The notes: generated from the letters alone by a model not told the origin. 38,251 nt of DNA from Klebsiella pneumoniae (GCA_945877175.1 CAMCRC010000019.1:1-38251); one strand, 5' to 3'. Positions 1 to 38,251 are shown, counted from the stretch's first letter. Numbers and translations are program-made.

Positions 1-110
1 CGAGTGAGCAAAATGACCCAAGGCATTTTGCGAAGCGAGGGCACCCGGGAGGGGTGCGGGTCAGCCGCAGCACAGACAGGCGCCCCGCCAGGGCCGTCTC
101 CTGGCACCAT
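1..110. other. Left-edge intergenic sequence, no gene seen
   Basis: I see no supported coding region here. The short open frames that cross this stretch lack a ribosome binding site or a recognisable protein. The sequence is GC-rich and leads into the repeat array at 111-177. It may be the spacer beyond dps, with the next gene outside the window. Confidence 0.4.
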
Positions 111-177
111 TGTTCGCGGGCAAGGCCCGCTCCCACAGGCAAGGCCCGGTCCCACAGACAAGGCCCGCTCCCGCTGG
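111..177. repeat. REP-like element with three 19-bp tandem copies
   Basis: Three consecutive 19-bp units occupy 121-139, 140-158 and 159-177. The unit is CAAGGCCCGCTCCCACAGG, and copies two and three carry one to a few substitutions. The first copy is preceded by TTCGCGGG, so GCGGGC (116-121), AAG and GCCCGC (125-130) can form a 6-bp stem. The reverse complement, GTGGGAGCGGGC followed by TTGCCCGC, closely resembles the REP sequences spread through Pseudomonas genomes. The array ends 2 bp before the dps stop codon, so it lies directly in the 3' end of that transcript and could act as an mRNA-stabilising or terminating structure. Confidence 0.6.
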
Positions 178-179
178 CG

Positions 180-650
180 CTATCTGTTCAGCGCGCGCAA
201 CATCCACGCGGTTTTCTCGTGCAGGCGCATGCGATCGGACGCCAGCGAAGCAGAGGACTCGTCGCCAGCCTCCTGCGCCACCTTCAGCACCTTGCGGCAG
301 GTTCTCACCACGGCTTCGTGACCCAGCGTCAGGATGTCCACCATGGCACGTCCCGCAGGAATGTCATCGACTTCCTTGATGGAACTCAGGCGGGCAAACT
401 CCTTGTAAGTGCCGGGCGCCACGACATCCAGCGCGCGGATGCGTTCGGCCACTTCGTCGACGGCCAGGGCCAGCTCGGTGTACTGCTCCTCGAACATCAG
501 GTGCAACTCGCGGAACTGCGCTCCGGTGACATTCCAGTGAAAATTGTGGGTCATCAGGTAGAGCGTGTAAGAGTCGGCCAGCAGATGCTTGAGACCCTCT
601 GCGATGGCGAGGCGGTCGCTTTCCTTGATGCCGATGTCGATGCTGCTCAT
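180..650 (-). CDS. dps: Dps-family ferritin-like DNA-protection protein
   Basis: A 156-residue protein of the Dps family, which forms cytoplasmic dodecamers, oxidises Fe(II) with peroxide and stores the iron, protecting DNA. The family signature is visible: HNFHWNV around residues 35-41, then [12 protein letters not shown] and VDEVAERI. The inter-subunit ferroxidase ligands can be assigned as H38, H50, E54, D65 and E69. The N-terminal tail is short and not Lys-rich, so strong direct DNA binding of the E. coli Dps type is not assured. The gene lies 58 nt downstream of yebC on the same strand and may be cotranscribed with it. It ends beside the REP-like array. Full length, no anomalies seen. 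Confidence 0.93.
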
Positions 651-708
651 GGTGTACTCCTGTTGGCGATTGAATATGCGGGTTGCACTGTATCAGAGTG
701 GAGGCTGT

Positions 709-1413
709 TCACTCAGATGCAAGGCCGGCATAGACCGTCTGTACATCGTCATCGCCGTCGATGGCATCCAGGAAGGCTTCCACCTCTTCCAGCTCGGCAG
801 CGCCCAGCTTTACAGGATTCTTCGGCCGGTAGCCCAGCTTGGCGGACTCCACCTTGAAGCCGAAATTCGGCAGCGCCCTGCACACGGCATCCAGATCGGT
901 GGGCTCGGTCAGGAACAGCGTGACATTGTCGTCGCCAGGCTCCAGATCCTGCGCACCGGCCTCAATGGCGGCCAGCTCCGCATCGGCATCGGTTGCTGTG
1001 GGCACTGCTTCAATCATGCCCAGGTAGTCGAAGTCCCAGGCGACAGAGCCGGAACTGCCCAGCTGTCCCTTGCGGAACAGCACGCGCATGCTGGAATAGG
1101 TGCGATTGGTATTGTCGGTGAGGCACTCCACGATGACGGGCACCTGATGGGGTGCAAATCCTTCATAGATGGCCTTTTCATAGTGCACCGCGTCGTCCAG
1201 CAGGCCGGCGCCTTTCTTGATGGCCCGCTCCAGCGTCTCGCGGGTCATGGACGCCTTCTTGGCGGCTTCGATGGCAAGTCGCAAGCGCGGGTTCATGTCC
1301 GGATCGGCACCGCTGCGCGCGGCCACCATGATTTCCTTCGTGAGTTTGGTGAAGATACGGCCCTTGGCATTGGCCGCCAATTCTTTGTGCTTGGCTTTCC
1401 ACTGTGCGCCCAT
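709..1413 (-). CDS. yebC: YebC/PmpR/TACO1-family protein
   Basis: A 234-residue protein. The start ([19 protein letters not shown]), the segment [20 protein letters not shown] and the motif [19 protein letters not shown] are diagnostic of the YebC family. Members have been described as DNA-binding regulators (PmpR of Pseudomonas) and as ribosome-associated factors that ease translation of proline-rich stretches (TACO1/YebC). Length is normal for the family. AGGAC precedes the ATG. It lies 88 nt downstream of the multicopper oxidase and 58 nt upstream of dps, all on the minus strand. Which YebC subgroup it belongs to cannot be decided by eye. Confidence 0.93.
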
Positions 1414-1435
1414 GTTGTCCTGTCTCTGTCAGCAT

Positions 1436-1452
1436 CCGGACTCGGGGTCCGG
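1436..1452. other. Short GC-rich hairpin between multicopper oxidase and yebC
   Basis: CCGGAC (1436-1441), a 5-nt loop and GTCCGG (1447-1452) form a perfect 6-bp inverted repeat in the 88-nt gap between the two minus-strand genes. There is no T-run after it, so it is not a canonical intrinsic terminator. It could be an mRNA-stabilising or attenuating structure in the yebC leader. Confidence 0.3.
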
Positions 1453-1501
1453 CGGGAATTGCGGTTTCGAAGGCCGCTGATAATACGTGGTGCGAGGAAG
1501 A

Positions 1502-3109
1502 TCAGACAACAACAAACTGGCCCATCATGCCGTGATCCTCATGTTCGAGGATGTGGCAGTGGTACATGTAGGCGTGGTCCGGATCCGGATACCGGTCGAA
1601 CCGGGCAATGACCCGCACAGTCTCGGAGATATGCACGCGCACCGTGTCCTTCAGCCCGCGCTCCTCAGGGGGTGGCGGCGCACCATTGCGGTCCAGAATC
1701 TCGAAATGCACCTTGTGGATGTGGAAAGGGTGAATCATCGGCGAGACATTGCGCAACTCCCAGATCTCCACGGCGCCTTCCTGCACTTCAAAATTGATCC
1801 TGTTCATGTCCATGGTCATGCCATTGAGCTTGAAGACACCACCGCCAAATCCGCCGCCATTGCCACCGCCATTACCGCCTCCGCCTGCACCCCGGCCCTC
1901 CCGGCCGCCCCCATTGCCCGGCCCGTTGCCCATGCCCAGCTCGAAGTAACGGGTCTGGGTGGCCTCGGCCTCCTGCAGACGGGCGATCTGCGTCAGAACG
2001 GCGGGCACTTCGGGAGACGCCGCCAGTACTGCCGCCGGGCGAATCTGCAGGACGTCAAAAGCGTCCTTGTCCAGCAAGCGCATCATGCCGTTCATCTGAC
2101 CGTTGTACAGCGCCGGATAGGGCGACACGGGCAGGTTTACCAGAAAGAAAGGCTCGGAGGGAGCGATGTTGAGCACGATCTCGGCCCGCTCGCCAGGCGC
2201 CAGCGTGACGCGGTCCACCTGCAGTGGGCTCTCCAGGAAGGAGCTGTCCCCCGCAATCAGGGCGAAGGCCTGGCCATCGCTGCGCGCAATGGTGAAGGTG
2301 CGTGCATTGGCGGCATTGAGAACGCGCAGTCGCAACTTTTGCGTACTGACTTCCAGGTAGGGAGCGGCGGTGCCATTGACCAGCAGCGTTTCGCCGCGCA
2401 CTCCGCGCATGAGAGCGCTGACATTGGTCGGGTACACCAGGGCTCCATTCTCGTCGAAACGCCGATCCTGCAGGATAAGTGGCACATCATCCACGCCGTA
2501 CTGCGAGGGCAGGTCCAGCGCGTCAGATTCGGCACTTTCCACGATGATCATGCCGGCCAGCCCGCTGTAAACCTGAGGCCCGGTGCGATGGTGCAGGTGC
2601 GAGTGATACCAGCAGGTCGAGGCATGCTGATCGAGGGTGAACGTCGCCAGCCAGCGGCCCCCGGGCGGGATGATCTGATGGGGGCCACCGTCCATGCTGG
2701 CGGGCACGTGCAGGCCGTGCCAGTGCAGGGTTGTCTCTTCCGTCATCGCATTGTGGACGTCGATGGCGATGGGCTCTGCGCAGCGCAGGCGCAAAGTGGG
2801 CCCAAGATAGCTGCCGTTGATGCCCAGCGTCGGCGTCTCGAACTCCTCGAAGAAGCGAGTCAGACCGTTCTGGGCCTGCAGACTGAAACTCCGGGTGCCT
2901 TCCTGCAGTGTACCTTCCAGCAGCGCGGGAATGCGCAGTGGGTTGACACCGGTCGGACCGGGCGAAATAGTGATGGTGGGGAACTGGGTGCTTCCCACCC
3001 TTTGCTCCGGAGGAAGGGGTTCCGGAGCACGGGGGCGCAGCCAGGCATAGCCGGCGGCGGACATGAAACCGAGGGAGCCCAGCCATTTCAACATCTGGCG
3101 TCTGTTCAT
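1502..3109 (-). CDS. Tat-exported multicopper oxidase
   Basis: A 535-residue three-cupredoxin multicopper oxidase. These oxidise metal ions or phenolics and reduce O2 to water at the periplasmic face. All four copper motifs are visible: HWHGLH (about 129-134), WYHSHLHH (about 167-174), HPFHIH (about 460) and HCHILEHEDHGMM near the C-terminus with the T1 cysteine, histidine and methionine. The N-terminus NRRQMLKWLG followed by a hydrophobic stretch is a twin-arginine signal. I chose the ATG at 3109, which has GAGAAG upstream, over an in-frame TTG at 3133. A Gly/Asn-rich loop lies near residues 391-424. The stop of ynjD is only 57 nt upstream of this start, so the gene may belong to the ynj operon. 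Substrate (Cu(I), Mn or organic) is unknown. Confidence 0.92.
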   Translation of the reverse strand: MNRRQMLKWLGSLGFMSAAGYAWLRPRAPEPLPPEQRVGSTQFPTITISPGPTGVNPLRIPALLEGTLQEGTRSFSLQAQNGLTRFFEEFETPTLGINGSYLGPTLRLRCAEPIAIDVHNAMTEETTLHWHGLHVPASMDGGPHQIIPPGGRWLATFTLDQHASTCWYHSHLHHRTGPQVYSGLAGMIIVESAESDALDLPSQYGVDDVPLILQDRRFDENGALVYPTNVSALMRGVRGETLLVNGTAAPYLEVSTQKLRLRVLNAANARTFTIARSDGQAFALIAGDSSFLESPLQVDRVTLAPGERAEIVLNIAPSEPFFLVNLPVSPYPALYNGQMNGMMRLLDKDAFDVLQIRPAAVLAASPEVPAVLTQIARLQEAEATQTRYFELGMGNGPGNGGGREGRGAGGGGNGGGNGGGFGGGVFKLNGMTMDMNRINFEVQEGAVEIWELRNVSPMIHPFHIHKVHFEILDRNGAPPPPEERGLKDTVRVHISETVRVIARFDRYPDPDHAYMYHCHILEHEDHGMMGQFVVV

Positions 3110-3166
3110 CAGAATCTTCTCGACTGTAGTCAATACACCATTGCACTTATTTTGTAGCCTGACGCT

Positions 3167-3814
3167 TCAAAGCTGAACTATGCGACCGCCCGCGGCCTCG
3201 GCATCTTCCGGGTCATGGGTGACCATGAGCGTCGGCAGCCCTGCCCGCTGCAGGGTGCTGAAGACCAGGGCACGGACATCCCGGCGCAGGCTGGCGTCCA
3301 GTCGCGAGAACGGCTCGTCCAGCAGCACGGCATGGGGCTCCGACAAGAGCAGACGCTGCAGCGCCACGCGGGACTTCTGCCCGCCCGAGAGTGTATCGGG
3401 ATCACGAGCGGCATAGCCTTCCAGCCCCACGGCGACCAGCGCGGCCTGCACGCGGGCGTCCTTGTCCTGCTTCCCTGCCGGCAGCGCAAAGCGCAGATTG
3501 CCGCCGACAGACAGGTGAGGAAACAGCAGGGGGTCCTGAAACAACAGGCCGATGCGGCGCTGCTCGGCGGGCAATGCCAGCACGTTCCGCCGATCCAGCA
3601 GCACCGTGCCCGAGGCGCTGAAGGCCGGGGCCAGAAACCCCGCCAGCCAGGCCAGCAGGCTGGACTTCCCAGCGCCAGAGGGGCCCATCACCGTCACGAT
3701 CTCACCCCCACATACATCGGCGTCCAGCGCCAGCAACAGGGTGCCGCGCAGGCTCAGCCGCACGTCCTGCAACTGCAGGCGGTGGCTGGTGGCGTTGGTC
3801 TGCTGATCGGTCAC
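3167..3814 (-). CDS. ynjD: ABC transporter ATP-binding protein, YnjD-like
   Basis: The ATPase subunit (about 215 residues) of a YnjBCD-type importer. Walker A is MGPSGAGKSS, the Q-loop is FQDPLLFPHLSVGGNL, the signature is LSGGQKSR, Walker B is AVLLDEPFSRLD and the switch histidine is in VTHDPEDAEAAGG. An upstream ATG at 3916 would run about 100 nt into ynjC. The GTG at 3814 overlaps the ynjC TGA as GTGA and gives the usual N-terminus, so I chose it. Translation is probably coupled to ynjC. The imported substrate of YnjBCD is not established; thiamine-like ligands have been suggested from similarity to TbpA. Confidence 0.9.
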   Translation of the reverse strand: MTDQQTNATSHRLQLQDVRLSLRGTLLLALDADVCGGEIVTVMGPSGAGKSSLLAWLAGFLAPAFSASGTVLLDRRNVLALPAEQRRIGLLFQDPLLFPHLSVGGNLRFALPAGKQDKDARVQAALVAVGLEGYAARDPDTLSGGQKSRVALQRLLLSEPHAVLLDEPFSRLDASLRRDVRALVFSTLQRAGLPTLMVTHDPEDAEAAGGRIVQL

Positions 3815-5493
3815 TGCCTGTCCCTCATGCCATTGCGATGGCGCCACACCAGGCGCGGTACGTACAAAGCCAGCAGGAATCCCAGCATGGGCAGCAGGGA
3901 CTGCAACAGCGCCCACACGGCGATGATGCTGCGGTTGCCACCCGAGGCCAGAGCCACCGCCTCGCTGGTGATCGTCGGCACCCTGCCCGCGCCGGGCAGT
4001 TGCGTGGCGAGATACTGCCCGACACTGACAGCGATGCCAACTGCGGCGGCCGTCAGGCAGGGCCCGAGCAGCAGCGGCAGGCGGATACGCCAGAAGCTGC
4101 GCCAGGGCGACGCGCCCAGTGTGGATGCCAGCTGCGCCCAGCGCGGGTCCAGACGCCGGTAGGCCTCGGACAGCGCCAGAAACACATAGGGCAATACGAA
4201 CAGCAGGTGCGCGAACAACACCAGGCGCCAGTCAGGCACCCAACGCAGGAACTCCGTGGCCACAATCAAGCCGAACAGGAAGGCAATCTGCGGAATCACC
4301 AGCGGCACGTACAGCAGCCACAGGGCCGGGGTGAACTTCCGCCCGTCGCGCTGTTCGCCCTCAAGCACCGCCACCGCCAGCACGAGGGCGATGGCGGTCG
4401 AGGCCGCCGCTATGCCCAGCGTGTTGCCCAGAGGGCCGCTCACCTCGGGCAGCGTGCGGGACCAAGTTTGCAGCGTCCAGGCCCCCGGAAGATTGTCGGG
4501 AAAGCGCCAGAAGCCCGCGATGGAATTCATCAGCAGCGCCACCAGCCCCCCCAGAGCCAGGCCAGCAGCCAGCCAGACGCCGAAGGTGCCGCCCACCCGC
4601 ACCACGGACTCGCCCCGCCCCCTCTGCCCTGCAGCCAGCCAGCGTCGGCCGAGCACGGCCGCCAGTGCCTCCAGACAACGCCAGAGCAGCATTGCGAATG
4701 CTGTCACCCCCAGCTGCAGCAGAGCACCGGCGGCGGCCTGAAAGCGCCAGGCAAGGTCGGGGTCGGAAAACCACTGCAACACCGCGACACTCAACGTGGG
4801 TGGCAGCGTCGGGCCCAGAATCATCGAAACCTCCACCGTGGCACTGGCGAAGGCAATCACGGCATACACCGGCAGTCGCACCAGCGGATACAGAGCGGGC
4901 AGCACGGTGAGCAGCCACGCCACAGCGGGGCTGTAGCCCAGAGAACGGGCCATGGCCACACGCCTCTGGGGGTCACATTGTGGCAGCGCCGCCAGCGCCA
5001 TGAGCAGCAGAAAAGGGATCTCCTTGATGAGCAGCCCCAGCATCAGGCTAAGCCCCCAGGGGTCGTTGACGATCAGAGCGTCGGGCGGGCGGGTCCAGCC
5101 GCTGATCTGCGGCGAGACCAGGCGTGCCAGCAGACCGGCAGGTGCAATCAGAAAGGCCAGCCCGAAGGCAGCGGCGGCATGGGGAATGGCCAGCAGAGGG
5201 GCAACGAGCCGGCGGATCCAGCGCTCCAGCCCCGACCCGGAGATGCCGGCCAGAAACATCATCACGATGCTCAGTGCCAGCAGGGGCGTCAGTAAGCCCG
5301 CCTGCAGGCTGACCAGTATGCTGTCGCTCAGGCCCGGGCTGGCGAACAGTGCCTTCCAGTGCTGCAGCGTGAAGGAGTTGCCACCCAGCACCGGCAGATA
5401 GCCGAAGGCCGGCAGTACAGTCAGACCAACGCCTAGCCCTACGGGCAGCGTCAGCAGCGCGATGACCAGCCAGGGCGCGGCACGCAGCAACAC
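3811..5493 (-). CDS. ynjC: ABC transporter permease, YnjC-like (double-domain)
   Basis: A 560-residue inner-membrane protein with two tandem permease domains, as in the ThiP/FbpB class. Each half has about six hydrophobic segments. EAA-type cytoplasmic loops are visible (MARSLGYSPAVAWLLTVLP in the first half, ASTLGASPWRSFWRIRLPL in the second). The open frame extends to 5601, but that would overlap ynjB by 106 nt. A GTG at 5493, one base after the ynjB TGA and preceded by GGAG, gives an N-terminus that starts just before the first membrane span (LLRAAPWLVIALL). It forms the channel with YnjD and receives ligand from YnjB. Confidence 0.88.
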   Translation of the reverse strand: MLLRAAPWLVIALLTLPVGLGVGLTVLPAFGYLPVLGGNSFTLQHWKALFASPGLSDSILVSLQAGLLTPLLALSIVMMFLAGISGSGLERWIRRLVAPLLAIPHAAAAFGLAFLIAPAGLLARLVSPQISGWTRPPDALIVNDPWGLSLMLGLLIKEIPFLLLMALAALPQCDPQRRVAMARSLGYSPAVAWLLTVLPALYPLVRLPVYAVIAFASATVEVSMILGPTLPPTLSVAVLQWFSDPDLAWRFQAAAGALLQLGVTAFAMLLWRCLEALAAVLGRRWLAAGQRGRGESVVRVGGTFGVWLAAGLALGGLVALLMNSIAGFWRFPDNLPGAWTLQTWSRTLPEVSGPLGNTLGIAAASTAIALVLAVAVLEGEQRDGRKFTPALWLLYVPLVIPQIAFLFGLIVATEFLRWVPDWRLVLFAHLLFVLPYVFLALSEAYRRLDPRWAQLASTLGASPWRSFWRIRLPLLLGPCLTAAAVGIAVSVGQYLATQLPGAGRVPTITSEAVALASGGNRSIIAVWALLQSLLPMLGFLLALYVPRLVWRHRNGMRDRQ

Positions 5494-5494
5494 C

Positions 5495-6703
5495 TCAGCG
5501 TGCTCCGTAACGCGCCAGCCAGGCCTGTTCCAGCGCTTCCATCCAGGTCGGATGGGGCTCGCGCAGCGACACGCCCAGCGCCTCGGGAGGCAGGGTGGCA
5601 ACGCCGGGGTCGATGCGCGCGAAGCGCTCGCGGTCTTCCGGGTTCAGCGCCGCCATGCTCAGTACCGTGCTGCTGCCCATGACCTCGGGCGCGTATGCCC
5701 GCGCCTGCGCCTCTGGCGAAAGCAGATAATTGGCTGCCACCATGGCGCCGGCCTTTGCGGGTGCATTGAAAGGTATGGCGAGAAAGCTGACATTGCCGAT
5801 ACTGCCACCGCTTGGAACATACGTGCGCACGGAAGGCGGCAGTTCGCCAGCCAGAATGCCCGCACTCGCCTCGGCCGGACTGAACGAGAACGCCAGCACA
5901 ATCTCGCCGTCCCCCAGCATGCGCCGCAGCTCGCCGCCATTGCCGGGGAAACTGCGGCCGCTGCGCAGCAGCGTGGGATGCAGTGCGTCAAGGAACGCCC
6001 ACAGCGGGGCACTGACCTCGTCAAACCGCGCCGGCTCCACTGGCTTGTAGAGGGCAGCGGTATCGCCCGCCAGCTCCAGCAGCGCCTGCTTCAGAAAGGT
6101 GGACCCGAGGAAGTCGGGCGGACGCGGATAAGTGAATTGTCCCGGGTTGGCTACACTCCACGCCAGAAGCGCCGGCATGGAGTGCGGGGGCTCGGGCAGC
6201 AGCGCCGCGTCGTGATAGAACACCAGCTTTGAGCGTGTCCACGGCGACTCGTAGCCTTCCACTGGAATGGTGAAGTCCTCGCGCATCTCGGGGAAGCGTC
6301 CAGCCTCCACCAGCGCGAAATTGGGCAGAGACTCGGCGAAGGGCCCGAACAGCAGGTCGCTGGCCTTGAGTGCGGCGAAATTCTCGCCATTGAGCCACAG
6401 CAGATCGGCACTGCCCTGCTCCTCATTGCCTGCCATGCGTTCCGCCACGATGCGCGACACGGACTCGGCCGTATCGCCAATCTTCACGTGCTGCAGCGAC
6501 ACGCCGAACTGCGCCTGCAGCTGTTCGCCCGCCCAGGAGATGAAGCCATTGATCTGCGGGTCGCCGGCCCAGGCGTGGAAATAGACCGTCTGTCCGCGCG
6601 CTTGTGCCAGCACTGCGTCCCAGTCCTGCGGGTCGGGTGTGGCGGCACGCGCAGAACCCGTCATCAGGGCCAGCACGCTCAGCAACAGGACGGGCATTCT
6701 CAT
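5495..6703 (-). CDS. ynjB: ABC transporter substrate-binding protein, YnjB-like
   Basis: A 402-residue periplasmic binding protein. From the ATG at 6703 it begins with a Sec signal peptide (MRMPVLLLSVLALMTGSARA). Segments such as GQTVYFHAWAGDPQIN, DLLWLNGENFAALK, GYESPWTRSKLVFYH and PGQFTYPRPPDFLGSTFL match the E. coli YnjB pattern as I recall it, so the family call is firm. The ATG overlaps the stop of the radical SAM gene as ATGA, showing translational coupling; an upstream in-frame ATG at 6727 would bury the signal peptide. The ligand is unknown. Confidence 0.92.
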   Translation of the reverse strand: MRMPVLLLSVLALMTGSARAATPDPQDWDAVLAQARGQTVYFHAWAGDPQINGFISWAGEQLQAQFGVSLQHVKIGDTAESVSRIVAERMAGNEEQGSADLLWLNGENFAALKASDLLFGPFAESLPNFALVEAGRFPEMREDFTIPVEGYESPWTRSKLVFYHDAALLPEPPHSMPALLAWSVANPGQFTYPRPPDFLGSTFLKQALLELAGDTAALYKPVEPARFDEVSAPLWAFLDALHPTLLRSGRSFPGNGGELRRMLGDGEIVLAFSFSPAEASAGILAGELPPSVRTYVPSGGSIGNVSFLAIPFNAPAKAGAMVAANYLLSPEAQARAYAPEVMGSSTVLSMAALNPEDRERFARIDPGVATLPPEALGVSLREPHPTWMEALEQAWLARYGAR

Positions 6704-7803
6704 GAGTGCGAGGCCATCGCAGTGCACGTGGCGGATACCTGATCGGCAGTGTCGGCGCCCGAACGGGCCAGGACACCATGGCGACGCGCACGCCGCTCCC
6801 GGTAGAGGCTGTCCAGCACCTTGCCCAGTACCTCCTCATGGAAGCGGTCACAGCCAATGCACAGGTTCTGATAGGGCCGGCCATCGGGACTGGTGGTGTG
6901 AGATGCCTCCAGAAAACGTGCTTCGCTCCAGCCATGGGCAAGCCCCATTTTTTCAGGAGCACCGGCATTGATGGCCTGAATGGCTGGCTGTGAAGCCAGA
7001 TGATCGAGAATCTCGAGCAGCGGCTCTTCCGTCAGATTGCCCAGAGGGTGTGCGGTCTTGAGACAGCAGGGATAGACATCGCCGGTCGGGTCAATGGACA
7101 CCTCCGATCCTGCCTGGCCATGGTTCAGAAAATTCAGTCCGCCAGACCAGGCGTTGCAGAAGTTGTCTTCAAGCGTGGCCGTGGAGAGTCCGTTCTGCCA
7201 GGCACGGCCCCGGGGCCAGAGCTTGCCGATCCAGGCGTCTTCCGTCGCGCCGAACATGTTGAAGTACGCCGGACCGGTGCCATCCTCGAGGCGCCTGGCC
7301 GCAAACAGCGCGGAATTCTGCAGGCCGGCGGCCTGGAACATGGCCAACAGCTTGTCGATGAGTTTCTGACGTTTGTCGCCTTCCATCCCCACGTGGTAGT
7401 CATCCATGCCGGCCACGGAAATGGTGTTGACCCCCAGTGCCAGCAATTCGTCGAGAATCTTCGGGGTCAGCAAGTCGCCCGTCGTTTGCACAATGACGCG
7501 AACGCCCCCTTGTTCCCGATACTTGTCCCGGATGGCCTGCAACGTGGGATACAGCACCCGCTCGCGCACCGGCTCCGTCAATACGTCGCCGCCCGACAGG
7601 ATGATGCGCCCCGCCCGCTCCACGCCGTCTTCCACATAGCTCAGACGCGCAGGCAAATTGGCGATGATGCGCGGGGCATTGCGGACAGCCTCGGCCACTA
7701 CAGCAGCAAGTTCGTCGCGCACATAGGGGCGGAAGCGCTCTTCGTAACAGTGTTTGCAGCGGCGGTGACAATGCCAGCACAACACGTAGTAAATGGACTC
7801 CAT
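6700..7803 (-). CDS. Radical SAM/SPASM-type protein of unknown function
   Basis: A 367-residue protein with the radical SAM cluster motif CHRRCKHC near the N-terminus (C12, C16, C19 from the chosen ATG), an extra cysteine at position 9, and a GGD motif (ILSGGDVLTEP) typical of the fold. The C-terminal third has SPASM-like cysteines: FCNAW, VYPCCLKTAHPLGNL and CIGCDRF. SPASM proteins bind auxiliary Fe-S clusters and often modify peptides or proteins, or make cofactors. Start: the ATG at 7803 has GAGG upstream and puts the cluster motif at the expected distance; the ATG at 7842 overlaps the upstream gene. It is coupled to ynjB (ATGA) and follows the small gene by 25 nt. The product of the reaction cannot be read from sequence. 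Confidence 0.85.
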   Translation of the reverse strand: MESIYYVLCWHCHRRCKHCYEERFRPYVRDELAAVVAEAVRNAPRIIANLPARLSYVEDGVERAGRIILSGGDVLTEPVRERVLYPTLQAIRDKYREQGGVRVIVQTTGDLLTPKILDELLALGVNTISVAGMDDYHVGMEGDKRQKLIDKLLAMFQAAGLQNSALFAARRLEDGTGPAYFNMFGATEDAWIGKLWPRGRAWQNGLSTATLEDNFCNAWSGGLNFLNHGQAGSEVSIDPTGDVYPCCLKTAHPLGNLTEEPLLEILDHLASQPAIQAINAGAPEKMGLAHGWSEARFLEASHTTSPDGRPYQNLCIGCDRFHEEVLGKVLDSLYRERRARRHGVLARSGADTADQVSATCTAMASHS

Positions 7804-7828
7804 GACAGCCTCGCTATGGCAAACCTGG

Positions 7829-8128
7829 TTATTCCAATCCATCCGCTGCGTAGACGTGCAGCATCAGATCACTGTGCTCCGACCACACCGCCTCTTCTGC
7901 AAGCAGCGCAAGTCCTTCGTCCCGCTCCGCATCCACCACGTCGCGGGCACCAAATTCGTCGATGTAGAATCCAATTCTATCCTGTGCCACGCCCTCATGC
8001 AGACGCGCCACGAGCCATTCCTTGAGTTCTTGCGGAGCCACACCGGGCTCGCGCCGGATCAGGGCCCGCAGGATTTCCAGTACCGATGCCTCTTCGTCCA
8101 GGTTGCTGCTGAATACTTCTTCACGCAT
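7829..8128 (-). CDS. Small acidic protein of unknown function upstream of the radical SAM gene
   Basis: About 99 residues, acidic, rich in Glu, Asp, Leu and Ala, and likely helical (segments SVLEILRALIRREPGVAPQ and ELKEWLVARLHEGVAQDRI). I do not recognise a family. It has no cysteine, no signal peptide and no membrane segment, and does not show the PqqD/RRE pattern. The ATG at 8128 is preceded by GGAGAG at a good distance; an ATG at 8143 is also possible. It follows the EamA gene without a gap and precedes the radical SAM gene by 25 nt, so it is probably cotranscribed with both. It could be a partner, chaperone or substrate of the radical SAM protein. Confidence 0.65.
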   Translation of the reverse strand: MREEVFSSNLDEEASVLEILRALIRREPGVAPQELKEWLVARLHEGVAQDRIGFYIDEFGARDVVDAERDEGLALLAEEAVWSEHSDLMLHVYAADGLE

Positions 8129-8143
8129 GACACTTCTCTCCAT

Positions 8144-9097
8144 TCACGCAGACTCCCTGGCAGGGAGTGCCCTTGAGACCTGTTTGTTACTGTTCATGAG
8201 CACAGGATACACAAGGACGACGCCCAGGATGATGCCTGCTCCGAGATAAAATTGCAGATCCAGCTCGCGCTGCTCACCCAGAATCAGAATCGCGAGAATA
8301 ATTGCATAGAGTGGCTCCATGTTCACCGCCAACGAAGACGCATAGGCTGACAGTTGCCTCAGGGCTACCAGTGACAGCGCAAAGGGCAGCAGCGTGCAGG
8401 CCACTGCCAGTACCAATATCCAGAACATGTCATTGTTGCCCGGAACTGCCAGCAGCTGGTCCTGTGCAGGCAGCAGCGCACCTGCCTCCCAGGGCGTCCA
8501 CGGCAGGCCGAAAAGCAGCAGAGTCATCACCAGCGCGAATACGCCACCACCCAGCATCTCCAGCGCAGTGGCACTCAGGGCGTCGGTGCGATGGATGAGG
8601 CGCTTGTTCAACGCGGTGAACAGTGCCGCGAGAAAGGCGGACAGGATCGCGACGGCAATGCCTGCATTCATCGTTTCCGGCGTCCCGCCAACAACCAGCG
8701 CAACACCCGGCAGCACCAGCAAACCGAGGAGCAACTCCCGGCGCACGAATGGGCGCCCAGTCACCATGGGCTCAATGAAGCACAGACACACGGGTATCAA
8801 TGCCATGCAGGTGGCAGCCACTGACGCATTGGCGAGCTTTACTGCCGCATAGAACGTCAGCCAGTGCACTGCAACGATCACGCCGACGCCAAGAAAGGCC
8901 AGCAGATGCCGGCGTGAAAGGCGCAACACGCCGCGCCAGACCCTGGGCAGCAGCAACAACAGCAGACTCACAAGCACCATCCGCCACAGCACCAGCGGCA
9001 GGGCAGGCACAGTGATGAGTTTGCCGATAATAGCCGTAAAACCCCAGAGGAAGACGCACAGATGAATCTGCGCCCAGGCAGTGCGTGTGTCGGACAT
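8144..9097 (-). CDS. EamA/DMT-family transporter
   Basis: A 317-residue inner-membrane protein with about ten hydrophobic segments arranged as two EamA repeats of five. The start HLCVFLWGFTAIIGKLI and the C-terminal motif NMEPLYAIILAILILGE are characteristic of the drug/metabolite transporter superfamily. Members export amino acids, metabolites or drugs; the substrate cannot be told. The open frame runs up to 9484, but the ATG at 9097 (AAGGTC upstream) begins just before the first membrane helix and is the natural start. The stop at 8144 abuts the start region of the next small gene, so the two may be cotranscribed. Confidence 0.88.
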   Translation of the reverse strand: MSDTRTAWAQIHLCVFLWGFTAIIGKLITVPALPLVLWRMVLVSLLLLLLPRVWRGVLRLSRRHLLAFLGVGVIVAVHWLTFYAAVKLANASVAATCMALIPVCLCFIEPMVTGRPFVRRELLLGLLVLPGVALVVGGTPETMNAGIAVAILSAFLAALFTALNKRLIHRTDALSATALEMLGGGVFALVMTLLLFGLPWTPWEAGALLPAQDQLLAVPGNNDMFWILVLAVACTLLPFALSLVALRQLSAYASSLAVNMEPLYAIILAILILGEQRELDLQFYLGAGIILGVVLVYPVLMNSNKQVSRALPARESA

Positions 9098-9295
9098 GTT
9101 GACCTTGTATCGCGTCGGCCTGCAGGGCGGGCACTGGCAACGCCGCAGGGACGGAAATGTCGGATAGCCTACACCAAAACACGCCAGAGGACTGCGCCGG
9201 CGCACCATGGTCTCTCTCTTTGGGGCAGGCTGGACTCGACACCATTGTGACAGCTTTGCGCTGAGATACGTGCTGTGGTGGATGAACGGCCGAGC

Positions 9296-9322
9296 AAAAA
9301 AAAGGGTCGCAAGTAGCGACCC
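9296..9322 (-). terminator. Intrinsic terminator of the ndvB-like gene
   Basis: Read on the minus strand, a perfect 7-bp stem (GGGTCGC / GCGACCC, 5-nt loop, plus-strand 9304-9322) is followed by eight T residues (plus-strand 9296-9303). It lies 62 nt beyond the stop codon of the glycosyltransferase gene, in a 286-nt stretch that otherwise shows no gene. Confidence 0.88.
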
Positions 9323-9383
9323 CGAAACAACCCGGAAATCCGAGTCTAAAACCTGCCAACTCTCAACATGGCCGGGCGCCTGA

Positions 9384-11990
9384 TCAGGCTCCGCGGATGA
9401 AGACGTTGCGCTTGATGCCTCCGCCAAGCAGTCGTGCCGGCCAGTGGAACGAACTGATGAAAGACACCAGAACCGCCGCCGCATAGGGAATCGCCTGAAT
9501 CAGCATCACGATGCTCCATATCTGCATGTCGGGATTGCTGTATTCACGGGGAATGAGGCTCAGCATCAGCACTGCAAGACACAAGCTGATCAGCATCAGC
9601 AATTCTTCACGTACGGCTGTCAGTGCCTGCAGTACCGCAGAGGGACGCGCGCACTTCGGCGTTCGCACGAAGGGCATGTCGTCCGTGAACAGACCGCGCA
9701 AGGTCGCCAGACCTACCGTATGCGACAGAGCCAGACCAGCAACAGCCGCTGCAAACGTCTGACGCAGGTTCGCCTTCACCCGTGAGCGATACAGGTAAAC
9801 CATCTTGGAAAGCTTGAATACGAACAGAGAGAGCGGCAGCACAGAGAACATCATCAGCGGCGCGTCGATCTGTGTCGGCGACAGGATCATCGCAACACTC
9901 CAGGCTATCGCCGCAAGGTTGAAGATCAGATTGAAGCCATCCGCCACCCAGGGCAGCCATCCAGCCAGGAAGTGATAGCGCTGGCCATTGGTCAGGCGCG
10001 AGTCACGATTGCTGAACAGATCCCGGGTATGTCGGCGCAGAATCTGCATCGCGCCGTAAGCCCAGCGGAAGCGCTGCTTCTTGTAGTCGATGAAAGTATC
10101 CGGCATCAGGCCACGGCCATAGCTGTAAGAAAGATACATGGCTTCGTAGCCCGCTTCGAAAATGCGCAGACCAAGCTCCGCATCTTCAGTAATGCACCAC
10201 TCTCCCCAGCCACCGACTTCTTCCAGCGCTGTTCTGCGCACCAGGGTCATGGTGCCGTGCTGGATGATGGCATTACGCTCATTGCGAGTGACCATGCCGA
10301 TCTCAAAGAAACCGCGGTACTCAGCAAAGCACATGGACTTGAAGGCATTGTCATCGTGATCGCGGTAATCCTGAGGAGACTGCACGATGGCCATCTTCGG
10401 ATTTTCGAAGGCGCCGATCAGATCGCTCAGCCAGTTTGGCTCTACCTGGTAGTCGCTGTCGATGGCAGCAATGATTTCTGCCTGCGGGTCAGTACGTTCC
10501 AGAGCATAGTTCAGTGCGCCAGCCTTGAAGCCGGACAAGGGCGCAACATGGAAGAACTTGAATCGCGCACCGAGTTTCTCGCAATGAATCTGCACAGGCC
10601 GCCACACGGCTTCGTCGCGGGTGTTGTTGTCGATCACCAGCACTTCGAAATCTGGATAATCCAGCTTCGCCAGGGCGTCCAGCGTCTCGATCATCATGTC
10701 GGCCGGCTCGTTGTAGGCCGGGACATGGACAGACACCTTCGGCGTGCGTGTCATGACAAGCTGCGTGGGCTTGATCTGGCGTCGGCGCGTCATGTACCAG
10801 TGCGCTTCCGCCCACTCATGGGCCTCCGTCAGAAGAATGGTTACGACACCGAGCATGCCGATTACCAGCAGGATGCCGACGATGGTGGACGTAATGGTCA
10901 AATACTGCTGCGAATAGTCATAGATGATCCAGACCAGCACGGTGGCGGTGACAGACGCCACCAGAGCCATCAGGCCGTAGCCCTTGGTCTTGAGCGCCTT
11001 GCTGTTGATACCGAAGATGCCCAGCAGAATCACGGATGTCAGGATTGAGATTGCAGCCAGAACTTCCCAGCCCGGAGTGCGCACAATGGGTTCGGCGAAG
11101 GAGAACTTCGGATTGCGCTCCACGTCATAAACGCCCCAGTAGGCACCTACGCCACCTTCATTCTCGGCTTTCCATGGCTGATCGAAAGCCTCCATGAGGA
11201 AATACTCATAGTCCAACTCAGTCGCACGGTGCAGGAATCGGCGCAGAAAAAGAGCCTCATTGGCTTCGCTCGCCACGGCCGCCTCTCTGGTGCGCCCATC
11301 CGAAGGCCAGCCTACTTCCCCGATGAGAATCTCCTTGTCAGGAAAGGCGGCTTCCAGTTGCTCCATCTTGTCTACGATATAATCCACCGCGATATCGACG
11401 TCGATACCTTCCCAGTAGGGCAGCATATGGACGGTGATGTAGTCGACGTGGTCAGCCAGCTCGGGATAGTGCAGCCAGACGTGCCATGGCTCGGCAGTGC
11501 TAACAGGCACATTGACTTCGCGACGGACACGATCCATCAGCACACCAAGATCTGTGGCACTGAATTCGCCACGCAGGATGGTTTCGTTGCCCACCATCAC
11601 GCTGGTGACATTCGTGCTCGCGTTGGCAAGCGTTATGCCGGCCTGGATTTCATCTTCATTGATGATGGTGTCCATCCCCAGCCAGATGCCTGTCACGACA
11701 TCCATGTCATAGTCGCGGGCAATATTCGGAATGTCTGCCAGACTGCGCAGGCTGGAATAGGTTCTCAGCGCACGCGTCTTGCCCGCCAGCAATTCGACGT
11801 CCTCGCGGATCTCTTCAGTGGAGGGCATGACGTTGTAAATGGCGTTCTGGCCTTTCTGGAAAGGCGAAAATGCAAATCCACTGATCTCTTCAGGCCAGGG
11901 CACGACTTCGGTTGGGCGATTTACCATCGCCCAGATGAAAAAGGTAACTATTGCGAACAACAAAGCGACGAACAGAGTCGATATACGCAT
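9384..11990 (-). CDS. ndvB: NdvB-like beta-glucan synthase (GH17 + GT2 fusion)
   Basis: An 868-residue membrane protein. After an N-terminal helix (5-22) comes a GH17-like domain (about 35-300) with the two glutamates typical of that family in VGNE (E136) and GEVGWPS (E225). Membrane helices follow (about 308-390), then a GT2 synthase domain (about 418-645) with VHVPAYNEP, DSD (511-513), TED (601-603) and QRFRW (639-643), then C-terminal membrane helices. Size and order match P. aeruginosa NdvB, which makes beta-1,3-linked (cyclic) glucans of the periplasm linked to biofilm antibiotic tolerance. The GH17 domain probably works on the periplasmic side as a transglucosylase. Single-gene unit with its own promoter and terminator. 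Product linkage is inferred from the family. Confidence 0.9.
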   Translation of the reverse strand: MRISTLFVALLFAIVTFFIWAMVNRPTEVVPWPEEISGFAFSPFQKGQNAIYNVMPSTEEIREDVELLAGKTRALRTYSSLRSLADIPNIARDYDMDVVTGIWLGMDTIINEDEIQAGITLANASTNVTSVMVGNETILRGEFSATDLGVLMDRVRREVNVPVSTAEPWHVWLHYPELADHVDYITVHMLPYWEGIDVDIAVDYIVDKMEQLEAAFPDKEILIGEVGWPSDGRTREAAVASEANEALFLRRFLHRATELDYEYFLMEAFDQPWKAENEGGVGAYWGVYDVERNPKFSFAEPIVRTPGWEVLAAISILTSVILLGIFGINSKALKTKGYGLMALVASVTATVLVWIIYDYSQQYLTITSTIVGILLVIGMLGVVTILLTEAHEWAEAHWYMTRRRQIKPTQLVMTRTPKVSVHVPAYNEPADMMIETLDALAKLDYPDFEVLVIDNNTRDEAVWRPVQIHCEKLGARFKFFHVAPLSGFKAGALNYALERTDPQAEIIAAIDSDYQVEPNWLSDLIGAFENPKMAIVQSPQDYRDHDDNAFKSMCFAEYRGFFEIGMVTRNERNAIIQHGTMTLVRRTALEEVGGWGEWCITEDAELGLRIFEAGYEAMYLSYSYGRGLMPDTFIDYKKQRFRWAYGAMQILRRHTRDLFSNRDSRLTNGQRYHFLAGWLPWVADGFNLIFNLAAIAWSVAMILSPTQIDAPLMMFSVLPLSLFVFKLSKMVYLYRSRVKANLRQTFAAAVAGLALSHTVGLATLRGLFTDDMPFVRTPKCARPSAVLQALTAVREELLMLISLCLAVLMLSLIPREYSNPDMQIWSIVMLIQAIPYAAAVLVSFISSFHWPARLLGGGIKRNVFIRGA

Positions 11991-12039
11991 ATTTCCTGGG
12001 GTTCAGAAAAAAATTGGGAGGGGGAGACAAACGGCCGGC

Positions 12040-12068
12040 ATGTTATTGTTACGCCCCATGTCCGTCAA
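12040..12068 (-). promoter_or_regulatory. Sigma70-type promoter for ndvB
   Basis: On the minus strand TTGACG (plus 12063-12068), a 17-nt spacer and TAACAT (plus 12040-12045) form a good -35/-10 pair. The expected transcription start is about 40 nt upstream of the ATG at 11990, which has AGGA just before it. Confidence 0.7.
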
Positions 12069-12262
12069 TAGATGGAAAAGAAATATATTTTCGCTTTGCA
12101 GGGCATTAAAAACCTTTGAAATGGCACGAATTTTCCCGGCCCGCACCAAAGACATGCATTGCACCAAAAAAGCACATTTCAAGGAATTTCGCACCGAATG
12201 AGACCTCTGAATATCGTAATTTCCACGTTGAAAAACGAATTGCACAAGGAACCATCAAGACA

Positions 12263-12949
12263 ATGCAAAAACTCTTCCTCTTACTGATTTTCGCAGCTTT
12301 TTCTTGCAGCAGTATGAATGCCAGTGCAGGGCGTATCGAAATTACACTGGCTGACTCTTCAACACTGGCATTGTTCCGAATTCTTCCAGATGCCATTCCG
12401 GCAGAAGGCGCCCCGCTCGTCATCCTCATGCCTGGCGGCTCCGGAGATGAAGCGCTGGCCCGCGATCTGCATTTCTGGCTGGGAGAAGAACTGGCGCAAC
12501 GCGGGTGGGCGGTGGCTGTCCCGGTATCGCCCAATGGCCGCTCCTTTCGGGGCGCAAACAACGCCTTGATCCCTCTGTTGATTGAAAAATTGCAGGAAGA
12601 CCCCCTCATTTCTGACGGAAAAGTACTGCTGGCCGGCATTTCCAATGGCGGAATGTCCGCGCTCGAAGTCGCTTCGCTGTCTCCGGAACGCTATCTCGGG
12701 ATCATGGCGGTGCCGGCACTGGTACCGGAACGACTGAATGTCGCCGCCTTGGAAGGCATGCCGATCTATCTGCGGATAGGTGACCAGGACGAAATGAACT
12801 GGATGAATCGTTTCGAAGAAACCCGCGCCGCCCTCGAGTCTGCCGGCGCGGTGGTGGATGCCGGACTGGTGTTCATGGCCCCCCACATGTTCTCCATGGA
12901 ATGGGAGACATTGGACCCCTGGCTGATAACTCTATTGCAGAGTCACTGA
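12263..12949 (+). CDS. Exported alpha/beta-hydrolase-fold protein
   Basis: A 228-residue protein with an N-terminal signal (MQKLFLLLIFAAFSC...). It is either a Sec signal cleaved after NASA or a weak lipobox at AFSC. The body looks like a small serine esterase/hydrolase: VILMPGGSGDE (oxyanion-loop region), LAGISNGGMSALEVA (nucleophile elbow GISNGG), then an acid region around YLRIGDQDEMNW and a late histidine in MAPHMFS. The open frame reaches back to 12116, but the ATG at 12263 with AAGGA upstream starts the signal peptide. It is divergent from ndvB and converges on fabV with the stop codons back to back. Substrate unknown. Confidence 0.75.
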   Translation: MQKLFLLLIFAAFSCSSMNASAGRIEITLADSSTLALFRILPDAIPAEGAPLVILMPGGSGDEALARDLHFWLGEELAQRGWAVAVPVSPNGRSFRGANNALIPLLIEKLQEDPLISDGKVLLAGISNGGMSALEVASLSPERYLGIMAVPALVPERLNVAALEGMPIYLRIGDQDEMNWMNRFEETRAALESAGAVVDAGLVFMAPHMFSMEWETLDPWLITLLQSH

Positions 12950-14134
12950 TCAGAAATTGGTGGCCACAAGCGGACTGGTTTCGGCGTCGTAATCGATTCC
13001 AGTCACGCCGAAACCGAACAACTTGAGAAACTCGGTGTTGTAACCTGCAAAATCTGTAAGCTCAAAAAGATTGCTTTCGTTCACCTGGTCCCAAAGCGCT
13101 TCCACACGCTGCTGCACGACCGGATTCAGTTCTTTCTCATCCACCCGCAAACGTCCTGCCGCATCCAGCCGGGGCGTTGCGGTGTAAAGACATTCTGAGA
13201 ACAGACGCTGTATCTGCTCCATACAGCCTTCGTGTGTGCCGTCTTCCTTCATCACCTTGAAAAGTATGGACAGATAAAGCGGCATGACAGGAATAGCTGA
13301 ACTAGCCTGAGTAACGACTGCCTTTAGCACGGCCACTCGGGCCTCTCCATTGACAGCTGCAAGGCTGCGGCTGATCGCTCCGGCAGCGCGATCCAGGTCT
13401 TCCTTGGCTTTGCCAATCGTGGCATGACCGTAAATTGGCCAGGTCAGCTTGTCGCCCAGGTATGTATACGCGACGGTTTTGCAGCCGTCGGCCAGCAAGC
13501 CTTGCTGTTGCAATGCAGCCATCCACAATTCCCAATCTTCGCCGCCCATCACCTTTACTGTGGCAGCGATTTCTTCTGGACTTGCAGGTTCCACGGAGAT
13601 CGGGCTGATCTTGTGAGTATCGGTATTGAGATTCTTGACGGTATACGCACTGCCGATGGGCTTGAGGACCGAGGAATACACTTCCCCTGTGACGGGATCC
13701 GTGCGCCGGGGAGCAGCAAGGCTGTAAACCACCAGATCTATCTTGCCCATGCTGGATTTTGCTATTTCCATCACCTGCTCCTTGCAGGCAGCGGAGAAAG
13801 CATCGCCGTTGATGGTATGAGCGAACAAGCCGGCCTCTGCAGCCGCTTCATGGAGTGCCGAGGTGTTGTAATAGCCAGCCGATGCCGTCTTGGTGTCCGT
13901 GGGTGGCTTTTCAAAGCAGACACCCAGGGTACTGGCGCCGGTTCCGAAGGCAGCAGCAATCCGGGAAGAAAGCCCGTAACCAGTGGAGCATCCAAGAACC
14001 AGCACGTTCTTCGGTCCGTGGGCAACAGGAAGCTGCGCTCGAGTATGGGCAATCTGCTCATGTACATTGGCAGCACACCCTTGCGGATGCGCATTGATAC
14101 AGATGAATCCTCGAACTTTTGGCTTGATGATCAT
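12950..14134 (-). CDS. fabV: FabV-type enoyl-ACP/trans-2-enoyl-CoA reductase
   Basis: A 394-residue NADH-dependent reductase that carries out the last reduction of the fatty acid elongation cycle; FabV-type enzymes are intrinsically resistant to triclosan. Family marks are the start MIIKPKVRGFICINAHPQGC, the nucleotide-binding stretch VLGCSTGYGLSSRIAAAFG, YSLAAPRRTDP, and the catalytic Y-x8-K motif in WPIYGHATIGKAK. The ATG at 14134 is preceded by AGGAAG at the right distance; the longer frame to 14212 has no such support. Its stop TGA directly abuts the TGA of the convergent hydrolase gene. Its promoter is back to back with that of rpsT. Confidence 0.95.
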   Translation of the reverse strand: MIIKPKVRGFICINAHPQGCAANVHEQIAHTRAQLPVAHGPKNVLVLGCSTGYGLSSRIAAAFGTGASTLGVCFEKPPTDTKTASAGYYNTSALHEAAAEAGLFAHTINGDAFSAACKEQVMEIAKSSMGKIDLVVYSLAAPRRTDPVTGEVYSSVLKPIGSAYTVKNLNTDTHKISPISVEPASPEEIAATVKVMGGEDWELWMAALQQQGLLADGCKTVAYTYLGDKLTWPIYGHATIGKAKEDLDRAAGAISRSLAAVNGEARVAVLKAVVTQASSAIPVMPLYLSILFKVMKEDGTHEGCMEQIQRLFSECLYTATPRLDAAGRLRVDEKELNPVVQQRVEALWDQVNESNLFELTDFAGYNTEFLKLFGFGVTGIDYDAETSPLVATNF

Positions 14135-14210
14135 GAATCTTCCTGTTTTCCGGTCTTTAGCGTGTAAATTATGGCCCCGCTCAAATGAGCGTCCCCAGGC
14201 GAAGGCGGCC

Positions 14211-14238
14211 ATTATAGTGCTGATTGCTGCCTTGACAA
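14211..14238 (-). promoter_or_regulatory. Promoter for fabV
   Basis: On the minus strand TTGTCA (plus 14233-14238), 16 nt and a perfect TATAAT (plus 14211-14216). The -35 element overlaps the -35 of the rpsT promoter on the other strand. Confidence 0.7.
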
Positions 14239-14260
14239 CACCCGTTTAAACCGGCATAGT
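14232..14260 (+). promoter_or_regulatory. Promoter for rpsT
   Basis: A perfect TTGACA (14232-14237), 17 nt and CATAGT (14255-14260). Transcription would begin near 14267, giving a leader of about 115 nt before the TTG start of rpsT. That leader is long enough to hold regulatory structure; none was resolved by eye. Confidence 0.7.
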
Positions 14261-14383
14261 GTCGCGTCTAAAATTCGGCTGGCGAATGCATTTTATTCGC
14301 CTTCCTGACCGGAACAAACCCGGAGCAGGACTCGCCGCAAACCCTGTTTCGTATTGAACTGCATATGCATCAAGGAGCATCAG

Positions 14384-14653
14384 TTGGCCAATTCTGCACA
14401 AGCTCGTAAGCGCGCCCGTCAAGGCGAAGTCCGTCGTCGTCACAACGCAAGCTTTCGTTCGATGGTTCGCACCTATCTGAAGAAAGTGATAGCTGCCATC
14501 CAGACAGGCGACTATGACAAGGCTACTGTTGCGTACAACAGCGCCGTACCAGTCATCGACAGAATGGCCGACAAAGGCATCATTCACAAAAACAAGGCTG
14601 CTCGTCACAAGAGTCGTTTGAATACTGCGATTCTGGCGCTCAAGGCGGCCTGA
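14384..14653 (+). CDS. rpsT: 30S ribosomal protein S20
   Basis: An 89-residue basic protein beginning [20 protein letters not shown], with the S20 helical pattern and [16 protein letters not shown] near the end. S20 binds 16S rRNA early in 30S assembly. The start is a TTG at 14384 with a strong AAGGAG at 14372-14377; no ATG gives the correct N-terminus. In E. coli rpsT also starts with TTG and S20 represses its own translation, so similar control is likely here. Monocistronic, with its own promoter and terminator. Confidence 0.97.
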
Positions 14654-14676
14654 TTTGGTTGCTTGAAACCGGACTC

Positions 14677-14706
14677 AAAAAAAACCGGCTGCTTGCCGGT
14701 TTTTTT
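14677..14706. terminator. Bidirectional intrinsic terminator between rpsT and proB
   Basis: Eight A residues, CCGGC, a 5-nt loop, GCCGG and seven T residues. The A-run and T-run make it work on both strands, ending rpsT from the left and proB from the right. Confidence 0.9.
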
Positions 14707-14745
14707 ATTGCTGACGATTGGTACTTGGGATGGCACTGTAGTGGC

Positions 14746-15867
14746 CTACTCTACCAGCACCAGATTGTCCCGATGAATGATCTCGATCTCTCCAGAGTAG
14801 CCAAGCAGCTCTTCTATTCGATCGCTTGACGCACCCAACAGCCTTTCAGCTTCCCGGCTGTCGTAGTTGACCAACCCGCGGGCAACTTCACGCCCGGCTT
14901 CGTCAATACATGTGACAACATCTCCGCGGTCGAATTGCCCCTTGCAGCCAATCACACCCACAGGAAGGAGACTTTTGCCTGAGTGCGTCAAGACCTTCAC
15001 GGCACCCCCGTCGATAATCAGCTGACCCTTGGCCTTGAGCTGCCCGGCCAGCCACTGCTTGCGCGCTGCCATGGGCTGCTTCTCAGGCAACAGCATGGTG
15101 CCAATCTCTTCGCCCTGTGCCAGCCTCACCAGCACATTGTGCTCCCTGCCACTGGCAATGATCGTGCATGCACCGGAACGCGCCGCCAGCTTTGCTGCCG
15201 ATACTTTGGTAATCATGCCGCCTCGACCAAGACTGCCTCCGTCGCCAGCCATTCCTGCCAATGCGGGATCACCAGCCATCGCCATGCTGATTACAGGAGA
15301 GTCGGGGTTCTGCCGAGGATCGGATTCGTGCAATCCCTTCTGATCCGTCAGAATGACAAGTGCATCAGCGTTCACAAGATTCGCGACAAGAGCTCCAAGA
15401 GTATCATTGTCCCCAAAACACAGCTCTGCCGTGGCTACAGTGTCGTTTTCATTGATGACAGGAATGACCTGCATGTCCACCAAGGTGCGCAAAGTGCTCC
15501 GGGCATTTAGATAGCGTGTGCGATTGGAAAGATCGTCGTGGGTAAGAAGTATTTGAGCGGTATGGACACCGTATTCCTTGAAGAATGTTTCGTAGGTTTG
15601 TATCAGACCCATCTGGCCCACGGCAGCCGCTGCCTGCTGAAGATGAATTTCTTTAGGCCGCTTCTTGAGCCCCAGCCTCGCCACGCCTTCAGCAACCGCT
15701 CCAGAAGAAACCAGGACGACCTGAATACCCTTGCGCTGCATGGTCACAAGCTGTTCAACCCAGGCTGCAATCGCCTGCTTGTCCAGCCCGAGGCCGTTGT
15801 TGGTGATCAGGGAACTGCCAATCTTCACGACCCAGCAGCGTGTTTTCAGCAAGTCTTTACGCATCAT
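14746..15867 (-). CDS. proB: Glutamate 5-kinase
   Basis: A 373-residue enzyme for the first step of proline synthesis, phosphorylating glutamate to gamma-glutamyl phosphate. The amino acid kinase domain shows [15 protein letters not shown] at the N-terminus, [10 protein letters not shown], the glutamate-binding [17 protein letters not shown] and the ATP-site region [15 protein letters not shown]-terminal PUA domain (about 278-360) is present, as in E. coli ProB. It lies 27 nt downstream of obg on the same strand, as in pseudomonads. Two adjacent ATGs occur at the start; the first is used here. Confidence 0.96.
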
Positions 15868-15894
15868 GCAGGCAGCTCTCGAATAAACCGTAAA

Positions 15895-17076
<1,182 letters not shown>

Positions 17077-17131
17077 TTACCTTCCCGAACACGGGATGCT
17101 CTCAGAATTGTCGGGGCGAAATGCCCAATAC

Positions 17132-17157
17132 AAAAAAGCCCCGTCACTGGACGAGGC
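17132..17157 (-). terminator. Terminator of the rplU-rpmA operon
   Basis: On the minus strand GCCTCGT, a 6-nt loop and ACGGGGC pair over 7 bp with one G-U, followed by six T residues (plus 17132-17137). It sits between rpmA and obg. Confidence 0.75.
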
Positions 17158-17218
17158 TTTTGGCGCGCGCACTTCAGCGGAACCCGCTATGCGCAGCGTG
17201 TGAAGCGTAGAGCGTGGT

Positions 17219-17476
17219 TCAGACAGGAACAATACTGACGTATTTCCTGCGCGCCGGCCCTTTGACTTCGAATTTCACAGTGCCGTGTGCAGTGGCGAAG
17301 ATCGTATGATCCTTGCCTAGACCCACGTTCACACCGGGGTGGAAGTGCGTGCCACGCTGACGCACCAAGATGTTGCCTGCGAGAACGGTCTCGCCACCAA
17401 AGCGCTTGACGCCAAGTCGCTTCGACTGGGAATCGCGGCCGTTACTGGTACTACCACCTGCTTTTTTATGAGCCAT
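17219..17476 (-). CDS. rpmA: 50S ribosomal protein L27
   Basis: An 85-residue basic protein starting [20 protein letters not shown], the universally conserved L27 N-terminus that reaches the peptidyl-transferase centre. The next conserved stretch is [24 protein letters not shown]. It starts 30 nt after rplU, forming the usual rplU-rpmA operon. The mature-type N-terminus lacks the cleaved extension seen in Firmicutes. Confidence 0.97.
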
Positions 17477-17506
17477 TTGTCTTCTCCTGCCAGCTTGCGC
17501 CCGACT

Positions 17507-17818
17507 TTATACGGAAATGCCCGTGATCTTGACTGCCGTGAACCACTGTCTGTGGCCCTGGTGCTTGAGGTGGTGCTTACGGCGACGGAACTTGATGATG
17601 CGTACTTTGTCGGCACGACCCTGCGCTACGACTTCAGCAGTCACTTTGCTGCCTACAACATAGGGAGCACCTATCTTGACGGATTCGCCTTCGCCTACCA
17701 TCAACACCTTGTCAAAGCTGATCTGACCGCCAGTGGCCACTTCCAGTTTCTCCAGCTTGAGGATCTCGCCCTCAACCACTCGGTGTTGCTTGCCACCACT
17801 TTCAATTACCGCGTACAT
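17507..17818 (-). CDS. rplU: 50S ribosomal protein L21
   Basis: A 103-residue protein starting [14 protein letters not shown], with the C-terminal [16 protein letters not shown] rRNA-binding stretch typical of L21. First gene of the rplU-rpmA operon, with a well-formed promoter about 115 nt upstream and divergent from ispB. Confidence 0.97.
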
Positions 17819-17932
17819 AATTCACTCCAGATTGGGTATAGGGTCATTCTCTGCCAGCGCTGCGGTCTCAACGTGACGTACATTCAACAGAAGCAATCGA
17901 ACCTCTGTCCAGCAGTGCCTATAGGGCCGGGC

Positions 17933-17961
17933 ATTTTACGGGAACAGTCCATGCGAGGCAA
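17933..17961 (-). promoter_or_regulatory. Promoter for rplU-rpmA
   Basis: On the minus strand TTGCCT (plus 17956-17961), 17 nt and TAAAAT (plus 17933-17938). The leader to the rplU ATG is about 105-110 nt. Confidence 0.65.
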
Positions 17962-18027
17962 GCCTGCACTTGAGAATTTATCCAATCATTACGCACAATT
18001 GCGAACTTCCTGCAGCATGCCCTGTTC

Positions 18028-18056
18028 TTGACAGCCAATCCCTTCACCCCTAGCAT
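18028..18056 (+). promoter_or_regulatory. Promoter for ispB
   Basis: A perfect TTGACA (18028-18033), 17 nt and TAGCAT (18051-18056). It lies about 95 nt upstream of the ispB ATG in the divergent 333-nt region between rplU and ispB, which otherwise shows no gene. Confidence 0.65.
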
Positions 18057-18152
18057 GCAGGCTCCATTTTAAACCTGTTCCAGAGCCCTCGTGCGTTCTC
18101 CCGGCAGATTGGCAAGTCCGTCCCAGACAACAGCATTGACCACGGTAGCTTC

Positions 18153-19142
18153 ATGTACAAACAGATCCGCGCGGTTGTCGCGACCGATTTCGAAGCCGTA
18201 AATCAGGTAATAGTCGACCAGCTGTATTCTAACGTCGCCCTGGTCGAAAGCATTGGCCACTACATCATTGATGCAGGCGGCAAGCGTATGCGCCCTGTAC
18301 TGGTGTTGTTGAGCGCACGCGGCTGCCAGTACGAAGGCCAGGACCACATCCGCCTCGCAGCCGTTATCGAATTCATACACACGGCTACACTTCTCCATGA
18401 CGATGTTGTTGACATGTCAGCCATGCGTCGCGGTAGGCCTACAGCCAACGAGAAATGGAACAATCCTTCGAGCGTTCTGGTGGGAGACTTCATTTACTCC
18501 CGCGCCTTCCAGATACTGGTCAGCATCGGCAGCATGGACATCATGAGGATTATTGCGGATACCACCAATCGCATAGCCGAGGGTGAAGTCCTGCAATTGA
18601 TACACAAGCACAACAGCGCTGCAACCCAGGAAAGCTACATGAACGTCATACGCCACAAGACAGCCATCCTGTTTCAGGCGGCTGCCGAGTGTGGCGCACT
18701 CCTTGCTGGCGCACCCGAAGAACAACGTCGAATTTTGCGGGATGCAGGCATGCATATAGGCATGGCGTTTCAACTGATAGACGACGTTCTCGACTATGAC
18801 GGCGATGCCCAGACGATGGGCAAGAATGTCGGCGATGATCTGGCGGAAGGAAAGCCAACCCTCCCCTTGATTCACGCCATGCGCAATTCTGACGCAGCAG
18901 ATGCAGCACTCCTGAAGCAGTGCATCGAAAAAAGCAGCCCACTGATTGACCCCGAAGAGCTCGGCGAGCAGCTTGCCAAAGTGATCGCAATCGTTCGCAA
19001 ATGCGGCAGCCTGGAATACACCCGTCAACTGGCCATTCAGGAAGCCGACAGCGCCATCAGTATCTTGAACGACCTTCCGGATACGGTCTTCCGAAAAGCG
19101 CTTCAGGACATGGCTAACCTTGCAGTCATGCGCACCAGTTGA
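18153..19142 (+). CDS. ispB: Octaprenyl/polyprenyl diphosphate synthase
   Basis: A 329-residue trans-isoprenyl diphosphate synthase that extends farnesyl diphosphate to make the ubiquinone side chain. The first Asp-rich motif is in LLHDDVVD with the following arginine-rich MRRGRPT, the second is in LIDDVLDYDGD, and GGKRMRPVLVLLSA is the isopentenyl-PP site. The ATG at 18153 has only a weak ribosome site, and no upstream in-frame start was found. It stands at the usual place opposite rplU. Chain length (C40 or C45) cannot be read directly. Confidence 0.95.
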   Translation: MYKQIRAVVATDFEAVNQVIVDQLYSNVALVESIGHYIIDAGGKRMRPVLVLLSARGCQYEGQDHIRLAAVIEFIHTATLLHDDVVDMSAMRRGRPTANEKWNNPSSVLVGDFIYSRAFQILVSIGSMDIMRIIADTTNRIAEGEVLQLIHKHNSAATQESYMNVIRHKTAILFQAAAECGALLAGAPEEQRRILRDAGMHIGMAFQLIDDVLDYDGDAQTMGKNVGDDLAEGKPTLPLIHAMRNSDAADAALLKQCIEKSSPLIDPEELGEQLAKVIAIVRKCGSLEYTRQLAIQEADSAISILNDLPDTVFRKALQDMANLAVMRTS

Positions 19143-19285
19143 GATGTTCAATCCGATTGGCCTGACCGTCGATTGAAGTCGATAGAAATGAGTACGCAGG
19201 ATCTTGCCAGTCAACAGCGGCTCCTTGTATTGCTGACGCCATTTGCCTTGTTCTTCAAATCCCCTTCAAGACAAAACAAACGCCT

Positions 19286-20482
19286 TCATAATGGATTCGC
19301 CCTGATACTGAAGCCGGCGCTGGACGAGCGCAATATGGACTTTTCGTCCACCACCCGCACCTTGTTACGGCTTGGCAGATAAAGCTGATCGCTTTCAAGA
19401 ACAGCAACCCGAGCCAGACCCAGTTGAATGGCTGACTGTTCCATATCCCCCAGCATCTCGTAAGTCTCGCTCAGAGCCAGATAGAAATCAGGCTCGGATT
19501 CCTTGCGGCGAATGGCCTGCTCGTAGTGCATGCGCGCCATTTCCAAATCGCCGTCGGCATACGCCACATTGCCGAGATTGTAGTGAAAGTAGGGATTGTT
19601 GTTGTTGAAGCGCTCGATGGCCTTGGCATATTGCTCCGCCGTCGCGATATCGCCGCGCGCCGTATGAAATTTGACGAGGTTGTTGATTGCGGTCGCATTC
19701 GAGCGATCCAGTGCGAACGACTTTCGGTATGCATACTCCGTAAGAGTCTTGTCGCCCAGGCGGCTGTAAGTCGAACCAAGATTGTTCCAGACGATGGATA
19801 GCTCATGATCTATCCAGAGGGCATTGCGAAAGTACGCGGCCGCTTTTTCCAGCTCATTTTCAATAAGACTTTCTACCCCTAGATTGTTGAAATAAAGTGC
19901 GCGGGCCTGATCATCGCTGACCTTGTTGGCTGTCAGTTGCTGCAAAGTGATTTCGGGTGTGAAGTCAACAACGTACTGCGCGCCCTGCCCGAGGCTCCCG
20001 ATAGCATTGATGTGCTGGCTGAGCACCAGATGTTCCCCGCGCCGATCCCAATTCGGGCGCACCTTGACGGTCTGGAAGTGGGCGTCCACACCAAAGTGGC
20101 GCGCCATCGCGATGTACAGGCTCACAACAGACAAACAATTGCCCTGCCTGTCCTGGAATGTCTGAACCGCCGTGCGAGTGCGCAGATCGTCGTACTGCAG
20201 GTTGAGATGGGCCGGGTCAAAAAGCAGTTGCTGCAATCTGTCGACAATGCGGTAATCAGACGAGCGGTCTGTCACATTGGCTTCGAGGTAGTCGATGATC
20301 ACTTGATCCAGAACCATTGCATCCACGCCTGGAAACGCATCCTCACTCTGATTGAGAATAGAGGCCTCCAGCGCTCTGTCGGTGTCGAACGGCAGCTCCA
20401 GCCGCACAATGGCACACGCTGGCAGCAGACTTATCGTCAACAGCAAACCAAGCAGACGACCAACAAACTGTTTCTTCAACAT
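19286..20482 (-). CDS. Lipoprotein with transglutaminase-like and TPR domains
   Basis: A 398-residue protein with a lipoprotein signal (LLPAC, C23), so it is probably anchored in the outer membrane. Residues about 55-180 resemble a transglutaminase-like/cysteine-peptidase fold with a possible triad of C116 (RQGNCLS), H151 or H157 (GEHLVLSQH) and D173 (YVVDFTP). The C-terminal half has four to five TPR-like repeats (for example NNLGVESLIENELEKAAAYF and YHYNL-type units around FHYNLGNVAYADGDLEMARM). It starts 6 nt after the preceding gene and is the last of a three-gene exported set. Function unknown; peptidoglycan or protein crosslink chemistry is a guess. Confidence 0.7.
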   Translation of the reverse strand: MLKKQFVGRLLGLLLTISLLPACAIVRLELPFDTDRALEASILNQSEDAFPGVDAMVLDQVIIDYLEANVTDRSSDYRIVDRLQQLLFDPAHLNLQYDDLRTRTAVQTFQDRQGNCLSVVSLYIAMARHFGVDAHFQTVKVRPNWDRRGEHLVLSQHINAIGSLGQGAQYVVDFTPEITLQQLTANKVSDDQARALYFNNLGVESLIENELEKAAAYFRNALWIDHELSIVWNNLGSTYSRLGDKTLTEYAYRKSFALDRSNATAINNLVKFHTARGDIATAEQYAKAIERFNNNNPYFHYNLGNVAYADGDLEMARMHYEQAIRRKESEPDFYLALSETYEMLGDMEQSAIQLGLARVAVLESDQLYLPSRNKVRVVDEKSILRSSSAGFSIRANPL

Positions 20483-20488
20483 GACGAC

Positions 20489-21910
20489 TCACATCCGGGT
20501 GGGTGTAGACCGACCCGCCTTGTCCAGCTTCATGAATTCATAGCGCCCGTGGGTGAAATCCACAGCGTTCTCGTGAACACTCCGAAACAGCGCGACCCAG
20601 CCAGCGTAGCCTCCTGCCTCGGCCGTGCTCGCCCCCAGCCCCTCAAAATCTGTCCGTCCTTCCAGACGAAACGCTTCAGGCCCCCAGGCGTCTTCGAAGC
20701 TCACGGCGCCAGTGGCCGACTCGTAGCGATACACCAGTGCGACCTGAGTGCGTGCAATGCGCAGACGATCCGACTGCAAGAATCGCACCTCGTACTCTGT
20801 GACAAACTGCATGGCATCATCAGCAAGCTCAAAGTGCACGGCGGTGTCGATGATGACACTCTTCAGAACATCGAGCCGGGTCACGTAATTGAACGGCTCA
20901 AGATCGAGACGCACCATGGCTCCCCCAAGATCAGTGTCTTTCAGCGTCGAAGACAGGCGCACACGTCCTCGCTCATCGATATCGACGACAGCATCCGACG
21001 CAATCCGACTTGAACGCTCCGCGAAATCGAACGCGGCCTTCCAGGTCTTCTCTTCTTCAACCGGCAGAGGAAAGCGTGCCCCGTTCTGTTGTACCCACAA
21101 ACGACCGCTTGAATATTCCAGCGTCGTACTGTCTGACTGAAAGACCGCGTTTTCCCCGAACGCAATTCCACCGGGTACAATAATCTCAGGGATTGTGGAA
21201 GCCTCGAACTCATCCCCAAGACTTTCCTTCAGAAAAACGGCAGGCTCTGCCGATGCGAGTCGCCGCTGTGAACGGCTGTCAGGGTCGATTGCCGAATTGC
21301 TGTCACGCTGCAGGACCTCCCCGAGGAGTGCGAATTCCGGAATCTCAAGTTCAGCGTCTCTGGCAGCTACGGAGTCGACGACCAGGCGTCGCCCTGCAGT
21401 GGCATAGAGCCGCCCTCCAGACTCCACATCACCGTTGCCAGCCGTCAACTGCAAGGCTGTGTAGCCGTCTTCCAGCAGAGCACGCATATGTTCGGGCACG
21501 CCGGCGTCGCTGAGATGATAGCTGAGAAAGTATCGCTGATCGGCAGGAGCTGTGAGCCACGCCTGATAGAAGTCCTGGAAACCCTGGGACCTGGCTGCGG
21601 ACGGCAGAAAAGCAAGCAGTCCGATATCGCCCCGCGCAAAGGCGGCCTCCCAAGCCAGCAAGTCCAGCGTGGACGGAAAAACCAGGGGAGGCAAGTCAGC
21701 CAACGCACTAATGCGAGGACGGCGCGGCGTCACGCCTGCGATGTGCCGGCGATTGAGATTGAAGGCTACATCGATACCGGCCGCGTCCAGCGCTGCATCC
21801 AGTTCCAGCAAAGGCGACTCTGCAGTACTTTCGGGGTCGAGTACAGCAGACCAGCCCAAAGGCGCCATCAGGCTCAGTGTCGCGAACCAGCAGACCAGCA
21901 ATGCGCGCAT
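20489..21910 (-). CDS. Secreted protein of unknown function
   Basis: A 473-residue protein with an N-terminal Sec-type signal (about residues 1-21) and GGGAGG before the ATG. I do not recognise the family. Residues about 127-198 (YFLSYHLSDAG ... LLEDGYTALQL ... RRLVVDSVAARD ... FALLGE) loosely follow the order of strands and helices of TIR domains, but this is weak. The C-terminal half (about 290-440) is beta-rich, with segments like DAVVDIDERGRVRLSSTL and QVALVYRYES. It sits 24 nt after the gluzincin-like gene and 6 nt before the TPR lipoprotein gene, so the three are almost surely cotranscribed and may act together in the envelope. Confidence 0.6.
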   Translation of the reverse strand: MRALLVCWFATLSLMAPLGWSAVLDPESTAESPLLELDAALDAAGIDVAFNLNRRHIAGVTPRRPRISALADLPPLVFPSTLDLLAWEAAFARGDIGLLAFLPSAARSQGFQDFYQAWLTAPADQRYFLSYHLSDAGVPEHMRALLEDGYTALQLTAGNGDVESGGRLYATAGRRLVVDSVAARDAELEIPEFALLGEVLQRDSNSAIDPDSRSQRRLASAEPAVFLKESLGDEFEASTIPEIIVPGGIAFGENAVFQSDSTTLEYSSGRLWVQQNGARFPLPVEEEKTWKAAFDFAERSSRIASDAVVDIDERGRVRLSSTLKDTDLGGAMVRLDLEPFNYVTRLDVLKSVIIDTAVHFELADDAMQFVTEYEVRFLQSDRLRIARTQVALVYRYESATGAVSFEDAWGPEAFRLEGRTDFEGLGASTAEAGGYAGWVALFRSVHENAVDFTHGRYEFMKLDKAGRSTPTRM

Positions 21911-21934
21911 GCATCCTCCCGAATGTGAATATCC

Positions 21935-23479
21935 TCAAAGCTCAGCTGCGGCGCAGGCATCATAGGTTTCGCCGCGCTGCGCCGCCTGCAACTTGTTGTT
22001 CAAAGCCGTGATCCAGGGATGTGCACCCCAGAAGTGCATCGGCCTTGCCATACGCGTGACCAGGCGGGCAGCGTCCTCAAGGCGGTCTTCCAGAATGGCA
22101 TAGTCGATGGCCTGTTCCAGAACGAAGGAGTCCGCCGCAAGTCGCTCGAGCGCTTGCTGATGATAGGGAAGACCCTGCTGCCAGGCGGCTCCCGGCCGTG
22201 TGAACAGCTGCGCGTAGGAGAGCTGAACTTCAGGCGAGTCAGGATTCAGTGCCAGGGCGCGAGCGAACTGCTCCTGCATCACCCGCAACATCCGTTCGCG
22301 TTCCTGCTCAGAGTAACCTGCTTCGCAATCCTTCAGTTCGGTGTCCAGATACTGACCGTAATCGAGGTACAGCTGGTAATCATCGGCTTGTACACTTTGT
22401 GCCTGGAGGTAGAGTGACTCAACGTCGGGTGCAGGCTCACCTTCGCCCCGTTCACGCATGCGCCGCGCATCGGCAAACCCTGACCAGGCTCGACCCAGGG
22501 GCGATGCACTGGACATCAGCCCGTCGAAATAGGCACCCGACAGATCGAATTGCCCCGCATGCAGGGCCAGTTCTCCCAGTTGCAGTGCAACGCGCTGAGG
22601 GTCGGCCTCCTGAGCCTCGGGGACTGGCTCCTCTGCCAGTTCGAAAAGCTGCCGCTCGTCTTCCCGCGACTCGGCCATCATTCCCAGGAAGCGGTCGAAC
22701 TCGCGCTCCAGAACACTGACCGAGGAATCGAAGGACTGATCGTAGGCAAAGCGCTCTGTACGGCCCTGCTGCAGGAAATCGAGATAGCGCTGCAAGTGCG
22801 CACGACGGTCAGTGAATCCTTCGTATTCCTGCGCATGCAGCAGAAAATGCATGAACATGGCGGACTTCAGATTGGCCACCTGGATCAGACGAGGCGACGC
22901 AAGAGCCGCATCGTCATAGAGCAGTGCCTCCAGCGACAATGCGTTATTGACCGTTACCATCAGCTCATACTGCTCGGGCATGAAGGGCGCCAGCGTAATC
23001 TCACCCTCGTCTGCATGGAGCCGGCTCAGGTAATTGCTCATCCCCTCTTCGTACCAGCGCGGAACGCCGATCGGCCGGTTGTTGACAAGAAAATGGGCAT
23101 AGTGATGTTGAGCGAGATTCAGTGACGCGTCGGAGTCCATCAGGATGACAAAATTGGAACGTGGCGAGGAGTACAGGAAAGAAAGTTCCGTATCACCCGC
23201 GAAGGCTCTGAAGTCTTCTTCGCGATCAAACAGATACACATGATTGGGAAGCGGGTCCGGCGAGATCACCGCTGTTTCGCCGAGTATGCGCGTGGCCGCC
23301 GTGCGCCACTGCTCCAGCGCCACTGCATGCCGATCGGTCTGAGCTCGAGAACGCTGGCTGAGGATCTGGAAATTTGCTGTGTTGACGGAAAACCAGCGTC
23401 GTGTGGACAGGTCCTCCTGCGCCTGGACGTGACCCGTACACAGCCCGCATGCTGCCAGAATTGCCAGTCGGCCAATCAT
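21935..23479 (-). CDS. Exported gluzincin-like protein with degenerate HExxH and helical repeats
   Basis: A 514-residue protein with a Sec signal cleaved after VQA (residue 20). Residues 25-260 follow the pattern of peptidase-MA-like proteins found next to TPRs: F-x-V-x-T-x-NF at the start, then a zinc-site region and WYEEGMSNYLS (E145 in the position of the third ligand). The zinc motif reads HHYAH at 125-129 where HExxH is expected, so the catalytic glutamate is replaced by histidine. The C-terminal half looks like TPR/Sel1-type helical repeats (for example EQFARALALNPDSPEVQLSYAQLF). AAGGAG precedes the ATG. First of the three-gene set. It may be a binding protein rather than an active protease. 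Confidence 0.65.
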   Translation of the reverse strand: MIGRLAILAACGLCTGHVQAQEDLSTRRWFSVNTANFQILSQRSRAQTDRHAVALEQWRTAATRILGETAVISPDPLPNHVYLFDREEDFRAFAGDTELSFLYSSPRSNFVILMDSDASLNLAQHHYAHFLVNNRPIGVPRWYEEGMSNYLSRLHADEGEITLAPFMPEQYELMVTVNNALSLEALLYDDAALASPRLIQVANLKSAMFMHFLLHAQEYEGFTDRRAHLQRYLDFLQQGRTERFAYDQSFDSSVSVLEREFDRFLGMMAESREDERQLFELAEEPVPEAQEADPQRVALQLGELALHAGQFDLSGAYFDGLMSSASPLGRAWSGFADARRMRERGEGEPAPDVESLYLQAQSVQADDYQLYLDYGQYLDTELKDCEAGYSEQERERMLRVMQEQFARALALNPDSPEVQLSYAQLFTRPGAAWQQGLPYHQQALERLAADSFVLEQAIDYAILEDRLEDAARLVTRMARPMHFWGAHPWITALNNKLQAAQRGETYDACAAAEL

Positions 23480-23540
23480 GGAACGCTCCTTCAGCCTTGT
23501 TTCGGCCAGAGTAAGTCACGGCCTCAGGGCTTGGCAAGCG

Positions 23541-25211
23541 CTACATATTCGGGTAGTTGGGGCCTCCGCCACCTTCGGGCGACACCCAGTGAATATTCTG
23601 CGCCGGGTCCTTGATGTCGCAGGTCTTGCAGTGCACGCAATTCTGGGAATTGATCTGGAAACGCCTGCCGCCATCAACGTCCTCCACAATCTCGTAAACG
23701 CCGGCCGGACAGTAGCGTTGGGCAGGTTCGTCATACATCGGCAGGTTCTGACTCAGGGGAATCAGCGGGTCGCGCAGCTGCAGATGGCAGGGCTGGTCTT
23801 CTGCATGGTTGGTATTCGAAAGGAACACGGATGACAACTTGTCGAAGCTGATCTTGCCATCGGGTTTCGGATATTCAATACGCGGCGACTGTGCCGCCGG
23901 TTTCAACTGGGCATGATCAGGCGTCCTGTCACGCAGTGTGAAGGGAAAGCGTCCACCGAAGATATTGTGCTCGATGAACACCAGCGCACTGCCCAGCCAG
24001 AAGCCGAGCGTGTGAAATCCTGCACTGAAGTTGCGGGACTGATGAAGCTCAGCGTGCAGGCTGGAGGCCTTGAAGCGCTCTGCATAATCGACAAGATCCC
24101 GCAGCGCAGGAACGCCCGCGCCGGCACTGACCAGCGCTGCGTGCAGCGACTCTGCTGCCAGCATGCCGGCCTTCATGGCGGTATGACTGCCCTTGATCTT
24201 GGCCGCATTGAGCGTCCCAGCCTCACAACCGACCAGGAGGCCACCGGGGAAATGCATCTGTGGCAGGGAATTCAGTCCGCCTTTGTTCAGTGCCCGCGCG
24301 CCATAACTCAGGCGCTTGCCTCCGAGCAGGTATTGTTTGATGACGGGATGCTGCTTGAACTTCTGGAATTCATCAAACGGACTGATGTGCGGGTTGCTGT
24401 AGCCAAGGTCCACGATCAGGCCGACCGACACCTGATTGTTCTCCGCATGGTAGAGAAAGCCGCCGCTGGAGCCAGCACTGCTGGCACCGATCATAGGGTA
24501 GCCAGCCGTGTGCACCACCAGGCCTTCCTTGTGTTTTTCCGGAGGGATCTCCCAGATTTCCTTGAGGCCGATGCCGTAATGCTGCGGGTCGCTGTCCGCG
24601 TCCAGCTTGAAGCGAGCAATCAACTCCTTGCCCAGATGGCCTCTGCAGCCTTCAGCGAACACGGTGTATTTGGCGTGAAACTCGAACCCAGGCTCAAAAC
24701 TGTCCTTGTGCTGACCATGGGCATCGACGCCCATGTCGCCAGTGGCCACCCCTTTGACGCTGCCATCCTCGTGATAAAGGATTTCTGCCGCTGCGAAGCC
24801 GGGGAAGACTTCTGCCCCCAGCTCCGCGGCCTGTTCACCCAGCCAGCGGCACAGATTGCCCAGTGAAATGATGTAGTTGCCGTCATTGTGCATCGGCTTG
24901 GGCACAAAAAGGCCAGGGAACTTGAAGGCGCTTTCGGGGCCGCCGAGGTAGTAGACATCGTCGCCTGTGACGGCAGTGTTCAAGGGTGCGCCGCGCTCTT
25001 TCCAGTCCGGGAACAGCTCGTCAAGTGCGCTGGGTTCGAAAACGGCACCAGACAGAATATGGGCACCGACTTCAGATCCTTTTTCGAGGACGCAGACACT
25101 GATCTCCTGGCCGGACTCCTTCGCCAGTTGCAGCAAGCGACACGCTGCAGCAAGACCGGCAGGCCCCGCTCCCACGATGACGACATCTACTTCCATGGAT
25201 TCGCGTTGCAT
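23541..25211 (-). CDS. Electron transfer flavoprotein-ubiquinone oxidoreductase
   Basis: A 556-residue membrane-associated FAD/4Fe-4S enzyme that passes electrons from ETF (fatty acid and amino acid oxidation) to ubiquinone. The start MQRESMEVDVVIVGAGPAG matches the family N-terminus, so the ATG at 25211 is preferred over the longer frame to 25295. It contains the FAD motif GAGPAG, the family stretch GGLNSLPQMHFPGGLLVGCEAG, and C-terminal cluster cysteines (YCPAGVYE and NCVHCKTCDIKDP). Full length. The etfAB genes are not in this window. Confidence 0.95.
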   Translation of the reverse strand: MQRESMEVDVVIVGAGPAGLAAACRLLQLAKESGQEISVCVLEKGSEVGAHILSGAVFEPSALDELFPDWKERGAPLNTAVTGDDVYYLGGPESAFKFPGLFVPKPMHNDGNYIISLGNLCRWLGEQAAELGAEVFPGFAAAEILYHEDGSVKGVATGDMGVDAHGQHKDSFEPGFEFHAKYTVFAEGCRGHLGKELIARFKLDADSDPQHYGIGLKEIWEIPPEKHKEGLVVHTAGYPMIGASSAGSSGGFLYHAENNQVSVGLIVDLGYSNPHISPFDEFQKFKQHPVIKQYLLGGKRLSYGARALNKGGLNSLPQMHFPGGLLVGCEAGTLNAAKIKGSHTAMKAGMLAAESLHAALVSAGAGVPALRDLVDYAERFKASSLHAELHQSRNFSAGFHTLGFWLGSALVFIEHNIFGGRFPFTLRDRTPDHAQLKPAAQSPRIEYPKPDGKISFDKLSSVFLSNTNHAEDQPCHLQLRDPLIPLSQNLPMYDEPAQRYCPAGVYEIVEDVDGGRRFQINSQNCVHCKTCDIKDPAQNIHWVSPEGGGGPNYPNM

Positions 25212-25317
25212 CACTCTGGTTCCCCGTCTGTCCATCAAAAAACAGGGGGCATTATGATCAATCATCCCGCAAAGCGCAAAGCGTGGACCAAGCACTAAAC
25301 CGACACCATGCTGTCAC

Positions 25318-25346
25318 ATTATGAGAAAATGCCCGCAGATTGACAG
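25318..25346 (-). promoter_or_regulatory. Probable promoter for ETF-ubiquinone oxidoreductase
   Basis: On the minus strand CTGTCA (plus 25341-25346), 17 nt and CATAAT (plus 25318-25323). It lies about 100 nt upstream of the chosen ATG, within the 307-nt divergent region 25212-25518. No convincing promoter or operator for the receptor gene on the other strand was found in that region. Confidence 0.5.
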
Positions 25347-25518
25347 AATTGACCGGTGCATTCCCTCGTATGCTGACAATTTGTTACTAATCTGGACATT
25401 CAAGTCCTGTACACTCCGATGAGTACCATCTTCGATCAGGGCCAAGTCTGGCGTTGAACGGAACCTTTAACGACGTACCTGGTGCGTTTTACACGACTCG
25501 TTATATTCCGGAGCTCAC

Positions 25519-27687
25519 ATGACAGATCGGCGAATCGTCATTTCCCATTTGTTGCATTCCACTTTTCGACAAGCCAAAGCACTCTCTACCCTTACACTCG
25601 CCATCGCCATATCCACTGCCCAGGCACAGGACGCCGGCAACGACGAATCCACCGTGATTTACCCCGCCAGTTTCTTCGAGCAATACACCCCGACGTCTGC
25701 AAATGACATGGTTGCCCGCATTCCGGGCGTCTCGCTGAACAACGGCAACAACAGCAACAACAGAGGGGGCGGCGGCGGACGCGGTCTAGGGACAAGCGGC
25801 GACTTGCTCATCAACGGCAAACGTCTGGCGGGCAAGGACAATTCCACCAGCAGCCAGCTGACCCGCATTTCCGCTGACCAGGTTGAGCGCATCGAGATCA
25901 TTCGCGGCTCCTCCGGTGCCATGGATGTGCGTGGCGCCAGTCAGGTAGTGAACATCGTGCTCAAGGAGTCAACCGATACTGCCAGCATTTCCGCTGAGAT
26001 TGGTGTGGACTATCACCACGACGATACGGCAGACCCGGGTGGCTCCTTCTCCTATGGTGGCCAGGCGGGCAATCTGAACTACCTCGTCAATCTGGAAGCA
26101 GACCCTCGGTACAATGGCTTTACGCGCACGGAATACAACTATCTTCCTGACCGCAGCCTCAGCGAAATCGTGCGGGAGAACAGCTATCGCGACCAGACAG
26201 GCTTGCAGGCCAGCATGACGCTTGGCTATGACTTCACCCGCGATCGCGTTCAGTTCAATGCTCTGATCGGCGAGGAAGGTCACCCCTATGTTATCGACCG
26301 CAGCATTCAGAGGCCCCCCGCTGTGACCGACGTCTTTCGTCGCGAAAGCGAAAAGACCGACAACGACAACAGCAACTGGGAAATCGGCGGCAACCATGAA
26401 CACAGTTTCCTTGATGGAAGCCGTTTTCAGTTCCTTTTCGTGGTGAATGAAGAAGTACGCGACAGCGTCCGGGAGCGTTTTCAGGTGCTGTCCGGTGCGC
26501 GGAACAAACTCCAGTATCTGCAATCAGACCGCACCACGCGCGAGCGCATAGGCCAGGCCAGTTACAGTTGGCGTCTGACCGATTCACAAGACATGCAACT
26601 GGGCTTCGAACGTGCCCAGACGATTCTGGATACCCGCTTGCTGGTGGGCTCAGGCACCGCCACAGGCGCGCCATCTGCTGCCTACGGCTCCCTGGTGCCG
26701 GTGCTCTCTTCTTCCAACCCTGGCTCCACTGTGGAAGAAATCCGCTACGAAGCCTTCGCCGTGCACAACTGGACGCTGAACCCACGCATGAGTCTGGAAA
26801 GCACACTGCTTTATGAAGACTCCGCTATCACCCAGGCAGGCGCTGCGAGTCGCGAACGGGATTTCCAGTTCTGGCGTCCCAAACTGGACTATCGTTTCGA
26901 CATGACGGGCTCTCTACAGTTGCGTGCCACTGCAGAGCGGCAAGTGTCCCAACTCAGCTTCGAAAGCTTCACTGCCACACTGAATTATCAGGACAACGAC
27001 AAGGATTCCACCGCCGGCAATCCGGATCTGACACAGGAAATCGAAATGCGCTACGAACTGGGTCTGGAGTACCGCCTGCCCAATGACGGCGGCGTGCTCA
27101 GTGCCCGCGCTTTCTATCGCGACATCGACGATGTGATCGGCAAGATCAATCTCTCCCGTGATTCCACAAAGCCAAAATCCGCCACCGGCAATCTCGGCAA
27201 TGGCAAGCGCTATGGCGCGTACCTCAACGCCAGCGCGCGGCTGGGATTCCTGGGCATGCCTGAGGCTGTCCTGACATCCAGCCTGAACATCTTTGACTCC
27301 TATGTCCATGATCCGATTGTGGGCGGGGACAGACGCTTCAACGGACGTGGCAATGCGTCGATCGGCTTCCGTCACGACCTGCCGTCCCTCGGCGTCAACT
27401 ATGGATTCGACCTGCAGAACGACTTCCACGGCGGTGAAAAGAACATTGATGTGGATACACTGGAAACAAGTCGGCCGGGCAGACAACTGAATCTGTTCAT
27501 TTCCAAGGTGGCATTTCAGGACATCACTTTCCGGCTGGAAGCCAACAACGTGCTGAAATCCGAGTTCTGCCGCGACCGTCTGCGTTTCGACGGGCTGGTG
27601 GCCAATGGCTTGCTGGAAGAGATCGAGGATTCCTGCGGCTCCGGAGGCGGTCAGAAAATCGCCATCAAGATCCGCTCGACGTTCTAG
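25519..27687 (+). CDS. TonB-dependent outer-membrane receptor
   Basis: A 722-residue receptor. A long signal region (to about residue 36, ending TAQAQ) is followed by a possible TonB box (STVIYPA) and a plug domain (about 50-155) with MVARIPGVSLNN, LLINGKRLAGK and RISADQVERIEIIRGSSGAMD. The rest is beta-barrel with the expected aromatic C-terminal end (KIRSTF). The plug contains an unusual Asn/Gly run, NNGNNSNNRGGGGGRGLG. These receptors import siderophores, metal complexes, haem or oligosaccharides; the ligand is unknown. It is followed on the same strand by the cupredoxin, DUF3034-like and truncated-haemoglobin genes, which suggests a copper or haem connection. Confidence 0.9.
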   Translation: MTDRRIVISHLLHSTFRQAKALSTLTLAIAISTAQAQDAGNDESTVIYPASFFEQYTPTSANDMVARIPGVSLNNGNNSNNRGGGGGRGLGTSGDLLINGKRLAGKDNSTSSQLTRISADQVERIEIIRGSSGAMDVRGASQVVNIVLKESTDTASISAEIGVDYHHDDTADPGGSFSYGGQAGNLNYLVNLEADPRYNGFTRTEYNYLPDRSLSEIVRENSYRDQTGLQASMTLGYDFTRDRVQFNALIGEEGHPYVIDRSIQRPPAVTDVFRRESEKTDNDNSNWEIGGNHEHSFLDGSRFQFLFVVNEEVRDSVRERFQVLSGARNKLQYLQSDRTTRERIGQASYSWRLTDSQDMQLGFERAQTILDTRLLVGSGTATGAPSAAYGSLVPVLSSSNPGSTVEEIRYEAFAVHNWTLNPRMSLESTLLYEDSAITQAGAASRERDFQFWRPKLDYRFDMTGSLQLRATAERQVSQLSFESFTATLNYQDNDKDSTAGNPDLTQEIEMRYELGLEYRLPNDGGVLSARAFYRDIDDVIGKINLSRDSTKPKSATGNLGNGKRYGAYLNASARLGFLGMPEAVLTSSLNIFDSYVHDPIVGGDRRFNGRGNASIGFRHDLPSLGVNYGFDLQNDFHGGEKNIDVDTLETSRPGRQLNLFISKVAFQDITFRLEANNVLKSEFCRDRLRFDGLVANGLLEEIEDSCGSGGGQKIAIKIRSTF

Positions 27688-27795
27688 ATCTTCGCGACAG
27701 CGCACCGAACCTTCGCAAAGGTGCTTCACACTGATCCAATTGTGAGCGCCTTCGCGTCTGCTTGGCAGGCCATAGACCTCATTTCAGGAATTTCC

Positions 27796-28434
27796 GTGCG
27801 CAACAGAATCCTCTGCCCTTGGCTGTCTGCTTTGCTGACTATTCTTCCTGCCGGCGCCGGGGCTGCCGAGCTGACCGTCAGCATCGTCGATCAGAATGGC
27901 CAGCCCCTGGCCAACGCCGTGGTGGAAAGCCCTCTGGCAATTGTGCAGCAGGCGCCAGCCGAGGTGGCGATCATTGATCAGGTGAACAAGCACTTCGTGC
28001 CCATGGTCATCGCCATTCAGCAGGGCCAGTCCGTCGACTTCCCCAACAACGACAACATTCGCCATCATGTCTATTCCTTCTCCCCGATCAAGCAGTTCTC
28101 CACGGAACTGTATGCCGACGTGCATGGCGATCCGGTGCTATTCGACAAGGCAGGCGTGGCTGTTCTGGGCTGCAATATTCACGACAGCATGGTCGGTTAC
28201 ATCTATGTCAGCGCTTTCCAGCATGTCGCAGTAACCGACAGCACGGGAGTCGTCAGTTTCCCGCAGGAGCAGATCCCCGCTACGGTAACTGTCTGGCATC
28301 CCTGGTCCGCCGATCCGGACAATCGCCGCGAAGTCAGCACGTCGTCTGTGGCGAATGGCGGCACCTTGCAGGTGCAGTTGAACACAAGGCAACCGGAACA
28401 GGATTTTGGTTTCCGCGCCATAAGCCAACCGTAA
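27796..28434 (+). CDS. Exported cupredoxin (methylamine-utilisation/plastocyanin-like)
   Basis: A 212-residue periplasmic blue-copper-type protein. The GTG at 27796 with AGGA upstream begins a signal peptide (RNRILCPWLSALLTILPAGAGA); the in-frame ATG at 27721 lies in front of it without support. After a short Ig-like beta segment (about 26-65) comes a cupredoxin domain with type I copper ligands H90 (or H91) in NIRHHVYSF, C126, H129 and M132 in LGCNIHDSMVGYI. C-terminal beta-rich domain about 145-200. This type often acts as a soluble electron carrier or copper carrier. It lies 108 nt after the receptor gene and 16 nt before the DUF3034-like gene. Confidence 0.82.
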   Translation: MRNRILCPWLSALLTILPAGAGAAELTVSIVDQNGQPLANAVVESPLAIVQQAPAEVAIIDQVNKHFVPMVIAIQQGQSVDFPNNDNIRHHVYSFSPIKQFSTELYADVHGDPVLFDKAGVAVLGCNIHDSMVGYIYVSAFQHVAVTDSTGVVSFPQEQIPATVTVWHPWSADPDNRREVSTSSVANGGTLQVQLNTRQPEQDFGFRAISQP

Positions 28435-28450
28435 GTACGGAAGGGAAAAC

Positions 28451-29302
28451 GTGAACACTCTCGCCTGCCAGTTGCTCCTGCCCCTGCTCGCATGCAGCGT
28501 TCTGTGTTCGACATCCGCCAACGCTCAGCCGGACGGTCGCCTGCGCGGCACCGGGGGAGTGAGCAGCATCAGCGGTGCCGGTGGTGGCGGACTGACACCG
28601 TGGGCCACACTGACCAGTTACGCGACGCGCGACGCCCGGGGCGGCAGCGTCTTCGCATCCCATGTTTCAGTGGATGACCACACCCTCGACGTGGCCGGCG
28701 CTGCTATCAATCTGCATGACAGGATCGAACTGTCCTATGCCCGCCAGAAATTTCGCACCAAGGCCAGCGACGCTACCATCAGTCAGGACTCCACGGGCCT
28801 GAAACTGCGCCTGGCCGGGGACGTTCTGTACGGGCGCGCGCCGCAGGTAGTGCTGGGCGTGGAACACAATGCGCTGCGTGACCCTGCTGCAGCCCTGGCA
28901 GCCGGCGCCCGCGCCACGAAGGGCACCGACCTCTATGTCAGCGCCGCACGTGCCTGGATTGCAGGGCCTGCAGCGCGCACCACGCTGCTGAATGTCAGTG
29001 TCCGGCATTCCCGTGCCAATCAGTTCGGCCTGCTGGGCTATGGTGGGGATGACCAGGGCGGCAAAGTACATCTGGAAGCGGCTGTAGCGATGTTTCTGTC
29101 ACGGGGCTGGGCAGTCGGCGCCGAGTACCGCCAGAAACCAGACAACCTCAGTGCACAGACGGAAAACGATGCGTTCGACGTCTTCGTCTCCTGGTTTCCG
29201 GACAAACGACTCTCGCTCACGGGCGCCTGGGTGATGCTGGGCGACGTTGCAGGCGCCCCCGACCAGTCCGGTTTCTATCTGTCACTGCAAGGAACGTTCT
29301 GA
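28451..29302 (+). CDS. DUF3034-family exported protein
   Basis: A 283-residue protein with a Sec signal (cleaved after SANA). The mature start (GRLRGTGGVSSISGAGGGGLTPWATL) is the hallmark of the DUF3034 family as I know it. The remainder reads as alternating amphipathic strands (IELSYARQKF, LKLRLAGDVLYG, GWAVGAEYRQKP, ending LSLQGTF), so it is probably an outer-membrane beta-barrel of about 12 strands. GTG start with GGAAGGG upstream. It starts 16 nt after the cupredoxin gene and ends 3 nt before the truncated-haemoglobin gene. Function unknown. Confidence 0.75.
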   Translation: MNTLACQLLLPLLACSVLCSTSANAQPDGRLRGTGGVSSISGAGGGGLTPWATLTSYATRDARGGSVFASHVSVDDHTLDVAGAAINLHDRIELSYARQKFRTKASDATISQDSTGLKLRLAGDVLYGRAPQVVLGVEHNALRDPAAALAAGARATKGTDLYVSAARAWIAGPAARTTLLNVSVRHSRANQFGLLGYGGDDQGGKVHLEAAVAMFLSRGWAVGAEYRQKPDNLSAQTENDAFDVFVSWFPDKRLSLTGAWVMLGDVAGAPDQSGFYLSLQGTF

Positions 29303-29305
29303 ATC

Positions 29306-29752
29306 ATGACACTCCCTTTCAAGAACTCTGTTGCCTGGCGCGCTCTGCTGCTGTCCACAAGCATTGCCTTCGGCGCCTGCAGCTCGTTGCAGAACGACGA
29401 AAACCTGTACGTTGCACTGGGTGGCGAGAAAGCAATTGCCGTCATCGTGGAGAATTTCATTCTGGAGATCGCCCGCGACGAACGCATCATCGATCACTTC
29501 GAAGTGTCCAATGTGCAGCGCTTTCGCGTCATGATGAATCAGCATCTGTGCTTGGTAGCCGACGGCCCATGCGAGTACACGGGTGACAGCATGATCGATA
29601 CTCATGCGGGCATGGGCGTGACGGAGGGAGACTTCAACGCCATCGTGGAGAACATGATGGCGGCGATGGACAAGGCAGAGGTTCCCCTGGGGCCGCAGAA
29701 CCGCCTGCTGGCGAGACTGGCGACCTTCCGGGGAGAAATCATCCATCGCTGA
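29306..29752 (+). CDS. Lipoprotein group 1 truncated haemoglobin
   Basis: A 148-residue protein that starts with a lipoprotein signal (AFGAC, C25), then a group 1 truncated globin (LYVALGGEKAIAVIVENF, proximal-histidine region DTHAGMG with H100, and VTEGDFNAIVENM). The B10 position, usually Tyr, appears to be Ile52. Two cysteines, C82 and C89, could form a disulfide, fitting a periplasmic location. Such exported truncated globins occur in other proteobacteria. Roles in NO or O2 chemistry or haem binding are inferred. Last gene of the receptor-cupredoxin run; it converges on the methyltransferase-like gene with a 14-nt gap. Confidence 0.85.
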   Translation: MTLPFKNSVAWRALLLSTSIAFGACSSLQNDENLYVALGGEKAIAVIVENFILEIARDERIIDHFEVSNVQRFRVMMNQHLCLVADGPCEYTGDSMIDTHAGMGVTEGDFNAIVENMMAAMDKAEVPLGPQNRLLARLATFRGEIIHR

Positions 29753-29766
29753 TCAGCACAGACGTC

Positions 29767-30492
29767 TCAGCGTTTGCTGAAGATCATCATGTGCTGCCAT
29801 GGCAGGAAATCCAGCGTCTCTTCGAATTCCAGATCGAACACGTCCATTTCGCGCTTGACCTGTGCCTGCGTCATCTTGTGCAGCGGGCGGATGGGAACAT
29901 TGCGATCCTCGCCGCGGTACTCCACCAGAATCAGACGCCCACCCGGCTTCAGCGCCGTGAAGATGCTTTCCAGCATCTCGTAAGGGTGCGAAAACTCATG
30001 ATAGGCATCCACGAGAAAGGCCACGTCCACTGAGTCCGGCGGCAGATTGGTGCTCTGCAGGTCACCCAGCACACCCTCGACATTGCTGACGTTCTCACTC
30101 AATTTGCGTGCTTCCACCATGGCCAGCATTTCCGGCTGAATGTCTACGGCCAGGACTTTGCCCTGAGGCACCATGGCGGCGATGCGAAAGGTGAAGTAGC
30201 CCGAGCCGGCGCCGATGTCGGCCACCACATCAGTGGGCCGGAGGTTCATGTTCTCGACGACTGCGTCGGGCATTTCCTCATGGGTGCGGGTCGGGCGTTC
30301 AAGCCAGTCAGCGGCCAGATGCCCCATGACGCCAGAGGTTTCCCGGCCCATGTAGAACATGCCCGTGCCGCCGTCAATGCTGCGCTCGGGGGCGTAAATG
30401 TAACGCTGATCAGACTGGCTCTGGGCGGAGGAAGCGCAGGCCGTGACCCAGAGGGTCAGGCCGGCAATAAGCAAACTGCGGGGGAACGGCAT
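29767..30492 (-). CDS. SAM-methyltransferase-fold lipoprotein
   Basis: A 241-residue protein. The C-terminal 170 residues are a class I methyltransferase fold: motif I VVADIGAGSGYF (about 89-100), then VLAVDIQPEML, DVAFLVDAYHEF and LKPGGRLILVEYRGED. The N-terminus from the ATG at 30492 (AGGAG upstream) is a lipoprotein signal with VTAC (C19). A SAM-dependent enzyme outside the cytoplasm is odd, since SAM is not known to be available there. Either it has another ligand, or the signal is inefficient. It converges on the truncated haemoglobin gene. Substrate unknown. Confidence 0.82.
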   Translation of the reverse strand: MPFPRSLLIAGLTLWVTACASSAQSQSDQRYIYAPERSIDGGTGMFYMGRETSGVMGHLAADWLERPTRTHEEMPDAVVENMNLRPTDVVADIGAGSGYFTFRIAAMVPQGKVLAVDIQPEMLAMVEARKLSENVSNVEGVLGDLQSTNLPPDSVDVAFLVDAYHEFSHPYEMLESIFTALKPGGRLILVEYRGEDRNVPIRPLHKMTQAQVKREMDVFDLEFEETLDFLPWQHMMIFSKR

Positions 30493-30603
30493 GGGCAAGT
30501 CTCCTGAGAGTCGCATTGTTGTTCTGTCGGAGTGGTCTGGCGCCCGATTGTAGAGGATGCCACCGGTGATTGACAGGAACGCGACGAAGCCTTGCGAGAA
30601 GTT

Positions 30604-30780
30604 TCAGAGCAACTTCAGCCAGCGGTGGCCGCTGCCTTTGCAGATCAGACAGATCTGCGCATTGGGCAGTTTGCCTTTGCCCTCACAGCTGCGGCAAACG
30701 TCCTGATAAGGTTTCTTCAAAATGACCACAAGTTCGCGGTAGGCCTGGATATTGCGAATGTCTTGGACGTTGGCGTTCAT
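30604..30780 (-). CDS. Small DnaJ-type zinc-finger protein
   Basis: A 58-residue protein with two CxxCxGxG motifs (CRSCEGKG and CLICKGSG), the zinc-binding repeat seen in DnaJ central domains. The ATG at 30780 has AGGAG at 10 nt. A longer open frame to 31014 has no homology sign upstream of this ATG. It probably binds one Zn ion and may aid folding or bind RNA or protein. It lies 111 nt upstream of the methyltransferase-like gene on the same strand. Confidence 0.7.
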   Translation of the reverse strand: MNANVQDIRNIQAYRELVVILKKPYQDVCRSCEGKGKLPNAQICLICKGSGHRWLKLL

Positions 30781-31032
30781 GCTGCGGGACTCCTGTGAGG
30801 CTTTCGTGAAGGCATTATGGCCTCCATGGTTTCTGGCTGGTGTTAAGCCGCTCACAGATTTTTCCTGACTCGCCTGCACTGAACAAAAACTGTGACGGCG
30901 TTCATTCTTGACAGGCGCCTGCTTCGCCGGAACGCCATGCTGGAATCCCGCCGCAGGGCGACGGGGCACTGTCGAGCACCGGGCACCGACACTGGGGGAA
31001 CACACGGACAGCATCCTGGCGTCCCTGGGCTT
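30781..31032. other. 252-nt gap without a supported gene
   Basis: Between the zinc-finger gene and the nitroreductase gene. The frames that cross it lack ribosome binding sites and recognisable protein. It should hold the promoter of the zinc-finger gene, but I could not pick a clear -35/-10 pair. Confidence 0.35.
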
Positions 31033-31770
31033 TCAACGCAGAGTGAAGCCCTGTTCTGCCAGGAAACCGCGCATGTGCGGCCGGGCCTTCTCGCTGAGCA
31101 GTCCAGCGACCTGTTCACTCCAGCTCTGCCCGAGTCCGCCTCCCGTGCGCTGGCGGTAATACTCGCGTACCTGTTCGTCATAGGCGGCGATGCGCTGCAC
31201 ATCGCCCACCTCGTTGTACACCTCGTCCTTGAGCACCACGGCCAACGGCAGACGCGGCTTGCGCTCCGGGTTCTGATCGGGATACCCAAGACAGAGACCG
31301 AACACCGGATACACGCCCCCGGGCAGTTGAAGCAAATCGGACACCTCCCGCGGATTGTTGCGCAGACCGCCGATGTAGCAGATGCCCAGTCCGGCGGATT
31401 CGGCGGCCACCACCATGGTCTGCGCCATCAATGCCACGTCCACCGTCGCAATGATGAAATGTTCGGTGTAGTCGCCCGCGAATTCCTTGCCGAGCTGCGC
31501 ACAGGCATTGCCAGGGCGCTTGAGATCGGCACACAGCACCAGAAACTCCGCGGCACTTTCCACGTAAGGCTGATTGCCGGCCAGCCGCGCCAGCGTGCGG
31601 CGGCTCTCCGGGTTGCGCACGCGGATCACCGTGCAGCCCTGCAGGAAACTCGACGTCGCCGCCGATTGCCCCGCGCTCACGATGGCAAGGAGCAGGTCTT
31701 CGGCGATGGCTTGCGAGGTGAACTTGCGAATGCTGCGATGGGCGTTCAGGAGGTCGAAGACAGGATTCAT
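31033..31770 (-). CDS. NfsA-like flavin nitroreductase
   Basis: A 245-residue NADPH-dependent FMN oxidoreductase. The N-terminal HRSIRKFTSQAI is the nitroreductase family mark, and SSFLQGCTVIRV, ESAGLGICYIGGLRNNP and GVYPVFGLCLGYPD match the NfsA/Frp subgroup. It reduces nitro compounds, quinones or flavins; the natural substrate is unknown. The ATG at 31770 overlaps the TGA of the serine hydrolase gene (ATGA), so the two are translationally coupled. The long open frame that extends upstream to 32400 is a shadow of the hydrolase gene. Confidence 0.92.
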   Translation of the reverse strand: MNPVFDLLNAHRSIRKFTSQAIAEDLLLAIVSAGQSAATSSFLQGCTVIRVRNPESRRTLARLAGNQPYVESAAEFLVLCADLKRPGNACAQLGKEFAGDYTEHFIIATVDVALMAQTMVVAAESAGLGICYIGGLRNNPREVSDLLQLPGGVYPVFGLCLGYPDQNPERKPRLPLAVVLKDEVYNEVGDVQRIAAYDEQVREYYRQRTGGGLGQSWSEQVAGLLSEKARPHMRGFLAEQGFTLR

Positions 31771-32909
31771 GGCTGGGCAATTCCTTCTACAAGCATGGCG
31801 TCGAGGAAATGTGGCACCACGTCGTTGGCCAGAGGCGTCTCGGCGTTGAACAGCACGATCATGGCGATGTCCAGTGCGGGCACCAGGACCAGCTCCGTGC
31901 GAAATCCCCGCACCCCGCCGCCATGGTGAAGCACCCGCTGTCCAGCATAGTCGAACACCCGCCAGCCCAGGCCGTACCAGGCGTTCTCCAGATTCGGCCA
32001 ACGGTTGAAGTAATTGCCGCGTGGTGTCTCCACAACAGGTGCATGCTGGGCCGCAAGCACATCCGGTGGCAGCACGTCGGGAAAGGCTCCCAGATTGGCC
32101 TGGGCCCAGAGGATCATGTCGTCCAGGCTGGCATTGACCCCGGCTGCCGGGCCCACACTGTAATAGGCCGCATTGGTACTGACCGTCTGCCATTGCTCGC
32201 CACGGCGTTGATGAGGGGCACTGACATTGGTGTCGGCCAGATAGTCTTCCAGCGTCATGGAGGCGCGGGTCATGCCCAGAGGCCCGAACAGCCGTTCCTC
32301 CACATATTGGCCGTAAGGAATATGCTCGGAAACTTCCACCACGTCGGACACCAGCGAGAACACCACATTCTGGTACCCATAGCAGCGGCCCGGGGGGCAC
32401 ACCGTGGGAATTTCGGTGAACTTTTCCTGAATCTTGGCGTAAGCGACGCCGGCATCGAGCATGTTGGAGAACGCGTGGGGCATCAGGCCTGTGGAATGGC
32501 TCAGCACATGCCTGAGCGTCATGGTCCGGCTGGCAGCTTCCGTGCCGATGGCATACTGCGGCAGGATCGTCACCACGGGGGTATCCCAGTCCTGTTTCTG
32601 GTCGTGCACCAGCTTGGCAGCGACGGCGCCAGCGAAGGTCTTGGACACCGAGGCGATGCGAAACAGCGTGAGGTCATCCACAGGTTCCGGGCTGCCAATG
32701 GCGCGCACGCCCCACGTCTGGATGTCCAGCACCTGATGCGAGCTGACCACCGCCATTGCCACGCCCGGCACCGTGCTGGCGGCGATGCTGGCATTGAGCC
32801 ACTGAGAATACTGTTCGTAGCCCGGATTCTGGGCCTGGAGACTTGCGGGAAGCAGCGTTGCCAACGCTGAGATGACGGCAAGGCAAGGCAAGCGGGTAAC
32901 GAATGACAA
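31767..32909 (-). CDS. Exported beta-lactamase-family serine hydrolase
   Basis: About 380 residues of the class C beta-lactamase/esterase superfamily (Pfam Beta-lactamase). After a signal peptide ending SLQAQ, the serine motif is IASVSKTFAG (SxxK), the second motif is near AAYYSVGPAAG (Tyr of YxN-like), and the third is LHHGGGVRG (HxG replacing KTG). Members are mostly esterases or peptidases rather than true lactamases. The open frame has an ATG at 33014, but that codon is inside the terminator hairpin of the upstream protease gene. A TTG at 32909 gives a good signal peptide, so I prefer it; its ribosome site is weak. Coupled to the nitroreductase gene. Confidence 0.82.
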   Translation of the reverse strand: MSFVTRLPCLAVISALATLLPASLQAQNPGYEQYSQWLNASIAASTVPGVAMAVVSSHQVLDIQTWGVRAIGSPEPVDDLTLFRIASVSKTFAGAVAAKLVHDQKQDWDTPVVTILPQYAIGTEAASRTMTLRHVLSHSTGLMPHAFSNMLDAGVAYAKIQEKFTEIPTVCPPGRCYGYQNVVFSLVSDVVEVSEHIPYGQYVEERLFGPLGMTRASMTLEDYLADTNVSAPHQRRGEQWQTVSTNAAYYSVGPAAGVNASLDDMILWAQANLGAFPDVLPPDVLAAQHAPVVETPRGNYFNRWPNLENAWYGLGWRVFDYAGQRVLHHGGGVRGFRTELVLVPALDIAMIVLFNAETPLANDVVPHFLDAMLVEGIAQP

Positions 32910-32974
32910 GATGCGGACCCCGAAAATGACTGAAGCGGCTGGGGCTGGAACATAGCACGGCGCGTGGACTTTGC

Positions 32975-33011
32975 AAAAAAAATGCCGGCTGCGGGGATCA
33001 CCGCAACCGGC
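32975..33011 (-). terminator. Intrinsic terminator of the Do-family protease gene
   Basis: Plus-strand 32984-33011 is an inverted repeat with arms GCCGGCTGCGG and CCGCAACCGGC (10 of 11 bp pair, 6-nt loop). On the minus strand it is followed by eight T residues (plus 32975-32982). Confidence 0.85.
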
Positions 33012-33084
33012 CAAAGTCAGGCACAGCCAAGAACCCTGTTACCTCCCATTTACACTGGTAAAGCACACACTTCGAAACCTCTCG

Positions 33085-34461
33085 TCAGGACATTATCACC
33101 AGCATTCTGCGGTTCTCCCGGAGCACGCCGAGGGCGGTCACGGGAGCATCATCATCCACGCGCTGATTGAACTCCTGCAGGGTAGCCACTTCACTGCGAT
33201 TGACCTCGAAGATCACATCGCCCGGACGCAGGCCCGCCTGCCAGGCAGGACTGCCCTGCTCCACATTCACCACTTCCACGCCGGTACTGCCTGCCTGCTC
33301 GACGCTGCGCAGCTGAGCGCCCTGATAAACCGGGTCGGCCAACTGACGACCTTCGTCCTGCGCATTGGCGGCCACACTGGGCTGGCTGCCACCGACAACG
33401 GCTTTTACCCGCTGGCTCTGGCCATCCCGAAACACCAGCAATTCCACTTCCTGATTCAGACTCATCAGACCAACGACATTGCGCAGTTCGCGACCACTTT
33501 CGATCGTGCGGCCGTCAATTTCGACGATCACATCCGACGCTTCGATGCCAGCCGCCTCGGCCGCACTGCCAGGCATGACGCTGGTCACCAGTGCCCCTTT
33601 GCCAGCGCCGGTCTGCAGCGCAGTCTCCATGGCGGAGGTCAGATCCTGAATCTGCACACCCAGCTGGCCACGACGCACCTCGCCATCACGCTCCAGATGG
33701 GCCACCACCGACGCAATCATGTCCACAGGCACCGCGAACGCGATGCCGGCGTTGGTACCAGTGCCGCTGATGATGGCCGTGTTGATGCCGACCAGACGGC
33801 CCTCCAGATCAACAAGTGCGCCGCCCGAGTTGCCCATGTTGATGGCAGCATCGGTCTGGATGAAGTCTTCGTAGTTGTCATTGTTCAGGCCGGAGCGGCC
33901 CAGGGCGCTGACGATGCCCTGCGTTACTGTCTGGCCAAGACCGAAGGGATTGCCAACTGCCACCACGTAGTCGCCGACCCGCAGGTCCTCAATGTCCGCA
34001 AATTCCAGTTCCTGCAGGTTGTCGCCCTCGATCTCCAGCAACGCGACATCCGTGCTCGCATCGCTGCCGAGCAGTTTCGCCGTGAACTCGCGGCCATCCT
34101 GCAACGAGACTGAGATGACATCGGCGTCGGCAATGACATGGTGATTGGTGACGATATAGCCCTTATCGGCATCCACTATGACGCCCGATCCGGTCCCGCG
34201 CACTGCGCGCGGATCCGCCTGGCCCTGTTGTTCGTTGAAGAACCGGCGCAGATCCTCTTCACCACGGAAGCGCAGTGACTCAGGCGCCCGGCTGGTCTGT
34301 GACGTTGACACGATGACGACCGCAGGAGTCACTTCCTGCAGCATGGGCGCCAATGAGGGAACGCCCTTGCTGGCTGCTTCCTCGCTTACTGCCATGGCCG
34401 GACTTGATGCCACAGCACCCAGCCCCAACATGAATACCAGACTGACAACTTGCTTCTTCAT
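33085..34461 (-). CDS. Do-family (DegP/DegQ/MucD-like) periplasmic serine protease
   Basis: A 458-residue protein with a Sec signal (cleaved after PAMA) and a trypsin-like domain with H108 (TNHHVI), D138 (STDVAL) and S212 (GNSGGAL) as the triad. Two PDZ domains follow (about 260-350 and 365-455), each with a recognisable carboxylate-binding region (the second includes SPAWQAGLRPGDVIFEVN). It degrades or refolds misfolded envelope proteins; in pseudomonads MucD is tied to sigma-E/AlgU control. No clear sigma-E promoter was found upstream. It has its own terminator and is divergent from a membrane-bound regulator gene. Confidence 0.94.
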   Translation of the reverse strand: MKKQVVSLVFMLGLGAVASSPAMAVSEEAASKGVPSLAPMLQEVTPAVVIVSTSQTSRAPESLRFRGEEDLRRFFNEQQGQADPRAVRGTGSGVIVDADKGYIVTNHHVIADADVISVSLQDGREFTAKLLGSDASTDVALLEIEGDNLQELEFADIEDLRVGDYVVAVGNPFGLGQTVTQGIVSALGRSGLNNDNYEDFIQTDAAINMGNSGGALVDLEGRLVGINTAIISGTGTNAGIAFAVPVDMIASVVAHLERDGEVRRGQLGVQIQDLTSAMETALQTGAGKGALVTSVMPGSAAEAAGIEASDVIVEIDGRTIESGRELRNVVGLMSLNQEVELLVFRDGQSQRVKAVVGGSQPSVAANAQDEGRQLADPVYQGAQLRSVEQAGSTGVEVVNVEQGSPAWQAGLRPGDVIFEVNRSEVATLQEFNQRVDDDAPVTALGVLRENRRMLVIMS

Positions 34462-34687
34462 GGGTATGCCCTCTTGCTCACACTGACTACGGATACGACA
34501 CGGGAGAGGCAGACCAGGCTGCGACTCGTGAGACTGACTCTAGGGGTGCAGGCAGCGGAAAACCTGCAGAAAGCGTGAAGTTTTCATCCAGAAAATGTGA
34601 AGAATGGCAGACACGGGCAGATTGCAGTGGCATCCGGACGGAAATCCGGATAAAACGCGTACACAGGGTATCGACAAGAGAACCGGG

Positions 34688-35746
34688 ATGAATGACATGG
34701 ACTACAGTGCCGACAACACCACTGACGACAGCGTTATGACAATGCGCAAGACGCCTTTTCTGCTGGAGCGCTGGCGTGTGGAACCCGATACGCGGCAGTT
34801 GCAGCATCTGGACAGCGGGGAAATTCGTTCCCTGGAGCCTCGCCTGATGCGCCTGCTGACACTGCTTGCGGCCACTCCCGGCCGAGTGCTGAGACGTGAC
34901 GCCCTTATTGAAGAACTCTGGCCACGGGTGATCGTCAACGAGAACTCGCTGACGCGGGCCGTGTCGGAATTGCGCCGCAAGCTGGAAACTGACAGCACCT
35001 GCGCAACACTTATCGACACCATTCCCAAGACCGGCTACCGCCTCAGTGCGGGTTGCCGCGTACGCGATTGCCCGGAGTCAGTGGCCGACCTTGTTGCTGC
35101 ACAGCACTTGACGCGCCCACGCTCCTATACCCGTCCGCTGCTGGGTGGTGCAATGAGTCTGGCGCTGACGGCCGTGCTGGCGCTGGGCTTGCAGGGCCAG
35201 GCAGTGGTGAACACGCCTGTCAACACGAACGCATACCCCCTCGCAGATATCAGTCTGAGCAATGCTGATGCCTTTGTCCGCCTGTCCGGAGGACGTGTGG
35301 CAACGGCTTCGGCAACGCTGTCAGGCGACAACGCAATGGCCAGTCCCGATGGCGGTTCCCTGAACGGAACGCAACCCGTGCTGTCCAGCGATGGCAGGCT
35401 GTTCGCAGTGGTGCGCTACAACGAGGAAGGGTCCAGCCTGCTGCTCGGCTCCAGTGCGCTGCCCAATTCCCCCGTAACCGTGCTCACTACACAGGACACC
35501 CTCTACAACCTGCAGTGGTCGCCACTGGATCGCGCCTTGCTGTTTGCTCAGTCACCTCGCCTGGCACCGGCATCGCTGCTGCCCATGGACGAGCGGGCCA
35601 GCCTTGTGATGTTCGATCTGGACACCTTCCAGACCAAGGTGTTGCAGGGCCCGGCCGTGCAGAACGATGCTCACCCCGAAGCGATCGAGCAAACCCGAGG
35701 CTTCAAGCTGACAGCCCTCACCCGCCACTTCGACTGGCTCTCCTGA
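34688..35746 (+). CDS. CadC-like membrane-bound transcriptional regulator
   Basis: About 352 residues. The N-terminal part (about 22-121) is an OmpR-type winged helix (LEPRLMRLLTLLAATPGRVL, LIEELWPRVIVNENSLTRAVSELRRKL, IPKTGYRL). One transmembrane helix follows (about 149-170), then a periplasmic part with two TolB/PD40-like propeller repeats (SSDGRLFAVVRYN and QWSPLDRALLFAQSP). There is no receiver domain, so it fits the ToxR/CadC class that senses envelope signals. I chose the ATG at 34688; an earlier one at 34604 is possible. It is divergent from the Do-family protease, an envelope stress gene that could be its target. Confidence 0.82.
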   Translation: MNDMDYSADNTTDDSVMTMRKTPFLLERWRVEPDTRQLQHLDSGEIRSLEPRLMRLLTLLAATPGRVLRRDALIEELWPRVIVNENSLTRAVSELRRKLETDSTCATLIDTIPKTGYRLSAGCRVRDCPESVADLVAAQHLTRPRSYTRPLLGGAMSLALTAVLALGLQGQAVVNTPVNTNAYPLADISLSNADAFVRLSGGRVATASATLSGDNAMASPDGGSLNGTQPVLSSDGRLFAVVRYNEEGSSLLLGSSALPNSPVTVLTTQDTLYNLQWSPLDRALLFAQSPRLAPASLLPMDERASLVMFDLDTFQTKVLQGPAVQNDAHPEAIEQTRGFKLTALTRHFDWLS

Positions 35747-35758
35747 GACATATCTCAG
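35743..35758. other. Small hairpin spanning two convergent stop codons
   Basis: CTGAGA (35743-35748), CATA and TCTCAG (35753-35758) form a perfect 6-bp stem. The regulator's TGA lies in the left arm and the SDR gene's stop lies in the right arm. There is no T-run, so it is at best a weak terminator for the convergent genes. Confidence 0.35.
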
Positions 35759-36525
35759 CCGGCGATAGTGCCCCCACCATCGATCACCAGTGTCTGACCC
35801 GTGGTGAAACTGCCGGCAGCCGATGCCAGGAAGATGGCGGCGCCGGCAATCTCGTCAGGTTCGCCGATGCGGCGCAGCGGATAAGTGGCTACTGTCGCGG
35901 CATAGGTCTCGGGATTTTCCCAGAGTGCCCGTGCAAAATCCGTCCGCACCAGGCCCGGCGCAATGCAGTTGACACGCACATTGTGCGGCCCCCACTCCAC
36001 TGCCAGATTGCGGGCCAATGCCATGTCCGCCGCTTTGGAAATACCGTAGGCGCCCAGCGTGGCCGTGCCCTGAATGCCGGCGATGGACGATACGATGATC
36101 ACTGCCCCGCCGCCCCGAGCCGCCATTGCGGGAATCACCCGCTGGCATAGCCGGTGGGCGCTGCCGACATTGGCATTCATGATCTTGTCGAAAGCCTCAT
36201 CCGGCATGTCCCGCGAAGGGCCATACCACGGGTTCAACGCCGCGTTGCAGACCAGCACGTCGATCTGTCCCAGCTGACGGACACTCTCCTCCACCAGGTG
36301 TTGCAGCTGTTCCCGATAGTTGATGTTGCACGCGATAGCCACGGCTTGCCCGCCCGCGGCACAAATCTGCGCTGCCACCGCTTCACAGGCATCCTGATTG
36401 CGGCTTGAGATCACCACCCGCGCCCCGGCCTCTGCCATGCGCTGTGCAATGGCGCGTCCGATGCCTTTTGTCGAGCCCGTGATCAGGGCCACCTTGCCAG
36501 TCAGATCGAACAGATTCATTGTCAT
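35755..36525 (-). CDS. SDR-family NAD(P)-dependent oxidoreductase
   Basis: A 256-residue classical short-chain dehydrogenase/reductase. The cofactor motif is TGSTKGIG (about 14-21), followed by VLVCNAALNPW, VSSIAG and the catalytic YGISKAA (Y-x3-K), then the C-terminal IDGGGTIAG. It acts on an alcohol/ketone pair in the cytoplasm; the substrate is unknown. The ATG at 36525 has GGAGG just upstream (a second ATG 6 nt later is also possible). The open frame to 36822 runs into modA and is not real. Divergent from modA. Confidence 0.9.
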   Translation of the reverse strand: MTMNLFDLTGKVALITGSTKGIGRAIAQRMAEAGARVVISSRNQDACEAVAAQICAAGGQAVAIACNINYREQLQHLVEESVRQLGQIDVLVCNAALNPWYGPSRDMPDEAFDKIMNANVGSAHRLCQRVIPAMAARGGGAVIIVSSIAGIQGTATLGAYGISKAADMALARNLAVEWGPHNVRVNCIAPGLVRTDFARALWENPETYAATVATYPLRRIGEPDEIAGAAIFLASAAGSFTTGQTLVIDGGGTIAG

Positions 36526-36572
36526 CCTGCCTCCTTTGCCGTGTGCCTGCGCCTGCAGGCTGGACGGCTCCT

Positions 36573-36596
36573 CGCTGTATATGAAATGATACAGCG
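36573..36596. promoter_or_regulatory. Candidate ModE-type operator upstream of modA
   Basis: A perfect inverted repeat: CGCTGTAT (36573-36580), 8 nt, ATACAGCG (36589-36596). It lies 32 nt before the modA start. The CG-N-T-N-TAT half-site form resembles ModE boxes, where the molybdate-bound repressor ModE shuts off modABC. No modE gene is in the window. It also lies 47 nt upstream of the divergent SDR start. Confidence 0.55.
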
Positions 36597-36628
36597 CATC
36601 AATCACGCCCCCCGCTGGAGCCCCCACG

Positions 36629-37414
36629 ATGTTGCTGCACCGCATTCTACGCCCGCTGCGCGCTCTTCTGCTCGGCGGCCTGCTGTCCGCTGCGGCGGCA
36701 CAGGGGCAGACACCCACTGTAGCAGCGGCCTCCGACCTGCAGTTTGCGCTGGAGGAAGTGCGGGCGCAGTTCGCGGCGGAAACCGGCCACCAGGTGCAAC
36801 TGGTGTTTGGCTCGTCTGGCAATCTCTTCCGACAAATTGTCGAGGGCGCTCCTTTTCAGATGTTTCTGTCTGCCGACGAGGCCTTCGTCAGCCAGCTTGC
36901 TGATCTTGGCCTCAGCCAGGACGAGGGCGAGCTGTACGCCATAGGTCGCCTGGCGCTTATAGCTGCCGCGGGCTCGCCACTCCAGGTGGACTCAACACTT
37001 TCCGGGCTGCGCGACGCCGTGGCGCGAGGGCAGATCCGCCGCTTCGCCATTGCCAATCCGGTACACGCGCCCTATGGCGCACGTGCCGAGGAGGTACTGC
37101 GCCACACAGGACTCTGGGATGCTCTGAAGGACACGCTGGTGCTCGGCGAAAATGTGTCGCAGGCAGCGCAGTTCGCGGCTTCCGGCAATGCCCAGGGCGG
37201 CATCATTGCCTACTCGCTGGCTCTGGCACCCAATGTGGCCGGCATGGGGACTTCTGCCCTGCTGCCAGAAGAATGGCACACGCCACTGCGCCAGCGCATG
37301 GTGCTGATGCATTCTGCGGCACCGGCCGTGGAAGCGTTCTACGACTATCTGCAGCAGGCCACCGCGCGCAGCATCATGCGCCGCCATGGCTTCAGCCTGC
37401 CGGGTGAGGAGTAA
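36629..37414 (+). CDS. modA: Molybdate ABC transporter substrate-binding protein
   Basis: A 261-residue periplasmic protein with a signal peptide (to about residue 27, AQGQ). TVAAASDLQFALEEV, VFGSSGNLFRQI, GAPFQMFLSADE and later the stretch IANPVHAPYGARAEEVL are the ModA pattern; the serines in ASDL and GSSG bind the oxyanion. It delivers molybdate (or tungstate) to ModBC for molybdenum cofactor enzymes. First of modA-modB-modC; its stop is 4 nt before the modB start. Confidence 0.94.
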   Translation: MLLHRILRPLRALLLGGLLSAAAAQGQTPTVAAASDLQFALEEVRAQFAAETGHQVQLVFGSSGNLFRQIVEGAPFQMFLSADEAFVSQLADLGLSQDEGELYAIGRLALIAAAGSPLQVDSTLSGLRDAVARGQIRRFAIANPVHAPYGARAEEVLRHTGLWDALKDTLVLGENVSQAAQFAASGNAQGGIIAYSLALAPNVAGMGTSALLPEEWHTPLRQRMVLMHSAAPAVEAFYDYLQQATARSIMRRHGFSLPGEE

Positions 37415-37418
37415 GTCC

Positions 37419-38093
37419 GTGGATTGGACGGCCCTGCTGCTTTCCCTGCAACTGTCGTTCTGGACGATGCTTGTTCTGTTGCCAGTGGGTATCTGGATGG
37501 GCCGCCGGCTGGCCTGGACGCAGATGCGCAGCAAGAGCCTGCTTGAAGCCCTGGTAGCGTTGCCGTTGGTGCTGCCGCCGACAGTTCTGGGCTTCTATCT
37601 GCTCGTGGCGATGGGGGCTGGCTCGCCCGTGGGCCGCGCGTGGGAGTCCCTCTTCGGACAGCAACTGACATTTTCCTTCTCTGGCCTGCTGGTCGCCTCT
37701 GTCATCTTCAACCTGCCCTTTGCCATTCAGCCCATGCAGCGAGCGTTTGAGTCCATCGCTCCGGAAGTACGCGAGGCGGGTCGCTGCTGTGGCCTGTCTC
37801 CGTGGCAGATTCTGATCCGCATAGAACTGCCACTGGCATGGCCTGGCATTCTATCGGCGCTGGTACTGACCTTTGCCCACACCCTTGGGGAATTCGGCGT
37901 CGTGCTGATGGTCGGAGGCAGCATTCCCGGGGAGACGCGCACCATCGCAATTTCCATTTATGACCGGGTACAGGCCTTCGACAACCAGTCCGCCGGCCTG
38001 ATGTCGGCCGTGCTGCTGATCATTTCGCTGGCCGCCATCAGCCTGTCCTATTTTGCCACTGCACGCATGACGTCGAGGCCGCGCCATGCGTGA
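37419..38093 (+). CDS. modB: Molybdate ABC transporter permease
   Basis: A 224-residue inner-membrane protein with about five membrane helices. The EAA loop is [29 protein letters not shown], and [29 protein letters not shown] is the ModB mark. The GTG at 37419 (GAGGAG upstream) begins the mature pattern [15 protein letters not shown]; an ATG at 37386 would overlap modA by 29 nt. Its end overlaps modC by 8 nt. Confidence 0.94.
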
Positions 38094-38251
38094 AGGACTC
38101 GTACTCAGCCTCCGTCAGGATCGCGCGAGTCCCCTGCATGCCGACCTGCACTGCGCGCCGGGAGAAGTGCTCGCGCTGGTGGGTCCCTCCGGCAGTGGCA
38201 AGACCACCTTGCTGCGCAGCATCGCCGGACTGCACCAGCCGGCAGAGGGCA
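38086..38251 (+). CDS. modC: Molybdate ABC transporter ATP-binding protein (5' part only)
   Basis: The frame starts with ATG at 38086, 8 nt inside the end of modB, and runs off the window. The visible 55 residues include Walker A ([19 protein letters not shown]). Position and overlap make it ModC; the C-terminal MOP domain expected in this family is beyond the window. Confidence 0.88.

Follow-up and report, generated by a model that had tools for sequence, protein, structure and literature searches.

The window, a stretch of 38,251 nucleotides, contains a run of four open reading frames, all of them on the + strand. The first encodes a TonB-dependent receptor (TBDR) of 722 aa (25519–27687), in which both the plug (PF07715, E 3e-10) and the barrel (PF00593, E 9e-15) of TonB-dependent transporters were recognised by Pfam. 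It is followed by CUP1, a periplasmic amicyanin-type cupredoxin (27796–28434), a DUF3034 outer-membrane protein that is predicted to form a barrel (28451–29302), and trHb, a truncated haemoglobin with a lipobox (29306–29752). A conserved 30-nt leader (TCAGnGCCAnGTCnGGCGTTGAACGGAACC; 25436–25465, + strand) lies ~50 nt 5′ of the TBDR start codon. The CUP1 frame is open from 27721, and the gap between the TBDR and cupredoxin genes is 33 nt when counted to this first start codon. However, the GTG at 27796, which has AGGAA 6 nt upstream and is followed by a signal peptide, is probably the likelier start, and its use gives a gap of 108 nt. This gap is poorly conserved and contains no recognisable promoter, and no + strand terminator was found in it in the window; as far as the sequence indicates, the lack of a terminator is compatible with co-transcription. 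The gaps between the cupredoxin and DUF3034 genes and between the DUF3034 and trHb genes are exactly 16 and 3 nt, respectively, so the run in one direction and the two spacings described in the first-pass annotation were confirmed. The last three genes are hereafter called the triad. The possibility that they are chance neighbours was ruled out; the conserved-neighbourhood search that had been proposed as a check found the triad in related genera and beyond.

Products of the triad

The copper ligands of CUP1, H90, C126, H129, and M132 (28063–28065, 28171–28173, 28180–28182, and 28189–28191), were invariant in an alignment of 56 homologues, and they form a C-x2-H-x2-M loop, as in amicyanin. In the AF2 model (pLDDT 89), the cupredoxin domain comprises approximately residues 55–140 (Z about 12) and interrupts a small beta domain similar to the N-terminal extension (NTE) of a SusC transporter. 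The predicted fold and the His-Cys-His-Met ligands place CUP1 among the type I cupredoxins with an amicyanin-like loop, but the additional SusC-NTE-like domain that surrounds the cupredoxin domain distinguishes it from amicyanin itself. Cupredoxins of this kind are often annotated as methylamine utilisation proteins.

The DUF3034 protein was covered by the whole profile of PF11231 (306 bits, against a curated cut-off of 25), and its AF2 model is a 12-strand barrel (pLDDT 86.5). The trHb protein matched PF01152 (50 bits) and, with a proximal His F8 (His100, 29603–29605) that was kept in 100 of 101 homologues, can be assigned from its sequence to the group 1 truncated haemoglobins. The lipobox cysteine (Cys25) was kept in 84 of these homologues, and two more cysteines, Cys82 and Cys89, in 100. 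The intact H-C-H-M ligands, the probable beta-barrel, and the lipoprotein globin that had been noticed in the first-pass annotation were thus all found again, and its reading of an envelope system that holds copper and haem proteins, with no linked inner-membrane transporter, also stood.

Signalling receptors associated with the triad

To describe the genomic context, we fetched 80 loci with DUF3034, a sample that is not random because it consists of the nearest DUF3034 relatives. DUF3034 and trHb occurred together and on the same strand in all 80 loci, a cupredoxin was present in 73, and 64 contained a receptor with a GGDEF-EAL output. This receptor has ~770 aa and consists of dCache_3, HAMP, GGDEF, and EAL domains. 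Outside the window's genus, the usual order of the module was cupredoxin, dCache-HAMP-GGDEF-EAL receptor, DUF3034, and trHb. The median gap was −4 nt for both the cupredoxin–receptor and the receptor–DUF3034 pairs (61 measurable loci), and 0 for DUF3034–trHb (80 loci). DUF3034–trHb was also found in some genomes without a nearby cupredoxin or receptor. No further conserved neighbour gene was detected, the other families reaching ≤ 19 of 72 loci, so that, unlike amicyanin, the cupredoxin has no linked methylamine dehydrogenase. We found no literature on this module among open-licence PMC papers. Because the EAL motif was kept in 50 of 55 receptors and the GGDEF motif was often degenerate, the receptor is probably a c-di-GMP phosphodiesterase in most gammaproteobacteria with the module, as judged from these motifs. 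Upstream of the cupredoxin gene, no shared site for FNR, CRP, Fur, NsrR, NorR, CueR, or NarL exceeded the shuffled sequences, with the exception of FNR-like sites with one mismatch (3 vs. 0.6 expected).

In Pseudohongiella, the sister genus of the window's genus, the triad is divergent from a gene beside recX that encodes a dCache-HAMP-class III cyclase. The cyclase and GGDEF-EAL receptors are homologous in their periplasmic, transmembrane, and HAMP part (343 columns; hhalign probability 100, E 1.6e-40). The window's genome encodes a cyclase of this type on another contig (C70), with 50–53% identity to the Pseudohongiella cyclases over the full length. A Pfam search of this genome for dCache_3 gave no match, and the sensor of the cyclase was found with a family-specific profile: the cyclase scored 73 bits with the periplasmic-only profile, which matched none of the other EAL, GGDEF, and cyclase proteins of the genome that were tested. 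The receptor on C70 also matched PF00211, and when its sequence was inspected for the catalytic residues of this class (two metal Asp, Lys, Thr, Asn, Arg), the motifs FSDIKGFT, KYTGDS, and YTVIGDSVNLSARL were read by eye; the product of the class III cyclase output in both genera is probably cAMP. The first-pass annotation missed this signalling receptor because it is encoded elsewhere in the genome.

A second cupredoxin gene, whose product also keeps the ligands intact (cupredoxin 2), precedes that of the cyclase on C70; in genus members with better assemblies (loci L186–L191), the two genes immediately follow recA and recX. In the window's genus, therefore, the triad sits behind the TBDR and a different cupredoxin lies beside the cyclase. 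In a tree of the cupredoxins, CUP1 was the sister of the Pseudohongiella triad cupredoxin (support 100/99), and cupredoxin 2 belonged to a clade distant from CUP1. The position of CUP1 indicates that the triad was inherited within the family that comprises Pseudohongiella and the window's genus. Any order of events, such as a move or a gain, would be tentative.

Proposed sensory role and its alternatives

Based on these results, we think it likely, if far from certain, that the cupredoxin–DUF3034–trHb triad forms the outer half of a sensory system that spans the envelope, and not an importer. This reading draws on the coupling of the genes, the homology of the sensors, the exchange of outputs, the conservation of the copper and haem sites, and the prediction of the barrel. 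In such a system, the DUF3034 barrel in the outer membrane would admit a ligand or anchor the complex, the trHb lipoprotein would probably be held at the outer membrane, on its periplasmic side, and trHb and the cupredoxin may report the chemical, redox, or gas state there. As to the signal, the apolar pocket of the globin would mildly favour NO or CO over O2. The conserved gene pairing and the PruR-DcpA system described below suggest that a charged or redox-changed cupredoxin could engage the periplasmic dCache domain of the receptor. The cupredoxin-bound receptor in the inner membrane would then set the cytoplasmic output and change the second messenger. In the window's genus, the TBDR may capture a ligand for the triad, the cyclase and cupredoxin 2 being at recA–recX, and CUP1 may still act on the cyclase. 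In the window organism, the link between the triad and the cyclase is the weakest step, because the two loci are separate and a cupredoxin of its own accompanies the cyclase.

These two features would also be expected if the triad had left signalling in the window's genus, with the TBDR, CUP1, DUF3034, and trHb forming their own unit of ligand capture or periplasmic redox chemistry and cupredoxin 2 alone serving the cyclase. We regard this as unlikely, if still worth considering. Three genomes of the genus (G009, G011, and G013) keep the cyclase and cupredoxin 2 without the triad, so the cyclase half can work without it, and the private leader of the TBDR, together with the lack of a recognisable promoter or terminator before CUP1, also favours a separate unit. 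However, every triad genome of the genus has the cyclase too, with a split frame in one, and the same three genes lie beside the receptor in the sister genus.

The first-pass annotation had proposed, besides redox chemistry with NO or O2 at the outer membrane, the import of a copper or haem ligand; in this reading, the TBDR would pass the ligand to the periplasmic cupredoxin and globin. The gene order and direction in the window's genus agree with this, as do the intact copper and haem sites. In the triad genomes of the genus, the TBDR lies between etfQO and CUP1; in one genome (G003), the TBDR and CUP1 are on separate contigs that both end there, and another (G002), in which the contig ends inside the TBDR, was left out of this judgement. 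The leader is present in a single copy per genome, before the TBDR of this locus only, and was found in 10 of 10 genus members with the TBDR and in 0 of 4 without it. It matched no Rfam family, and a riboswitch was rejected on this basis. All four genes are absent from the site in G009, G011, and G013, and in G008 except for a broken cupredoxin remnant. The TBDR can also occur alone: G004 keeps it and its leader, lacks the other three genes, and has 218 bp between the TBDR and a methyltransferase gene. In relatives from outside the genus, the TBDR was never beside the other three genes. The linkage on which the import proposal had been staked was therefore observed inside the genus and was absent outside it. 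Furthermore, the TBDR is one of ~8 paralogues per genome, no PDB chain matched it at E 0.001, so that no relative names a substrate, and the neighbourhood of the module contains no conserved copper or haem gene, the partner conserved in relatives being a signalling receptor. As the TBDR is limited to one genus and can be separated from the triad, an import operon was rejected as a general function, and we consider import improbable overall.

Another explanation is detoxification in the envelope, trHb and the cupredoxin acting as a chain that scavenges NO or O2. One unit does hold a globin and a cupredoxin. HbN, with which trHb shares the group 1 fold and the proximal histidine, performs NO dioxygenation with TyrB10 and GlnE11. 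In HbN numbering, an ungapped offset of 19 residues places His100 on His81, Ile52 on TyrB10, and Met77 on GlnE11. The distal pair of HbN is thus absent from trHb, the B10 and E11 positions being hydrophobic in nearly all 101 homologues; trHb further differs from HbN-type proteins in being an exported lipoprotein with two conserved cysteines. The apolar B10 and E11 disfavour a role as NO dioxygenase. In addition, no reductase is linked to the module, of which the signalling receptor is the strongest partner, and a scavenging chain therefore seems very improbable.

The fold nearest to the DUF3034 model was FapF of Pseudomonas amyloid secretion (5o65; Z 20.3, rmsd 2.6, 213 aligned residues; PMC5557850), likewise a 12-strand barrel, and the N-terminal segment of the model aligned with the plug region of FapF. 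This top match would suit an exporter of some peptide with the cupredoxin and globin as accessory factors, but such a role is hardly credible given that no fap amyloid genes or similar gene set were conserved among the neighbour families across the loci, and that other 12-strand channels scored close to it (KdgM, Z 18.9; COG4313 channel, Z 18.2). The identity to FapF was 12–14%.

Generality in gammaproteobacteria and known counterparts

The sensory reading was also examined in a class-wide sample of 369 gammaproteobacterial genomes. DUF3034 was found in 18 of these, and trHb adjoined it in 12 of the 18 loci. A search with the cupredoxin only gave strong matches both in genomes that have DUF3034 and in genomes that lack it, and 26 of the 30 strong places examined adjoined a receptor of the same sensor family or shared an apparent operon with one; in one of the 26, a Ser/Thr kinase receptor lies about 1.8 kb from the cupredoxin. 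Conversely, a search with the sensor only gave 24 places, of which 20 had a cupredoxin within about 3.2 kb. The sensor was present in 19 of 19 genomes with a strong cupredoxin vs. 3 of 350 others (Fisher 5e-29, with shared ancestry ignored). Four receptor outputs were distinguished by Pfam: GGDEF-EAL, class III cyclase, histidine kinase, and Ser/Thr kinase. The Ser/Thr kinase receptors matched the periplasmic profile in part only (23–44 bits), and are by sequence the least certain members of the sensor family. Across 35 sensors, the residues D41, T55, N62, and R66 were invariant. In a quick tree of the sensor region, the cyclase receptors formed one group (SH-aLRT 85) and the Ser/Thr kinase receptors another (99), so exchanges of output seem to have been few, with the caution that long branches call for.

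Two other families (~400 and 297 aa), whose C-termini resemble barrels, were found at the cupredoxin in several genomes that lack DUF3034, so these systems may regularly include an outer-membrane part. Our confidence is evenly balanced as to whether these loci represent a general class of gammaproteobacterial sensory systems that span the envelope and have not been described before. In such a class, a blue copper protein would serve as the periplasmic co-receptor, and the outer part would be a barrel-like protein of the outer membrane, drawn from three or more unrelated kinds. Interchangeable outputs (c-di-GMP turnover, cyclic nucleotide, histidine kinase, or Ser/Thr kinase) would be joined to a single homologous receptor domain in the periplasm. 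With DUF3034 as the barrel, a lipoprotein globin would add haem sensing, and its apolar pocket makes NO a possible target.

The nearest precedent for this logic is PruR-DcpA and PruR-DTB of Agrobacterium and other Proteobacteria, in which the gene immediately upstream of the receptor encodes a periplasmic pterin protein that binds the receptor's periplasmic domain, and the output varies (PMC13259868). Both share with the module a gene for a periplasmic redox-cofactor protein directly upstream of, and coupled to, that of a transmembrane receptor, and a conserved periplasmic domain with a swappable output (DGC/PDE or histidine kinase in their case). However, the module pairs its receptor with a copper cupredoxin where those systems have a SUOX-like pterin binder, its outputs extend to class III cyclases and Ser/Thr kinases, and it also encodes a barrel of the outer membrane and often a globin lipoprotein. 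For comparison with the WX7E motif of the DcpA-type periplasmic domain, the module sensors were inspected, and a W-x7-D or E stretch was present in about half of 35. The layout with the partner directly upstream of a receptor with a modular output was found in relatives; in the window's genome it is represented by cupredoxin 2 and the cyclase on C70, not by CUP1. YfiBNR of Pseudomonas aeruginosa forms a chain from an outer-membrane lipoprotein through a periplasmic protein to an inner-membrane c-di-GMP enzyme (PMC4655355), and is similar in layout, but the module has a globin as its lipoprotein and a cupredoxin as its periplasmic protein, and its output is mostly GGDEF-EAL. In NspS-MbaA of Vibrio cholerae, a periplasmic co-receptor likewise controls a transmembrane c-di-GMP enzyme (PMC8967002), but NspS is a polyamine-binding protein where the module has a cupredoxin.

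In the sensory reading, the logic of a periplasmic co-receptor and a modular receptor is a known one, and the new part is a copper protein as the co-receptor. This offers a testable function for DUF3034, for the exported lipoprotein globin, and for cupredoxins of the CUP1 type, and suggests that copper redox proteins can act as signalling co-receptors, beyond their role as electron carriers. The swap of outputs behind one sensor domain, including that from c-di-GMP to a cyclic nucleotide between relatives, allows a clean comparison of second-messenger replacement.

A second cupredoxin and its cyclase

In the genome of the window, a second cupredoxin (233 aa, with its ligands intact) was paired with a class III cyclase on another contig (G000:C70, locus L185:819-3507). 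The full-length dCache-HAMP-class III cyclase gene lies immediately 3' of the cupredoxin gene, and is followed by a gene that we take, from its start sequence, to be DUF1015-like. The cyclase reading frame was split into pieces in two genomes (G004:C6 and G010:C98), reflecting either decay or an assembly error.

Other receptors and outer-membrane proteins

The GGDEF-EAL version was also present in a genome of the window's own family (G023, locus L118). Because, in the tree, the cupredoxin of this locus did not group with the family clade, we interpret it as a transfer or a misbinned contig. At five loci (L259, L260, L261, L262, and L268), cupredoxin proteins, the majority of which exceeded the usual size, were adjoined by transmembrane Ser/Thr kinases whose sensor is cache-like. 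Some cupredoxin-receptor pairs without DUF3034 were adjoined instead by barrel-like proteins of the outer membrane, which belong to two additional families of about 400 aa (L254, L256, L258, L264, and L269) and 297 aa (L265, L266, and L270).

The TonB-dependent receptor and the far end of the window

The 30-nt leader (window 25436-25465) was found before this TonB-dependent receptor gene (25519-27687, + strand) alone, and was retained even in the genome that had lost the triad of cupredoxin, DUF3034 protein, and globin (G004). Approximately 6-13 matches to the receptor were detected per genus genome; the family is expanded in the window's genus. Several members had a partly palindromic TGACAAnTTGTcA-like stretch upstream of the leader. 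On our reading of the sequence, positions 36629-38093 look like the beginning of a putative molybdate-type binding protein and permease pair.
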